Source: Rhizobacter sp. (GTDB taxonomy: Bacteria; Pseudomonadota; Gammaproteobacteria; Burkholderiales; Burkholderiaceae_C). Taken from it: a DNA stretch of 63,374 nt. Made by a program: the position numbers and the translations under genes. Of this stretch, positions 1-63,374 are shown piece after piece. The stretch covers positions 1-63,374 of the forward strand of contig JANYJL010000292.1 of assembly GCA_025361845.1 (NCBI GenBank), given 5' to 3'. The notes beneath the pieces were generated by a model, which worked only from the letters and a program-made list of their open reading frames with translations, did no database searches and was not told the origin of the DNA. Within the stretch, counting starts at the first letter, position 1. Every line of letters starts with the position of its first letter.

Positions 1-232
1 GTTCCTCGAAGAACCACACGCTCATGAAGGCGCTGAAGTCGCTGTCGTCGCGGTTGTCGCGCAGGAACATCTCGGTCGCGGGCAGCGCGGCCCACTCGGT
101 GATGGCGTTCATCTTGATGGTCTGCGCCTGCTCGTTGCTCAGCTTGCTGGCGTCGAACTGGTCCCAAGGAATGTCCTTGTCCATGTTCCAACGCACCGCT
201 TCGAGCTGCTTGAAAAGTTCTGGATAGATCAT
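1..232 (-). CDS. Ferritin-like domain protein (5' part, runs off the left edge)
   Basis: The first 77 codons of a minus-strand gene are visible; the rest lies outside the window. The protein begins MIYPELFKQLEAVRWNMD. It continues with helices containing TEWAALPATEMFLRD and SVWFFEE, the Glu-rich pattern of ferritin/rubrerythrin-like four-helix proteins, where Glu and His ligate a di-iron centre. A plausible -10 (TAAAAT on the minus strand, in the 233-270 stretch) lies upstream, but I see no good -35. The gene is downstream of, and on the same strand as, the MerR/B12 regulator, so it may belong to the same stress response. The family call rests on pattern memory; the second metal-binding helix pair is not visible. 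Confidence 0.6.
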   Translation of the reverse strand, partial: MIYPELFKQLEAVRWNMDKDIPWDQFDASKLSNEQAQTIKMNAITEWAALPATEMFLRDNRDDSDFSAFMSVWFFEE

Positions 233-328
233 GGCAGTGGCCTCGGGTTGCTGGACAATTTTAGCCTTCAGGCCATGACCTTCGGTGGGCCACGCCGGCT
301 TCGGCTCTGCCGCGGTTTCAGCGCGGTT

Positions 329-1234
329 TCAACGCACCCGCCAGCGTGCGATGCGACCCGGCAGGTCGTTGAAACTCGAGACCGCCTGCACGCCGGCCAC
401 CGGGCGGCGGTGCAGCACCGGGGCCAGGCCACCGGCCCACACTTCCACCTCGCCGGGCAGCTTGGCCCGCAACTCAGCCAGCCCGGCCGTCACCGCATTC
501 GGGTTCATGCAACCAGTGAAGCTCAGGGCCACGATGTCGCTGTGGTGCGCCTGGGCGGCGAGCACCAGGTCCCACACCGGCGTCTGCACGCCGAGGGACA
601 GGCAGCGCGCCCCTTCGATCGCAAGCATCGCTTCGGCCATCAGCAAGCCCAGGCCGTGGGGTTCACCCGGCAGGGTGCTGAGCAGCACCCGCGGGCGGTC
701 CTGCAAGGCGGCATCAGGCAGGTTGGCGATGGCCTGGCGCAGCACCACCTGGACGGACTCGGTGTAGGCGTGCTCTTCGAATATTTCGATCTGCCCACGC
801 ATCCAGGTTTCGCCCACCAGCGTATTGAGGGGCGAGAGCACGTCGGAGACGAACCGGCCCAGGCCCAAACGCATCTGCGCCTGGGACAGCATGCGGCGCA
901 GGCCCACCACATCATGTTCACGCAAGACTGCCAGATAACCATGCAAATCGGGCGCCAGCGCCGGCGCGAGGCGCTGCGTGGCGGGCATGCTGTCGCTCAG
1001 GCGCTGCAACTCGGCGACCGACAAAGCGACCACACGCCCCGGCCGGTGCCCGCCGTCGAGCAGGCGCTTGACGATGCGCAGCTTCTCGACCTGATCGAGC
1101 GGGTAGGCCCGCTCGCCCACCGCATCACGCTCGGGCAAGGGGTAGCCGTAGCGGCGCTCCCAGACACGCAAGGTGTCCTTGCTCAGGCCGGTGTCGCGCT
1201 CGACCGCGGCGATCGACAGGGTGATGGGTTTCAT
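329..1234 (-). CDS. MerR-family regulator with CarH/LitR-type B12-binding photosensor domain
   Basis: A 301-residue DNA-binding regulator. Residues 4-72 form a MerR winged helix (LSIAAVERDTGLSKDTLRVWERRYG). Residues 90-175 are the helical-bundle cap and 180-290 a cobalamin-binding Rossmann fold. It has the W-x9-EH signature of adenosylcobalamin photoreceptors (Trp144, Glu154-His155) and an E-x-H-x-x-G motif (EPHGLG, His193, the lower cobalt ligand). Known relatives (CarH, LitR) repress target promoters in the dark as B12-bound tetramers and release DNA in light. Residue 145, after the Trp, is Met; Thermus CarH has a cobalt-capturing His there. I chose the start at 1234 because the upstream extension has no MerR similarity. 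The gene is divergent from the glutathione peroxidase and shares a promoter element with the lipid operon. B12 binding is inferred, not shown. Confidence 0.88.
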   Translation of the reverse strand: MKPITLSIAAVERDTGLSKDTLRVWERRYGYPLPERDAVGERAYPLDQVEKLRIVKRLLDGGHRPGRVVALSVAELQRLSDSMPATQRLAPALAPDLHGYLAVLREHDVVGLRRMLSQAQMRLGLGRFVSDVLSPLNTLVGETWMRGQIEIFEEHAYTESVQVVLRQAIANLPDAALQDRPRVLLSTLPGEPHGLGLLMAEAMLAIEGARCLSLGVQTPVWDLVLAAQAHHSDIVALSFTGCMNPNAVTAGLAELRAKLPGEVEVWAGGLAPVLHRRPVAGVQAVSSFNDLPGRIARWRVR

Positions 1235-1260
1235 GGCCCCGCGGGCTTTTGCAACCGCCG

Positions 1261-1289
1261 TTGATTCGACTTGCACATGTCTTTAATAT
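1261..1289 (+). promoter_or_regulatory. Sigma-70-like promoter for the glutathione peroxidase
   Basis: TTGATT (1261-1266), 17 nt spacer, TAATAT (1284-1289), 34 nt before the ATG at 1324. The spacer and -10 overlap regulatory copy A, so a protein bound there would block this promoter. On the opposite strand TTGGTC (complement 1308-1313), 16 nt, TAATAT could serve the regulator. Confidence 0.55.
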
Positions 1290-1300
1290 TAGATCAGTCC
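1269..1300 (-). promoter_or_regulatory. 32-nt element, copy A, upstream of the MerR regulator
   Basis: On the minus strand this reads GGACTGATCT then AATATTAAAG, ACATGTGCAA, GT. It matches the element at 1927-1958 at 19 of 32 positions with no gap: the block GACTGATC, an inner TAT and GA, and a closing CAAGT all keep their spacing. It ends 34 nt before the regulator start, in the direction of that gene. It could be an operator for the MerR protein itself (autoregulation) or an ECF-type -35/-10 pair (TGATC-N18-CAAGT). Confidence 0.5.
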
Positions 1301-1323
1301 AATCATTGACCAAGACAAAACCC

Positions 1324-1926
1324 ATGATCTCGATCAACAAGAACGCATTGTCCGGCGCCTTTTCACGCCTTGTGGTGGCCTGCGGCCTGGGCCTGGCGCT
1401 GAGTTCCGCGGCCGAGGCGGCACCGTGCAGCACGCTGCTGAACCGCTCGGTCCTCCGCCTCCAGGACGAAAAGCCCCAAGACCTGTGCCAGTACGCCGGC
1501 CAAGTGGTGGTGGTCGTCAACACGGCAAGCTTTTGCGGCTACACGCCGCAGTACAAGGCGCTGGAATCGCTCTACGAGCGCTACCGCAGCCGCGGCCTCG
1601 TGGTGCTGGGCTTCCCGTCGAACGATTTCTCGCAGGAGCCTGGCACGAACAAGGACGTGGCGGACTTTTGCGAAAACACCTTCGGCGTGAAGTTCCCGAT
1701 GTTCAGCAAGTCGCAGGTGTCCGCGTCGGCCGGCCCGGCCCTCAACCCGCTGTTCGCCGAACTGTCGCGACGCACCGGCGCGGCGCCGCAATGGAATTTC
1801 CACAAGTACCTGATCGCCCGCGACGGCAACGCCATCCTCAGCCGGGCGAGCGACGTCGACCCAGCCTCGCGCGGCTTCGTGCAGGACATTGAAAAACTTC
1901 TCGATGCACCCGCACTACCCAAATGA
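1324..1926 (+). CDS. Exported glutathione peroxidase family thiol peroxidase
   Basis: A 200-residue protein that reduces peroxides with a catalytic Cys. The family signature NTASFCGYTPQY carries the peroxidatic Cys. FPSNDFSQEPGTN and WNFHKYLI complete the usual catalytic tetrad regions (Gln, Trp, Asn). Residues 1-30 form a signal peptide (basic start, hydrophobic stretch, cleavage near SSAAEAA/PC), so it acts in the periplasm, which is less common for this usually cytosolic family. The start is the ATG at 1324, just after the regulatory region. The gene is divergent from the B12-type regulator. A peroxide-detoxifying enzyme fits a regulon for light-generated oxidants. It could reduce lipid hydroperoxides, given the lipid operon downstream, but substrate choice is inferred. 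Confidence 0.88.
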   Translation: MISINKNALSGAFSRLVVACGLGLALSSAAEAAPCSTLLNRSVLRLQDEKPQDLCQYAGQVVVVVNTASFCGYTPQYKALESLYERYRSRGLVVLGFPSNDFSQEPGTNKDVADFCENTFGVKFPMFSKSQVSASAGPALNPLFAELSRRTGAAPQWNFHKYLIARDGNAILSRASDVDPASRGFVQDIEKLLDAPALPK

Positions 1927-1958
1927 AGACTGATCGGTTATATTTGATACTCACAAGT
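1927..1958 (+). promoter_or_regulatory. 32-nt element, copy B, upstream of the lipid-modification operon
   Basis: It starts immediately after the glutathione peroxidase stop and reads AGACTGATCG, GTTATATTTG, ATACTCACAA, GT. TGATC is at 1931-1935 and CAAGT at 1954-1958, with the same 18-nt spacing as copy A. It points toward the operon starting at 2255, leaving a leader of nearly 300 nt. This is the best candidate for the site through which the operon is co-regulated with the MerR gene. Confidence 0.5.
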
Positions 1959-2254
1959 TCATTTTGCGACCGACCCACTTTTCCCATGGCCTCCCGCACT
2001 GCCACCGCCCCGCTCACGAAGAGTTGCAAGTTGACGGAACTCGGCGTGCGCGGGCGCCTCCAAAACGGGCGGGTCAGAGTCTTTGCAGTACGAGGCCACG
2101 ACACCCGCAAGTTTTTGTTGCGAAGCCGCCCGGCACGCCGGGTTGAAATCTCCGAGCGACTTTCCTCCTCCCTCCTCCCTCCCTCCTTCGCTCGGAGGCG
2201 CTTCGTGACGCTCTTCTTCGCACCCGGCGCACAGCGCCCGGGCGCCTGAGCCTC
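1959..2254 (+). other. Long structured leader with no convincing gene
   Basis: A stretch without a recognisable gene between the glutathione peroxidase and the lipid operon. It holds a short GC hairpin (CCCGG-CACG-CCGGG, about 2130-2143) and a larger hairpin with a pyrimidine-only loop at 2150-2197. A + strand frame open across it (108 codons) looks like low-complexity Arg/Ser/Pro sequence with no domain, so I do not call it. Confidence 0.5.
2150..2197 (+). other. Hairpin with 10-bp stem and pyrimidine-rich loop in the operon leader
   Basis: Left arm CTCCGAGCGA (2150-2159) pairs perfectly with TCGCTCGGAG (2188-2197). The 28-nt loop (2160-2187) contains only C and T, mostly CCT/CTCC repeats. 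The complementary strand of the loop is G-rich with several GGG runs and could form a G-quadruplex. It sits 57 nt before the operon start codon. Confidence 0.6.
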
Positions 2255-3565
2255 ATGCGCCGCGTGGCCGTGGTCGGCTCGGGCATCGCCGGCCTGGCGG
2301 TGGCCCATGGCCTCGCGAGCGAAGCTGCTGTCACGCTGTTCGAAGCGGGCGATTATTTCGGCGGCCATACCCACACGGTCGACGTCACGCTCGACGGCGT
2401 GATGCACGGCGTGGACACCGGCTTCCTGGTGCTCAACGAACGCACCTACCCGAACCTGCTGCGCCTCTTCGCCGAACTCGGGGTCGAGACGGCTGCGTCT
2501 GACATGTCCTTCTCGGTCCAGGTGCCCGACCGCGGTCTGGAGTGGAGCGGCTCGGACCTGAACACCGTGTTCGCGCAGCGTCGCAACCTGCTGCGCCCGC
2601 GCTTCTGGCGCATGTTGTCGGAAGTGCTGCGCTTCAACCGCGTGGCCACCGCCTTGGCGGTCGGCGGCGATGAAGTTCAACTCGATCAGCCGATCGGCGA
2701 TTTCCTCGCCGAGCAGCGCTTCTCGACCGAGTTCCGCGATTGGTATTTCCTGCCGATGATCGGCTGCATCTGGTCCTGTCCGACCGACCAGATGCTGCGC
2801 TTTCCGATCGCCACGATGATTCGTTTCTGCCACAACCACGGCCTGATCCAGGTGGCGAACCGGCCGCAGTGGTACACGGTGCGCGGCGGGGCGCGTACCT
2901 ACGTCGAGAAGATGCTGCGCCGCATTCCCGACGCACGACTGAACACCCCTGTGCGCAGCGTGCGGCGCGTGCCGCCGGGCCGTGGCAGCGCCGGTGTGTT
3001 CATTACCACCGACCACGGCACCGAACGTTTCGACGACGTGGTGCTGGCATGCCACAGCGACCAATCACTCGCCATGTTGAGCGACGCCAGCGAGGCCGAG
3101 CGCGAGGTGCTCGGCGCGGTGCGCTACCACCGTAACCGCGCCGTGCTGCACACCGACACCTCGGTGCTGCCGAAGCGCCGGCTGGCATGGGCAGCCTGGA
3201 ACTACGAGCGTGCCAGCAACGAAGCGCGCGAGCACGCCGGTGTGTGCCTGCACTACCTCATCAATCGCCTGCAACCGCTGCCGTTCAAGACGCCGGTGTT
3301 GGTGTCGCTGAACCCGCTGACCGAGCCGGATGAACGTTGCGTGCATGGCGAGTTCGACTACGCGCACCCGGTGTTCGACGCGGCCGCCATCGCCGCGCAG
3401 CAACGCCTGCCGCAACTGCAAGGCCAGGCGCGCACCTGGTTCTGCGGCGCCTGGACACGCTACGGTTTTCACGAAGACGGTTTGATGTCCGGCCTGGCGG
3501 TGTGCGCCGGCCTGCGCGAAAACTGGGCGCGCACCGACGCCGCTGCAACGCAGGAGGCCGCGTGA
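2255..3565 (+). CDS. FAD-dependent oxidoreductase (amine-oxidase fold)
   Basis: A 436-residue flavoprotein, first gene of the lipid operon. The N-terminal dinucleotide motif VVGSGIAGLAVAHGL (residues 5-19) and the following FEAGDYFGGHTHTV are typical of the NAD(P)/FAD oxidoreductases that accompany CFA-type synthases and DUF1365 proteins. Related clusters are under light or singlet-oxygen control (RpoE-ChrR in Rhodobacter, LitR in Pseudomonas) and are linked to unusual fatty acids. The likely role is oxidation or desaturation of a membrane acyl chain, in concert with the methyltransferase two genes down. The ATG at 2255 has a weak ribosome site. The stop overlaps the next start (GTGA at 3562-3565), so translation is probably coupled. 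The substrate is inferred. Confidence 0.85.
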   Translation: MRRVAVVGSGIAGLAVAHGLASEAAVTLFEAGDYFGGHTHTVDVTLDGVMHGVDTGFLVLNERTYPNLLRLFAELGVETAASDMSFSVQVPDRGLEWSGSDLNTVFAQRRNLLRPRFWRMLSEVLRFNRVATALAVGGDEVQLDQPIGDFLAEQRFSTEFRDWYFLPMIGCIWSCPTDQMLRFPIATMIRFCHNHGLIQVANRPQWYTVRGGARTYVEKMLRRIPDARLNTPVRSVRRVPPGRGSAGVFITTDHGTERFDDVVLACHSDQSLAMLSDASEAEREVLGAVRYHRNRAVLHTDTSVLPKRRLAWAAWNYERASNEAREHAGVCLHYLINRLQPLPFKTPVLVSLNPLTEPDERCVHGEFDYAHPVFDAAAIAAQQRLPQLQGQARTWFCGAWTRYGFHEDGLMSGLAVCAGLRENWARTDAAATQEAA

Positions 3566-4365
3566 ATTCGGCCACCGCATTCGCACCCAGCCCGGCCTTG
3601 ATCGGCACCGGCCAGGTCCGCCACACGCGGCTGCGCCCGGCGCTGAACCGCTTCACCTACCCGACCTATTTCCTGATGCTGCCGATGCGCAGCCTGCGCG
3701 AAAAGCCGAGCGCCGCGTTGCCGCGCAACCGCTTCGGCCTCATCAGCTTCTACGACGCCGACCACGGCGACGGCCGCGCCGACAGCCTGGCCTGGCTGGA
3801 TGACTTGCTGGCGCGCGAAGGCATCACCGACGCAGCGGGCGAAGTCTGGCTGCACTGCTACCCCCGCGTGCTGGGCCACACCTTCAAGCCGGTGAGCTTC
3901 TGGTACTGCCACCGCGCGGACGCGACACTCGCTGCTGTCGTCGTCGAAGTCAACAACACCTTCGGCGAGCGCCACTGTTACCTGCTCGCCGAACCGGGCC
4001 TCGCCTTCGGCCGCGAATTGCGCGCGAGCAAGGTGTTCCATGTGTCGCCCTTCTGCGACGTGGCGGGCAGCTACCGCTTCCGCTTCATGCGCAGCGCGCC
4101 ACAGCCGAGCGGTGCACACCTCGATGCAGGCCGCACCGTCGCCCGCATCGACCACCACGACGCGCAAGGCGTGCTGATCCAGACCAGCGTGTCTGGCGTG
4201 CTGCGCCCGCTCACACCGGCAAGCATGCGCGCCGCCTTCTTCGGCATGCCGCTGATGACGCTCGGCGTCATCGGTCGCATCCACTGGCAGGCGATGAAGC
4301 TGTGGACGAAGCACGTGCCCTTCTTCCGCAAGCCGCGCGCCCCCGCCACCTTCGTGACCCGCTGA
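3562..4365 (+). CDS. DUF1365 family protein
   Basis: A 267-residue protein starting at GTG 3562, with a strong ribosome site (AGGAGG, 3551-3556) and overlapping the previous stop. DUF1365 features include the early RHTRLRPALNRFTYP, VLGHTFKPVSFWYC, VVVEVNNTFGERHCY, and the KVFHVSPFCDVAGSYRF segment. The biochemical activity of the family is unknown to me. It is consistently found between an FAD oxidoreductase and a CFA-like synthase, which suggests a part in modifying membrane lipids. No signal peptide; probably cytosolic or peripheral to the membrane. Confidence 0.9.
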   Translation: MNSATAFAPSPALIGTGQVRHTRLRPALNRFTYPTYFLMLPMRSLREKPSAALPRNRFGLISFYDADHGDGRADSLAWLDDLLAREGITDAAGEVWLHCYPRVLGHTFKPVSFWYCHRADATLAAVVVEVNNTFGERHCYLLAEPGLAFGRELRASKVFHVSPFCDVAGSYRFRFMRSAPQPSGAHLDAGRTVARIDHHDAQGVLIQTSVSGVLRPLTPASMRAAFFGMPLMTLGVIGRIHWQAMKLWTKHVPFFRKPRAPATFVTR

Positions 4366-4390
4366 CCTCACCCTCCAACTCGTGCCCGCC

Positions 4391-5611
4391 ATGAACTCCC
4401 GCAGCACCCTCGCCCCGTTGGCCCTGCCCGAATCGGCCCCCGCCGCCGCACGCGCCGTGTTCCACATGCTGCGCAAGCTGCGGCACGGCACGCTCGACGT
4501 GCAACTGCCGGACGGCTCATCCGCCCACTTCGGCACCCTGACCGCGGGCGAGCCGCGCGCGGCCATCCGGCTGCGCAACTGGAATGCCTGCACGGCCGCG
4601 CTGAAGTCGGGCGACATCGGCTTTGCCGAGAGCTACATCGCCGGCGAATGGAGCACGCCCGACCTGACCGCCCTGCTGACCCTCTTCACCGCCAACCGCG
4701 ACGAAATCGAGTCGGTCGTCTACGGCACCTGGTGGGGCTCGCTGCTGTTCCGCGCCAGGCATTTGTTCAACCGCAACTCGCGCCAGGGCAGCAAGAAGAA
4801 CATCCACGCCCACTACGACCTGGGCAACGAGTTCTACCGACTCTGGCTCGACCCGACGATGAACTACAGCAGCGCCTGGTTCGAAGGCGATCGCCGTGGT
4901 GATCTGGTCGCCGCGCAATGGGCCAAGGTGCGACGCGCGCTCAGCGAATGCGGCGTGAAGCCGGGCGACCGCGTGCTCGAAATCGGTTGCGGCTGGGGCG
5001 CGCTGGCCGAGTGCGCGGCACGCGATTTCGGCGCCACGGTGAGCGGCGTGACGCTCTCGACCGAACAGCTCGCCTGGGCGCAGAAACGCCTGGTCGATGC
5101 TGGCCTGCCCGGCGACTTGCGCTACCAGGACTACCGCGACATCGCCGACGGCCCGTTCGACGCCATCGCCTCGATCGAGATGTTCGAAGCGGTCGGGCGC
5201 GAGTACTGGCCGAGCTTCTTCGAGACGCTCAAGGCCCAGCTCAAACCGGGTGGCAAGGCCTGCATCCAGAGCATCACGATCCGCGACGACCTGTTCGAGC
5301 GCTACGTGAAGTCGACCGATTTCATCCAGCAGTACATCTTCCCCGGCGGCCTGCTGCCGAGCCCGAGCGCCTTCCGCGCGGCCGCGGCGAAAGCCGGCCT
5401 GGAAGTGATCAACGAACTCGAATTCGGCCTCGACTATGCCGAGACGCTGCGCCGCTGGCGCCTGGCCTTCCAGGGGCAGGACGGGCCGGTTCGCAAGCTC
5501 GGTTTCGACAGCCGCTTCATGCGCATCTGGGAGTTCTACCTCGCCTATTGCGAGGCCGCCTTCGCCACCGGCAACACCAGCGTCATGCAGTTCACGCTGC
5601 GGCGTGCCTGA
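4391..5611 (+). CDS. cfa: Cyclopropane-fatty-acyl-phospholipid synthase family methyltransferase
   Basis: A 406-residue SAM-dependent enzyme that adds a methylene or methyl group to the double bond of phospholipid acyl chains at the membrane. It has NIHAHYDLGNEFYRLWLD, the SAM loop VLEIGCGWGALAE, the acidic motif SIEMFEAVG, and QQYIFPGGLLPS. E. coli Cfa has MFEHVG at the acidic motif; here the His is Ala, a variant I associate with the second CFA-like subgroup in these clusters. It may therefore make something other than a plain cyclopropane, for example a methylated precursor of a furan fatty acid (inference). A GTG at 4382 would add three residues; neither start has a good ribosome site. 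Confidence 0.88.
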   Translation: MNSRSTLAPLALPESAPAAARAVFHMLRKLRHGTLDVQLPDGSSAHFGTLTAGEPRAAIRLRNWNACTAALKSGDIGFAESYIAGEWSTPDLTALLTLFTANRDEIESVVYGTWWGSLLFRARHLFNRNSRQGSKKNIHAHYDLGNEFYRLWLDPTMNYSSAWFEGDRRGDLVAAQWAKVRRALSECGVKPGDRVLEIGCGWGALAECAARDFGATVSGVTLSTEQLAWAQKRLVDAGLPGDLRYQDYRDIADGPFDAIASIEMFEAVGREYWPSFFETLKAQLKPGGKACIQSITIRDDLFERYVKSTDFIQQYIFPGGLLPSPSAFRAAAAKAGLEVINELEFGLDYAETLRRWRLAFQGQDGPVRKLGFDSRFMRIWEFYLAYCEAAFATGNTSVMQFTLRRA

Positions 5612-5638
5612 GCTGTGGTTCAACACCTCGATGTCGGT

Positions 5639-6196
5639 GTGACGCGCCGCGCCTTGCTGCTGGCGTTGGCTGGCGTTCCCGCCGTGCTGTGGGCGCAAAG
5701 CGCCGCGCCCGCGGAAGTCGCGGCCGAGTTGCCCGCAGCCAAGCTGCTCGGCAGTGGCCGCCTCACCTTCCTCGGCTTGCAGATCTACGACGCGCGCCTG
5801 TGGGTCGGTGAGGGTTTCAAAGCCGAGGCTTACGAACAAGCACCGCTCGCCATCGAACTGGAATACGGCCGCACGCTCTACGGCAAGCTGATCGCCGAGC
5901 GCAGCCTCGACGAGATGAAGCGCAGCGGTGGCGTGAGCGAGGAGCAAGCCGAACGCTGGCTCGCGACGATGAAGCAGACCTTCCCCGATGTGGTGAAGGG
6001 CGACCGCATCACCGGCGTGTTCCGGCCGGGGGTGTCGGCGCGCTTCTTCCTGAACGGCAAGCCGATCGGCGAAGTGAACGACGCCGAGTTCGCCCGGCGC
6101 TTCTTCGGCATCTGGCTGTCGCCAAAGACTTCGGAGCCGAAGTTGCGCCTGGCCTTGCTCGGGCCGGCCGGCGCTGCGCCGCGGGTGGGCTCATGA
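5639..6196 (+). CDS. Exported chalcone isomerase-like domain protein
   Basis: About 185 residues from the GTG at 5639 (an earlier in-frame GTG at 5615 adds eight). Residues 1-22 (TRRALLLALAGVPAVLWAQS) form a signal peptide. The mature part has the chalcone-isomerase-like fold pattern: LLGSGRLTFLGLQIYDARLWV, IELEYGRTLYG, and a closing FFGIWLSPKTSEPKLR. Bacterial members of this family are not flavonoid enzymes, and many are thought to bind fatty acids or other small hydrophobic molecules. Its place right after the CFA-type enzyme fits a periplasmic lipid-binding role. The stop overlaps the next ATG (6193-6196). Confidence 0.8.
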   Translation: MTRRALLLALAGVPAVLWAQSAAPAEVAAELPAAKLLGSGRLTFLGLQIYDARLWVGEGFKAEAYEQAPLAIELEYGRTLYGKLIAERSLDEMKRSGGVSEEQAERWLATMKQTFPDVVKGDRITGVFRPGVSARFFLNGKPIGEVNDAEFARRFFGIWLSPKTSEPKLRLALLGPAGAAPRVGS

Positions 6197-7482
6197 GCGC
6201 CCTCGCGGCGCCCGCCGCGCCGCGCGCCTGGGGTGGCGGCTGGCGCGATGGCCTCTCCTACGGCGGCCTCGGTCTGCCGCTCGCCTTCGTCGCGCTGCCG
6301 CTCTACGTGGTGCTGCCGAACCACTACGCGAGTGTGTTCGGCGTGCCGCTCGCCCTGCTCGGCGCCGTGCTGCTGGCCGCACGCCTGTTCGACGCGGTGG
6401 CCGACCCGTTGATCGGCCGCTGGGCCGATGCGCTGTTCGCACGTTCGGCGCAGCAAGCCTGGCGGGTGGCGGCGTTCGCGGCCGTCGTGCTCGCGCTCGG
6501 CTTTCGCGCACTGTTCTTTCCGCCGGTGGAAGGCACGGCGCCGCTGCTCGCCTGGTGCGCGGCATTGCTGGCCGTCACCTATGTGAGCTACAGCATCGTC
6601 AGCGTCATTCATCAGGCCTGGGGCGCACGCCTGGGTGGCGATGAAGCCCAGCGTGCACGCATCGTCGCCTGGCGCGAAAGCCTCGCGCTCATCGGCGTGC
6701 TGGTGGCCAGCGTGTTGCCTTCGCTGGCGGGTTTGTCAGCGACGACCGTGGTGTTCGCTGCCTTGCTGCTGCTCGGCATCAGCCTGCTGGTGCGCGCGCC
6801 ACAACCGGCCAGCTCCGACGCAGCAGCGCCCGCCGTCTCGCTCACCTTGCCCTTCGCGACCACACAATTCCGCCAGCTGCTCGCGATCTACCTCGTCAAC
6901 GGCATCGCGAGTGCGGTGCCGGCCACCCTGGTGCTGTTCTTCATCCGCGACCGCTTGCAGGCGCCGAGCTTCGAGCCGCTGTTCCTGGCGAGCTACTTCG
7001 CCGCGGGCGCGCTCTCGATCCCGCTGTGGGTGCGCGGTGTAGCACGCTTCGGTCTGGCGCGCTGCTGGCTCGCCGGCATGGGCCTGGCGATCGCGGTGTT
7101 CATGTGGGCGGCCGGGCTCGGCGCCGGCGACGTGGTGGCCTACACCGCCGTGTGCGTACTCAGCGGCGCGGCGCTCGGCGCCGACCTCACGCTGCCCGGT
7201 GCGCTGCTGGCGGGCGTGATCCAACGTGCCGGCCATGGCGGCCGCAGTGAAGGCGCGTACTTCGGCTGGTGGAACTTCGCAACCAAGCTCAACCTGGCAC
7301 TCGCCGCCGGCGTGGCGCTGCCGCTCTTGCAGGCCTTCGGCTACGCGCCCGGCAGCCGCGACGCGAAGGCACTCACCGCCCTGACGCTCGCCTACTGCGC
7401 GCTGCCCTGTGTGCTCAAGCTCGGCGCCGCGGCCCTGCTCTACACCCTCTGGATCCGTCCCGCGAAAGGCAACACCCGATGA
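6193..7482 (+). CDS. MFS transporter, GPH/MelB-like
   Basis: A 429-residue inner-membrane protein with about 12 hydrophobic segments. The loop motif AARLFDAVADPLIGRWAD (residues 59-76) is the MelB/GPH cation-symporter version of the MFS signature, and GAYFGWWNFATKLNLALA marks the C-terminal half. The same kind of transporter is found in light- or singlet-oxygen-responsive lipid clusters of other proteobacteria. The cargo is unknown; a lipid precursor or modified lipid rather than a sugar is possible from context. Start and stop overlap both neighbours by ATGA, so it is firmly within the operon. Confidence 0.85.
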   Translation: MSALAAPAAPRAWGGGWRDGLSYGGLGLPLAFVALPLYVVLPNHYASVFGVPLALLGAVLLAARLFDAVADPLIGRWADALFARSAQQAWRVAAFAAVVLALGFRALFFPPVEGTAPLLAWCAALLAVTYVSYSIVSVIHQAWGARLGGDEAQRARIVAWRESLALIGVLVASVLPSLAGLSATTVVFAALLLLGISLLVRAPQPASSDAAAPAVSLTLPFATTQFRQLLAIYLVNGIASAVPATLVLFFIRDRLQAPSFEPLFLASYFAAGALSIPLWVRGVARFGLARCWLAGMGLAIAVFMWAAGLGAGDVVAYTAVCVLSGAALGADLTLPGALLAGVIQRAGHGGRSEGAYFGWWNFATKLNLALAAGVALPLLQAFGYAPGSRDAKALTALTLAYCALPCVLKLGAAALLYTLWIRPAKGNTR

Positions 7483-8015
7483 TTCGACGCTTCCTCCTGG
7501 CCGGCGCAGCCGCCGCGACCTTGCTGCTCGGCGCTTGCGCCTCCGCGCCCACACCCGCCGACTACGCGAACGAAACGCCGGTGTTCGACCTGCGCAGCTA
7601 CTTCAATGGCGACATCACCGCGCACGGCATCTTCACCGACCGCGCCGGCAAGGTGGCGCGCCGCTTCACGGTGCTGATGAAGTGTTCATGGGTCGGCGAA
7701 GACGGCGTGCTCGACGAGAACTTCACCTACAGCGACGGCAAGAAAGAGCGCCGCGTCTGGCGCCTGAAGAAGCTGCCGGGTGGCAAGTACACCGGCACGG
7801 CCGACGACGTGGTCGGCACCGCTTTAGGCGAATCGGCCGGCAACGCGCTGCGCTGGTCGTACACGCTGCACCTCCCGGTGGGCGACAGCGTCTACGACGT
7901 GCAGTTCGACGACTGGATGTACCTGATGAGCGATCGCGTGATGTTGAACAAGGCGGTGATGAGCAAGTTCGGCATCCGGCTCGGCGAGGTCACGCTGTCC
8001 TTCTACAAGAACTAA
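7479..8015 (+). CDS. DUF3833 family lipoprotein
   Basis: A 178-residue lipoprotein. Residues 1-20 contain a lipobox (LLLGAC, Cys20), so it is likely anchored in the outer membrane. The mature part matches the DUF3833 pattern: FDLRSYFNGDITAHGIFTDR, RRFTVLMKCSW, LDENFTYSDGKKERRVW, DWMYLMSDRVMLNKAVMSKFG, and the closing LGEVTLSFYK. The function of the family is not known; it is a steady partner of the CFA/FAD/DUF1365 genes. The ATG at 7479 overlaps the transporter stop. Confidence 0.85.
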   Translation: MIRRFLLAGAAAATLLLGACASAPTPADYANETPVFDLRSYFNGDITAHGIFTDRAGKVARRFTVLMKCSWVGEDGVLDENFTYSDGKKERRVWRLKKLPGGKYTGTADDVVGTALGESAGNALRWSYTLHLPVGDSVYDVQFDDWMYLMSDRVMLNKAVMSKFGIRLGEVTLSFYKN

Positions 8016-8025
8016 GCAGTACCCG

Positions 8026-8799
8026 ATGTCACTGAACCCACGCATCACCGACTGGACCGGCCGCGTCGTCTGGCTCATCGGCGCCTCCACCGGCATCGGC
8101 CGCGCCACTGCGGAACTGCTGCACGCGCGCGGCGCGAAGGTCGTGGTCTCGGCGCGCAATGCCGCATCGATCAGCGCCTTCGAACGCGCGCACGCCGGCA
8201 GCCTGGGCCTGGCGCTCGACGCCACCGACCGCGACGCCATGCGCGCGGCCGCACAGCGCATCGTGGCCGAGTTCGGCCGCATTGACCTGGCGGTCTACTG
8301 CGCCGGCTACTACAAGGCGATGCGCGCCACCGACTTCGACCTCGACGAAGCGCTGCAACACGAGCGTGTCAACTTCGTCGGCGCGCTGCACATGCTGGAT
8401 GCGGTGCTGCCGGTGCTGCTGGCGCAGAAGGCCGGGCACCTCAGCGTGATCTCGAGCGTGGCGGGTTACCGCGGCCTGCCGAACTCGCTCGCCTACGGGC
8501 CGACCAAGGCGGCCCTCATCAACCTGGCGCAGACGCTCTACCTCGACCTGCAACCGCTGGGCATCGGCTGCTCGGTCATCAACCCGGGCTTCGTGGAGAC
8601 GCCTTTGACAGCGAAGAACGAGTTCACGATGCCCGCCCTCATCACCCCCGAACAGGCCGCACAAGAGATGCTCAAGGGCTGGGCCGCGGGGAAGTTCGAG
8701 ATCCACTTTCCGAAACGTTTCACACTCTGGCTGAAAGCACTGCGCCATGTCGGCGACGCGTTCTATTTCAAGGCGATCCGACGAGTGACGGGGCTATGA
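8026..8799 (+). CDS. Short-chain dehydrogenase/reductase
   Basis: A 257-residue cytosolic SDR. The nucleotide-binding motif is [14 protein letters not shown] (residues 19-32). YCAGYY replaces the usual NNAG. The catalytic triad is Ser in SVISSVAGYRG with YGPTKAAL (Tyr, Lys). PGFVETPLT follows as usual. In this operon it probably reduces or oxidises a keto/hydroxy group formed on a fatty acyl chain. Its C-terminal tail (PKRFTLWLKALRHVGDAFYFKAIRRV) is basic and amphipathic, which could bind the membrane. The stop overlaps the next ATG (8796-8799). Confidence 0.85.
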   Translation: MSLNPRITDWTGRVVWLIGASTGIGRATAELLHARGAKVVVSARNAASISAFERAHAGSLGLALDATDRDAMRAAAQRIVAEFGRIDLAVYCAGYYKAMRATDFDLDEALQHERVNFVGALHMLDAVLPVLLAQKAGHLSVISSVAGYRGLPNSLAYGPTKAALINLAQTLYLDLQPLGIGCSVINPGFVETPLTAKNEFTMPALITPEQAAQEMLKGWAAGKFEIHFPKRFTLWLKALRHVGDAFYFKAIRRVTGL

Positions 8800-9236
8800 G
8801 TGTGCGCTGTGAAGACGCCCGCGTGGCACGCATCGTCGCGCTGTTCGAGACACTGGTGCCGGCCGACATCGAGCGGCTGCACGAGGTGTACGCCGACGAC
8901 GTGCGCTTCAAGGACCCATTCAACGAGGTGCAGGGCATCGCGGCGGTGCAGCGCGTCTTCGCGCACATGTTCGTGGCGCTGGACGAACCGCACTTCGTGG
9001 TGCGCGACATCATCGTGCAGGGCGATGCCTGCTTCATCACCTGGGATTTCATCTTCCGCTTCAAGCGCTTCGGCCGCGAGCTGCAAACCATCCGCGGGGG
9101 CTCGCACGTCGAACTCGATGCACAGGGCCGCATCACGCTGCACCGCGACTACTGGGATGCGGCGGAAGAGTTGTACGAAAAGCTGCCCATCGTCGGCGCG
9201 CTGATGCGTTGGCTGAAGCGGCGGGCGAACGGCTGA
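8796..9236 (+). CDS. NTF2-like (SnoaL) domain protein
   Basis: A 146-residue protein and the last gene of the lipid operon. The fold pattern is IVALFETLVPADIERLHEVY, YADDVRFKDPFNEVQG, DACFITWDFIFRFKRFG, then GGSHVELDAQGRITLHRDYWD. NTF2-like proteins are cone-shaped pockets that act as isomerases, hydratases or ligand carriers; the HRDYWD end is common to the polyketide/lipid-associated subgroup. A role on the oxidised acyl chain is an inference from position. The operon ends here, 9 nt before the end of the convergent mnmA. Confidence 0.8.
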   Translation: MSVRCEDARVARIVALFETLVPADIERLHEVYADDVRFKDPFNEVQGIAAVQRVFAHMFVALDEPHFVVRDIIVQGDACFITWDFIFRFKRFGRELQTIRGGSHVELDAQGRITLHRDYWDAAEELYEKLPIVGALMRWLKRRANG

Positions 9237-9245
9237 GCCGTCACA

Positions 9246-10881
<1,636 letters not shown>

Positions 10882-10994
10882 GGCGGGGATGGTAGCGCCG
10901 GCCCGCGCTGAGGCGCGTTGGCGGGCTTCGTTAAGCAAAGGACGCGTAAACTGCGAGGCGTTCCACATAATTTCAAGTGCCTGAGGAGGCCTCC

Positions 10995-12137
10995 ATGCTG
11001 ATAGGGGTACCGCTCGAGACAGCGGCCGGCGAGACGCGTGTGTCCGTCACGCCCGAGACCGCCAAGAAACTCAAGGCCCAGGGCCATGTGATTCGGGTGC
11101 AAGCCGGCGCCGGAGTGGCCGCCAGCGTGACCGACGAGGCCTATGTGGCTGCCGGTGCCGAGATCACCGACCGCGCGGGTGCCTTTGCCTGCGAACTGGT
11201 GCTCAAGGTGCGCTCGCCCGATGCGGCCGAACTGGCGTTGATGAAGACCGGCACCAACCTCATCGGCATGCTCAACCCCTTCGACCGCGAGGGCCTGCAA
11301 GCCCTGGCCACGGCGGGACTCACCAGCTTCGCCCTCGAAGCCGCACCGCGCACCACCCGCGCGCAAAGCATGGACGTGCTCAGCTCGCAAGCCAACATCG
11401 CCGGCTACAAGGCCGTGATGATCGCGGCCGACCGTTACCAGCGCTTCTTCCCGATGTTGATGACAGCGGCCGGCACCGTGAAGGCGGCGCGCGTCGTCAT
11501 CCTCGGCGTCGGCGTGGCGGGTTTGCAAGCCATCGCGACTGCCAAGCGCCTCGGCGCGGTGATCGAAGCCAGCGACGTGCGCCCGAGCGTGAAGGAGCAG
11601 ATCGAATCGCTCGGCGGCAAGTTCATCGAGGTTTCTTACGACACCGACGAAGAGAAGGAAGCCGCTGTCGGCGTAGGCGGGTATGCCAAGCCGATGCCCC
11701 CGAGCTGGCTGGCGCGCCAGCAGATCGAGGTGGCCAAGCGCGTGGCCGCGGCCGACATCGTCATCAGCACCGCGCTGATCCCCGGCCGCGCCGCGCCGAC
11801 GCTCATCACCGAAGAGATGGTGAAGTCGATGAAGGCGGGTTCGGTGATCGTCGACATCGCCGCCGGCAAGGGCCCGATTGGACCGGACGGAAAAGCAGGT
11901 GGCAACTGCCCGCTGAGCGAAGCCGACAAGACGGTCGTCAAACATGGCGTCACGCTCGTCGGCGAGACGAACTTGCCGGCGCTCGTCGCCGCCGATTCGA
12001 GCGCGCTGTACGCGCGCAACGTGCTCGACTTCCTGAAGCTCGTGCTGCCGAAGGACTCCGGCTTCATCGTGCCGATGGACGACGACATCGTCGCGGCCTG
12101 TCTGATGACGCAGGGCGGCGAGGTGAAGCGCAAATGA
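10995..12137 (+). CDS. pntAA: NAD(P) transhydrogenase subunit alpha part 1 (NAD(H)-binding domain I)
   Basis: A 380-residue soluble domain of proton-translocating transhydrogenase, which makes NADPH from NADH using the proton gradient. It begins MLIGVPLETAAGETRVSVTP. The Rossmann motif is VVILGVGVAGLQAIATAKRLGA. RPSVKEQIESLGGKF, the flexible mobile loop around YAKPMPPSWL, and KGPIGPDGKAGGNCP follow. The start is the ATG at 10995, five bases after TGAGGAGG; an upstream GTG at 10977 is less likely. As in many alpha- and beta-proteobacteria, PntA is split into two polypeptides, but here an unrelated gene sits between the parts. Confidence 0.93.
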   Translation: MLIGVPLETAAGETRVSVTPETAKKLKAQGHVIRVQAGAGVAASVTDEAYVAAGAEITDRAGAFACELVLKVRSPDAAELALMKTGTNLIGMLNPFDREGLQALATAGLTSFALEAAPRTTRAQSMDVLSSQANIAGYKAVMIAADRYQRFFPMLMTAAGTVKAARVVILGVGVAGLQAIATAKRLGAVIEASDVRPSVKEQIESLGGKFIEVSYDTDEEKEAAVGVGGYAKPMPPSWLARQQIEVAKRVAAADIVISTALIPGRAAPTLITEEMVKSMKAGSVIVDIAAGKGPIGPDGKAGGNCPLSEADKTVVKHGVTLVGETNLPALVAADSSALYARNVLDFLKLVLPKDSGFIVPMDDDIVAACLMTQGGEVKRK

Positions 12138-12895
12138 GGGCCGCCCAGCATATGAAACCCGTGCGCCGGGCGTGCGCTGGCCTGGTGTCCCTGCTTCTGG
12201 CCGGCCTGGCGGTGGCGCCCAGCGGTGCCGCCGCGGCGCAGAAATTCGAATTGGCCGGTGTCGAAGTCACCTTGCCGGACGACGGCTGGGAGGTGTTCGA
12301 TGCCAATACTGCCGCCGGCAACATCGGCACCGGGGGAGTGCAGGGCAACATCGGCGCTTCCGGCAAGCTGCTGCTGCGCCGGTCACCCGAAGGCCGGGTG
12401 CTGGCCGCGCTGCTGATGAAGGGCAGCCTGGGCACGGCCCAGGGTATCCGTTTCACCGACACCTCGTGCCCGCAGGTGCCGACCGATGTGTTCTACGCGC
12501 GTCGGCTGGCAAAGCACGACAGCGATCCGCCCGAGTGCCTGCTGCTGGGCGGCCCGTTCGATGGCCAGCCATCGATGGAGAACTCCTTGTCCGAGTTGCA
12601 TGCAGCCCAGCGGGTGCACCCCTTCGACCCGCCGGCCGTGGCGTGGATGGTCGTGGCCTATTCGTACAACTCGCACGCGGCCAAGTTCAGTGTCGAAGGG
12701 CTGGTCGCGGCGCAGGGGTTCGAAGGCCTCTCGGCCGCGGCGCCGCTGGGCGCCTTGCCGCAGCGCATGCCGCCCGCCGTTGCCGCCTGGGGCGACGCCG
12801 TGGGTCTGGCGATGCGCCAGGCGCTCGACGGCTTCTTCAGCCGTTCGACCCGCCTGCCACCGATGTTGTTCTCTGCGGCCGCCGCGCCGCGCTGA
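12134..12895 (+). CDS. Exported protein of unknown function inside the pnt operon
   Basis: About 253 residues (247 from a second ATG at 12152, MKPVRRACAG). A signal peptide covers the first 35 or so residues (SLLLAGLAVAPSGAAAA), giving a mature periplasmic protein of about 22 kDa. Two Cys (TSCPQV and PPECLLL) could form a disulfide. I recognise no domain. It starts within the stop of pntAA (ATGA, 12134-12137) and ends 10 nt before pntAB, so it is co-transcribed and probably translationally coupled with a membrane complex it has no obvious link to. Confidence 0.75.
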   Translation: MRAAQHMKPVRRACAGLVSLLLAGLAVAPSGAAAAQKFELAGVEVTLPDDGWEVFDANTAAGNIGTGGVQGNIGASGKLLLRRSPEGRVLAALLMKGSLGTAQGIRFTDTSCPQVPTDVFYARRLAKHDSDPPECLLLGGPFDGQPSMENSLSELHAAQRVHPFDPPAVAWMVVAYSYNSHAAKFSVEGLVAAQGFEGLSAAAPLGALPQRMPPAVAAWGDAVGLAMRQALDGFFSRSTRLPPMLFSAAAAPR

Positions 12896-12905
12896 TGAGG
12901 CTCAC

Positions 12906-13232
12906 ATGGACATACTTTCCCCCACCGTCACCAACCTCATCATCTTCGTGCTCGCCATCTACGTGGGTTACCACGTCGTCTGGACCGTCACGCCTGCGCT
13001 GCACACCCCGCTGATGGCGGTGACGAACGCGATCTCGGCGATCGTGATCGTCGGCGCCATGCTCGCGGCCGCACTCACTGAAACCACGCTCGGCCGCACG
13101 ATGGGCGTGCTGGCCGTCGCGCTGGCCGCGGTGAACATCTTCGGTGGCTTCCTCGTCACCCGGCGCATGCTGGAGATGTTCAAGAAGAAGGACAAACCCG
13201 CCGCGCCCAAGCAGATCGAGGGGAAGAAATGA
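12906..13232 (+). CDS. pntAB: NAD(P) transhydrogenase subunit alpha part 2 (membrane part)
   Basis: A 108-residue membrane protein supplying the first helices of the proton channel (domain II). It starts MDILSPTVTNLIIFVLAIYV. Helices follow with PALHTPLMAVTNAISAIVIVG, the signature where this subunit meets PntB, and VLAVALAAVNIFGGFLVT. The C-terminus is charged (Lys-rich). It is followed by a repeat-containing spacer and then pntB. Confidence 0.92.
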   Translation: MDILSPTVTNLIIFVLAIYVGYHVVWTVTPALHTPLMAVTNAISAIVIVGAMLAAALTETTLGRTMGVLAVALAAVNIFGGFLVTRRMLEMFKKKDKPAAPKQIEGKK

Positions 13233-13236
13233 ACAA

Positions 13237-13310
13237 CCCCCAAGCTCACATTCGATCGCTACCCCCCGAGGGGGCGCGCGCCTCCCTAGAGGCGGCTCGT
13301 CGGAGGGCGC
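13237..13310 (+). repeat. GC-rich dispersed repeat of Burkholderiales type, copy 1
   Basis: The spacer between pntAB and pntB contains CTACCCCCCGAGGGGGCGCG and then CTAGAGGCGGCTCGTCGGAG. It contains a short C5/G5 palindrome and a GCCTC/GAGGC pair. The same elements in the same order recur at 40095-40160. From memory this is a very common intergenic repeat in Comamonadaceae and relatives. Its right end provides the GGAGG ribosome site of pntB. Confidence 0.65.
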
Positions 13311-13311
13311 C

Positions 13312-14736
13312 ATGAGCCTGAACCTCGTCACGCTGCTGTACCTGATTGCGAGCGTCTGCTTCATCCAGGCGCTCAAAGGCCTGTCGCACCCGACCAGCTC
13401 GATCCGCGGCAACCTGTTCGGCATGACCGGCATGTTGATCGCCGCGCTGACCACGGCGGCGCTGATCGTCAAGCTGGCTGGCGGTTCGCCGCTCGGCCTC
13501 GGCTGGGTGCTGCTCGGCCTGGTGGTCGGCGGCGGTTATGGCGCCTGGCGCGCCAAGACCGTCGAGATGACCAAGATGCCCGAGCTGGTGGCCTTCTTCC
13601 ACAGCATGATCGGCCTGGCTGCGGTGTTCATCGCCGTGGCGGCGGTGGCCGAGCCCTACGCCTTCGCGATCGTCGCGAAAGGTGATCCGATTCCCGGCGG
13701 TAACCGCATCGAACTCGCACTCGGTGCCTTCATCGGCGCGGTGACCTTCAGCGGCTCGGTGATTGCCTTCGGCAAGTTGAGCGGCACCTACAAGTTCCGC
13801 CTCTTCAAGGGCGCGCCGGTGCAGTTCCCCGGCCAGCACAAGCTGAACCTGGTGCTCGGCCTGGCCACGCTGTTCTTCATCTTCGGCTTCTGGCACTCGC
13901 AGAGCTGGTTCGACTTCACGCTCATCATCGCGCTCGGCTTCGCGCTCGGCGTGCTGCTCATCATCCCGATCGGCGGGGCCGACATGCCGGTGGTGGTGTC
14001 GATGCTCAACAGCTACTCGGGCTGGGCGGCGGCAGGCATCGGCTTCAGCCTGAACAACAGCATGCTGATCATTGCGGGCTCACTGGTCGGCTCATCGGGC
14101 GCGATCCTGAGCTACATCATGTGCAAGGCGATGAACCGATCGTTCTTCAACGTCATCGGTGGTGGCTTTGGTGGTGAAGCGGCCGCAGCCAGCGGCGGCG
14201 CCACGGAACAGCGCCCGGTCAAGAGCGGCAGCGCCGACGACGCCGCCTTCGTGCTCGGCAATGCCGAGACCGTGGTCATCGTGCCGGGTTACGGCCTGGC
14301 CGTGGCACGCGCCCAGCACGCGGTGAAGGAGCTCGCCGCCAAGCTCACCGCCAAGGGCATCACGGTGAAGTACGCCATCCACCCGGTGGCCGGCCGCATG
14401 CCGGGCCACATGAACGTGCTGCTGGCCGAGGCCGAGGTGCCCTACGACCAGGTCTTCGAGATGGAAGACATCAACGGCGAGTTCGGGCAGGCCGACGTGG
14501 CGATCATCCTGGGCGCCAATGACGTGGTGAACCCGGCCGCCCACACCAAGGGCAGCGCGATCTACGGCATGCCGATCCTGGAGGCCTACAAGGCCAAGAC
14601 CATCATCGTCAACAAGCGTTCGATGGCCGCCGGTTACGCCGGCCTGGACAACGAACTCTTCTACATGGACAAGACCATGATGGTGTTCGGCGACGCGAAG
14701 AAGGTGGTCGAGGACATGGTCAAGGCGATTGAGTAG
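13312..14736 (+). CDS. pntB: NAD(P) transhydrogenase subunit beta
   Basis: A 474-residue membrane subunit. The N-terminal half (residues 1-270) has about nine helices; the C-terminal half is the NADP(H)-binding domain III, with the fold VVIVPGYGLAVARAQHAV and the characteristic HPVAGRMPGHMNVLLAEA and LGANDVVNPAA. RSMAAGYAG near the C-terminus contacts NADP. It has a normal length and intact motifs. With pntAA and pntAB it forms the complete three-subunit enzyme. The start is the ATG at 13312 behind GGAGG (13302-13306). Confidence 0.93.
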   Translation: MSLNLVTLLYLIASVCFIQALKGLSHPTSSIRGNLFGMTGMLIAALTTAALIVKLAGGSPLGLGWVLLGLVVGGGYGAWRAKTVEMTKMPELVAFFHSMIGLAAVFIAVAAVAEPYAFAIVAKGDPIPGGNRIELALGAFIGAVTFSGSVIAFGKLSGTYKFRLFKGAPVQFPGQHKLNLVLGLATLFFIFGFWHSQSWFDFTLIIALGFALGVLLIIPIGGADMPVVVSMLNSYSGWAAAGIGFSLNNSMLIIAGSLVGSSGAILSYIMCKAMNRSFFNVIGGGFGGEAAAASGGATEQRPVKSGSADDAAFVLGNAETVVIVPGYGLAVARAQHAVKELAAKLTAKGITVKYAIHPVAGRMPGHMNVLLAEAEVPYDQVFEMEDINGEFGQADVAIILGANDVVNPAAHTKGSAIYGMPILEAYKAKTIIVNKRSMAAGYAGLDNELFYMDKTMMVFGDAKKVVEDMVKAIE

Positions 14737-14756
14737 CCCCCTCGGAATCGTGGGCG

Positions 14757-14774
14757 CGGCCCGAACGCGGGCCG
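14757..14774 (+). other. GC hairpin after pntB
   Basis: CGGCCCG (14757-14763), tetraloop AACG, CGGGCCG (14768-14774): a perfect 7-bp stem 21 nt after the pntB stop. There is no T run, so it is either a weak terminator or part of the leader of the next gene. Confidence 0.4.
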
Positions 14775-14802
14775 AGATCGTGCGTGTGAGTCGGAGTTGA
14801 CC

Positions 14803-15609
14803 GTGTTGGATTCGCTGTTCCCCGTCGCAGACGACTCACCCGCCGCGCCGCGGCGCTTTCGCCGGGCCGTGGCTGCACACATCGCCCGCTGGGGCGTGCT
14901 GCGTTCGACGGCCTTGCTCACGCTGGTCAGCGCGATCGGCTCGGTCGCCATGACCTGCTTCTGGCTGTGGGCCAAGGGCGCCCACGATGTCGGCGACGCG
15001 CTCTACATCACGCTCTTCGTGGCAATGCCGATGACAGCCTTCGGCGGCGGCGTCTGCATCATGTTGGTGGTGTCGCTGGAAGAGATGCGGCGGCGCCTGC
15101 ATGAACTGGCGCTGACGGACCCGCTCACCGGCCTGCGCAACCGGCGCCACTTCATCCAGTGGGCGCAGCGCGAACTCGACCTGGCGGATCGCCACGACCT
15201 GCCGGTGGCGATGCTCCTGCTCGACATCGACCACTTCAAGCTCATCAACGACGCCCACGGCCATGCCGTCGGCGACCACGTGCTCGTCGAGATCGGCAAG
15301 CGGTGTACCGCCACGCTGCGCGGCACCGACCTGCTGGCGCGCTGGGGCGGCGAGGAATTCATCGCCCTGCTGCCCAACACCCCGGAACCGCTGGCGCAGG
15401 CGCTCGCCGAGCGCCTGCGCGGCGCCGTGGCAGCGGCCATTGCCCTGCCCCAGGGTGGCACGGTGCAGGCGACGGTGAGCGTGGGTGTGGCAGGCCGCGG
15501 TGCCGGCGCCCGCCCGCTGGTGACCCTGGACGCGCTGACCCAGGCCGCCGACCGCGCCCTGTACGACGCCAAGCGCCAGGGGCGCGATCGGGTGCGCGTC
15601 TCGGCCTGA
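14803..15609 (+). CDS. Membrane-bound diguanylate cyclase (GGDEF)
   Basis: About 268 residues. Two hydrophobic segments (residues about 30-55 and 65-90) place it in the inner membrane with little periplasmic sensing loop. The GGDEF domain runs from LTDPLTGLRNRRHF. It has the DIDHFKLIND metal site and the active-site motif GGEEF, plus an intact inhibitory site (RGTD, five residues before it). It should make cyclic-di-GMP and be subject to product inhibition. The start is uncertain: the GTG at 14803 has CGGAG in front; a TTG at 14797 is in frame. Confidence 0.9.
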   Translation: MLDSLFPVADDSPAAPRRFRRAVAAHIARWGVLRSTALLTLVSAIGSVAMTCFWLWAKGAHDVGDALYITLFVAMPMTAFGGGVCIMLVVSLEEMRRRLHELALTDPLTGLRNRRHFIQWAQRELDLADRHDLPVAMLLLDIDHFKLINDAHGHAVGDHVLVEIGKRCTATLRGTDLLARWGGEEFIALLPNTPEPLAQALAERLRGAVAAAIALPQGGTVQATVSVGVAGRGAGARPLVTLDALTQAADRALYDAKRQGRDRVRVSA

Positions 15610-15709
15610 GCCGCAGCTCGCCAATCGACACTCCGCTGAAAACACCCTGACGGCATCTCCGACATCGTGACGCGGTAGAAGGTCAACTTCGCCGACACGG
15701 AGAGCACCC

Positions 15710-16612
15710 ATGAGCGTTGAAGCTTCTCGCCTGACTTCCCGCGACTTCCACCCCGAAGTCTTGCGCCTGTTCGACCAGTACGTGCACGGTGGCATCGATC
15801 GCCGCGGCTTCCTCGATGGGGCGGCCAAGTACGCGGTGGGCGGCACCACGGCGGCGGGCCTGCTGGCTGCACTCAGCCCGAACTTCGCGCAGGCGCAGCA
15901 GGTACCCACCAACGACCCACGCATCAAGATCGAAAGCATCGAGTTCGCTTCGCCGCAAGGTTATGGCAAGGCACGCGGCTACCTGGTCCGCCCGGCCGCC
16001 GCCAGCGGGCCGCTGCCCACCGTGCTGGTGGTGCATGAAAACCGCGGCCTGAACCCGCACATCGAAGACATAGCCCGGCGCCTGGCGCTGGCCGGCTACA
16101 TCGCCTTCGCGCCCGACGCGCTGTTCCCGCTGGGCGGCTACCCGGGCGACGAAGACAAGGCGCGCGAGCTCTTCGGCAAGCTCGACCAGAGCAAGACACG
16201 CGAAGACTTCGTGGCCGCCGCGACCTTCGTGCGTGGCATCAGTGGCGGCAACGGCAAGCTCGGCGCGGTCGGCTTCTGCTACGGCGGAGGGGTGGTCAAC
16301 ATGCTGGCCACCCGGCTGCCCGAGTTGAACGCCGCCGCGCCGTTCTATGGCCCCGCACCAGCGACCGACCAGGTGGCCAAGATCAAGGCACAGATGGTGC
16401 TGGTGTTCGCCGACAAGGACGATTTTGTGAACCCCACCTGGGCTGCATACGAGCCCGCGCTGAAAGCGGCCGGCGTGAAGTTCGAGGCCTACAAATACGC
16501 GGGTGCGCTGCACGGCTTCAACAACGACACCACGCCGCGCTACGACGAAGCCTCCGCCAAACAGGCCTGGGGGCATACGCTCGATCTGTTCAACCGCACG
16601 CTGCGCAGCTGA
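15710..16612 (+). CDS. Dienelactone hydrolase family protein with Tat-type signal
   Basis: A 300-residue alpha/beta hydrolase. Residues about 28-65 contain RRGFLDGA followed by a hydrophobic stretch ending AQAQQ, a twin-arginine-like signal set unusually far in. The catalytic Cys is in GFCYGGG, Asp in FADKDDF and His in LHGFNND, the Cys-Asp-His triad of dienelactone hydrolases. HENRGLNPHIEDIARRLA is the usual oxyanion region. The true substrate is unknown; this branch is common in proteobacteria outside chloroaromatic pathways. The ribosome site is CGGAGAG before the ATG. No operon partner on this strand. Confidence 0.88.
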   Translation: MSVEASRLTSRDFHPEVLRLFDQYVHGGIDRRGFLDGAAKYAVGGTTAAGLLAALSPNFAQAQQVPTNDPRIKIESIEFASPQGYGKARGYLVRPAAASGPLPTVLVVHENRGLNPHIEDIARRLALAGYIAFAPDALFPLGGYPGDEDKARELFGKLDQSKTREDFVAAATFVRGISGGNGKLGAVGFCYGGGVVNMLATRLPELNAAAPFYGPAPATDQVAKIKAQMVLVFADKDDFVNPTWAAYEPALKAAGVKFEAYKYAGALHGFNNDTTPRYDEASAKQAWGHTLDLFNRTLRS

Positions 16613-16626
16613 CGCTCCCGCGCCGC

Positions 16627-16914
16627 TCAGTGCAACTTGTTCGGCGGCTTGCGGAAGGACTTCGGCTTGTAGACGTTGCCGTCCCATTCGCCGCCGTCCT
16701 TCTGGCGCGCGCGGCGAATGGCGTCTTCAGCCGCTCGGGCGGCGGCGCGCTTCGACGCACGCCAGTGCCACATCAACAAGGTGCGCCGACGCAGTGCGTG
16801 CCAGAAGCGCCGGGCTGCGGCGTCGAAACGCCAACGGCGCGTCTCGCCCATCAGCAGCCGCGCCATCAGCACGATGCAGATGGCCAGCGTCAGCCCGGGG
16901 AGTACCTTGTCCAT
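16627..16914 (-). CDS. Small basic membrane protein, unknown
   Basis: A 95-residue protein. Residues 4-22 (VLPGLTLAICIVLMARLLMG) form one membrane helix; the rest is cytosolic, rich in Arg and Ala (RRRTLLMWHWRASKRAAARA) and probably a coiled helix. Its end, VYKPKSFRKPPNKLH, looks conserved in related genomes by memory. No function known. Downstream of and on the same strand as the sugar-acid operon, but 45 nt away, so probably separate. Confidence 0.6.
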   Translation of the reverse strand: MDKVLPGLTLAICIVLMARLLMGETRRWRFDAAARRFWHALRRRTLLMWHWRASKRAAARAAEDAIRRARQKDGGEWDGNVYKPKSFRKPPNKLH

Positions 16915-16959
16915 GCGTGATCGTAGCGCCGCGGGCCGGGTGGGCCGCGGTGTTTTGCG

Positions 16960-18486
16960 TCACATCACCGCACCGAGCGCCCAGGGCACGAACTCGTTCT
17001 GGCCATAGCCGTGCACCTCGCTCTTGGTCTTCTCGCCCGAGGCGGTGCGCAGCATGAGCTGGAAGATGCGCTCGCCCATCTCGTCGATGCTGGCGGTGCC
17101 GTCCACCACCTCGCCGCAGTTGATGTCGATGTCGTCTTCCTGCTTGACCCACAGCGCGGTATTGGTCGACAGCTTCAACGAGGGTGAGGGTGCGCAGCCA
17201 TAGGCCGAACCCCGCCCGGTGGTGAAGCAGATCAGGTTCGCGCCGCCCGCCACCTGGCCGGTCGCACTCACCGGGTCGTAGCCGGGCGTGTCCATGAAGA
17301 CCAGGCCCTTGGTCGTCACGGGTTGTGCGTACTCGAACACATCGGTCAGGTTGGTCGTGCCGCTCTTGGCGATGGCGCCGAGGCTTTTTTCGAGGATGGT
17401 CGTGAGGCCACCCGCCTTGTTGCCGGCCGAGGGGTTGTTGTCCATCTCGGCGTCGTTGCGCTCGCAGTAGCGCTCCCACCATTTGATGCGGGCGAGCAGC
17501 TTGTCGGCGATGGCGGGCGTGACAGCGCGGCGCGTCAGCAGGTGTTCGCCGCCGTAGATCTCGGGGGTTTCGCTCAGGATCGCGGTGCCGCCGTGGCGCA
17601 CCAGCCGGTCGACCGCGGCGCCCAGTGCCGGGTTCGCGCTGATACCCGAATAGCCGTCCGACCCGCCGCATTGCAGGCCGACCGTGACGTGGCTCGCGCT
17701 CACCGGTTGGCGTGTGGCCTTGTTCGCTTCTTCGAGCAGCCACTGCACCAGCTCGATGCCATGCGCCACGGTCTTGCGCGTGCCGCCGGTCTCTTGAATG
17801 TTGAAGGTGTGCAGGGCCGTGCCGGTGGCCAGACTTTCCTGTTCCATCAAGCCCGAGATCTGGTTCGTCTCGCAACCGAGGCCGACGACGAGGATCGCCG
17901 CGAAGTTCGGGTGCCGCGCATACCCGCCGAGCGTGCGGCGCAGCACCTGCAGCGGCTCGCCCGCGCTGTCGGTCGCGCAGCCCGCGCCGTGGGTGAGCGC
18001 CACCACGCCATCGACGTTCGGATAGGGCGCCAAGGCCTCGGGCCGGATGTCGCGCCGGAAGTGGTCGGCAATCGCGCGGGCCACCGTGGCCGAACAGTTC
18101 ACCGAAGTCAGCACGCCGATGTAGTTGCGCGTGGCGATGCGGCCATCGGCCCGCACGTAACCCTGGAAGGTGGCCGGTGTGTCGACGAAGGCGGTCGCCT
18201 GCGCGCCCTGGCTGGCCTGGTAATCCCGCGCAAAACTGCTGAACTCCAGGTTGTGGCTGTGCACATGCTGACCAGCCGCGATGGCCTGCTTGGCAGTGCC
18301 GATGATCTGGTTGTAGCGCCGCACCGGCGCGCCGGCCGCGATGGCACGCACCGCCACCTTGTGACCGGGTGGCACGAGGCCGATGACGGTCACGCCTTCG
18401 TCTTCGAGCACGGTGCCGCCCAGCAGCTGGCGGCGTGCGATCACCACGTCGTCGGCCGGGTGGATGCGGATGGTGGGGGCGTTCAT
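16960..18486 (-). CDS. Altronate/galactarate dehydratase family (UxaA) sugar-acid dehydratase
   Basis: A 508-residue enzyme of the UxaA/GarD family. Residues about 10-75 are the SAF domain (VLEDEGVTVIGLVPPGHKVA); the remainder is the UxaA core with THGAGCATDS, VVGLGCETNQI, GLQCGGSDGYSGI and GRGSAYGCAPSPSLKLSTN. These enzymes remove water from hexonates or pentonates to give 2-keto-3-deoxy acids, using an iron or other divalent metal. It is last in an operon with GntR, SDR and FAH-type genes. In the non-phosphorylating L-fucose/L-rhamnose-type route the SDR and FAH enzymes follow a dehydratase, so this is probably that dehydratase. The exact sugar acid cannot be told from sequence alone. Confidence 0.85.
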   Translation of the reverse strand: MNAPTIRIHPADDVVIARRQLLGGTVLEDEGVTVIGLVPPGHKVAVRAIAAGAPVRRYNQIIGTAKQAIAAGQHVHSHNLEFSSFARDYQASQGAQATAFVDTPATFQGYVRADGRIATRNYIGVLTSVNCSATVARAIADHFRRDIRPEALAPYPNVDGVVALTHGAGCATDSAGEPLQVLRRTLGGYARHPNFAAILVVGLGCETNQISGLMEQESLATGTALHTFNIQETGGTRKTVAHGIELVQWLLEEANKATRQPVSASHVTVGLQCGGSDGYSGISANPALGAAVDRLVRHGGTAILSETPEIYGGEHLLTRRAVTPAIADKLLARIKWWERYCERNDAEMDNNPSAGNKAGGLTTILEKSLGAIAKSGTTNLTDVFEYAQPVTTKGLVFMDTPGYDPVSATGQVAGGANLICFTTGRGSAYGCAPSPSLKLSTNTALWVKQEDDIDINCGEVVDGTASIDEMGERIFQLMLRTASGEKTKSEVHGYGQNEFVPWALGAVM

Positions 18487-18491
18487 GGCGT

Positions 18492-19358
18492 TCAGTTGTC
18501 GATCAAGGCCGGGTCCCAGGCATGGACACGCTGGTGCTGCTCGCCCAGGCCCTCGATGCCCAGGCGCATTTCGTCGCCGGGCTTAAGGAAGATCGGCGCG
18601 GGCTTCTTGCCCATGCCCACGCCGGGCGGCGTGCCGGTGCTGATGAGGTCGCCGGGCAGCAGAGTGATGAAGCGGCTGATGTAGCTCACCAGTTGAGCCA
18701 CCCCGAACACCATCGTGCGGGTGCTGCCGTTCTGCATGCGCACGCCGTTCACGTCGAGCCACATCGACAACGCTTGCGGGTCGCGCACCTCGTCGGCCGT
18801 CACCATCCACGGGCCGACCGGGCCGAAGGTGTCGCAGCCCTTGCCCTTGTCCCAGGTGCCGCCACGCTCGAGCTGGTATTCACGCTCGGACAGGTCATTG
18901 ACGACGCAGTAGCCGGCCACGTACTTGAGTGCGTCGGCCTCGCTGACGTAACGCGCCTTGCTGCCGATCACGACGCCGAGTTCCACTTCCCAGTCGCTCT
19001 TGACCGAGTTCTGCGGCAGCACGACGGCATCGTTGCAGCCGATCAGTGCGCTGATCGCTTTTGTGAACAGCACCGGCTCGGCCGGCACCGCCATGCCGGA
19101 TTCGGCCGCGTGGTCGGCATAGTTCAGGCCGACGCAGATGAACTTGTTGAGGCCGCTCCACGGCGGCGCGGTGCGGCCGGGCTGCTCGACGATCGGCAAG
19201 GTATCGACCTTGATGTCGCGCAGGCGTTGCAGGCTGTGCGGCGAAAGCACGGCGGCGGTGATGTCGGGCAGCACCTTGGAGAGGTCGCGCACGCGGCCCT
19301 GTGCATCGATGAGGGCGGGCTTCTCGGCGCCCTTGGCGCCGTGGCGCAGCAACTTCAT
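18492..19358 (-). CDS. Fumarylacetoacetate hydrolase family; probable 2,4-diketo-3-deoxy-sugar-acid hydrolase
   Basis: A 288-residue FAH-family enzyme. The signature region is KFICVGLNYADHAAESG, then LFTKAISALIG, and metal ligands in WEVELGVVIG and CDTFGPVGPW, ending with STGTPPGVGMGKKP. Close relatives hydrolyse 2,4-diketo-3-deoxy-L-fuconate or -rhamnonate to pyruvate and lactate. Genome pipelines often call such genes ureidoglycolate lyase, which the context does not support. Five nucleotides separate its stop from the dehydratase start. Confidence 0.85.
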   Translation of the reverse strand: MKLLRHGAKGAEKPALIDAQGRVRDLSKVLPDITAAVLSPHSLQRLRDIKVDTLPIVEQPGRTAPPWSGLNKFICVGLNYADHAAESGMAVPAEPVLFTKAISALIGCNDAVVLPQNSVKSDWEVELGVVIGSKARYVSEADALKYVAGYCVVNDLSEREYQLERGGTWDKGKGCDTFGPVGPWMVTADEVRDPQALSMWLDVNGVRMQNGSTRTMVFGVAQLVSYISRFITLLPGDLISTGTPPGVGMGKKPAPIFLKPGDEMRLGIEGLGEQHQRVHAWDPALIDN

Positions 19359-19395
19359 GTCGTGTCCTTGTTTGCGTGAGTGAAGTGAAATCAGT

Positions 19396-20963
<1,568 letters not shown>

Positions 20964-21001
20964 CTTTGGGGGCGGTGAGCAAGACGTAGGGGATGCTTGA
21001 A

Positions 21002-21020
21002 TGGTCAAGTGGCCTGACCA
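21002..21020. promoter_or_regulatory. Probable GntR operator (TGGTCA-N7-TGACCA)
   Basis: A perfect 6+6 inverted repeat: TGGTCA at 21002-21007, seven-base spacer, TGACCA at 21015-21020. TGGT...ACCA palindromes are the usual target of FCD-type GntR regulators. It lies 39 nt before the gntR start and about 153 nt before fadD, so autoregulation of the sugar-acid operon is likely; an effect on fadD is possible but less so. Confidence 0.7.
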
Positions 21021-21173
21021 ATTCGCAAGCATAGTCCAGGTTGTGATGCACCGTCAACGGGCGTTGCCAGGGCCGATCGACGATACCGGAAGAGGGAAAT
21101 TCATGTATCGAAAGACCTTAGGCGGTGTTGCACGGCGCTCCGTCAGAATCTGCGCTGTTCCTCGGAGATGGCG

Positions 21174-22847
21174 ATGGAGAAGATCTGGTTGAAACACTAC
21201 CCGTCCGGCGTGCCGGCGGAGATCGACGTGCGGCAGTACGCGTCGCTGGTGGGCCTGCTGGATGAGAGCTTCAAGAAGTACGCCGCGCTGCCCGCCTATC
21301 GGTTCATGGGCAAGACGATCGGCTACGCTGAAGTCGACGAAACCTCGCGCGCACTGGCCGCCTATCTTCAGACCCTGGGCCTGGACAAGGGTGATCGCGT
21401 GGCCATCATGCTGCCCAACGTGCCGCAGTACCCGATCGCCGTGGCCGCGATCCTGCGCGCCGGCTATGTGGTCGTGAACGTGAACCCGTTGTACACGCCG
21501 CGCGAACTGGAGCACCAGCTCAAGGACTCGGGCGCCAAGGCCATCGTCATCGTCGAGAACTTTGCGTCGGTCTTGCAGCAGGTGTTGGCGGCCGTGCCGA
21601 CGAAGAAGGTCATCGTCACGGCGCTCGGCGACATGCTCGGCTTCCCGAAAAGCACGATCGTCAACTACGTCGTGCGCAACGTGAAGAAGATGGTGCCGGC
21701 CTTCGAGCTGCCCGGTGCGGTGCGCTTCAACGACGCGCTCGCCAAGGGCCGCGGCAAGAGCTTCAAGCCGGCCCAGGTGGGCCCGGACGACATCGCCGTG
21801 CTTCAGTACACCGGCGGCACCACCGGCGTGAGCAAGGGCGCGGTACTGCTGCATCGCAACCTGGTGGCCAATGTCCTGCAGTCGGAAGCCTGGCACCAGT
21901 CGGCACTAAAAAGGGTTCCATCAGGTGAGCAGGTCGTGACCGTCTGCGCGCTGCCGCTTTATCACATCTTCGGTTTCACGGCCAACATGATGCTGAGCAT
22001 GCGCACGGGCGGCTGCAACATCCTCATACCGAACCCGCGCGACCTGCCCGGCACCTTCAAGGAACTGCAAGGGCAGAAGTTCCACAGTTTCCCGGCCGTC
22101 AACACGCTGTTCAACGCGATGGCGCACCACAAGGACTTCGCCACGGTCGATTGGCGCGGGCTGGTCATCTCGATCGGCGGCGGCATGGCAGTGCAGAGTG
22201 CCACCGCCAAACTCTGGCTGGACAAGACGGGCTGCCCGATCATCGAAGCTTACGGATTGTCGGAAACCTCGCCCGGCGCCACCTGCAACCCGGTGGACGC
22301 GACGGCCTACACCGGCACCATCGGCCTGCCGCTTCCCAACACCGACATCAAGCTGCTCGACGACGACGGTGCCGAAGTTCCCATCGGCCAGCCGGGCGAG
22401 ATCGCCATCCAGGGCCCGCAGGTCATGGCCGGCTACTGGCAGCGCCCGGACGAGACCGAGAAGGCCATGACGGCCGATGGCTACTTCCGCACCGGCGACA
22501 TCGGCGTGGTCGACGAGCGCGGCTACTTCAAGATCGTCGATCGCAAGAAGGACATGATTCTGGTGAGCGGCTTCAATGTCTACCCGAACGAGGTGGAAGA
22601 CGTGGTCTCGCAGATGCCCGGCGTGCTCGAATGTGCCGCGGTGGGCATTGCCGACGCGAAAGCGGGCGAGGCTGTGAAGCTCGTCATCGTGCGCAGCAAC
22701 CCGGCCGTGAACGAGGCGGACGTGCGGGCCTACTGCGAAGCCCACCTCACCGGCTACAAGCGGCCCAAGGTGGTGGAGTTCCGCAGCGACCTGCCGAAGA
22801 CGAACGTCGGCAAGATCCTGCGCCGCGAATTGCGCGACAAGGTCTAG
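21174..22847 (+). CDS. fadD: Long-chain fatty acid-CoA ligase
   Basis: About 557 residues. This ATP-dependent enzyme activates fatty acids to acyl-CoA via an acyl-adenylate at the inner membrane. The P-loop is YTGGTTGVSKGA; YGLSETSP is the adenylate-forming motif; GYFRTGDIG and DRKKDMILVSGFNVYPNEVE form the hinge and FACS signature; KTNVGKILRRELR carries the C-terminal catalytic Lys. Full length and intact. Two ATGs are possible: GGAG (21164-21167) abuts the one at 21168 but is six bases from 21174, so I prefer 21174. Divergent from gntR. Confidence 0.9.
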   Translation: MEKIWLKHYPSGVPAEIDVRQYASLVGLLDESFKKYAALPAYRFMGKTIGYAEVDETSRALAAYLQTLGLDKGDRVAIMLPNVPQYPIAVAAILRAGYVVVNVNPLYTPRELEHQLKDSGAKAIVIVENFASVLQQVLAAVPTKKVIVTALGDMLGFPKSTIVNYVVRNVKKMVPAFELPGAVRFNDALAKGRGKSFKPAQVGPDDIAVLQYTGGTTGVSKGAVLLHRNLVANVLQSEAWHQSALKRVPSGEQVVTVCALPLYHIFGFTANMMLSMRTGGCNILIPNPRDLPGTFKELQGQKFHSFPAVNTLFNAMAHHKDFATVDWRGLVISIGGGMAVQSATAKLWLDKTGCPIIEAYGLSETSPGATCNPVDATAYTGTIGLPLPNTDIKLLDDDGAEVPIGQPGEIAIQGPQVMAGYWQRPDETEKAMTADGYFRTGDIGVVDERGYFKIVDRKKDMILVSGFNVYPNEVEDVVSQMPGVLECAAVGIADAKAGEAVKLVIVRSNPAVNEADVRAYCEAHLTGYKRPKVVEFRSDLPKTNVGKILRRELRDKV

Positions 22848-23016
22848 GCGCAAGCCTGAGCACGGTTCGGTGCCGCGCCTTGCCGGCCGCGGGCACGGGC
22901 CGCGATCGACCGTGACAAAGCACCCGCAACTGTGGCGCCGATGCTGCTACATTCCGGCACATTCGAAGTGGCCACCCCGCGAAGGGTGCCCTCAAGGCGT
23001 CAACTGGGATTGAGCG

Positions 23017-23511
23017 GTGATCTGGATCAAAACCGATGCGGGTCGCGTCGAGATGCAAACTCGCGCGCTGGTCAAGGAGCGTGCTCAGCGCACCTTGCTG
23101 CTATTGATCGACGGCAGCAAGTCCGACGAGTTGCTGCTCTCCAGCGTGGCCGGCATCCGGCCCGACGACTTCAGGGCGTTGCAAGACCTCGGCTTGATCA
23201 CGCCGGCGCAGGCCGGCATGCGTTCGGGCTCGCGCGGCGGTGCGCTCACCAGCCCGGCGCCGCTGGATGTCACCCTGCCCGCCGAGCTGGAGCCCGCGGT
23301 CGAGATCGACTACCGTACTTTCACCGCCACGCTCACTCAGCTGATTTCCAAGGAACTCGGGCTGCGCGGCTTCACGCTGACGCTGGCGGTCGAGAAGGCC
23401 GGCACGATCCAGGAATTGCAGGCGGTGGCCCAGCGCACGCTGGACCAGATTCGCGACCGCAAGGGCGAGGCCGCGGTCGCCGCGGCGCGGCGCGCGCTGT
23501 ACGGCGGCTGA
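23017..23511 (+). CDS. Conserved hypothetical protein
   Basis: A 164-residue soluble protein starting at GTG. The N-terminal half has a helical segment (ALVKERAQRTLLLLIDG, KSDELLLSSVAGIRPDDF) resembling a winged-helix-like domain. After a Gly/Ser/Pro linker (residues 65-80), the C-terminal half is a helical bundle (TLTQLISKELGLRGFTLTL, RTLDQIRDRKGEAAVAAARR). I recall this protein type from other Burkholderiales but know no function. Its stop is only a few bases before mtnN, so the two may be co-transcribed. Confidence 0.65.
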   Translation: MIWIKTDAGRVEMQTRALVKERAQRTLLLLIDGSKSDELLLSSVAGIRPDDFRALQDLGLITPAQAGMRSGSRGGALTSPAPLDVTLPAELEPAVEIDYRTFTATLTQLISKELGLRGFTLTLAVEKAGTIQELQAVAQRTLDQIRDRKGEAAVAAARRALYGG

Positions 23512-23514
23512 CGG

Positions 23515-24288
23515 GTGCCTGAAGCGCGCCCGCGCGGCGCCGACGCTGCCGCACCCCGGCCCTGGGCCATCGTCAGCGCCATGCATGAAGAATTGCGCGC
23601 GCTGCTGCCGGGCTTGCACGCTGCGCAGAGCGTGAACCTGGCCGGGCGCGACTTCCACTTGGGCACCCTGGCCGGCCAACCGGTCGTGCTGGTGCTGTCG
23701 GGCATCGGCAAGGTCGCCGCGGCGACCACGGCCACCTTGCTGATCCAGGAGTTCGCGGCTCAGGCAGTGGTGTTCACTGGCGTGGCCGGGGGCCTGGGCG
23801 AAGGGGTACGTGTGGGCGATGTGGTGCTCGCGCGCGAACTGCTGCAACACGACATGGATGCCTCGCCGCTGTTCCCGCGCTTCGAGGTGCCGTTGACCGG
23901 GCGCGCCCGGTTCGCCACCGATGCTGCGCTCAGCGACAGCCTGAAGGCGGCGGCGCAACGCTGCCTAGCCTCGATCCCGCATGACGCTGCGCGCATCACC
24001 GCAGCCTGCTTGCACGAAGGCCTGATCATCAGCGGCGACCGCTTCGTTTCGAGCGCAGTTGACGCGCAGGCCCTGCGCGCCCTGTTGCCGCAAGCGCTGG
24101 CGGTGGAGATGGAAGGCGCTGCACTGGCCCAGGTGTGCGCGGACTTCGGCCGGCCCTTCGCGGTGCTGCGCACGATCTCCGACCGCGCCGACGACACGGC
24201 GCATGTCGACTTCAGCCGCTTCATTGCCGAGGTGGCGAGTGTCCACACACGCGCCATCGTCGAAGACTGGCTGGCAGCACTGCGGTGA
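23515..24288 (+). CDS. mtnN: 5'-methylthioadenosine/S-adenosylhomocysteine nucleosidase
   Basis: About 257 residues from GTG 23515. It cleaves adenine from methylthioadenosine and S-adenosylhomocysteine, recycling methyl-donor by-products. The family core is AIVSAMHEELRALL (catalytic Glu region), VVLVLSGIGKVAAA, GVAGGLGEGVRVGDVV, LAVEMEGAALAQV (ribose-binding Glu) and TISDRADD (catalytic Asp). The first 16 residues are a poorly conserved extension, so the true start could be slightly later. The stop overlaps the next gene (GTGA, 24285-24288). Confidence 0.88.
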   Translation: MPEARPRGADAAAPRPWAIVSAMHEELRALLPGLHAAQSVNLAGRDFHLGTLAGQPVVLVLSGIGKVAAATTATLLIQEFAAQAVVFTGVAGGLGEGVRVGDVVLARELLQHDMDASPLFPRFEVPLTGRARFATDAALSDSLKAAAQRCLASIPHDAARITAACLHEGLIISGDRFVSSAVDAQALRALLPQALAVEMEGAALAQVCADFGRPFAVLRTISDRADDTAHVDFSRFIAEVASVHTRAIVEDWLAALR

Positions 24289-24797
24289 GCGCCCTCAAGG
24301 CGATCCTCAAGGCCCTCTGGCGGCCCGTGCGCGGCCTGCTGCTCGCACTCGCCGCGATCGTCATCTTCATCGAGGAATGGGGTTGGAGACCGCTCACCGA
24401 GCTGGCTGCGCGCCTTGCGAAGTGGCCGCCGCTGGAGCGGCTGGAGGCGAAGATTCAAACACTGCCGCCGCGTTACGCGCTGGCCCTGTTCCTGGTGCCC
24501 GCGGTACTGCTCTTTCCGATCAAGCTGCTGGCGCTGTGGTTCATTCACCAGGGGCGCACGGTGCTCGGCGTGGCGGTGATCGTCGCGGCCAAGCTGCTGG
24601 GCACGGCCCTGGTCGGGCGCCTGTTCATCCTGACCGAGGCGCAGCTCACGCACTACGCCTGGTTCGCGCGCGCGCTGGCCTGGTGGCGCGAGACCAAGGA
24701 ACGTGTGAAGGCCGCGGTGCGCGGCTCGGCCGCATGGCGCGCCGCGCGTGCGGCGAGCCGGCGTGGCCGCCTGTGGCTGCGGCGCATCGGCCGTTGA
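24285..24797 (+). CDS. Inner-membrane protein of unknown function
   Basis: A 170-residue protein from the GTG that overlaps the mtnN stop. Two hydrophobic stretches (LLLALAAIVIFIEEWGW, and a long one around ALALFLVPAVLLFPIKLLAL) flank a charged loop. A third weaker helix (VAVIVAAKLLGTALVGRLF) is followed by a strongly basic C-terminus ([19 protein letters not shown]). Similar small proteins occur next to mtnN or metabolic genes in Burkholderiales; no function is known to me. Confidence 0.7.
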   Translation: MSALKAILKALWRPVRGLLLALAAIVIFIEEWGWRPLTELAARLAKWPPLERLEAKIQTLPPRYALALFLVPAVLLFPIKLLALWFIHQGRTVLGVAVIVAAKLLGTALVGRLFILTEAQLTHYAWFARALAWWRETKERVKAAVRGSAAWRAARAASRRGRLWLRRIGR

Positions 24798-24864
24798 CTC
24801 GGCGCGCGAGCGGCGCCGCCCGGCCGGTGCACACTGCGGGGCCTCGCGATTTCACCTGCCCAAC

Positions 24865-25584
24865 ATGCCCTTGCGATTTCATGTGGACCCGCCGCTGCAC
24901 GAAGGCGCCGAGCTGAGCCTGCCGCCCGGCGCTACGCGCCACGCCCAGGTGCTGCGCCTGCAACCCGAGGCGGCGATCACGCTGTTCGACGGCAGTGGCG
25001 GTGAATGGGCCGCGACCATCCTGCGCATGGGCCGCACCGAGGTGACGGTGCGCATCGGCCCGCACGCCGCGGTCGATCGCGAGCTGGCACTGCACGTGAC
25101 GCTGGCGCTCGGCATGCCCGCCAACGAACGCATGGACACGCTGGTGGAAAAGGCCACCGAGCTGGGTGTCGCCGTGCTGCAACCGCTGCACTGCGAACGT
25201 TCGGTGCTGCGCCTGTCGGGCGAGCGTGCGGCGAAGAAGATCGCCCACTGGCAAGGCGTGGCACAGGCCGCCTGCGAACAAAGCGGGCGCACGCGGGTGC
25301 CGCACATCGCGCCGGTGCTGTCGTTGCGCGACTGGCTGGCCGCATTGCCGGCCGATGCAACCCAGGCGCGCCTGTTGCTGAGCCCGCGCGCCACGCAGCC
25401 CTTGCCACGCACCGCGGCCGCGCCCGTGCTCTGCCTCAGTGGGCCGGAAGGCGGCCTGACCGATGCGGAAGAACATGCCGCGCTCGACCGCGGCTTCGTA
25501 GCGATGAGCCTCGGCCCGCGCGTGCTGCGGGCCGACACCGCGCCGCTGGCCATGCTCGCCCACCTCGCCTTGGACGGTGCGTGA
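24865..25584 (+). CDS. rsmE: 16S rRNA (uracil1498-N3)-methyltransferase
   Basis: A 239-residue SPOUT-fold enzyme that methylates U1498 of 16S rRNA. It has a short N-terminal PUA-like part (RFHVDPPLHEGAELSLPP, HAQVLRL), then ERMDTLVEKATELGV, the CEQSGRTRVP motif and the knotted SAM site LSGPEGGLTDAEE with LGPRVLRADTAPLA. The start at 24865 matches the family's usual N-terminus. Full length. Confidence 0.93.
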   Translation: MPLRFHVDPPLHEGAELSLPPGATRHAQVLRLQPEAAITLFDGSGGEWAATILRMGRTEVTVRIGPHAAVDRELALHVTLALGMPANERMDTLVEKATELGVAVLQPLHCERSVLRLSGERAAKKIAHWQGVAQAACEQSGRTRVPHIAPVLSLRDWLAALPADATQARLLLSPRATQPLPRTAAAPVLCLSGPEGGLTDAEEHAALDRGFVAMSLGPRVLRADTAPLAMLAHLALDGA

Positions 25585-25707
25585 CGGCGGGCGGCGGCGG
25601 GTGAGGCGACGCTCGCCCTGCCGCCCGGCACCTGCCTTGCCTTGCTCAGTGCCGCCCCGCAGAATCCTCATGCTTCATTAATCTTCATTCACTTCTGGGA
25701 GAACTCC

Positions 25708-26118
25708 ATGGGCTTGCTCGATTCCGTTCTGGGTATGGTGACGGGTGGTCAGCAGGGCGGCGGCAACGCGGCGCTGATCAATGTGGTGGTCGGCATGCTG
25801 GCCAACAATTCGCAGGGTGGCGGCGGGCTGGCCGACATCGTCGGCAAGTTCCAGCAGGCCGGCATGGGCGACGTGGTTGCCTCCTGGATCGGCAGCGGCC
25901 AGAACGCGCCGATCTCGGCCGACCAGCTGCACAACGTGCTCGGCTCGGACACCATCGCCAACATCGCCCAGCAACTCGGCCTGTCGCATGGCGACGCGGC
26001 CGGCCAACTGGCGCAGGTGCTGCCGCAGGTGATGGACAAGCTGACCCCGCAAGGCCAGGCACCCAGCGGCGGCTTGGGCGACATCGGTTCGCTGCTGGCG
26101 CAACTCACCCAGCGCTGA
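25708..26118 (+). CDS. YidB-family (DUF937) protein
   Basis: A 136-residue Gly/Gln-rich protein beginning MGLLDSVLGMVTGGQQGGG after a GGGAGAA ribosome site. The conserved motif VVASWIGSGQNAPISADQL and the closing LGLSHGDAAGQLAQVLPQV define the family. No enzymatic role is known; members are small soluble proteins, possibly of the envelope or stress response. A broken gene follows four bases later. Confidence 0.85.
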   Translation: MGLLDSVLGMVTGGQQGGGNAALINVVVGMLANNSQGGGGLADIVGKFQQAGMGDVVASWIGSGQNAPISADQLHNVLGSDTIANIAQQLGLSHGDAAGQLAQVLPQVMDKLTPQGQAPSGGLGDIGSLLAQLTQR

Positions 26119-26121
26119 TCG

Positions 26122-26501
26122 ATGCCGGGCCGCCACGGTGATGTGCGCTTGTGGACATCGGCACGGTTTTCTTTTCGCAGGCTGAGCCGGGTCCTGGTCA
26201 CCGCGCTGGCGAGCCTCGGCTGGCCGTCGGCGCGCAAGCGGCACCGGCCCATCCCTGGCTCAGCTCAACGCTGCGCACGCCGCAACCCGAAACCTGCTTC
26301 AGCAACCTGAAGGACGGGGCGCAGATCGAGACGCCGTTCGTGCTCAAGTTCGGCCTCTCGCGCTACGGCCTGGCGCCGATCACGAATGCCGTGCCGCGCA
26401 TCCGCCACTTCCGCCTGGAACTGGTGAGCAACGCGCAGGGCGAGCTGATGTCGACCTCGGCTCCGATCGACGTGAAAGTCGTCAGGACTTCGGAGCCGTA
26501 G
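26122..26501 (+). pseudogene. Remnant of an exported DUF4399-like protein, frameshifted and shortened
   Basis: The first frame (ATG 26122) ends in the start of a signal peptide, RRLSRVLVTALASLG. The rest of a normal signal peptide (LAVGAQAAPAHPW) is found in another frame, joined near 26217-26221 as if one base were lost. The mature part in that frame, PETCFSNLKDGAQIETPF then VLKFGLSRYGLAP, matches the start of DUF4399-type secreted proteins. The usual GHHHLLI core is absent; after NAVPR the protein runs through an unrelated short tail to a stop at 26501, inside the convergent methyltransferase gene. I read this as a decaying gene with a frameshift plus an internal or 3' deletion. The family assignment is moderate. 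Confidence 0.55.
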
Positions 26502-27780
26502 ACGCCGTCGGGGGCGCTGAAGGCGCAATAGCACGCGCCGAGCCCGCGACCATGTCGAAGCGGAACAGGCGGCATTCGATCGGGCCGTTCCACATCGGCA
26601 CACGCCGGCTTTCCTTCAGGCGCATGACGCCCGGCAGCTTCATGTCGGGGCTCAGGATCCAGGCCGACCAGCCGCTGTAGCTGCGCTTCCAGTGCGAAGC
26701 GAGCGCGCCGAAGAATTCTTTCGGCGTGCCTTGTTCGAAACTCTCGCGCGCGGCCGTACGCGCCTGGACCGGCGTGCTGAGCGTGCCCTTCGCGCCGATG
26801 CGCTCGCCATACGGCGGGTTGAGCATCAGCGTGCCGGCGGCGGCCGGTGGCGGGCGCTGCAAGGCGTCGCCGGTCTTGAATTCGATGGCGTGGCGCACCC
26901 CGGCGCGCTCGGCATTGCGCGTCGCGAAGTCGGTCATGCGGAAGGCCACGTCGCCGGCGTAGATCGGAACCGCAGGCGCATGCACACGCGCCTGCGCCGC
27001 GTCACGCAAATCCTGCCACGCGCGCTGCAACTCGCGGAACGGCCCGAGCCGCTCGAACGCGAAGCGCCGTTGCGAACCCGGCGCGATGCCGCAGGCCATC
27101 TGCGCCGCTTCGATCGCGATGGTGCCGGCACCGCAGCAGGGGTCGAGCAGCGGCCCGTCCTCGGCGCGCCCCTGCCACTGCGCGGCGGCGAGCATGGCGG
27201 CGGCGAGCGTTTCCTTCAGCGGTGCTTCGCCGGTGTCCTCACGCCAGCCGCGTTTGAACAGCGCCTCGCCGGAGGTGTCGACATACAGCGTCGCGTCTTC
27301 CGGGCCGAGGTGCAGCAGCACCGGCAGCTCGGGGCGCAGGGTATCGACGTTCGGGCGCTCGCCCTGCGTTTCACGCAGTTGGTCGCAGATGGCGTCCTTG
27401 ATGCGCAGCGCGGCGAAGTTCAGGCTGCGCAGCGGCGAGTGCTGCGAGGTGACGTCCACCCGAAGCGTCTGGCGCGGCGTGATCCAGTCGCCCCAGTGCA
27501 CGGCGCGGGCCAGCGCGTAGAGGTCGTCTTCCTGCCGGTAGCCGGCGTGCGCCACGCACCACAGCACGCGTTGCCCGAGGCGGCTTTCGAGGTTGATGCG
27601 CAAGGCGGCATCGGCGCAGCCTGCGGCGTCGGCCAGGTGCACCCGCGCGCCACCCCGGCCGGCTCGCACCGAGAGGCCGGCACCGAGGGCGACACGCAAC
27701 TCGGCGACGAGCCACTCTTCGACACCGGCTGCGCAGGGCACGTAGAGGCTGTACTCCAGAGATTCATTGTCACGGTCCAT
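26482..27780 (-). CDS. THUMP-domain rRNA guanine-N2 methyltransferase (RlmL-like)
   Basis: A 432-residue RNA methylase. Residues about 55-160 are a THUMP RNA-binding domain (LESRLGQRVLWCVAH, WGDWITPRQTLRVDV). Residues 170-400 form the methyltransferase, with the SAM motif LLDPCCGAGTIAIEAA and catalytic NPPYGERIG. This corresponds to the N-terminal half of E. coli RlmL (m2G2445 of 23S rRNA); the RlmK half is missing, the normal single-domain form in beta-proteobacteria. Its 3' end overlaps the tail of the broken gene at 26482-26501. The frame extends upstream to 27918, but similarity starts at MDRDNESLEYSLYVP. Confidence 0.85.
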   Translation of the reverse strand: MDRDNESLEYSLYVPCAAGVEEWLVAELRVALGAGLSVRAGRGGARVHLADAAGCADAALRINLESRLGQRVLWCVAHAGYRQEDDLYALARAVHWGDWITPRQTLRVDVTSQHSPLRSLNFAALRIKDAICDQLRETQGERPNVDTLRPELPVLLHLGPEDATLYVDTSGEALFKRGWREDTGEAPLKETLAAAMLAAAQWQGRAEDGPLLDPCCGAGTIAIEAAQMACGIAPGSQRRFAFERLGPFRELQRAWQDLRDAAQARVHAPAVPIYAGDVAFRMTDFATRNAERAGVRHAIEFKTGDALQRPPPAAAGTLMLNPPYGERIGAKGTLSTPVQARTAARESFEQGTPKEFFGALASHWKRSYSGWSAWILSPDMKLPGVMRLKESRRVPMWNGPIECRLFRFDMVAGSARAIAPSAPPTASTAPKS

Positions 27781-27785
27781 GACAA
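27767..27785. promoter_or_regulatory. Inverted repeat TTGTCA-N7-TGACAA over the methyltransferase start
   Basis: TTGTCA (27767-27772) and TGACAA (27780-27785) form a perfect 6+6 repeat across the start codon of the methyltransferase gene. It could be an operator or could pair in mRNA and mask the start. I cannot tell it from chance. Confidence 0.3.
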
Positions 27786-27923
27786 CATTGTCCCTCGCGT
27801 TGCATCTGCGCCGCAGTGCCTGGCATACATTGATGCAAAGGCCGAAGCTGTCGAAGCGGCAAAAATGGTGGCTGCAAGCACGGCCACAAACAAGAACGAC
27901 GTTGGGATGAGGACACAAGCGTG

Positions 27924-28628
27924 ATGCAACTGTTGGTGCTGTTCGCGCACTTGGTGGGTGTGTGCCTGGCGCTCGGGATGATCCTTCTGAGCGATGCGCG
28001 CCTGCTGGCCCGCGTGGCGGGTTATCGCGTCGTGATCCTGCCCCCCTCGCGCTTCGACACCCGCGTGATCACCGCTGCGCTGCTGCTGCTGACGGCGTCG
28101 GGCGCGGCACTGATCGCCTACGGCATGGCCGTGCGGCCCGACTTCCTGGCCAACCCGAAGTTGCAGGTCAAGCTGGTGCTGGTGCTGGCGCTGGCCGTGA
28201 ACGCCGTGGTCCTGCACCGCGTCGTCTTCCCGATCCTGGAACGCGCGCGGCCGGTGTCGCGCTGGACCTCACGCAGCCGCTGGCGCGTGGCGCTGTCGGT
28301 CGGCCTGTCGAACAGCCTGTGGCTCTACTGCGCCTTCCTGGGCATTGCGCGGCCCTGGAACTTCACGCTGCCGTTCTGGCAGGTGTTCGCGGTGGCGCCG
28401 CTGCTGTGGACGGCGTCCACACTGGCGATCCGCTTCACCCTGACGTTGGCCGCGCGCGATGAACCGAGTGGCGAGGGCGACTGGATCGATTCGATGAAGG
28501 CCACGCTCAGCGGTTTGACGACGACCAGCGAACTGGGCGAGTTCAAGCACGACTTCGAGCGTGCAGAAGCCAAACCCCCAGCAGCGCGGGCACGGGCGCG
28601 CCGCGAGCGCAGCACGATTCCGAGTTGA
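27924..28628 (+). CDS. Inner-membrane protein, unknown
   Basis: About 234 residues with six hydrophobic segments (LLVLFAHLVGVCLALGMILL at the N-terminus; VKLVLVLALAVNAVVLHRVV in the middle) and a charged cytosolic tail (EPSGEGDWIDSMKATLSG ... RARARRERST). An early Asp-Ala-Arg (SDARLLARVAGY) after helix 1 and a His near the end of helix 4 are notable polar residues. No family is certain. It starts at ATG 27924 (GAGGA upstream); a GTG directly before is also in frame. Divergent from the RlmL-like gene. Confidence 0.65.
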   Translation: MQLLVLFAHLVGVCLALGMILLSDARLLARVAGYRVVILPPSRFDTRVITAALLLLTASGAALIAYGMAVRPDFLANPKLQVKLVLVLALAVNAVVLHRVVFPILERARPVSRWTSRSRWRVALSVGLSNSLWLYCAFLGIARPWNFTLPFWQVFAVAPLLWTASTLAIRFTLTLAARDEPSGEGDWIDSMKATLSGLTTTSELGEFKHDFERAEAKPPAARARARRERSTIPS

Positions 28629-28655
28629 GCCTGGACACGCGGCCCGCCGCGCGCC

Positions 28656-30194
28656 TCACATTGCCTTGCGCAAATTCGCCGGCGCGATCTTCAAGGCTTC
28701 GCGGTACTTCGCCACCGTGCGCCGCGCGACCTGGATGCCCTGCTCTTCTAGCATCTGCGAGATCTGGCTGTCCGACAGCGGTTTGGCCACGTCTTCGGCC
28801 GCGACCAGCTGCTTGATGAGCGCACGCACCGCGGTGCTCGACGCATTGCCGCCCGCATCGGTGTTCAGCGACGAACCGAAGAAGTACTTCAGCTCGAAGG
28901 TGCCGAAGGGCGTGGACATGTATTTCGCTGTCGTCACGCGCGAGATGGTCGATTCGTGCAGGCCCAGTTCGTCGGCGATCTCGCGCAGCACCAGCGGTTT
29001 CATCGCGATGGCGCCGTGCGTGAAGAAGCTCTTCTGCCGCTCGACGATGGCCTGCGACACCCGCTGAATGGTGTCGAAACGCTGAAGGATGTTCTTCATG
29101 AACCAGCGCGCTTCCTGCAAGCGTGCGTTCAGCCCCGGCCCGGCGCCGTTCAGGGAGTTCGAGCCGCGCTGCTGGCGGATCGCGCTGGCGTAGAGGTCGT
29201 TGATGCGCAGCTTGGGCATCACGTCCGGGTTCAGCACGACCTTCCAGTTGCGGCCCGATTTCTGCACCACCACGTCGGGGATCACGATGTTGGCTTCGGC
29301 GCGCGAGAACTGCCGCCCCGGCTTGGGCTCGAGCGTGACGATGAGCGCCTGCGCGGCACGCAGCAGGTCTTCGTCGGCACCGGTCGCGGCCATGAGCTTC
29401 TTCATGTCGCGCCGCGCCAGCAACTCCAGGTGCTGCTTGCAGACGATGATGGCGATCATCTGCGCCTCGCTGCGGGGTCGGGCGCGCAGTTGCAGCGTCA
29501 GGCACTCGGCCAGGTCGCTCGCGCCGACGCCCGTGGGCTCCATGCTTTGCAAAAAGCGCCGCGCGCATTGCAGGCGTTCGAGCAGCTCTTCCTGTGCTTC
29601 GGGGTCGCCGCCGGCGAGCTGGATCGCGATCTCTTCGAGCGGGTCGTCGAGGTAACCGTCGTCGTTCAGCGATTCGATCAGCACCATCACCGCCGCCGCG
29701 TCGAGCGCGGACAAGCGCATGCCGAGCAACTGCTCGCGCAGGTGGTCTTGCAGGCTCGGCAGGGCGGCGTCGCGGTCCTGGCCGTCGAAGTCGTCGGAGT
29801 CGCTGCTGTTGGTGGACTTGCCGGGCGTTTCGCGGATGCCGTCGAAATCTTCGCGCTCGGTGCCATTCTCCCAATCGTCGCGCTCGGTCGAGCCGAACTC
29901 GGCGTTGTCGAGGGCGGGCGCATCGCCGGCTGAATCGCTGGTCTCGTTGCCCGGCTCGGTGGAGCGTTCGGTTTCGCGCTCGGCCGCGCGCTCGATCGGC
30001 GTCAGGCGTTCGGCCAGCGGCTCGAAGGTCTGCGAGTTGTCTTCCTCGGCTTCGAGGAAAGGGTTCTGTTCGAGCATCTGCTCGACTTCCTGGTGCAGCT
30101 CCAGGGTGGACAACTGCAACAGACGGATCGATTGCTGCAACTGCGGCGTCAGCGCCAGATGCTGCGACAGGCGAACCTGTAGTGAGGGCTTCAT
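28656..30194 (-). CDS. rpoN: RNA polymerase sigma-54 factor
   Basis: A 512-residue sigma factor for activator-dependent promoters (-24/-12). Region I is Gln/Leu-rich (SLQVRLSQHLALTPQLQQS, IRLLQLSTLELHQEVEQML); region II is acidic (residues 50-130). The core-binding region carries ARWFMKNILQRFDTIQRV, the helix-turn-helix LHESTISRVTTAKYMSTP, and the RpoN box ARRTVAKYREAL near the C-terminus. Full length. The gene order lptA-lptB-rpoN is classical; hpf and ptsN, often next, do not follow here. Confidence 0.95.
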   Translation of the reverse strand: MKPSLQVRLSQHLALTPQLQQSIRLLQLSTLELHQEVEQMLEQNPFLEAEEDNSQTFEPLAERLTPIERAAERETERSTEPGNETSDSAGDAPALDNAEFGSTERDDWENGTEREDFDGIRETPGKSTNSSDSDDFDGQDRDAALPSLQDHLREQLLGMRLSALDAAAVMVLIESLNDDGYLDDPLEEIAIQLAGGDPEAQEELLERLQCARRFLQSMEPTGVGASDLAECLTLQLRARPRSEAQMIAIIVCKQHLELLARRDMKKLMAATGADEDLLRAAQALIVTLEPKPGRQFSRAEANIVIPDVVVQKSGRNWKVVLNPDVMPKLRINDLYASAIRQQRGSNSLNGAGPGLNARLQEARWFMKNILQRFDTIQRVSQAIVERQKSFFTHGAIAMKPLVLREIADELGLHESTISRVTTAKYMSTPFGTFELKYFFGSSLNTDAGGNASSTAVRALIKQLVAAEDVAKPLSDSQISQMLEEQGIQVARRTVAKYREALKIAPANLRKAM

Positions 30195-30209
30195 GGAAAT
30201 CTCTGCGCC

Positions 30210-30971
30210 CTACATGCGGAAGTGTTCGCCGAGATAGACCTTCCGGACATCCGCGTTCTCAACGATCTCGGCCGGTGTGCCTTCGGCCAGCACCCGACCT
30301 TCACTGATGATGTAAGCGCGGTCGCAGATGCCCAGCGTCTCGCGCACGTTGTGGTCGGTGATGAGCACGCCGATGCCGCGACTTTTCAGGAAGCTGATGA
30401 TGCGCTGGATCTCGATCACGGCGATCGGGTCGACCCCGGCGAAGGGCTCGTCGAGCAGAATGAACCGCGGCTGGGTGGCGAGCGCGCGGGCGATCTCGAC
30501 CCGCCGGCGTTCACCGCCCGAGAGCGCCGGCGCCGGGGACTCGCGCAGCTTCTCGATGCTCAGGTCGCGCAGCAGGCCGTTCAGCAGTTCGTCGATCAAG
30601 GCGGGCTTGAGCGCCTTGCCATCGGGGCCGAGCTGCAATTCGAGCACAGCGCGGATGTTTTCCTCGACCGTCAGCTTGCGAAAGATCGACGCTTCCTGCG
30701 GCAGATACGACAGGCCGAGCCGCGAGCGCTGGTGGATCGGCAGACGCTCGACACGCCGGCCTTCGATGGTGATCTCGCCGGCATCGGCGCGCACCAGGCC
30801 GACGATCATGTAGAAGCTGGTTGTCTTGCCGGCGCCGTTTGGCCCGAGCAGGCCGACGACCTCACCACTGTCGACCGCCAGCCGCACGTCTTTCACGACC
30901 TTGCGGGCACCGTAGGACTTTTGCAGGCCGGTCGCCTCCAGGCGGTGCGGCGAGCCGGCCAGCGCGTTCAC
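30210..30971 (-). CDS. lptB: LPS export ABC transporter ATP-binding protein
   Basis: A 253-residue ATPase that powers extraction of lipopolysaccharide from the inner membrane with LptFG and LptC. Walker A is [17 protein letters not shown], the Q-loop is [17 protein letters not shown], the signature is [15 protein letters not shown], Walker B is [16 protein letters not shown], and the switch His is in [10 protein letters not shown]. The ATG overlaps the lptA stop (30968-30971). Confidence 0.95.
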
Positions 30972-31633
30972 GGTTTGTCTCCTGGCAACGGGCTCATCTT
31001 CTGAGGCACGCTGGGTTTGGAGGCAGCCTGGGCCGCCTCGGCTGCAGCGGGCGAGCCCTCGCGCGGGGTCAGTACCACGCGCACCCGGCCGCCGGGGCTG
31101 GTGGCCGTGGGCGCGGCGCCGCCGGAGACGTTGAACACCTCGGCCACGCTGTCGTAGGTGACCAGGTTGCCGGCGATTTCATCTGCCACGGCGGTGCCGC
31201 GCAGGCGCTTCACCGACGCCTTGTTGATGAACTTGATGACGTCGGCCTTGCCGTCGTATTCGAGCCGCTCGGCCTCGCCTTCGATGAATTCATCGACACC
31301 ATCGCGCTTTTGCCGGAAGGTCGCAAGCTTGGGCGCGGCACCCGTGGCCACCGCCATGTGGTAACCCTCCGGCGTTTCGCGCACCTCGATGCGGGCAGCG
31401 CGGATCACCATCGTTCCCTTGGTCACCACCACGTTGCCGTTGAATACGACGAACTGGTTCAGCAGGTCGATCTTGCCGGGCTGGTCGGCCTCGACGTTCA
31501 GCGGCTTGCCACGGTCGGCCCGCTCGGCCCATGCCGGCGCAGCCAGAAGCCCGAGCAACAGCAGCGGCGCTGCGAGCCAGCTCAGGGACAAAGCCGGAGC
31601 GCGGGGACGGGGGCGGAAAGAGGGTTGGCTCAT
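30968..31633 (-). CDS. lptA: Lipopolysaccharide transport periplasmic protein LptA
   Basis: A 221-residue periplasmic bridge protein. Signal peptide residues 1-36 end at PAWA/ERADR. The mature part is the repetitive OstA beta-jellyroll ([56 protein letters not shown]). The C-terminal 40 residues are Ala/Pro-rich and disordered. The start at MSQPS (31633) is preferred to an upstream ATG at 31657. lptC, usually directly upstream, is not here; dsbA is instead. Confidence 0.9.
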
Positions 31634-31718
31634 AAGGGCATGAAACTTGCAGACCATTCTAGCCTACAGAGTGCCATGCCCCGTCGCCGGCCGGGGAAGA
31701 AAGCCCCCGAATTGGTGC

Positions 31719-32384
31719 TCAGCCAGCCTTGCTGCGAGCCCGTTGCAGCAGGAAGTTGGTGACTTCCAGGGCCTTGTCGGTGTTGCCCGCCAGCGTGCCC
31801 GAAGTGAAATAGCGGCCCTGGATGCCGAGCGCCGGCACGCCGTCGATCTTGTAGGACTCGGACAACTGCTTGGCCTGGCGCACTTTCGTCTGCACGCCGA
31901 AGGAGTTGTAGGTGTCGAGGAACTTCGCGCCATCGATCCCGTTCTTGGCCATGAAGGCGGAAATCTCGGCCGGCTTGTCCAGGTGCTGGCGGTCATTGTG
32001 GATCGCGTAGAACACCTTGCGGTGCATCGCCTCGACCTGGCCCATCGCTTCGAGCGCGTAGAAGATGCGCTGGTGCGCGACGAACGGCTCTTCGCGGAAG
32101 GCGACCGGCACGCGGCGGAAGGCCACGTCGGCCGGCAGCTTCTTCACCCAGGCTTCGAGCGAAGGCTCGAAGGCGTTGCAGTGCGGGCAGCCGTACCAGA
32201 AGAATTCGATCACTTCGATCTTGCCGGCCTCGGCCACGGTGGGCACGGGCGTGCTCAGGCGCACGTAATGCGTGCCTTCGATCGGCCCGCCCTGGGCTTG
32301 CGCCGCGGCGGGCACGGTCAGGGCCACGGTGCCCAGGCCGGCGCCCAGCAGGCTGGCAGCGAAGTCGCGACGATGTTTGTTCAT
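31719..32384 (-). CDS. dsbA: Thiol:disulfide interchange protein DsbA
   Basis: A 221-residue periplasmic oxidase that inserts disulfides into exported proteins. The signal peptide (RRDFAASLLGAGLGTVAL to AQAQG) carries a twin-Arg but could also use Sec. The thioredoxin-fold active site is FFWYGCPHCNAFEP (CPHC), and the cis-Pro loop is IDGVPALGIQGRYFTSG. Full length. It sits between the SPOR protein gene and lptA, 85 nt before the latter. Confidence 0.92.
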   Translation of the reverse strand: MNKHRRDFAASLLGAGLGTVALTVPAAAQAQGGPIEGTHYVRLSTPVPTVAEAGKIEVIEFFWYGCPHCNAFEPSLEAWVKKLPADVAFRRVPVAFREEPFVAHQRIFYALEAMGQVEAMHRKVFYAIHNDRQHLDKPAEISAFMAKNGIDGAKFLDTYNSFGVQTKVRQAKQLSESYKIDGVPALGIQGRYFTSGTLAGNTDKALEVTNFLLQRARSKAG

Positions 32385-32397
32385 GGTGTCCTCAAAG

Positions 32398-32416
32398 GCC
32401 TCGTCAAAACCGAGGC
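32398..32416 (-). other. Hairpin just upstream of dsbA
   Basis: GCCTCG (32398-32403), seven-base loop, CGAGGC (32411-32416), 14 nt before the dsbA start. On the dsbA-coding strand a run of six T precedes rather than follows it, so it is not a canonical terminator; it may shape the leader. Confidence 0.35.
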
Positions 32417-32461
32417 AAAAAAGTTATTCCAGGGGGCAGAGTCTTGCGCGGCGCCAAAAGT

Positions 32462-33103
32462 TCAGCGCTGCACCCGCACCAGGGCGGCTTCCACCCCGGC
32501 GTCGGTCAGCTTGCCCTTGGCGGCGTCGGCGTCGTCTTTCTTGTCGTACGGGCCGATGCGCACCCGGTAGACGGTGCGGCCCGATTGTTCGCGTTCGGTC
32601 AGTTTCGCCTCCAAACCCATGATCGCCAGCCTTGCGCGCTGTTGCTCGGCTTCGTCCTGTTGTGAATAGGCGCCCGCCTGCACGAAATAACTGAACGGAT
32701 CAGCCCCTGGTTTGGTGGACCCGGCCTGCGAAGCGCTGACCGAAGGCGCCGAGGCCCCGGCGACCGGCTTGCCGGCGAGGATGGCGGCCGGGTCGCGCGC
32801 GGAGGTGACGGACGAAGCCGCCGAACCCACCGCACTCGCAGCCGCCGCCGCGGGCACCGAAGCCGCCTTCGCAGGGTTCTTGCCGTACAGCGGCGCGTTC
32901 GGGTCCCAGTTCTTGTTCTTTTCGGCCTCAGCCGCGTCCTGCTCGGCGGTGCGCTGCGGCACCTTGTTGATGAAGGGCACCGGCACCTTGGTGACGTAGA
33001 GCGCCACGCCGAGTGCCAGCACCAGCCCGAGCAGCAGGCCGATGATCAGGCCGACGGCGAAGCCCCCACGTTGTGTGCCGAAGCTGCTGCCAGACGATTT
33101 CAT
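32462..33103 (-). CDS. SPOR-domain membrane protein
   Basis: A 213-residue protein. Residues about 15-38 form one membrane anchor ([20 protein letters not shown]) with a short cytosolic start. Then come [17 protein letters not shown], an Ala/Ser/Pro-rich periplasmic linker (residues 70-135), and a C-terminal SPOR domain ([39 protein letters not shown]), which binds denuded peptidoglycan at the septum. FtsN-like in architecture but much shorter, so probably a separate SPOR protein. The start overlaps the argS stop (33100-33103); argS followed by a SPOR gene is usual in this group. Confidence 0.88.
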
Positions 33104-34818
33104 GCGGGGTCTTTCAAGGGGATGTTCGTGTCTCGGTCCATGCGCTCGGGCGCGCTCACGCCCAGCACGGCCAGCGCGTTGCGGATGACCTGGCGGGTGG
33201 CGACCAGCAGCGCCAGGCGCGCCGTCGTCAATTCGGCGTCGTCGACCAGGAAACGCTCAGCGCCGTAGTAACTGTGGAAAGCGCCGGCCACGTCGCGCAG
33301 GTAGAAGGCCACGTCGTGTGGTGCCAGCGTGGCCGCGGCGCCGGCCAGCATGTCGGGGAATTCGGCGAGCTTGCGCATCAGCGCCGTTTCGCTCGGCGCC
33401 GTCAACAGCGCCAGGTTCGCACCGGCGAGCGCCGCTTCGTCGAAACCCTTGTCGATGAATTGCCGCACCACCGAGCAGATGCGCGCATGCGCGTACTGCA
33501 CGTAGAAGACCGGGTTCTCGTCGTTCTGCTTCAGCGCCAGATCGACATCGAAGACGAACTCGGTGTCGGCCTTGCGGCTGATGAGGAAGAAGCGCACCGC
33601 GTCGCGGCCGGTCCAGTCGATCAGGTCGCGCAGCGTCACATAAGCGCCGGCGCGCTTGGAGATCTTCACCTCCTCGCCTCCGCGCATCACCGTCACCATC
33701 TTGTGCAGCACGTAGTCGGGGTAGCCGGCGGGCACACCAGCGCCCGCGGCTTGCAGGCCGGCGCGCACGCGGGCGATGGTGCCGTGGTGGTCGCCGCCCT
33801 GGATGTTGACGGCCTTGGCGAAGCCGCGTTCGAACTTCGCGACGTGGTAGGCCACGTCGGGCACGAAGTAGGTGTAGCTGCCGTCGGACTTGCGCATCAC
33901 GCGATCCTTGTCGTCGCCGTAGTCGGTGCTGCGCAGCCACAACGCGCCACCGTCTTCGAACGTCTTGCCGGCCGCGACGAGCTGCGCCACGGTGGCCTCG
34001 ACACGGCCGCTCGTGTACAGGCTCGACTCCAGGAAATAGCGGTCGAAGCGCACACCGAAAGCCTGCAAATCCAGGTCTTGTTCGTGGCGCAGGTAGGCGA
34101 CGGCGAACTGGCGGATGCCATCGGCGTCATTCACATCGCCCGAGGCGGTGAACTCGCGGTCGTCGGCCTTCACCGTCTTGCGGGCGCGGAAGTCGGCCGC
34201 GATGTCGGCGATGTAGTCGCCGTTGTAGGCGTTCTCCGGCCACGACGCATCACCCGGCTTGAGGCCGCGCAAACGCGCCGCGACCGAGGCGGCGAGGGTT
34301 GCGATCTGCACCCCGGCGTCGTTGTAATAGAACTCGCGCGTGACCTGCCAGCCCTGGGTTTCGAACAGATTGCAGATCGCGTCGCCGAGCGCTGCCTGGC
34401 GGCCGTGGCCGACGTGCAGCGGCCCGGTCGGGTTGGCCGAGACGAACTCGACCAGCACCTTGTTCGCGTTGGCGTCCTGGCGACCGAACTGCGCGGCACC
34501 GGCCAGCACCTCACTCACCACGGCCTGCCGCGCGGCGGGTTTCAGGCGCAGGTTGATGAAGCCGGGGCCAGCGATCTCCAGCGCCTCGACCCAGCGCTGC
34601 ACTGCGGGTTGGCGCTGCAAGGCCTCGATCAACGACTGCGCCAGTTCACGCGGGTTCTTCTTCAGCGGCTTGGCCAGCTGCATCGCCACCGTGCAGGCCA
34701 GATCGCCATGCGCGGCCTGCTTGGGCGACTCGAACGCGGCGGCCACCTTCGCCCCCGGGCTGAGCGCTTCGATCGCCGCACCGAGCGCCGAGAGCAGCTC
34801 CTGTTTCACTTCAATCAT
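33100..34818 (-). CDS. argS: Arginyl-tRNA synthetase
   Basis: A 572-residue class I synthetase. The N-terminal additional domain (residues 1-105) is followed by the catalytic core with the HIGH-type motif [19 protein letters not shown]. The KMSKS equivalent is degenerate ([17 protein letters not shown]), as in many ArgS. A C-terminal anticodon-binding helical domain ends [20 protein letters not shown]. Full length; first gene of the argS-SPOR-dsbA block. Confidence 0.95.
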
Positions 34819-34880
34819 CGAGCGATTCTACTTTTCGCCCGCATGGCGGCGTCGTGCGCCGCCCGGCGCTGCTCCCAGGC

Positions 34881-35594
34881 TCAGCGTGCGCCGGCCGGTT
34901 CCAGCAGGCGCACCAGTTCGGCAAAACCGCGCTCGCGGGCGAGTTGCAGGGGTGCGCGCCCATCGCGGTCGGTGAGCCGCGTGTTCGCGCCGGCATCCAG
35001 CAGTGCGCGCACCACGGCCTGATGGCGCGTGCCGCCATCGCCCAGCACCACCGCTTCGATCAGCGCCGTCCAGTGCAGGTTGTTGACATGGTCGAGCGGC
35101 GCGCCGGCCTGGATCAGCTGCAGCACCACGCCGTCGTGGCCGAGGTGGGCCGCGGCGATCAGCGCGGTGCCGTCGTAGCGGCTCGTCACGAGCTTGGCGC
35201 TGGCGCCCTTGGCGAGCAGCAGGCGCAGTGTGTCTTCGTCGTCGGCCACGGCGGCGATGGTGACGGCGTCGTAGCGGCCGTTCTCCAGCGTCCCGGTCGC
35301 CGCACCCGCGGCGATCAGGGCGCCGACCGCGCCACGCTGGTGAGCGAAGGTGGCCACGTGCAAGGGCGTGCGGCCCTGCGCGTCGCGTGATTCGAGCGCG
35401 GCGCGCGAGCTACGGGCCAGCGTTTCGATCGTGGCCGTGTCGCCGCGTTGCGCAGCAGCGTGCAGGCCGGTGTAGGCGGCGATCTCGGCGGCGGACGGCG
35501 GCACCTGCGCGCGGCTCGGCATCGCTGCCGACCCAAGGACCAGGGCGACAAGTGCCGCCGCGAAGATCAAGCGGCTCAGGCCGGAACGAGGCAC
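34881..35594 (-). CDS. Exported ankyrin-repeat protein
   Basis: About 237 residues. The hydrophobic stretch LIFAAALVALVLGSAAMPSRA is a signal peptide. The mature part is five to six ankyrin repeats (TGLHAAAQRGDTATIETLAR, GRTPLHVATFAHQRGAV, DGTALIAAAHLGHDGVV, DRDGRAPLQLARERGFAEL), so it probably binds a protein partner in the periplasm. The start is unusual: the GTG at 35594 lies inside a 100-nt dispersed repeat, and an alternative GTG at 35675 overlaps the stop of the upstream gene (GTGA) and would add 27 repeat-encoded residues in the same frame. Either way the repeat supplies the N-terminus. Confidence 0.75.
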   Translation of the reverse strand: MPRSGLSRLIFAAALVALVLGSAAMPSRAQVPPSAAEIAAYTGLHAAAQRGDTATIETLARSSRAALESRDAQGRTPLHVATFAHQRGAVGALIAAGAATGTLENGRYDAVTIAAVADDEDTLRLLLAKGASAKLVTSRYDGTALIAAAHLGHDGVVLQLIQAGAPLDHVNNLHWTALIEAVVLGDGGTRHQAVVRALLDAGANTRLTDRDGRAPLQLARERGFAELVRLLEPAGAR

Positions 35595-35674
35595 CTGCGA
35601 AGTTGCGCAATGCAGGCCTGAGTTTGAGCCGCCTTCGCTGCCCACTTTCAGAGGGGCTTCGCTGCGGCGGCTCA
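35575..35674 (-). repeat. 100-nt double-hairpin repeat, copy 1
   Basis: On the minus strand, hairpin 1 is TGAGCCGCC ... GGCGGCTCA (50 nt) and, two bases later, hairpin 2 is CTCAGGCC ... GGCCTGAG (48 nt). It is 84 of 100 identical to copy 3 without gaps. The first three bases, TGA, are the stop codon of the HbpS-like gene. It is in the sense direction of that gene and of the ankyrin gene. Confidence 0.88.
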
Positions 35675-36175
35675 CTTCAGCAAGTCCTTGACTTTGTCGA
35701 GCCCGGCCATCGCGCACTGCTCGTCCAGATGGCCACCCGGCGCACCACCCACGCCGACGGCGCCGATGACCTCGTTGCCCACCTTCACCGGCACACCTCC
35801 GCCGACCAACAGGAAGCCGGGGATGTAGACCAGGTTCGCGGCGGCAGGGTTCTTCTGCGCGCCTTCCATCATCGCCAGCGTGGTGTTCTTCGCCGAGGCC
35901 GAGGTGAAGGCCTTCTGCTCGCTGGCGGCCAGCGTGTGCGGGCCGGCGTTGTCGGCGCGCTGCACGGCGCGCACGCTGCCGGCACGATCGACCACGGTGG
36001 CGGTGACGGCGTAGCCGTTCGCCGCGCACGCAGCCACGCTGGCCGCGGCGATCTGGGTGGCGAGGTCCAGTGACATGTTCTTCTCGCTGCGCACGGCCTG
36101 GGCCTGGGCCTGGGCCTGGGCCAGCGGTGCGGCCAGGGTCAAGGTCAGCAGGGCGAGGGTGGTGGTGTTCTTCAT
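35672..36175 (-). CDS. Exported GlcG/HbpS-family heme-binding protein
   Basis: A 167-residue protein. The signal peptide (residues 1-25) ends in a run of Gln-Ala pairs encoded by a hexanucleotide repeat. The mature domain has the family motifs AAASVAACAANGYAVTATVV, DRAGSVRAVQRADNAGPHT, AFTSASAKNTTLAMMEG, GGGVPVKVGNEVIGAVGVGG and the closing DEQCAMAGLDKV. HbpS of Streptomyces binds heme and works with a two-component system; this gene is directly downstream of one here, which is suggestive. The start is MKNTTTLALL at 36175; ten upstream codons are not needed. A perfect palindrome lies about 95-112 nt upstream of the start. Confidence 0.85.
   Translation of the reverse strand: MKNTTTLALLTLTLAAPLAQAQAQAQAVRSEKNMSLDLATQIAAASVAACAANGYAVTATVVDRAGSVRAVQRADNAGPHTLAASEQKAFTSASAKNTTLAMMEGAQKNPAAANLVYIPGFLLVGGGVPVKVGNEVIGAVGVGGAPGGHLDEQCAMAGLDKVKDLLK
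36095..36122. repeat. Hexanucleotide tandem repeat in the HbpS-like signal peptide
   Basis: Four and two-thirds units of GGCCTG on the + strand, read on the minus strand as Gln-Ala pairs at the end of the signal peptide. Loss or gain of units would lengthen or shorten the signal peptide without changing frame. Confidence 0.8.
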
Positions 36176-36269
36176 GCGGTCTTCTCCGGTGTCAGGCGGC
36201 CGCATTTCGGCCGTGCTTCACTGTAGAAAAAGCCGCGGCCGCGCAACATTCGTACGCGCACGCGCAGCG

Positions 36270-36287
36270 CTCCGTAGATCTACGGAG
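36270..36287. promoter_or_regulatory. Perfect 18-bp palindrome, candidate response-regulator site
   Basis: CTCCGTAGA/TCTACGGAG is symmetrical over all 18 bases. It overlaps the TAG stop of the response-regulator gene and lies upstream of the HbpS-like gene, with a TTGCGC (complement 36241-36246) / TACAGT-type promoter between. Position and symmetry suit an activator site for the FixJ-type regulator encoded next to it. Confidence 0.5.
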
Positions 36288-36903
36288 GCGTCTGTTCGGC
36301 GTGGGCGCCGTAGCGGCGGATCAACTGCGCAAGCGACTCGACTTCGAGCTTGGCCGACAGGTTGGCGCGGTGCGCTTCCACCGTGCGCGGCGAGAGGGTC
36401 AGGGCGCGGGCGATTTCCTTGTTGGTCAGGCCCGCGACTACCAGCGCCAGGATCTCGCGTTCACGTTCCGAGAGCCGCGCCACCCGCTCGCGCACCTCGC
36501 GGTCGGCGCCGAGGCGTTCACGCGAGCGCACGTGCGCTCGCACCGCGGCGTGCAGGGCTTCGAGCAGCTGTTCATCGTCGACCGGCTTTTCCAGGAAGTC
36601 GGCCGCGCCGGCCTTGAACGCCCGGCGGCACATCTCGGCCGTGCCGTGGCCGGTGAGCATGATCACCGGCTGGTCGACACCTTGCGCACGCAACTGCTCC
36701 AGCACCGACAGGCCGCTGGCCCCCGGCATGCGCACATCGAGCACGATGGCGCCGACCGACTCGCGGTCGAAGCCATCCAGAAAGTCCTGCGGATGTTTCC
36801 AGCCCGCCACGCGCAGGCCGACGCTGCCGATCAGCAAGGCCAGGGCTTCACGCACCGCATCGTCGTCGTCGACGAGGTGGATGAGCGGCGAAACAGGGTT
36901 CAT
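36280..36903 (-). CDS. FixJ-family two-component response regulator
   Basis: A 207-residue regulator. The receiver (residues 6-120) has the acidic DDDD pocket, phospho-acceptor Asp in IVLDVRMPGASG, and the Thr/Lys switch (MLTGHG, FLEKPV). The C-terminal LuxR-type HTH (LSEREREILALVVAGLTNKE, IARALTLSPRTVEAHRANLS) binds DNA. The start overlaps the stop of the partner kinase (36900-36903). The likely target is its own downstream gene (HbpS-like). Confidence 0.92.
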   Translation of the reverse strand: MNPVSPLIHLVDDDDAVREALALLIGSVGLRVAGWKHPQDFLDGFDRESVGAIVLDVRMPGASGLSVLEQLRAQGVDQPVIMLTGHGTAEMCRRAFKAGAADFLEKPVDDEQLLEALHAAVRAHVRSRERLGADREVRERVARLSEREREILALVVAGLTNKEIARALTLSPRTVEAHRANLSAKLEVESLAQLIRRYGAHAEQTPP

Positions 36904-38480
36904 GCGGCTTCCTCGGCCAAGGGCAAAACGAGCCGGAACTCGGCGCCGCGAGGCTCGGTGTGATGTGCGCTCAAGCGGCCGTTCATGGCCTGCGCCAGCG
37001 TATCGCACAGGCTCAGGCCGAGCCCGAGGCCGCCGCGCTTCGTCGTGTAGAAGGGCTCGAACAGGTGGGACAGGGCCTCGTCGGCGATGCCGGGCCCGCT
37101 GTCGCGCACCGTCAGCACGCCGTGCCCGGCGTGGGTGCCGAGGCTGATGTCGAGACGGCGCTCGGCCTGCGGCACCTGGTCCAGCGCCTGCAAGGCATTG
37201 CCAACGAGGTTGTGCACGATCTGCTCGAGCGCCACCGGATCGGCCCGCACCGGCGCAGCCCGCCCGTGCAAAGCGGCCCGCACGCCGCGGCGCTGCGCCT
37301 CGGGTTCCAGCAGCTCCAGCACCTGGCGCACCACCGCCTCCAGTTGCACCGGGCGGGTGGGCGCGGCCGCCTCGGGCGCTTCGACCTGCCGGCGCAAACG
37401 CGCCACCACGTCGGCAGCGCGCCGCCCCTGCACGACCACCTGGGCGATGGCCTGGCGCGCGGTGGCCAGCTCGGGTGGCTCGTCGTCGAGCAGGCGGCGC
37501 GCCGCTTGCGCACCGGCCATCACCGCAGCCAGCGGCTGGTTCAGCTCGTGCGCCATGCCGGCCGCGAGTTCGCCCATCGCGTTCAGGCGCGCCACCTGGC
37601 CGACACGCAGCAGCGCCTCCGCGCGGCGCCGCGCGCGCCGGGCCTCCAGCCAGCTCGCCGCCCCGGCGAGTGCCAGCGCGGTGGCACTCGCCCAGGCAAA
37701 CAGCCAGGCCCACGGCCACTGCACCGGGCCGGTGGCGCGGCGCAGTTGCAGCTCGAAGGGCTGGCCCGGCGCGGCCAGGGTCTTGGCGAAAACGAAGCCC
37801 GGCGTCAGGCCGGAACGAAACACCTGCGAAGCTGTGTAGAGGAGGCCTGACGATGAGCCGCCTGCGCTGCCCAGTTGCACAGGGGCTTCGCTTCGGCGGC
37901 TCAAGCCGACGGGTTGTTCGCCGGGCAGCTCGCCGGGCTGGATCGTCAGCGTCTGCCCGCCTTGCAGCAAGGCCACCCGCACCGGCCCGTGCTTCTGCAC
38001 CGGCCATTCGTCCCAGGGCACCATGCGCTGCACGTCGATGCGCAGCGCAAAGCTGCTCGGTGTGCCAGCCTGCAGCACGGTGTAATGGCCGCGCACCACA
38101 TCGACAGCGCCGAGTTCGGCGTGGCCGCTGCGGCGCGACCTCGTCTCGGCCTCGCGCAGCGTCTCCTCGGGCCAGGCCTGTTCAGCGTCGCGCCGCAACA
38201 CGGCCAGCACCTGCGGGTAGACGGCGGGCAGGCGCTGCTCGGGTCGGTCGGCACCCTCGGCGGTGGGGTGCAGCAGCGCCAGCGTCGCGAGGACCGCCTC
38301 CTGCTGCACCGCGCGCTGGCTGAGCAGGCGATGCGCGATGCGGGCGTCGGTCTGGAAGGCATCGCGCCGCTCGGCGATGTCGACGCGCACGATGACGAGC
38401 GCGCCGGTCAGCACGAGGCCGATCCAGCCGGCCAGCCATGCCACAGCATGGCGGCCCCGCAAGCCAGGAGGAATCCGCAT
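36900..38480 (-). CDS. Membrane sensor histidine kinase carrying a repeat-encoded insert
   Basis: About 526 residues: one TM helix (residues 13-33), a periplasmic sensor (34-240), a second TM helix (about 250-270), then dimerisation and ATPase domains. The phospho-acceptor His is in MAHELNQPLAAVM; N-box VHNLVGNALQAL, G1 DSGPGIADEALSHLFEPF, G2 GLGLGLSLCDTLA. Residues about 193-226 are read from copy 2 of the 100-nt repeat, so the sensor carries about 34 residues ([16 protein letters not shown]...) that the family would not be expected to have. The frame stays open through it. Paired with the FixJ-type regulator. The start MRIPPGLRG (38480) has a GAAAGG ribosome site. Confidence 0.9.
   Translation of the reverse strand: MRIPPGLRGRHAVAWLAGWIGLVLTGALVIVRVDIAERRDAFQTDARIAHRLLSQRAVQQEAVLATLALLHPTAEGADRPEQRLPAVYPQVLAVLRRDAEQAWPEETLREAETRSRRSGHAELGAVDVVRGHYTVLQAGTPSSFALRIDVQRMVPWDEWPVQKHGPVRVALLQGGQTLTIQPGELPGEQPVGLSRRSEAPVQLGSAGGSSSGLLYTASQVFRSGLTPGFVFAKTLAAPGQPFELQLRRATGPVQWPWAWLFAWASATALALAGAASWLEARRARRRAEALLRVGQVARLNAMGELAAGMAHELNQPLAAVMAGAQAARRLLDDEPPELATARQAIAQVVVQGRRAADVVARLRRQVEAPEAAAPTRPVQLEAVVRQVLELLEPEAQRRGVRAALHGRAAPVRADPVALEQIVHNLVGNALQALDQVPQAERRLDISLGTHAGHGVLTVRDSGPGIADEALSHLFEPFYTTKRGGLGLGLSLCDTLAQAMNGRLSAHHTEPRGAEFRLVLPLAEEAA
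37804..37903 (-). repeat. 100-nt double-hairpin repeat, copy 2 (inside the histidine kinase gene)
   Basis: On the minus strand, hairpin 1 is TGAGCCGCC ... GGCGGCTCA and hairpin 2 is GTCAGGCC ... GGCCTGAC. The outer pair of hairpin 2 is G-C here but C-G in copies 1 and 3, a compensatory change. It is 85 of 100 identical to copy 3 with no gap. It is read in frame as part of the sensor domain. Confidence 0.88.
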
Positions 38481-38726
38481 CGGGCCTTTCGAGTCGGGCG
38501 GAGGCACCGCGCCATCGCGCCGGAGCGCATCTTGCCCGCGAAGCGCGGACGGCGCGTCGCCTTGCTCACCGATTTCACAGATGGACGACTTTCAGCGCGC
38601 TTCACGCGCCACCAGTGCCCGGCGCCCGTTGTCTACTTGCGGATGCGAAACCGCGTGGGGTCCGTGCAAACGGCGTACGCTTGCAACGCAGCGATGCCAA
38701 GATCTGCGACCCGCCGTCCGCACCCC

Positions 38727-40085
38727 ATGTCCACCACTGCCACGACGCCCCAAGATTTCTCGCGCGACAACGCCATGCCGGCCCTGATCGGCAAGTACCG
38801 CGTGCTGCGCCGGCTCGGCGAAGGCGCAACGAGCGAAGTGTTCCTGTGCCACGATGACTTCCTGGGCCGCGACGTGGCCATCAAGCGCGTGCGCGCCACG
38901 GCCGTCGGCGACCCGATCGACGGGCGTTACTTCGAGCGTTTTTTCGCCGCCGAAGCGGCGCTCGTGGGCCAGCTCAAGCACCCGAACGTGGTGCAGATCT
39001 TCGACGCCGTGCCCGATCCGAGCGAGCCCTACCTCGTCATGGAATACGTGCCCGGCAGCACCCTGCGGCCGTTCTGCCGCGCGGACCAGTTGCTGTCTCT
39101 GGAGCTGATCGTCGAAATCGGCTTCAAGTGCGCGATGGCACTCGGCTACGTCTACCGCCAGGGCCTGATCCACCGCGACGTGAAACCCGCCAACTTGCTG
39201 GCGGTGCTGAGCAACGGCACCATCACCGACGTGAAGATCAGCGACTTCGGCAGCGTGCTGAACCTGGCCTCCGACGTGACCCAGGTCTACCGCGTCGGCT
39301 CGCTCGCTTACATGTCGCCCGAGCAGCTCGACGGCGGCACGCTCGATGCACGTGCCGACATGTACTCGCTCGGCGCCGTGCTGTACCACATGATCGCCGG
39401 GCGCCCGCCCTTCGATGCGCAGGTGCAGTCGGCCATGATGCATCAGATCTATTCGGTGCAGCCGGCGCCGCTGACCGGCCTGCGCGCGGGCGTCAGCCCC
39501 GATGTGGATGCCGTGATTCAGCGGGCGCTCGCGAAGCGGCCCGACCAGCGTTTTGCCGACTGGGACGAGTTTGCGCAGGCTCTGTCCGCCCTCGTCACCC
39601 ATCAGCACGTGCCGCGCGGGCAGTTGCAGGGCGTGCTGGATTCGGAGCGGTTCAACCTGCTGCGCTCGCTCGACTTTTTCACCAGCTTCGGCGACGTGGA
39701 GCTGTGGGAAGTGGTGCACCGGGCGAAGTGGCAGCGCTTCGATTTCGGCCACGCGCTCTACCGCAAGGGTGAGGAGGGGCGCACCTTCCACATCATTGCG
39801 CGCGGCGAGCTGGAGGTGTTCCGCGATGGGCAGCGGGTCGCCCAGCTCGGCGCTGGCACCTCGGTGGGCGAGATGGCCTACCTCGCGCCCAGCCCCGACC
39901 TGCGCCGCCACAGTACCGACGTGATCGTCACCGAGCCGGCCACCACCATCTCGTTCACGCCCGACACGATGGCCCAGCTCAGCCCGAACGGCCGGCACCT
40001 GTTCGACGAGGCCTTCATCCGTGTGCTGGTGCGGCGCCTGCATGCCGCACACGAGGCGGTGGCGCACCCGCGGCGCATCCTGTAG
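38727..40085 (+). CDS. Ser/Thr protein kinase fused to a cyclic-nucleotide-binding domain
   Basis: About 452 residues, cytosolic (no TM helix). Residues about 24-285 form a Hanks-type kinase: glycine loop LGEGATSEVFLC, catalytic Lys in VAIKRVRA, HRDVKPANLLAV, DFGS in the activation segment, SPEQLDGG in place of APE. Residues about 310-440 form a CRP-type cNMP-binding jellyroll (FGHALYRKGEEGRTFHIIAR, GELEVFRDGQRVAQLGAG, TSVGEMAYLAPS). The PBC motif is GEMAYLAPSPDLRRH, resembling the cyclic-AMP/GMP phosphate cassette. A kinase directly gated by a cyclic nucleotide is common in eukaryotes but less so in bacteria. ATG 38727 is the best start; an upstream ATG is possible. Divergent from the histidine kinase. 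Confidence 0.88.
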   Translation: MSTTATTPQDFSRDNAMPALIGKYRVLRRLGEGATSEVFLCHDDFLGRDVAIKRVRATAVGDPIDGRYFERFFAAEAALVGQLKHPNVVQIFDAVPDPSEPYLVMEYVPGSTLRPFCRADQLLSLELIVEIGFKCAMALGYVYRQGLIHRDVKPANLLAVLSNGTITDVKISDFGSVLNLASDVTQVYRVGSLAYMSPEQLDGGTLDARADMYSLGAVLYHMIAGRPPFDAQVQSAMMHQIYSVQPAPLTGLRAGVSPDVDAVIQRALAKRPDQRFADWDEFAQALSALVTHQHVPRGQLQGVLDSERFNLLRSLDFFTSFGDVELWEVVHRAKWQRFDFGHALYRKGEEGRTFHIIARGELEVFRDGQRVAQLGAGTSVGEMAYLAPSPDLRRHSTDVIVTEPATTISFTPDTMAQLSPNGRHLFDEAFIRVLVRRLHAAHEAVAHPRRIL

Positions 40086-40094
40086 GAATTTCCG

Positions 40095-40160
40095 CCCCCA
40101 CGTCGCTTCGCTCCTGCCCCCCGAGGGCGCGCCAGCCGCCTTGAGACGGCTCGGCGTCGG
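40095..40160 (+). repeat. GC-rich dispersed repeat of Burkholderiales type, copy 2
   Basis: It lies just after the kinase gene: CGTCGCTTCGCTCCTGCCCC then CCGAGGGCGCGCCAGCCGCC and TTGAGACGGCTCGG. It contains a small AGCCG/CGGCT hairpin. It shares the order and wording of the copy at 13237-13310. Its position after a stop codon is typical. Confidence 0.65.
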
Positions 40161-40210
40161 CTGATTCCGCCTGCGGCTGCATTCAGACGCTCGATTCGTG
40201 AAAGCGACGC

Positions 40211-40237
40211 AAGCCTGTGTCCACGCGGACACAGCTT
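40211..40237 (+). other. Strong hairpin between the kinase gene and psiF
   Basis: CTGTGTCC (40215-40222), loop ACGC, GGACACAG (40227-40234); the flanking AAG and CTT extend the stem past a bulged C. No T run follows, so it is either a weak terminator for the kinase or a leader structure for psiF. Confidence 0.5.
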
Positions 40238-40323
40238 GATGCGTTGTTGCCTTGCCGGTGCCGTTGAGCGCGTGCTCCAATCCCTGCCGGCAAAGCCCGC
40301 CTTCCACACCCCGAGGAGAACCG

Positions 40324-40602
40324 ATGAAACACCTGATGACTGTTCTGGCCCTGTCCGTCGCTGCGATGTCGACTTCGGCCTTCGCTGCCGATGCCCCGAT
40401 GAGCAAGCAGCAAAACAAGATGGGTCAATGCAACACCGACGCCGGTGACAAGAAGGGCGACGAGCGCAAGGCCTTCATGAAGACCTGCCTCTCGGCCAAG
40501 AAGGTCACCCAGCAAGACAAGATGAAGACCTGTAACACCGACGCCACCGGCAAGAAGGGCGACGAGCGCAAGGCCTTCATGAAGGAATGCCTGAGCAAGT
40601 AA
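40324..40602 (+). CDS. psiF: PsiF-family exported protein
   Basis: A 92-residue protein. Signal peptide MKHLMTVLALSVAAMSTSAF ending AFAA/DAP. The mature part is two copies of the PsiF repeat (QNKMGQCNTDAGDKKGDERK, AFMKTCLS; then DKMKTCNTDATGKKGDERK, AFMKECLS), each with two Cys that could pair. PsiF was first seen as phosphate-starvation inducible in E. coli; its function is not known. Good ribosome site (GAGGAGAA). It is followed by a clear terminator. Confidence 0.9.
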   Translation: MKHLMTVLALSVAAMSTSAFAADAPMSKQQNKMGQCNTDAGDKKGDERKAFMKTCLSAKKVTQQDKMKTCNTDATGKKGDERKAFMKECLSK

Positions 40603-40626
40603 GCGAACTCGCTTCCGCTCCACCCG

Positions 40627-40651
40627 AAGGCCCGCCGCGCGCGGGCCTTTT
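40627..40651 (+). terminator. Rho-independent terminator after psiF
   Basis: AAGGCCCGC (40627-40635), loop CGCGC, GCGGGCCTT (40641-40649), then TT: a 9-bp stem with a TTTT tract, 25 nt after the psiF stop. The only canonical intrinsic terminator I see in the window. Confidence 0.85.
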
Positions 40652-40695
40652 CACGTCTGCAGAATTTTCACGCCTGCAGAACTTTTCACGCCTGC
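40648..40695. repeat. Three tandem copies of a 17-18-nt unit at the lysR 3' end
   Basis: TTTTCACGTCTGCAGAA (40648-40664), TTTTCACGCCTGCAGAAC (40665-40682), TTTTCACGCCTGC (40683-40695). The last unit encodes the end of the LysR protein and its stop; the first overlaps the psiF terminator tail. Duplications of this kind shift stop codons by slippage; here each unit carries its own in-frame TCA/TGA. Confidence 0.8.
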
Positions 40696-41603
40696 GGCGG
40701 CCCGTTCCAGTAGCCGGCGTTGCCGTAGCTGTGTTTCAGGAAATCGATCCACAGCCGCACCCGCAGCGGCAGGTGCTTGGCGTGCGGGAACACCGCGAAG
40801 ATGCCGTTCGGCGGCGCCGCGAAATCGTCGAGCACGCTGACGAGTTGCCCCTTCGCGATCTCGTGTTCGACCTCCCAGGTGCTGCGCCAAGCCAGCCCCA
40901 GGCCGGCGGTGCACCAGTCGTGCAGCACCTGGCCGTCGCTGCAATCGATGCGGCCGCTGGGCCGCAGGTGCGTCACCGCGCCATCCACCAGGAAGGCCCA
41001 GCCGCGGGTCTGGCTCGCGTCCGAACTGAGCGTCAGGCATTCGTGGCGGGCCAAGTCGTTCGGGTGTTTCGGCGTGCCGGCGCGCTTCAGGTAGGCGGGT
41101 GTGGCCACGCACAGGCGTCGGTTGTCGGCCAGGCGCACGCTGACCAGGCTGCTGTCGGGCAGGTCGCCGACGCGCACCGCGCAGTCGTAGCCTTCGTTGA
41201 CGATGTCCACGACCCGGTCGCTGAGGTTCAGCGAGACGTTCACGTCCGGGTGCAGGGCCATGAATTTGGGCACCAGCGGCGCCACGTGGCGGCGCCCGAA
41301 ACCGGCCGGCGCGGTGATCTTCAGGTAGCCGCTGGCCTTGACCCCGCCCGCACTGACACTCGCCTCAGCATTCGCGATATCAGAGAGCAAGCGCTGACAA
41401 TCTTCGAGAAACGCGCTGCCCTCGTGGGTCAGCGTGATCTTGCGCGTGGTGCGCACCAGCAGCTTCACGCCGAGGCGCGATTCGAGTGCGTCGATGCGCC
41501 GGCCGATCACCGCCGGGGCCACACCTTCGGCATTCGCGGCCGCCGTCAGGCTGCCCTTGGTGGCCACCGCTACGAACGATTCGATCTGCTTTAGACGGTC
41601 CAT
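40686..41603 (-). CDS. LysR-family transcriptional regulator
   Basis: A 305-residue regulator of the CrgA/AaeR-like LysR group. The N-terminal HTH is FVAVATKGSLTAAANAEG, VAPAVIGRRIDALESRLGVK, LLVRTTRKITLTHEG. The substrate domain begins GYLKITAPAGFGRRHVAPLV and ends RLWIDFLKHSYG. It is downstream of and on the same strand as the CoA-transferase gene, with 24 nt between, so it could be co-transcribed with it; the target is unknown. Confidence 0.9.
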   Translation of the reverse strand: MDRLKQIESFVAVATKGSLTAAANAEGVAPAVIGRRIDALESRLGVKLLVRTTRKITLTHEGSAFLEDCQRLLSDIANAEASVSAGGVKASGYLKITAPAGFGRRHVAPLVPKFMALHPDVNVSLNLSDRVVDIVNEGYDCAVRVGDLPDSSLVSVRLADNRRLCVATPAYLKRAGTPKHPNDLARHECLTLSSDASQTRGWAFLVDGAVTHLRPSGRIDCSDGQVLHDWCTAGLGLAWRSTWEVEHEIAKGQLVSVLDDFAAPPNGIFAVFPHAKHLPLRVRLWIDFLKHSYGNAGYWNGPPQA

Positions 41604-41627
41604 CGACGACGATTATGCGCGTGGGGG

Positions 41628-42845
41628 TCAGGGATGCTGGCTCCTGGCCGGCCCGATCACACCCTCGGTGCGCAGCGCGCTGATCGCCTCAGCGCTGTAG
41701 CCCAGGCTCGCCAGGATCGTTTCCGTGTGTTCGCCCAGGCGCGGCGGATTGCGGCGCAGCGCCAGGCGCTGGCCGGCGAGCGTGAGCGGCAGCAAAGGCG
41801 TGAGCGTCTCGCGCCCGTCGGGCAAGGTCAGCGGTGTGAGGCCGCCGGTGGCGCGCAGATGCGGGTCGTCGAACAGATCCTCGGGCCGGGTGATCGGCGC
41901 ATACGGTAGGCCGGCGGCTTCGAACACCGCGGCGATCTCACTCGCACGGCGCGTGGCCAGGCGTTCGCCCAACAAAGGGATCAGCCAGTGGCGCGCCAGC
42001 ACCCGCAGGTTGTTGCTGCCCAGGCGCCCATCGGCCTGCAGATCGCCTAGTGCGAAAGCATCGCAGAACAAGGCCCATTGCGTGTCGGACACCACCGCCA
42101 GGAAGATCTGTTCGCCCGCCGCAACGTTGAACACGTCGTAGATGCCCCAAGGCGAGATGCGGCTGGGCATCGGCGCGGCCGCCTTGCCGGTCACGGCGAG
42201 CTGCATCATGTGCTGGGCGACCAAGAGGATGTTGTTCTCGAACAGCGCGCTCTGCACCGCCAGCCCGCGGCCCGTCTGTTCGCGCTGCACCAGGGCCGCG
42301 AGCACACCGATCGCGCCGAACATGCCGCCCATGATGTCGTTCACGCTGCTGCCCGCGCGCAGCGGGCGGCCTTCGGGGCCGGTCATGTAGGCCAGGCCGC
42401 CCATCATCTGCACCACTTCGTCGAGCGCGGTGCGGTGTTCATACGGCCCGGGCAAAAAGCCGCGATGCGAGACGCAGATCAGGCGCGGGTAACGCGCTTG
42501 CAGCGCCTCGGCGCTGAAGCCCAGCGCCTCCATCGCGCCGCTCTTGAAGTTCTCGCTGAACACATCGGCGTCGGCCAGCAGCCGGTGCACGATCTCCTGT
42601 CCGCGCGGCGTTTTCACGTCCACCGCCAAGCTCTGCTTGTTGCGGTTGAACATCGCGAAGAAGCCCGCGCCCGAACCGAGCAGCTTGCGGGTGTTGTCGC
42701 CGGCCAGCGGCTCGACCTTGATGACTTCGGCACCCAGGTCGCCCAGCACCATGCCGCAGGTCGGGCCCATCACCATGTGGGTGAACTCGACGACGCGGAT
42801 GCCGGCCAGCGGCAGCGTGGGCTTCTCGGTCGGGGGCATGGGCAT
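41628..42845 (-). CDS. CaiB/BaiF family CoA transferase
   Basis: A 405-residue class III CoA transferase, which moves CoA between carboxylic acids through an enzyme-aspartyl-CoA intermediate. Family motifs: GIRVVEFTHMVMGPTCG, MVLGDLGAEVIKVEPL, DNTRKLLGSGAGFFAMFNRN, and the active-site Asp in YEHRTALDEVVQMMGGLAY. The C-terminus (PPRLGEHTETILASLGYSAE) is standard. It starts MPMPPTEK at 42845, or two codons later. The substrate is not evident. Divergent from the haloacid dehalogenase. Confidence 0.9.
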   Translation of the reverse strand: MPMPPTEKPTLPLAGIRVVEFTHMVMGPTCGMVLGDLGAEVIKVEPLAGDNTRKLLGSGAGFFAMFNRNKQSLAVDVKTPRGQEIVHRLLADADVFSENFKSGAMEALGFSAEALQARYPRLICVSHRGFLPGPYEHRTALDEVVQMMGGLAYMTGPEGRPLRAGSSVNDIMGGMFGAIGVLAALVQREQTGRGLAVQSALFENNILLVAQHMMQLAVTGKAAAPMPSRISPWGIYDVFNVAAGEQIFLAVVSDTQWALFCDAFALGDLQADGRLGSNNLRVLARHWLIPLLGERLATRRASEIAAVFEAAGLPYAPITRPEDLFDDPHLRATGGLTPLTLPDGRETLTPLLPLTLAGQRLALRRNPPRLGEHTETILASLGYSAEAISALRTEGVIGPARSQHP

Positions 42846-42982
42846 CCTTCGGGCGGTGGTCGTATCGCGGCCGGAAGCTTACGCGGCGGCGCGCGCCGGG
42901 CACGATTCCTGCGCCGCAAGCACAGATGAGTGTCAGTCCAGGTACGGAATGACGCTCCAGGAATCGACTAGATTGCGGGTCC

Positions 42983-43711
42983 ATGGAAATTCAGGCTTCC
43001 CGCGCCAAGGCGCTCAGCACCCCTCCCGCAGCGGCCCCGCGCGCGGTGCTGTTCGACGCCTATGGCACCTTGTTCGACGTCTACAGCGTCGCGCTGCTCG
43101 CCGAACAGTTGTTCCCCGATTTCGGCGAGCGCCTGTCGATCCTGTGGCGTGACAAGCAGATCGACTACACACGCCTCGTCTCGATGGCCAGCCCGCACGG
43201 CGAGCGCTACCGCCCCTTCTGGGAGCTGACGCGCGCCGGCCTGCGCTTCGCAGCCGAGCGCCTGGGCCTCTCGCTCGACGCGATGGCCGAGGACCGGCTG
43301 ATGAACCAGTACCGCCACCTGAGCGCCTTCCCCGAGAACCGCGAGGTGCTGCACGAGCTGAAGCAGCGCGGCGTCCCGACCGGCGTGCTGAGCAATGGCG
43401 ACCCGGAGATGCTGGGCGTGGCCGTCAAGAGCGCGGGATTCTCGGGCCTGCTGGCGCATGTGATCAGCGTGCACCCTTTGCGCAAATACAAGCCCGACCC
43501 GGCCGTCTATGCGCTCGGCCCGCAGGCCTTCGCGATGCCGGCCAAAGACATCCTGTTCGTCTCCAGCAATGGCTGGGATGCGATCGGCGCGACCTGGTTC
43601 GGCCACACCACGCTGTGGGTGAACCGCGCCGGTGCGCCGCTCGAAGCACTCGACACCCAGCCCACGCGCATCGGCAGCTCGCTGCGCGATGTGCTCGGCT
43701 TTTTCTCCTGA
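42983..43711 (+). CDS. (S)-2-haloacid dehalogenase, type II (HAD fold)
   Basis: A 242-residue HAD enzyme hydrolysing 2-haloacids by an Asp nucleophile. Nucleophile motif [14 protein letters not shown]; motif [14 protein letters not shown]; motif III Lys in [15 protein letters not shown]; and [17 protein letters not shown], the typical haloacid-dehalogenase end with Asn and Asp. The first 18 residues are an extra tail. Many genome members act on haloacetate or have other small-acid activity. It is next to malate synthase G; glycolate from haloacetate would enter through glyoxylate, which makes the pairing sensible (inference). Confidence 0.88.
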
Positions 43712-43745
43712 TCCACCCTCCATTCCAACCCGAAAGTTCGACGAC

Positions 43746-45965
43746 ATGACCGCACGCACCACCGTCCATGGCCTTCAGGTCGCCACCGTCCTGCACCGTT
43801 TCATCGAAGACCAGGTGCTGCCGGGCACGGGCGTCGATGCAGCCACGTTCTGGAAAGGCTTCGATGCCATCGTCAGCGATCTGGCCCCGAAGAACGCCGA
43901 CCTGCTGGCCGAACGCGACCGCCTGCAAACCGAGCTCGATGCCTGGCACCGCGCCAACCCCGGCCCGATCAAGAAGCCCAAGGCCTATCGCAAGTTCCTG
44001 CAAAGCATCGGCTACCTCGTGCCGGTGCCCGGCAAGGTGAAAGTGAGCACGAAGAATGTCGATGCCGAACTGGCGCTACAGGCCGGCCCGCAGCTCGTGG
44101 TGCCGATCACCAATGCGCGTTATGCGCTGAACGCCGCGAACGCACGCTGGGGTTCGCTGTACGACGCGCTGTACGGCACGGACGCGATCTCCGAAGCCGA
44201 TGGCGCCGAGAAGGGCAAGGCCTACAACCCGCTGCGCGGCGCCAAGGTCATCGCCTACGCGCGCCATGTGCTCGACCGCACCGTGCCGCTCAAGAAGGGC
44301 TCGCATGTCGATTCGACCGGCTACGCGGTCGTGGACGGCGAACTGAGCGTGACGCTGAAGGACGGCCGCCGTGTCGGGCTCGACAAGCGCAAGCAGTTCA
44401 TCGGCTACCAAGGCGATGCCGGCGCGCCTTCTTCCCTGCTGTTCGAGCACCACGGCCTGCACCTCGACCTGCGCATCGACCGCAGCACCGTCATCGGCGC
44501 GAGCGACACCGCGGGTGTCTCCGACCTGATCCTCGAATCGGCCCTCTCCACCATCCTCGACCTCGAAGATTCGGTCGCCGTCGTCGATGCCGACGACAAG
44601 GTGCAGGCCTACGGCAACTGGCTCGGCATCATCGAAGGCACGCTGACCGAAGAGGTGACGAAGGGCGGCACCACGTTCAAGCGCGGCCTGAACCCGGACC
44701 GGCTCTACACCGCGCCGAACGGCGGCGCCGTGAAGCTGCACGGCCGCGCCCTGCTGTTCGTGCGCAATGTCGGCCACCTGATGACGAACCCGGCGGTGCT
44801 GTGGGGCGCCGACGAGCGCGAGATTCCCGAAGGCATCCTCGACGCCGTCGTCACGACGACGATCGCGCTGCACGACCTGCAACGCCATGGCGTCAAGGGC
44901 ATCGTCAACTCGCGCCAGGGCTCGGTCTACATCGTCAAGCCGAAGATGCACGGCCCGGCCGAGGTGGCGTTTGCGGCCGAACTGTTCGGCCGCGTCGAGA
45001 AGCTGCTCGGCCTGCCGAAGGCGACCGTCAAGCTCGGCATCATGGACGAGGAACGCCGCACCAGCGTGAACCTGAAAGCCTGCATCGCCGCGGCGGCTGA
45101 TCGTGTGGCCTTCATCAACACCGGCTTCCTCGACCGCACCGGCGACGAGATGCACACCGCCATGCAGGCCGGCGCGATGCTGCGCAAGGGCGACATGAAA
45201 TCGAGCGCCTGGATCCAGGCTTATGAGCGCAGCAACGTGCTCGTCGGCCTCTCCTGCGGCCTGCGTGGCAAGGCGCAGATCGGCAAGGGCATGTGGGCCA
45301 TGCCCGACCTGATGGCCGCGATGATGCAGCAGAAGATCGCGCACCCGAAGGCCGGCGCCAACACCGCCTGGGTGCCGAGCCCGACCGCGGCGACGCTGCA
45401 CGCGCTGCACTACCACCAGGTCGATGTGTTCGCGGTGCAGAAGCAGCTCGAAAAGCAGGATGCCGATGGCTTGGCCGACGAGTTGCTCGAAGGCCTGCTG
45501 ACCATCCCCGTCGTCAAGAAGGCGGGTTGGAACGATGCCGAGAAGCAGCAGGAACTCGACAACAACGCGCAAGGCATCCTCGGCTACGTGGTGCGCTGGG
45601 TCGACCAGGGCGTGGGTTGTTCGAAGGTGCCCGACATCCACGATGTCGGCCTGATGGAAGACCGCGCCACGCTGCGCATCAGCAGCCAGCACATGTGCAA
45701 CTGGCTGCTGCACGGCGTGGTCAGCCCGGCCCAGGTGAAGGCCTCGTTCCGGCGCATGGCGGCCGTGGTCGACCGGCAGAACGCCGCCGACCCGCTCTAC
45801 CAGCCGATGGCCGGCAACTGGGACAGCAGCATCGCCTACCGCGCCGCCCTCGACCTCGTGCTCAAGGGCCAGGTGCAGCCCAGCGGCTACACCGAGCCGC
45901 TGCTGCACGCAGCCCGGCTGGTGGTGAAGAGCGCCACGCCGCAGGTGCTGGCTTCGGTGTCCTGA
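43746..45965 (+). CDS. glcB: Malate synthase G
   Basis: A 739-residue monomeric enzyme condensing glyoxylate with acetyl-CoA to malate. Motifs: [34 protein letters not shown] (metal-binding Glu/Asp and glyoxylate site), [40 protein letters not shown], and the catalytic Asp in the C-terminal region ([19 protein letters not shown]). Length and order match the GlcB type, not the shorter AceB. The TGA stop (45963-45965) is the first three bases of copy 3 of the 100-nt repeat. Confidence 0.95.
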
Positions 45966-46062
45966 GTCGCCGTAGCGAAGCGCCTATGAAATTGGGCAGT
46001 GCAGGCGACTCATCCTCAGGCCTTCTCTGCACAACTCCGCAGGTGCTTCGTTCCGGCCTGAG
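45963..46062 (+). repeat. 100-nt double-hairpin repeat, copy 3
   Basis: Hairpin 1 is TGAGTCGCC ... GGCGACTCA: the fifth pair is T-A here but C-G in copies 1 and 2, a compensatory change. Hairpin 2 is CTCAGGCC ... GGCCTGAG. Conserved inner words: AGCGAAGC, TGGGCAG, CGCAGGTG, TTCGTTCC. It begins at the glcB stop codon and fills most of the space before the next gene. Confidence 0.88.
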
Positions 46063-46086
46063 CCGGCCTCGCCCGGCCGTGCCGCG

Positions 46087-47322
46087 ATGAACCTCGGTAT
46101 CGACCTGCTCCCCGCCGACTGCGACGTACTCGTCGTCGGTGCCGGCCCCGCCGGTGCCGCAGCAGCGCTCACGCTGGCGCGCGGCGGCATGCAGGTCGTG
46201 CTGGTCGATGCCAAGGCCTTTCCGCGCGACAAGGTCTGCGGTGATGCGCTGATCCCGGACGCGCACCAGGCCCTGCGCCAGCTGGGTGTGCTCGACGCGG
46301 TGATGGCTGTCGCCCAGCCCGTCACGCATGTCGGCTGCATCGCGCCGCGCGGGGGGCGGGTCGACGTGCCGGGCCTGCTGGCCGTCCTGCCGCGCCGGCA
46401 GCTCGACGACATCGTCTGCCGCGCCGCGGTGGCGGCCGGCGCGCGCATGCATGCACCGCTGCGCTTTGTCGCCCCGGTCGAACATGAAGGCGTGGTCTGC
46501 GGCGCGCGCTTGCAACACGGCGATGCAGTGCGCGAGCTGCGTGCGCGCTGGGTGCTGCTCGCCACCGGCGCGGTGCCGCAGGCCCTGCTGGCGGCCGGCA
46601 TGGCGCAGCGGCAAGGGCCGAGCGGCGTGGCGCTGCGCGGCTACGTGAAGAACGCGGCGATGGTCGGCCGCATCGACAAGCTCGAAGTGGTCTGGCACCG
46701 CGCGCTGGCGCCCGGCTACGGCTGGATCTTTCCGTGCCGGGATGGCGTGTTCAACATCGGCGTGGGCATTGCCGACAGCCACTACCGCCAGCGCGGCGGG
46801 GCGCTCGCCCACCAGGCGCTGAACCTGCGCGCGCTGTTCGACGACTTCCAGCGCTGCTACGCGCCGGCGCGCGAGCTGCTGCATGGCGGCGCTCTGCTCG
46901 GGCCGCTGAAGGGCGCGCCGCTGCGTTGTTCGCTCGAAGGCGCGCACTACTCGAAGCCCGGCCTGCTGGTCACCGGCGAGGCGGCGGGCAGCACCTATTC
47001 CTTCACCGGTGAAGGCATCGGCAAGGCCTTGGAGACCGGCATGCTGGCTGCCGAAGCGCTGCTCGCGGGCCGTGCGCAAGGCCGCGGTGATGCCGAGCTG
47101 CGGGCCGACTACGAAGCGCGCCTCGCTGCGCTGAAGCCACGCTTCGCGCTCTACGAGCGCGCCAACCTCGTGAACCGCCACCCCTGGATCGCCGACCTGC
47201 TGATCTGGCGCGGCCGGCGCAGCGCGAGCGTGCGCAAGCGCATGAGCGGCGTGCTCGACGAGACCAGCAACCCGGGGCACCTGATCACCTTCAAAGGGCT
47301 GTGGCGGCTGTTCACCGAGTAG
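46087..47322 (+). CDS. Geranylgeranyl-reductase-family FAD oxidoreductase
   Basis: A 411-residue flavoprotein of the GGR/PHBH fold. FAD-binding motif DVLVVGAGPAGAAAALTLAR, the DKVCGDALIPDAHQAL motif (the CGD signature of geranylgeranyl reductases), and the second FAD motif GLLVTGEAAGSTYSFTGEGI. It may reduce isoprenoid or polyunsaturated chains, or oxidise an alkyl substrate; bacterial members outside phototrophs are mostly unassigned. No bacteriochlorophyll genes are nearby, so chlorophyll synthesis is unlikely from this context. ATG 46087 follows the repeat by 24 nt. Confidence 0.85.
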   Translation: MNLGIDLLPADCDVLVVGAGPAGAAAALTLARGGMQVVLVDAKAFPRDKVCGDALIPDAHQALRQLGVLDAVMAVAQPVTHVGCIAPRGGRVDVPGLLAVLPRRQLDDIVCRAAVAAGARMHAPLRFVAPVEHEGVVCGARLQHGDAVRELRARWVLLATGAVPQALLAAGMAQRQGPSGVALRGYVKNAAMVGRIDKLEVVWHRALAPGYGWIFPCRDGVFNIGVGIADSHYRQRGGALAHQALNLRALFDDFQRCYAPARELLHGGALLGPLKGAPLRCSLEGAHYSKPGLLVTGEAAGSTYSFTGEGIGKALETGMLAAEALLAGRAQGRGDAELRADYEARLAALKPRFALYERANLVNRHPWIADLLIWRGRRSASVRKRMSGVLDETSNPGHLITFKGLWRLFTE

Positions 47323-47338
47323 GCGAAAGCCGCTCGCT

Positions 47339-48058
47339 TCAATCGCCCAGCTCGTCGCTCGAGGCCACACGCGGCAGCACCGGCGCTTCGGCCAGCACAT
47401 CGCGCCAGACCTTCTTCGGCAAAAACGTGCGCAGTTGTTCGATCGCCTGGTCGACCAGCTTCGGGTGCAGCTCGTGGCCGATGCCGGGCAGCACATCGGC
47501 CGTCACGTCGCCGCCCAATGCCAGCAGGCGCTCGGCAGAATCAACGACGGCGGCATGCGGCATCACGCGGTCGTCCAGGCCGTGGAAGATGTGTACGGTG
47601 GTGTCTCGCGGCGCGTGCATCGGCGCGCTCGCGTGGCGGCCTGAAAACGCCAGCACGCGGCCGGCCAGATGCGGCTCGGCCTGCACCGCTTCGAGTGCCA
47701 CGATGGCGCCTTGCGAGAAGCCGACCAGCGCGGTGCGCGGCCAATCGATCTCGAAGCGCGTTTGCAGGTCGCGCACCTGGGCGATGAAACGCGGCAGGGT
47801 CGCGGCCACACGCTCGGGGCGGTTCGTCTCGGTCACGCCGCGCACCGAGAACCACTGGAAGCCGGCACCGCCCCCCGGCACGCCGTCGAAGGGGTCGGGC
47901 GCGTCGATGCACAGCACCGCGGCCTGCGGGTATTCCGCGGCGAGCGCCTGCGCCAGCGGCGCCATGTGGGCGGCACTCGCGCCCACGCCGTGCAGCAGCA
48001 GGAACAGCAGGTCGGGGGCGCCGGTGTCGGGCAGTCGGGCAAGGACGGAGGTAGTCAT
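47339..48058 (-). CDS. Alpha/beta hydrolase (YpfH-type carboxylesterase)
   Basis: A 239-residue soluble hydrolase. LLFLLLHGVGASAAHMAPLA is the oxyanion strand; the nucleophile Ser is in ALVGFSQGAIVALEAV; Asp is in HGLDDRVMPH; His is in LPGIGHELHP. Matches the phospholipase/carboxylesterase subfamily of E. coli YpfH. Cytosolic. The start is at 48058; the longer open frame above it is antisense to the next gene. Confidence 0.88.
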   Translation of the reverse strand: MTTSVLARLPDTGAPDLLFLLLHGVGASAAHMAPLAQALAAEYPQAAVLCIDAPDPFDGVPGGGAGFQWFSVRGVTETNRPERVAATLPRFIAQVRDLQTRFEIDWPRTALVGFSQGAIVALEAVQAEPHLAGRVLAFSGRHASAPMHAPRDTTVHIFHGLDDRVMPHAAVVDSAERLLALGGDVTADVLPGIGHELHPKLVDQAIEQLRTFLPKKVWRDVLAEAPVLPRVASSDELGD

Positions 48059-48136
48059 TGCTTGCCATTTTCCACCAACGCGCGGGCCCCGCTGACGCAC
48101 AATCCGGCCTCGCCGCCCGGCGACCAGGCCTCCCCG

Positions 48137-48622
48137 ATGCAACTGAACGTCAACGGCAGCACGCACGAACTCGACAACGCCGCCATCGACCCTGCCATGC
48201 CCCTGCTGTGGGTGCTGCGCGATGTGCTCCAGCTCACCGGCACCAAGTACGGCTGCGGCGTCGCGGCCTGCGGGGCCTGCACGGTGCATGTCGATGGCCA
48301 GCCGCTGCGCTCGTGTGTCGTGCCACTGTCGGCGTTGGCCGGCAAGGCCGTGCGCACGATCGAATCGCTCGGCAGCGCCGCGAAGCCGCACGCGCTGCAA
48401 CGCGCCTGGGTGCTGCACCAGGTGCCGCAGTGCGGTTATTGCCAGAGCGGCCTGCTGATGGCCGCGGCGGCGTTGCTGGCATCCAAGCCGAACCCGAGCG
48501 ATGGCGAGATCGATGCCGCCATCACCAACCTGTGCCGTTGCGGAACCACGCCGCGGGTGCGCGAGGCCATCAAGAGCGCTGCGCAAAGCCTGCGCGGCAC
48601 CGGCCCCGGAGCCGCGCGTTGA
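48137..48622 (+). CDS. 2Fe-2S subunit of a molybdenum hydroxylase (IorA-type)
   Basis: A 161-residue iron-sulfur protein. The N-terminal plant-type cluster motif is TKYGCGVAACGACTVHVDG (Cys at the standard spacing, plus CVVPL); the C-terminal cluster is QCGYCQSGLLMAAAALL and ITNLCRCGTTPRVREAI. It shuttles electrons from the Mo centre of the partner subunit. The stop TGA overlaps a TTG start of the next gene (48619-48622). Confidence 0.92.
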   Translation: MQLNVNGSTHELDNAAIDPAMPLLWVLRDVLQLTGTKYGCGVAACGACTVHVDGQPLRSCVVPLSALAGKAVRTIESLGSAAKPHALQRAWVLHQVPQCGYCQSGLLMAAAALLASKPNPSDGEIDAAITNLCRCGTTPRVREAIKSAAQSLRGTGPGAAR

Positions 48623-50925
48623 AACGCCGCCCCTTCCTGCTGACGGGCCTGGGCGCGCTCGGCGCCCTGGTGGTCGGCTGGGGTGTGCTGCCGGTGCGCA
48701 ATCGCCTGGGCACGGCCGATACGCTGCCGGTCGCCGACGGCGAAGTGGGCCTGAACGGCTGGATCAAGATCGCGCGTGACGGCACGGTGGTGCTGGCCAT
48801 GCATCGCAGCGAGATGGGCCAGGGCATCCACACCGCGCTGGCCATGCTGGTGGCCGAGGAACTCGACGTGCCGCTCGCCCGCGTGGCGCTCGTGCAGGCC
48901 GGCCCCGACCGGCTCTACGGCAACATTGCCGGCTTCGTCGCCAACCTGCCGTTCCACCCGACGGAGGCCGAGCCCGGCCACGAGACCCGAACGGTCAAGC
49001 TCGGCCAGGGCCTGGTGGCCAAGCTCGCGCGCGAGTTGGGCATCAACATGACCGGCGGGTCGTCGAGCGTGAGCGACTCCTGGGATGTGCTGCGCCTGGC
49101 CGCCGCCACGGCGCGCGCGCAGCTGCTCGGTGCCGCATCGCTGCAATGGCGGCTGCCGGTCGAGGAGCTGGCGGTGGTCGAAGGTATCGTGAGCCACCCC
49201 TCCGGCCCGAGCGCGCACTACGGCGAGCTGGTGAAGGCGGCGGCCGCCACGCCGCCCGGCGACGTGAAACTCAAGGAGGCGAAGGACTGGCGGCTCATCG
49301 GCACACCCGCGCCGCGTACCGATCTCGTGGCGAAGACCGATGGCACGGCGCGCTTCGGCATCGACATGCGCCCGCCCGGCCTGGTGTTCGCGGTGGTGCG
49401 CCATTGCCCGATGCTCGGTGGCAGCCCTGGCCGTGTCGATGTGACTGCGGCGATGCAGCTGCCCGGAGTCGAACGGGTGGTGCGCCTCGGGCCCTTGGCC
49501 GGCTCGACGGCCGCACTCGCGGTGGTCGGCCGCAGCAGTTGGCATGCGATGCGCGGCGCGCAGGCGCTGGCCATCGAGTGGCAGGCGCCACCGAGCGGCA
49601 CGCTCGACAGCGCGACCATCCTGAGCGCCCTCGAACGCAGCGCGCTCGATGCCGCCCACGCCGTCGCCGACGCACCACGGGGCCTCGCGTTCTACACCCG
49701 TGGCGACGCGGCGCAGGCCGAACGCGATGCGGCGCGCCGCATCGAGCATGTGTACCAGGCACCCTACCTCGCGCACGCGACACTGGAGCCGATCAACTGC
49801 ACCGTTCTCGTGAAGGACGGCCGCGTCGATGTGTGGGCGCCGACCCAGGTGCCGGGCCTCGCGCGGGCCCTGGCCGCACGAGTGGCAGCTGTGCCCGAAG
49901 ACGCAGTGGCGGTGCACGTCACCCTGCTCGGCGGTGGCTTCGGCCGCAGGCTGGACGTGGACTTCGTTGGCCAGGCAGTGCGCGTCGCGCTGGAAACCGG
50001 CGGCCGCCCGGTACAACTGCTGTGGCCGCGCGAAGAAGACATCGGCCACGACTTCTACCGCCCCGCCGGCGTGGCCGTGCTGCGTGCGAGCCTCGACGCG
50101 CAAGGTTCGGTGGTCGGCCTGCACATCACGAGCGCGGGCGACGCCGTCACGCCGCGCTGGATCGAACGTTGCCTGCCCGCGCTTGCCGGCCCGGTCGACG
50201 CTCCCGACAAGACCGCCGCCGAAGGCCTGATCGACCTGCCCTACGCCATCCCGAACCAGCGCATCGCCCACCTCGCGACGACCCACGGCGTGCCGGTCGG
50301 CTACTGGCGCTCGGTCGGCCATTCGCACAACGCCTTCTTCAGCGAGACCTTCATCGACGAGCTCGCCGTGGATGCCAGCGTGGACGCGGTCGCCTTCCGC
50401 CTCGGCCTGCTGAAAGACATGCCGCGCCACGCCGCGGTGCTGCGCCTGGCCGCGGAGAAGGCCGGCTGGCCGGGCTACGGCAATGCGCCGCTGCCGGCGG
50501 GCCGCGCGCGTGGCGTGGCGCTGCATGAGAGCTTCGGCAGCATCGTCGCGCAGGTGCTCGAGGTCTCTCTCGTCGGCGGCCAGCCGCGGGTGCACCGCGT
50601 GGTCTGCGCGGCCGACGTGGGCGTGGTCGTGAACCCCGGCATCGTCGCGCAGCAGATGGAAGGCGGCATCGTGTTCGGTCTCACGGCAGCCCTCTTCGGT
50701 CGCATCGACATCGTCGCGAGCGTGGTGCAACAGCGCAACTTCCCCGACTACCGATTGCTCACCCTGGCGCAGACACCACGCATCGAAACCCACCTGATCG
50801 CCAGCACGCGCAGCCCGGCCGGTGTGGGCGAGCCCGGTGTGCCGCCAGTGGCCCCGGCACTCGGCAATGCGCTGTTCGCGCTGACCGGGCAACGGCAGCG
50901 GAGTCTGCCCTTCAGATCCGCGTGA
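48619..50925 (+). CDS. Molybdopterin-binding subunit of a molybdenum hydroxylase (IorB-type)
   Basis: A 768-residue large subunit, start TTG at 48619 coupled to the previous stop. The N-terminus KRRPFLLTGLGALGALVVGW has a Tat-like RR plus hydrophobic stretch, suggesting folded export or a membrane anchor. Family motifs: GLNGWIKIARDGTVVLAMHR, SEMGQGIHTALAML, LLGGGFGRRLDVDF (Mo-cofactor), GYWRSVGHSHNAFFSETFID and the C-terminal catalytic Glu in AGVGEPGVPPVAPAL. Relatives include isoquinoline 1-oxidoreductase and membrane aldehyde dehydrogenases; a periplasmic aldehyde or N-heterocycle oxidase without an FAD subunit fits. No cytochrome subunit is adjacent. Overlaps the convergent kinase by 14 nt. 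Confidence 0.9.
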   Translation: MKRRPFLLTGLGALGALVVGWGVLPVRNRLGTADTLPVADGEVGLNGWIKIARDGTVVLAMHRSEMGQGIHTALAMLVAEELDVPLARVALVQAGPDRLYGNIAGFVANLPFHPTEAEPGHETRTVKLGQGLVAKLARELGINMTGGSSSVSDSWDVLRLAAATARAQLLGAASLQWRLPVEELAVVEGIVSHPSGPSAHYGELVKAAAATPPGDVKLKEAKDWRLIGTPAPRTDLVAKTDGTARFGIDMRPPGLVFAVVRHCPMLGGSPGRVDVTAAMQLPGVERVVRLGPLAGSTAALAVVGRSSWHAMRGAQALAIEWQAPPSGTLDSATILSALERSALDAAHAVADAPRGLAFYTRGDAAQAERDAARRIEHVYQAPYLAHATLEPINCTVLVKDGRVDVWAPTQVPGLARALAARVAAVPEDAVAVHVTLLGGGFGRRLDVDFVGQAVRVALETGGRPVQLLWPREEDIGHDFYRPAGVAVLRASLDAQGSVVGLHITSAGDAVTPRWIERCLPALAGPVDAPDKTAAEGLIDLPYAIPNQRIAHLATTHGVPVGYWRSVGHSHNAFFSETFIDELAVDASVDAVAFRLGLLKDMPRHAAVLRLAAEKAGWPGYGNAPLPAGRARGVALHESFGSIVAQVLEVSLVGGQPRVHRVVCAADVGVVVNPGIVAQQMEGGIVFGLTAALFGRIDIVASVVQQRNFPDYRLLTLAQTPRIETHLIASTRSPAGVGEPGVPPVAPALGNALFALTGQRQRSLPFRSA

Positions 50926-53900
50926 TCATCGCGGCACGTTCGACGCCGTAACGCAGCAAGGCCTGGCGCAGCTTGCGCGTGTCGATCGGTTTGGACAGGA
51001 AGTCATTCATGCCCGCGGTCAAGGCCTCCTCGCGCTCGGAGACCAGGGCGGCCGCCGTCAGCGCGACGATGGGCAGCTGATCGGCGTCGAAACGCCGGCG
51101 CAGGCGGCGCGCCGTGTCGTGGCCGCTCATGCCGGGCATCTGCACGTCCATCAGCACCATGTCGAAGGGTTTGTCTTGCGTGTGCGCCCGTTCGACGGCG
51201 TCGATCGCCATCGGCCCATCGGCCGCCTGCACCGCCTGCACGCCCCATTGTTCGAGCAGGGCCACGCCGATCATCATGTTCACCGGGTTGTCCTCGACCA
51301 GCAGCACGCGCAGGCCGCGCAGGGCGCTGATGTCGTCGGCGCGCGTCTCGGGCGGCATGGCCTCGTTCGCATCGGCCAGGGCCAGCGGCAACTCGACCCA
51401 GAAGCGGCTGCCCGCGCCCGGCACGCTGTGCACACCGACCTCACCACCCATCAGCGTGGCGAGTTCACGGCAGATCGACAGGCCCAGGCCGGTGCCGCCG
51501 AAGCGCCGCGTGGTCGACTCATCCGCCTGCACGAAGGGCATGAACAAGCGGGCCTGCGTCGCCATGTCGATGCCGCAACCGGTGTCGCTGATTTCGACGC
51601 GCAGCCGCAGCGGCGCGGCCATGCGGGCGTCGATGTGGATGGTCCCGCGCTCGGTGAACTTCAGCGCGTTGGTGAGGTAGTTGCTGAGGATCTGGCGCAG
51701 CCGCACCGGGTCGGCGCGCACCGCGGGTGGCACGTCGTTCGCGACCGTGAAGCTGAGCGCCAGCCCCTTCGCTTCGGCCAGCGCCTGGTAGGTGCGGTGC
51801 ACCGCCGCCAGCGTGTCGCGCAGGCCGAAGGCGACGGTCTCCAGCGTGATCTTGCCGGCCTCGATCTTCGACAGGTCGAGGATGTCGGAAATGATGCCCG
51901 CCAGCCCCTCGGCACTGTCGACGATCTGGTGCAGGTACTGCTGCCGCCGCGACGCATCCAGCCCGTCCTGCATGGCCAGGCGGGCGAGACCCAGCAGGCC
52001 GTTCAGCGGCGTGCGGATCTCGTGGCTGGTGTTGGCGAGGAAGGCGCTCTTGGCGCGGCTGGCCGCTTCAGCGGCGTCGCGTGCGCTGGCCAGGGCCTGA
52101 TCGAACTGGCGCCGCTCGGTGATGTCTTCGATGATCCAGATGGTGCCGCCGCGGCGCGGGTGTGTCGGGTCCACCGCCTTGGCGAGCAAACGGCACCACA
52201 GGCGCGTGCCGTCGCGGCGCAGCATCTCGCGCACCACCTCGATCGATTCGCCGCGGGTCAGCGGTTCGGCGATCTCGTGGCCGAGGGCTTCGTACTCGAT
52301 CTCGCTGGCCCACACTGCCGCACCGGGCTGACCGATGAGCGCGCCCGGTGCCCAGCCCAGCATGCGCTCGATGGCCGGGTTGGCGAGCACGAACACACGA
52401 TCGCGCGTGAGCGCCACGCCGACCGAGGCGTTCTCGAGAATCGCCTCGCGCTCCAGGCGTTGGCGCTCGCTGACCGTCACGTCGCGGCCGGTGATGACGA
52501 GGTAGTCGTGGCCATCCATCTCGAAGCGCGCGGCCGAGACGCGCATCGGCACCAACGCGCCCGCCTTGGTGCGCAGCACCGTCGGCACCTCGGCCACGCG
52601 GCCGTGCGCGCGGATCTCGGCCAGCAGCCGCGCACGGTCCGCCGGCACGTCCCAGATGCCGAGTTCGACGGCGGTTCGCCCGCGCGCTTCCTCGATGCTG
52701 TAGCCCGAGACGCGGGCGAAACTGTCGTTGACGAGCAGGTAGCGCCCGCTCGCCATGTCGGCGAGGGTGATGCAGTCGGGGCTGGTCGCGAACAGCAGGG
52801 ACAGCATCGATTCGGAGCGGCGCAGCGCCGCTTCGGCAGCCACCCGTACTGTCACGTCGAAGTAGATCGAGAGGATGGCCGGGCCATCGGCGGCGGCCAC
52901 CCGCACCCCGGTGGCTTGCAGGGTCACCGGCCGGCCGCTGCGCGAGAGCATGCGCAATTCGGCCACCGGCAGGTCGTGGCCCAGGGGCATGTGTTCGAGC
53001 CGCGCGATGCGCTCGCGCAGCAGGGCACGCGTTTCGACATCGGCAGTCGCTTCGATCAGGCTGAAGCCGACCATCGCATCGCGACCGGCCACGCCGAAGA
53101 TGCGCGCCGCGGCATCGTTCGCATCGATCACCAGGCCCTGGCGTTGCAGCAGCAAGGGCGAGGGCGAGCGTTCGAACAAGTCGCGGTAGCGCGCCTCGCT
53201 GGCCGCGGTGGCCTGCTGCGCCCAGACCTGCTCGCTGATGTCGCGCCCCACGCCCCAGTAGCCGCGGAACACACCGCGTGCATCGAACTTCGGCTCGCCA
53301 CTGATGCTCAGGTAGCGCATGCCGCCCGGCGTGGGGCGGCGCAGCACCAGCGCCTTGAAGGGCAGGTGCGCTTCGAGGTCAGCGCGGTGCGCATCGAACA
53401 CTTCGTCGTTCAGACCCAGCGTGTCGTCGGCCTCCCAGGGCGTTAGGCCGATCAGCGAGGCGTGGTTGAAACCGCTGGCCGACGGGCTTTCCGAGACGTA
53501 GGTGAAGCGGTGCTGCGCGTCCTGCTCCCAGTACCAATCGACCGCGACGCGCAGCAGCGAGTGAAAGCGCTGTTCGCGCTCGCGCGCGGCGGCGACGTAG
53601 TGCGTGGTCACACGTGAGATCAGCAAGCCGCCCGAGATGCTGCACGCCACCAGCAGCAGTTGCCGGAACACGCGCATCGCCTGCGGGGTGTCGGGCACTG
53701 CTTGCAGACCGCGCACCCAGTGTTCCTGCTCGGCCCAGGTCAGGCCCAGCACCATCGCCACGGCGAACACCGCCATCCCGGCGCCGTGGCGCACGCCGGC
53801 CGTGATGCTGATGACGCAGATGATCAGGCAGGCGAAACCGAGCGCTTGCCCGTGGGTGCCTTCGCCCAGGCCGATGGCCATCAGCACCACGAACAGCAGT

Positions 53901-54166
53901 GCGCCCCAGCCCGCCAGCAGCGACGCGGCAGGCATGCCGATGCGGCGCTCCAGGAAGCCCGTGGCGGCGAAGACGGCCGCCATCACCAGGCAGGCCATGA
54001 CGACCAGCGCGCGCATGGCCGGTGTGAGGTGCAGCGGCGCCAGCGCATAAACCGGCGCACTCACAAGGCAGGCGGCCGCCCCGGTGCCGAAGAACAGCCG
54101 CACGACCAGCGAACCGACACGGCTGCCGGAGTCGGGGTCGTTGGAAGGCTGGGGCAGGACGGTCAT
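50912..54166 (-). CDS. Hybrid sensor histidine kinase with membrane region, four PAS domains and receiver
   Basis: A 1084-residue protein. Residues 15-195 have six to seven hydrophobic helices (a MASE-like membrane sensor). Four PAS domains follow at about 205-325, 330-450, 455-575 and 580-705, each with the typical DVT/DIS or DITERR boundary. The kinase has the H-box FLANTSHEIRTPLNGLLGLA, N-box LSNYLTNALKFT, and DTGCGIDMATQARLFMPF with GGTGLGLSICRELATL. A C-terminal receiver (VLLVEDNPVNMMIG, phospho-Asp in MVLMDVQMPGMSG) completes the hybrid. No histidine-phosphotransfer protein or output regulator is in the window. Signal unknown. Confidence 0.92.
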   Translation of the reverse strand: MTVLPQPSNDPDSGSRVGSLVVRLFFGTGAAACLVSAPVYALAPLHLTPAMRALVVMACLVMAAVFAATGFLERRIGMPAASLLAGWGALLFVVLMAIGLGEGTHGQALGFACLIICVISITAGVRHGAGMAVFAVAMVLGLTWAEQEHWVRGLQAVPDTPQAMRVFRQLLLVACSISGGLLISRVTTHYVAAAREREQRFHSLLRVAVDWYWEQDAQHRFTYVSESPSASGFNHASLIGLTPWEADDTLGLNDEVFDAHRADLEAHLPFKALVLRRPTPGGMRYLSISGEPKFDARGVFRGYWGVGRDISEQVWAQQATAASEARYRDLFERSPSPLLLQRQGLVIDANDAAARIFGVAGRDAMVGFSLIEATADVETRALLRERIARLEHMPLGHDLPVAELRMLSRSGRPVTLQATGVRVAAADGPAILSIYFDVTVRVAAEAALRRSESMLSLLFATSPDCITLADMASGRYLLVNDSFARVSGYSIEEARGRTAVELGIWDVPADRARLLAEIRAHGRVAEVPTVLRTKAGALVPMRVSAARFEMDGHDYLVITGRDVTVSERQRLEREAILENASVGVALTRDRVFVLANPAIERMLGWAPGALIGQPGAAVWASEIEYEALGHEIAEPLTRGESIEVVREMLRRDGTRLWCRLLAKAVDPTHPRRGGTIWIIEDITERRQFDQALASARDAAEAASRAKSAFLANTSHEIRTPLNGLLGLARLAMQDGLDASRRQQYLHQIVDSAEGLAGIISDILDLSKIEAGKITLETVAFGLRDTLAAVHRTYQALAEAKGLALSFTVANDVPPAVRADPVRLRQILSNYLTNALKFTERGTIHIDARMAAPLRLRVEISDTGCGIDMATQARLFMPFVQADESTTRRFGGTGLGLSICRELATLMGGEVGVHSVPGAGSRFWVELPLALADANEAMPPETRADDISALRGLRVLLVEDNPVNMMIGVALLEQWGVQAVQAADGPMAIDAVERAHTQDKPFDMVLMDVQMPGMSGHDTARRLRRRFDADQLPIVALTAAALVSEREEALTAGMNDFLSKPIDTRKLRQALLRYGVERAAMITRI

Positions 54167-54242
54167 GGGTGGGGCACGGGTCGGGCCGATTGCCCACGTC
54201 GGGTTATCGGCAGCGGGCGCCCATTTTTTCAGACTTCAGGCC

Positions 54243-54286
54243 GCGGCAGGCGTGACGGAGTGGGGGCTTTGCCTGCCGCAGCAGGC
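54243..54286. other. Two mutually exclusive hairpins between pyrF and the hybrid kinase
   Basis: GCGGCAGGC (54243-54251) can pair with GCCTGCCGC (54271-54279). The latter's GCCTGC (54271-54276) can instead pair with GCAGGC (54281-54286) across a CGCA tetraloop. Such switching arms could end or attenuate pyrF transcription, but there is no T run in that direction. Confidence 0.35.
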
Positions 54287-54304
54287 GTGCGCGCCCGCCC
54301 CGGC

Positions 54305-55132
54305 TCAGCCGCCCGGAGCCAGCAGCGCCCGGGTTTGCAGCGCCACCCGGCGCGCAGCGGCCGCGTAGTCGTCGCCCGAGGAGGCGTAGAGCACGGCCCG
54401 CGAGGAGTTCACGATGATCGGCGCCGCGCCCGGCCGGCCGGCCCGCAACGTGGCCTGCGCATCCCCGCCCTGCGCACCGACGCCGGGGATGAGCAGGGGC
54501 AGCGAGGGCGCCAGTGCGCGCACGCGGGCAATCTCCTGCGGGTAGGTGGCGCCGACCACGAGGCCGAGCTGGCCGTTGCGGTTCCACTCGCCCTGGGCCA
54601 ACCGCGCGATGCGTTCGTACAGCAACTCGTCGGGCTGGCCGTTCGCGCCAGTGAGACGTTGCGACTGGAAATCGTCACCGCCGGGGTTCGAGGTGCGGCA
54701 CAGCAGGATCGCGCCCTTGTCCGGGTAGCGCAGGTAGGGCTCGATCGAATCGAAGCCCATGAAGGGCGAGAGCGTCACCGCATCGGCCCGGTAGCGTTCG
54801 AAGGCTTCGCGCGCGTACTGCTCGGCGGTGCTGCCGATGTCGCCGCGTTTGGCGTCCAGGATCACCGGCACCTCGGGTGCCACGTGTTTGATGTGCGCCA
54901 TCAGCCGTTCGAGCTGGTCTTCGGCGCGGTTCGCGGCGAAGTAGGCGATCTGGGGTTTGAAGGCGATGACGAGGTCTTTCGTCGCATCGACGATGGCCGC
55001 GCAGAACTCGAAGATGCGTGTCGCGTCGCCCTTCATTGCGCCCGGGAACTTCGCAGGTTCGGGGTCGAGGCCGACGCACAGCAGGCTGTTGTTCTTGCGC
55101 TCGGCCTGGATGAGTTGGTCGGTGAATTTCAT
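54305..55132 (-). CDS. pyrF: Orotidine 5'-phosphate decarboxylase (type 2)
   Basis: A 275-residue enzyme making UMP from OMP, the last step of pyrimidine synthesis. Start MKFTDQLIQAERKNNSLLCV. Catalytic Asp-Lys-Asp motif in VPVILDAKRGDIGSTAEQYA; substrate loop LPLLIPGVGAQGGDAQATL; IVNSSRAVLYAS. The length and DAKRGD motif mark the longer type 2 subfamily common in beta-proteobacteria. Full length. Confidence 0.93.
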   Translation of the reverse strand: MKFTDQLIQAERKNNSLLCVGLDPEPAKFPGAMKGDATRIFEFCAAIVDATKDLVIAFKPQIAYFAANRAEDQLERLMAHIKHVAPEVPVILDAKRGDIGSTAEQYAREAFERYRADAVTLSPFMGFDSIEPYLRYPDKGAILLCRTSNPGGDDFQSQRLTGANGQPDELLYERIARLAQGEWNRNGQLGLVVGATYPQEIARVRALAPSLPLLIPGVGAQGGDAQATLRAGRPGAAPIIVNSSRAVLYASSGDDYAAAARRVALQTRALLAPGG

Positions 55133-55176
55133 GTCCTTGGGTCCGGTGTTCGCTCTCAGCGATCGAGCGGGCCAAA

Positions 55177-56622
<1,446 letters not shown>

Positions 56623-57687
56623 TCAGCGCGTGGCGGCCTCGCGGAACACACGCACTCGCTCGGCGTCCCCCGGGTGGCTCGCGAAAGCGATGCCGGGCTC
56701 GGTGCTGTCAGGCGCAGCCTTGCCATCGGCGCTGCGGGCCGCGGCCATGCGCTCGAACAGCTCGATCATCACGGTCGGCGAGATGCCGTTGGCACGCAGC
56801 AAGGTGATCGCTTCGGCATCGGCCTCACGCTCGAAATCACGCGAATACGCCATTTGCCCGAGCAACGCCGGGGCGGCGGCCAGCACCGAGCTGAAGTCGC
56901 CCCAGGCCAGGCTGGTGGCGGTGCCGATCAAGGTCGCCTGCACCACCATGCGCATGCCGTGGCGGTGCAGCACGTGGCCGAGTTCATGGCCGAGTACGCC
57001 GATCAGCACGTCGTCGCGCTGGCCCAGCAATTCCACCAGCGCATCGGTGACGACGATCGTGCCGCCGGGCAGCGCAACCGCATTCGCGCCGAGCCGGCTG
57101 CTGCTCGGGCTGGCGTGAAAGCGCAGCTCGTAACGTGGCGGCTGCGCACCCGGGTAGGCGCGTGGCAAGGCCTGCGCGAAGGCCTCGCGCAGATGCGCCT
57201 GGCGCGCGGGGGGCAAGGCACTTGCGGTCAGTACCTGGCCGTCCATCGATTGCCACACCGCATCGCCCAAGGCGCGATCCGCACTCTGCGGCAGCAGCAC
57301 CAGCAAGCCACGTGCGGCCCACGGCACACCCCATTGGTAGCCGATGCCCACCAGCGTCAGCAGCAACAGCAGCGCGAGCGCCGTGCCGCGCCAGCTCTGC
57401 TGCGCCTGCACCACGACCGATTCGGCCTGGCCGTTCGCACGCTGCCAGGCGTCCCATGCCGCACTGTCCAGCGCTTGCAGAGAGGCACCGCCGCGCAAGC
57501 GGGTCACGCGGGTGCCGTGGCGGGTGCGCTCGGCCCAATCGACATCCGCCATCGGCACGTGCACATCGATGGCGTCGCCGCTGATGTGCAACTGCCCGCC
57601 AGCGACCGTCAGACACACGCGCCGGGCGCGCGCCGAAAGGCCGTCGAAATACGTGGCTTCGATGGCCACGGGGCCGGGCTGCGTCAC
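56623..57687 (-). CDS. M48-family zinc metalloprotease
   Basis: A 354-residue membrane protease. An N-terminal domain of about 100 residues (EATYFDGLSARARRVCLTV) resembles the DUF7092-like start of this group. One TM helix follows (ALALLLLLTLVGIGYQWGVP), then the catalytic domain with LIGVLGHELGHVLHRHGM (HExxH zinc site) and the third ligand Glu in YSRDFEREADAEAI. It probably removes misfolded envelope proteins. The GTG start overlaps the stop of the DUF898 gene (57684-57687), so the two are coupled; this pair recurs in other genomes. Confidence 0.9.
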   Translation of the reverse strand: MTQPGPVAIEATYFDGLSARARRVCLTVAGGQLHISGDAIDVHVPMADVDWAERTRHGTRVTRLRGGASLQALDSAAWDAWQRANGQAESVVVQAQQSWRGTALALLLLLTLVGIGYQWGVPWAARGLLVLLPQSADRALGDAVWQSMDGQVLTASALPPARQAHLREAFAQALPRAYPGAQPPRYELRFHASPSSSRLGANAVALPGGTIVVTDALVELLGQRDDVLIGVLGHELGHVLHRHGMRMVVQATLIGTATSLAWGDFSSVLAAAPALLGQMAYSRDFEREADAEAITLLRANGISPTVMIELFERMAAARSADGKAAPDSTEPGIAFASHPGDAERVRVFREAATR

Positions 57688-58880
57688 AGGCCGACGTCGA
57701 TGCCGAACAGATCGCCAGCCGCATCACCACTCGCGTCATCCGCACGTGGGCGCTCGCGGTTCACCAGCTCGTCGGGCGGGTTGCGGGTGTGCACCGTCAT
57801 CGCCTGCAATCGCATGCGCGTGGTGGCGATGGCGGCGAACGGCCAGTACAGGCCCAGTGTCACCAGCACGAGCGACCAGTTTTTCAATGTCAGGCGCACC
57901 AGTGGCCAAAAACGCAGGGCGCTCTCAAAACGGATGTCGGTGCTCTGGGTGCGGTTCCACACCAGGTTTTGCAAACGCGACGTGGCGTAGGGGCGGATCA
58001 CCAGCACCATCGCCACGTAGATTCCCAGCAGCGGGATCAGGACGCCGATGGCCGTGGTCCAGCCGGTCGCATGGGTGCGCCCACCGAACAACGCAGCCAC
58101 GCTGCCTCCGACCAGCAGGGCTATCGCCGCACCCGCAAGGGCACCGGACAGCAAGGACACGCCGAGCGTCTTCAGCAACACGCCATAAAAGGAGCCCGGG
58201 CCGGTGCGCAACTGCGTCTGCACCTGGCCAAGCGCGTAGTGGTCGTGCTGGTACTTCTTGACGAGCCACCACAGCAGCGGCAGCAGCAGGGCGGGCACCA
58301 GGACGAACAGACCTGCCAGGATTTCGCCGGCCCGCCCGCCGACGGTCACCACCACACCCCACGCGATCAGGCCCGGCAGGAACAGCGGCAGGATCGCGCG
58401 GTACGCGCCCCACAAGCCACCGGTGAAACGAAAGCGCAAGCCGCGCCAACTCGTGTTGGCCAGGCGGAACTGCTGCGCCGCGCGGAACAGCGCCGGCCAC
58501 ACCGCCGCCACGATCACCAGCGCGGCCAGGCTCGCGCCAGGCGACACGCTGCCCGCCAGCGAGTACAGCCCCACCAGCACACCGACGAGCAGGAGGCCGC
58601 GCAACATGCGCCGTGGCTCGCCGTGAAAATCCAACGGGTGATCGCCGATCAGGGTATTGCCGTAAAAGTAGCGCAGCCGCCGCACCTTGGCCCACGGGTG
58701 ATACAGCCCCAGCGTCATCAGGGTGAGCAGCAGGTTGACGCTCCAGATGCGGAAGTACTCGCTGCCCGAACCGGTGAACACGATCGGCAGCACGTGGCCG
58801 CGCCGCGCATCGGCGCCACCATAGCCAAGGTCTGGGGCGGCGACCGCATCGGTCGGCGGCGAAGGGTCGTTCGGCAGCAT
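57684..58880 (-). CDS. DUF898 (YjgN-type) membrane protein
   Basis: A 398-residue multi-pass membrane protein. It opens with VFTGSGSEYFRIWSVNLLLT, LMTLGLYHPWAKVRRLRYFY and GNTLIGDHPLDFHGEPRRML, the signature of the family, followed by LRFRFTGGLWGAYRAILP. About eight hydrophobic helices; a second half repeats the pattern (FESALRFWPLVRLTLKNWSL, VLVTLGLYWPFAAIATTRMR), so the protein looks like an internal duplication. Function unknown; translationally coupled to the M48 protease. Confidence 0.9.
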   Translation of the reverse strand: MLPNDPSPPTDAVAAPDLGYGGADARRGHVLPIVFTGSGSEYFRIWSVNLLLTLMTLGLYHPWAKVRRLRYFYGNTLIGDHPLDFHGEPRRMLRGLLLVGVLVGLYSLAGSVSPGASLAALVIVAAVWPALFRAAQQFRLANTSWRGLRFRFTGGLWGAYRAILPLFLPGLIAWGVVVTVGGRAGEILAGLFVLVPALLLPLLWWLVKKYQHDHYALGQVQTQLRTGPGSFYGVLLKTLGVSLLSGALAGAAIALLVGGSVAALFGGRTHATGWTTAIGVLIPLLGIYVAMVLVIRPYATSRLQNLVWNRTQSTDIRFESALRFWPLVRLTLKNWSLVLVTLGLYWPFAAIATTRMRLQAMTVHTRNPPDELVNRERPRADDASGDAAGDLFGIDVGL

Positions 58881-59024
58881 GCGGGCACGTCCGTGGCAGA
58901 AGGTGGCCGCAATCTAGCACTGGCTCTGCGCGTGGGCGCCGATCTTGCGTGCGGCGTATCCTCAAGAGAGAGGCCGGCCCGCGCCAGCCGCCTGCCTTTT
59001 TGAGAACCCCCGAGAGACTCCGTC

Positions 59025-60297
<1,273 letters not shown>

Positions 60298-60305
<8 letters not shown>

Positions 60306-61608
60306 TTTGAACCCCGCGTTGAACCCCGCGTTGAACAACGCGCAGAACCCGGCGCCGCGCGAGCGCCACGGCCCCGATGCGATCACGCTGCTGCGTGACC
60401 CGGCCATGATCCGCGAGCGCTGTGCGGCCGTCACGCGTTCCGTCACCGAAGGCCGCTCGGCGAACTTCAAGCTCGACCGCAGTCGGCTCGACGACGTGGC
60501 CCGTCGTGTCGAGCAGGTGACGCGTGCGGCCTACCCTGATCTGCGCATTCCGTACCACAGCCGCTGGCGCCACTTCGAGGTCGGCGGCGTGAACCGCAAG
60601 GCCGAAATGGACGCGGCGATGGCGGGTTTGAACGCGGCCGACCAGGCGCGTGCGCGCATCGACCTGAGCGTCGTGAGCGTGCTGCTTGACGCTGGCGCGG
60701 GCCCGCAGTGGAAGTACGCCGAAGCCGAGAGCGGGCAAGGCTTCAATCGCTCCGAAGGCCTGGGTGTGGCGAGCTTCCGGGCATTTCTGCGCGGCGCGTT
60801 TTCGGCGGTGGCGGGCGAGCCGCTGCGTGTCGATGCGAGTACCTTGCGCAAGCTCGATGCGACGGCACTCGCCGCGATTTTTCAGGCCGGGCCGCAGAAC
60901 CCGCTGGTCGGCCTGGAAGGCCGCGCGGCCCTGCTGCAACGCCTGGGCGAAGCACTGCAAACGCAATCTGCGAAACACGGCAGCGTGGCACGGCCCGCGG
61001 CCCTGTTCGACACACTGACCGACGGCGGAACGCTGCGCGAGATCAGCGCCGCCGCGGTGCTGCGCGCGCTGCTCGACAGCTTCTCGTCCATCTGGCTCAC
61101 CGGCAGCGTGCTGCACGGCGTGCCGCTCGGCGACGTGTGGCCGCACCGCTGGGCCGGTGGCGAAGACCCGATGGCCGGGCGCCACGGCACGACGGCCGGC
61201 TGGGTGCCCTTCCACAAGCTCAGCCAGTGGCTCGCGTATTCGCTGCTCGAACCCTTCGAGTGGGCCGGCATCACGGTGAACGGGCTCGATGCATTGACCG
61301 GCCTGCCCGAGTACCGCAACGGCGGCCTCTTGATCGATGGCGGTGTGATCGTGCCGCGTGATGCGGGTGCCCTGGCGCGCACCTGGAAAGTGAGCGATGA
61401 ATTCATCATCGAATGGCGCGCGCTCACCGTCACCCTGATCGATGAACTCGCGCCGCTGGTGCGCGCCCGCCTGGACCGAACGGCACAAGAGATGCCCCTG
61501 GCCTGCGTGCTCGAAGGCGGCACCTGGGCCACGGGCCGCGCCATCGCGCGCGAGCTGCGCGACGGCAGCCCGCCGATCACCATCGAGAGCGATGGCACCG
61601 TTTTCTGA
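60298..61608 (+). CDS. URC4/Urg3 family protein (DUF1688)
   Basis: A 436-residue protein of the DUF1688 family, whose yeast and Aspergillus members (URC4, Urg3) are needed for uracil degradation. Family features: [40 protein letters not shown], the core [40 protein letters not shown], and [18 protein letters not shown]. The biochemical role is unknown, perhaps acting on ribosylurea-type intermediates. The start is unusual: the TTG at 60298 overlaps the previous stop and has AAAGGG upstream; further TTGs at 60307, 60319 and 60331 are in frame and lie in a tandem repeat. Confidence 0.9.
60307..60342 (+). repeat. 12-nt tandem repeat at the 5' end of the URC4 gene
   Basis: TTGAACCCCGCG twice (60307-60318, 60319-60330), then TTGAACAACGCG (60331-60342). 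It encodes Leu-Asn-Pro-Ala repeats and multiplies possible TTG start codons. Confidence 0.8.
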
Positions 61609-61631
61609 ACCCATCCCCTGAGAGCCCCACG

Positions 61632-62264
<633 letters not shown>

Positions 62265-62265
62265 G

Positions 62266-63374
62266 ATGCTGATCCGCAACGCCACGCTGACCGACGGCCG
62301 CAGCGGCATCGATGTGCTGGTGCAGGCCGGCCGGTTTGCAGCCATCGGCACGACCCTGTCCGCGCCCGAGGGCGCCGAAGTCATCGATGCGCAAGGGCAG
62401 TTGCTCAGCCCGCCTTTCATCGATGCGCACTTCCACATGGACGCGACGCTCAGCTACGGCCTGCCGCGTGTGAACGAGAGCGGCACCCTGCTCGAAGGCA
62501 TCGCGCTGTGGGGCGAGCTGAAGCCGCATCTGACGCAAGAGGCCTTGGTCGAACGCGCATTGCAGTATTGCGATTGGGCGGTGGCCAAGGGCCTTCTGGC
62601 GATCCGCTCGCACGTGGATGTGTGCGACGACCGCCTGCTCGCGGTCGAGGCACTGCTGCACGTGAAGCAGCGTGTCGCGCCCTACCTCGACCTGCAACTC
62701 GTCGCCTTCCCGCAGGACGGTGCGCTGCGCTCGCCCACGGCGCTCGCGAACCTGAAGCGTGCGCTCGATCTGGGTGTCGATGTGGTCGGCGGCATCCCGC
62801 ACTTCGAACGCACGATGGAGGATGGCGCCGAGAGCGTGAAGATCCTCTGCGAACTCGCCGCCGAGCGTGGCCTGCGCGTGGACATGCACTGCGACGAAAG
62901 CGACGACCCGCTGTCGCGCCATGTCGAAACGCTCGCGTTTCACACGAACCGACTCGGCCTGCACGGCCGCGTGACTGGCTCGCACCTCACGTCCATGCAC
63001 TCGATGGACAACTACTACGTGTCGAAACTGTTGCCGCTGATGCGCGAGGCGCAGCTGCATGCGATCGCCAACCCGCTCATCAACATCACCCTGCAAGGCC
63101 GGCACGATACGTATCCGAAGCGCCGCGGCATGACACGCGTGCCCGAGATGCTGGCGGCCGGCATCAATGTCGGCTTCGGCCACGACTGCGTGATGGACCC
63201 GTGGTACTCGCTCGGTTCGGCCGACATGCTGGAGGTGGCGCAGATGGGCCTGCACGTGGCGCAGATGACGAGCCAGGCCGGCATTCGCGCATGCTTCGAA
63301 GCGGTGACCACCAACGCTGCGAAGGTGATGCACCTCGACGGCTACGGGCTCGATGCCGGTTGCGATGCCAGCTT
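62266..63374 (+). CDS. codA: Cytosine deaminase-like amidohydrolase (3' end beyond the window)
   Basis: 369 codons are visible, starting one base after the upp stop; the gene runs off the right edge. Amidohydrolase metal sites: DAHFHMDAT (H-x-H), MHCDESDDP (His and Glu), SHLTSMHSM (His), FGHDCVMDPWY (Asp). FIDAHFHMD, GGIPHFERTMEDG and VNESGTLLEGI are as in CodA of E. coli, so cytosine to uracil is the likely reaction, feeding the uracil pathway upstream. It could also deaminate related rings such as isoguanine. Confidence 0.88.
   Translation, partial: MLIRNATLTDGRSGIDVLVQAGRFAAIGTTLSAPEGAEVIDAQGQLLSPPFIDAHFHMDATLSYGLPRVNESGTLLEGIALWGELKPHLTQEALVERALQYCDWAVAKGLLAIRSHVDVCDDRLLAVEALLHVKQRVAPYLDLQLVAFPQDGALRSPTALANLKRALDLGVDVVGGIPHFERTMEDGAESVKILCELAAERGLRVDMHCDESDDPLSRHVETLAFHTNRLGLHGRVTGSHLTSMHSMDNYYVSKLLPLMREAQLHAIANPLINITLQGRHDTYPKRRGMTRVPEMLAAGINVGFGHDCVMDPWYSLGSADMLEVAQMGLHVAQMTSQAGIRACFEAVTTNAAKVMHLDGYGLDAGCDAS

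Follow-up and report, generated by a model that had tools for sequence, protein, structure and literature searches.

A conserved three-helix RNA with a CUCC-repeat loop in Rhizobacter and related Burkholderiales: a candidate sigmaE-class small regulatory RNA

In the Rhizobacter sp. assembly GCA_025361845.1, the 63,374-nt stretch of contig JANYJL010000292.1 that was analysed here (the window) carries, between a glutathione peroxidase gene and a lipid operon, a hairpin with a pyrimidine-only loop that forms arm P3 of a conserved RNA with three helices, at about 2117-2209 on the + strand. That this structured + strand RNA element is real and conserved is near certain, and the RNA is likely to be a gene of its own with a sigmaE-type promoter. 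On balance, we favour the reading of it as a small regulatory RNA of the sigmaE class that is transcribed on its own and whose CUCC-repeat loop pairs with Shine-Dalgarno (SD) sites in trans. According to this proposal, RNA polymerase carrying an RpoE-type (sigmaE) factor would start at about 2070, downstream of GGAACTC-N16-TCCAA, and would produce an RNA of about 140-180 nt that is encoded nearly always once per family genome. Helix P1 would hold P2 and P3, with P3 displaying a long unpaired loop of CUCC repeats, the same letters as the ribosome's anti-SD, and during envelope stress this loop would pair with the purine-rich SD regions of target mRNAs, such that translation is blocked. The features, all on the + strand, are as follows.

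1324 to 1926, + strand: glutathione peroxidase gene, upstream neighbour (PF00255, E 7.9e-28)
2036 to 2063, + strand: sigmaE-type promoter motif, with -35 GGAACTC (2036-2042), N16 and -10 TCCAA (2059-2063), by motif match
2111 to 2222, + strand: whole RNA domain (covariance model R1, 100.9 bits, E 1.9e-26, the window copy being one of the model's own sequences)
2111 to 2116 and 2210 to 2222, + strand: flanks of the RNA domain, outside P1
2117 to 2126, + strand: 5' strand of P1, pairing with 2200-2209 (fold; covariation of helix 1)
2128 to 2143, + strand: small hairpin P2, 2128-2133 with 2138-2143, loop CACG (fold and covariation)
2144 to 2148, + strand: junction TGAAA between P2 and P3, within a conserved GMAAUCC-like stretch (alignment)
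2149 to 2159, + strand: 5' strand of P3, the 10-bp stem plus one U-G pair (fold and covariation)
2160 to 2187, + strand: pyrimidine-only loop with repeated CUCC units, proposed anti-SD (sequence, homologue alignment)
2188 to 2198, + strand: 3' strand of P3 (fold)
2200 to 2209, + strand: 3' strand of P1 (fold and covariation)
2210 to 2250, + strand: pyrimidine-rich tract following P1, with a GC-rich hairpin lacking a U-tail, a possible 3' end (fold)
2255 to 3565, + strand: FAD-dependent oxidase gene (PF01593) that opens the lipid operon, its start 46 nt past P1

The first-pass annotation had singled out a perfect 10-bp stem with a 28-nt pyrimidine-only loop at 2150-2197, and both are exactly where it placed them. 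The arms, CTCCGAGCGA at 2150-2159 and TCGCTCGGAG at 2188-2197, are exact reverse complements, and the loop between them (2160-2187) consists of C and T only. The longest C/T run of the 63-kb window, 30 nt at 2160-2189, includes this loop; the next C/T run is 11 nt long and the longest A/G run 13. A 10-bp stem alone is ordinary, as the window holds 14 perfect stems of at least 10 bp with loops of at most 40 nt, that of P3 included, and the 68-nt hairpin stretch folds no better than its shuffles (z -1.03). Chance origin of the hairpin is instead excluded mainly by conservation, with 23 of 27 pairs covarying among 68 sequences. The annotation's further view, that the hairpin presents a pyrimidine site which standard leaders do not explain, is likewise borne out, the site being the conserved P3 arm of a structured RNA. 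Elsewhere in the window lie three similar inverted repeats (TGAGYCGCC ... GGCGRCTCA, with 32-nt loops, at 35625-35674, 37854-37903 and 45963-46012), possibly a dispersed repeat element.

The domain at 2111-2222 folds as three helices with -41.2 kcal/mol (z -3.53, none of 200 shuffles equally good); with longer flanks (2070-2250), the z-score is only -1.24 and the same helices still form. Homologues were drawn from 106 oxidase loci, i.e., 26 full-length loci from 40 genomes, own genome included, and 80 named contigs, with at least two genomes shared between the sets. At 70 of the 106, the 700 nt upstream of the oxidase hold a CTCC-containing C/T tract 14 nt or longer, a count that includes duplicate genomes and the doubtful locus L016. 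The alignment comprises 68 sequences, the window among them, with L016 left out as doubtful and L075 because it represents the same genome as L003. The relatives thus carry the structure that the first-pass annotation had advised looking for before orthologous operons. Within the drawn structure of 27 pairs, 23 show two-sided changes and 89.4 % of cells are paired. By helix, two-sided changes occur in 9 of 11 pairs of P1 (helix 1; 95.2 % of cells paired), in all six pairs of P2 (helix 2; 73.9 %) and, for P3, in all eight pairs of helix 4 and neither of the two at its base (helix 3). The covariation score of 0.543 compares with 0.259 for shuffled alignments (0 of 500 as high) and at most 0.162 when the structure is slid along the alignment, and RNAalifold independently draws 24 pairs, 21 of them with two-sided changes. 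Stem cells hold 188 G-U versus 26 A-C combinations, an excess indicating that the + strand is the RNA and the strand under selection. Across the 68 sequences, the longest C/T run of the loop measures 14-31 nt and contains two to seven CUCC units. Domain length is 106, 109, 112, 115 or 118 nt in 84 of 88 loci, i.e., in steps of three without clear coding signs. The excluded locus L016, from a genome of another family (G025) without a model match, has its pyrimidine-rich tract within a long stem upstream of the oxidase and is maybe an analogue.

Model R1 finds a single copy in the window's assembly (90.65 % complete) and, in a set of 40 genomes, strong copies with E no higher than 1e-14 in 18 of the 24 that belong to the own family, along with a weak second match in G012 (E 0.0016) and two weak matches in other families (E 0.0036 and 0.0059). 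Among 399 genomes of the family, 286 have matches and 113 have none, under filters that lose weak matches; 107 of 141 genera are represented, and every listed genome has one match except G251, which has two. Samples of the order and the class, searched with equally strict filters and containing some own-family genomes, yielded the RNA in 8 of 300 and 3 of 274 genomes, all of them own-family; at E at most 1e-4, no sampled genome of another family had a match. A plasmid search also gave no match. Based on record titles, carriers among the 68 include Rubrivivax gelatinosus, Rubrivivax benzoatilyticus, Methylibium, Rhizobacter, Leptothrix, Caldimonas, Paucibacter, Albitalea, Aquariibacter, Polaromonas and Acidovorax temperans; judged from these names, the RNA's family comprises Comamonadaceae and Rubrivivax-type Burkholderiales. 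The first-pass annotation would have taken absence from close relatives as speaking against the hairpin, and here the outcome is mostly in the hairpin's favour; the structure recurs in relatives, but G005, whose oxidase is the most similar of those in 40 relatives (81 %), is without the RNA. Rfam 15 has no match in the window at its own thresholds, and a permissive search of 1950-2300 (up to E 10) gave three matches with chance scores only.

A start of transcription downstream of 2197 would have left the hairpin out of the transcript, yet the sigmaE-type motif lies upstream of it, at 2036-2063, and predicts a start at about 2070; judged from the -10 box, the 5' end is probably near that position. 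The motif as found across the homologues resembles the sigmaE boxes of micA and rybB, which the excerpted text of PMC1804206 gives as GGAACTTTT and GTCAAA. Among 88 RNA genes (the 68 aligned plus 20 fetched loci), 75 have GGAAC within 150 nt upstream, compared with a mean of 11.7 and a maximum of 21 after shuffling, and GGAAC/TCNNA at N16-18 combined occurs in 46 versus 0.43 shuffled, the shuffles for these counts keeping base composition only. GGAAC-N18-TCNNA is present in 45 genes and the N19 form in 11, together 55 genes, whereas other spacings from 8 to 27 reach at most two. The fixed-spacing boxes typical of sigmaE-dependent sRNA genes are thus found in 55 of 88 copies, and in the window; they are lacking in 33 of 88, 13 of which are also without GGAAC, and the distance from the -10 box to the RNA varies between 8 and 117 nt. 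Since the Paucibacter copies and the L042 group have no spaced site, they must use another promoter. Genome-wide, exact matches to the motif are rarer than those to its reversed control; GGAACTY-N16-TCNNA occurs three times in the window's 4.5-Mb assembly (once at 2036-2063) versus 24 times for the reversed control, and GGAACTT-N16-TCNAA seven times in eight genomes versus 33. Two of these seven precede the RNA, one an rpoH-like gene and one a second CU-loop RNA, while three lie in long open frames, although the test behind this is crude and marks two of the remaining four as well. The site at the rpoH-like gene, as we take it to be (L180, G018:C1:3488639), reads GGAACTT-N16-TCCAA and overlaps what is presumably a CIRCE-like inverted repeat, TTAGCACTC-N9-GAGTGCTAA. 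The window's genome encodes one RpoE match over the curated cut-off (253.6 bits vs 236.15) and five weaker ones; given these five, and an exact motif that is rarer than its reversed control, the cognate factor could be another ECF sigma. No promoter emerged from a sigma70 scan of 1-6000, where terminators were at chance level only.

Downstream of P1, 54 of 68 homologues have at least five T within 9 nt. Intrinsic terminators no more than 75 nt after the RNA were found in 15 of 77 copies in oxidase context and 4 of 11 others (contexts assigned by hand), versus 0.15 and 0.05 in shuffles that again keep base composition only; by the same test, 69 of the 88 copies, the window's among them, have none. 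The tract and hairpin at 2210-2250 are a possible 3' end, which is probably leaky in the window's genome.

It is plausible that the loop acts as an anti-SD regulator in trans. Trans pairing is the leading inference because the CUCC repeats match the anti-SD and because other sRNAs provide CU-rich precedents. The unpaired anti-SD (CCUCC) is kept while the stems change, as is characteristic of anti-SD trans-acting sRNAs. CTCCTCCCTCC is a rare sequence, with exact matches at 25 sites across ten genomes and 13 of these within the RNA, and by eye only L207 and perhaps L209 among the other 12 sites look sRNA-like. The first (L207/L184 in G018, in the C1:4952636 region) is a second RNA-like element with a sigmaE-type motif and a P1-like helix, in which a CU-loop hairpin is followed by a small hairpin and then by a GC-rich, intrinsic-terminator-like hairpin with a T-run; its loop letters are nearly identical to those of that genome's main RNA. 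An equal loop and promoter motif on a different scaffold suggest, from this one case, that the loop is what matters. L209 (G227:C1:3844107) consists of the CU-rich CCCTCCTCCCTCCCTCCCT and then a GC-rich hairpin with a T-run, a possible further CU-rich sRNA without a sigmaE motif. Porin mRNAs were tried as targets and rejected, as 21 porin starts (own-family loci out of 30 fetched, 16 from RNA-positive and five from RNA-less genomes) paired with the loop no better than 257 background ORFs (medians -6.9 vs -7.7, p 0.88), in a crude comparison that used simple duplex energies and start codons set by rule, at least one of which (L233) looks wrong; the plain 16S tail pairs slightly better with the porin starts than with background (p 0.016).

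The same loop could equally be a protein-binding site that works without any base-pairing, as a sponge that captures Rho, a cold-shock protein, S1 or a ProQ-type chaperone. Such a role would fit both the covarying scaffold that presents the loop and the retention of composition and CUCC repeats while loop length varies, but these repeats equal the anti-SD, and for CU-rich anti-SD stretches of other sRNAs, pairing with ribosome-binding sites is described or predicted in the source texts excerpted for the comparisons below; on balance, we consider protein capture unlikely.

Base-pairing in trans also has to be weighed against a role in cis, in which the RNA, as 5' UTR of the oxidase operon, would control the operon's transcription or translation by attenuation, Rho or a bound protein. 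The first-pass annotation had described the hairpin as part of the lipid operon's leader, and the window could pass for such a case, as the test used reveals no terminator at this copy and the oxidase ATG follows P1 by 46 nt, so that read-through is likely and the RNA and the operon are likely co-transcribed here. The oxidase follows the RNA without a detected terminator in many relatives also, and the tract's presence at 70 of the 106 oxidase loci, doubtful and duplicate entries included, points the same way. A leader or riboswitch would be constantly linked to one regulated gene, and this RNA is not. As to INDEPENDENCE from the lipid operon, only 8 of the 18 RNA-positive genomes, own genome included, have the RNA beside the oxidase gene, and in the other 10 it is not adjacent; the oxidase gene is elsewhere in G003, G010 and G022, has only a weak match in G015 and has none in G004, G013, G016, G018, G020 and G023. 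Conversely, six own-family genomes (G002, G005, G008, G009, G014 and G021) have the oxidase gene without an RNA match, although two of them, G008 and G009, are only 65 and 89 % complete. Downstream of the RNA in the fetched loci are what we take to be the oxidase operon, a glutathione-S-transferase-like gene with purB, or a CorA-like gene, and at least 7 of the 20 have, by eye, a glutathione peroxidase similar to the window's upstream, gene finding at these loci being crude and names being assigned without searches. Nor does the operon offer the loop much to mask in cis, given that an SD-like 4-mer at -22 to -3 occurs in only 22 of 68 oxidase genes, the window's not among them, and that pairing at the oxidase start has little advantage over pairing at random places (-9.5 vs -7.9 kcal/mol); for the loop, the start of the lipid operon makes a poor target in cis. 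Terminators after the RNA in 15 of the 77 oxidase-context loci also argue against a leader, and a loop set within a covarying RNA gene with intrinsic terminators is unlike a rut site for Rho. With the RNA found without the operon, the operon without the RNA, and the RNA having its own promoter type and in some copies its own terminator, the leader description does not hold as such, and control in cis seems rather improbable. Near the operon, a MerR-type regulator with B12-binding domains (329-1276) is divergent from the peroxidase and lipid genes, and a TTACC/GGTTATATTT-like motif, seen by eye directly upstream of the oxidase in several RNA-less relatives and also near 1931-1965 in the window, is perhaps its operator.

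That selection acts on the DNA, through an i-motif, a cruciform or the complementary-strand G-quadruplex for which the first-pass annotation had judged that strand G-rich enough, is highly improbable, since the complement does hold GGAGGGAGGGAGGAGGGAGGAGG but the covarying + strand stems and their bias of G-U over A-C, as expected of a + strand RNA, would be left unexplained, and the conserved promoter motif has the same orientation as the RNA. A part in a conserved small protein can be discounted to much the same degree: one frame is open in 81 of 88 copies, indels are mostly multiples of three, as in the domain lengths, and column entropy rises slightly to codon position 3 (over all columns 0.85, 0.91, 0.99; in the loop 0.34, 0.52, 0.58), but there is no conserved start or stop, 7 of 88 copies have in-frame stops, the two remaining + frames stay open in 59 and 43 copies and the best minus frame in 71, and the P1 and P3 stems, where changes on both sides preserve pairs, have no such rise (0.93, 0.81, 0.89).

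The favoured reading, a sigmaE-class sRNA that pairs in trans, has partial likenesses among known systems. Among Burkholderia RNAs, the double-hairpin RNAs of RF02278 (ncS03, ncS05, ncS27 and ncS62) have CU-rich stretches predicted to cover the ribosome-binding sites of their targets, and these 'toxic small RNAs' consist almost entirely of two hairpins, with three to five homologues per genome, according to the excerpted text of PMC5688073. The window RNA is unlike them in its P1-enclosed junction, its one long pyrimidine loop, its nearly always single copy, its sigmaE-type promoter motif and its bacterial group; at the gathering score RF02278 has no match in the window, and it is absent from the three matches up to E 10 in 1950-2300. 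In alpha-r14, as far as the excerpts of PMC10746234 and PMC10253847 describe it, a conserved CCUCCUCCC anti-SD motif stands in unpaired regions while the stems differ, and pairing of its CU-rich stretches with ribosome-binding sites is described or predicted (PMC10746234); the window loop likewise contains CCTCCTCCC. According to the same two partial sources, alpha-r14/NfeR1 (the cuckoo RNAs) and CcsR come from Alphaproteobacteria, alpha-r14 carries the motif in each of its three hairpins, NfeR1 has a sigma70-type promoter, and the CcsR RNAs share an operon with a DUF1127 gene behind an RpoHI/RpoHII promoter (PMC10746234, PMC10253847), all unlike the window RNA. The Rfam model ar14 (RF02344) scores 13 bits (E 3.3) against 1950-2300, compared with a cut-off of 58.8. 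With MicA and RybB, the sigmaE-dependent RNAs of enterobacteria, the window RNA shares the arrangement of an sRNA gene behind GGAACTTTT/GTCAAA-type boxes, as given in the excerpts of PMC1804206; no similarity of sequence or structure is claimed, and pairing with porin starts is unsupported for the window RNA.

A literature search covering few subscription journals and no bioRxiv preprints turned up neither this RNA nor a sigmaE-dependent sRNA from the family, and nothing on the RNA in Comamonadaceae, Acidovorax, Variovorax or Rubrivivax. Control of envelope stress by sRNAs is best known in enterobacteria. The case also serves as a warning, as a 'leader' seen in a single genome can prove to be an RNA gene once relatives are compared. 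More speculatively, and with real doubt, the RNA may represent a new, family-wide class, the sigmaE sRNA of these betaproteobacteria. It would lack a target-specific seed and act as a multivalent mimic of the 16S rRNA tail, its scaffold of three helices presenting as many as seven CUCC units that mask many SD sites simultaneously during envelope stress. The loop would be the module that is inherited, and the second RNA of G018, in which the helices have another order, would be a case of its reuse, and in lineages with the RNA gene directly before the lipid operon, the sRNA and the operon would share a stress promoter. For a family of mostly environmental betaproteobacteria, this is a conserved sRNA candidate without an Rfam 15 match, for which RpoE is the predicted inducer, the structure is defined and the pairing site can be tested.
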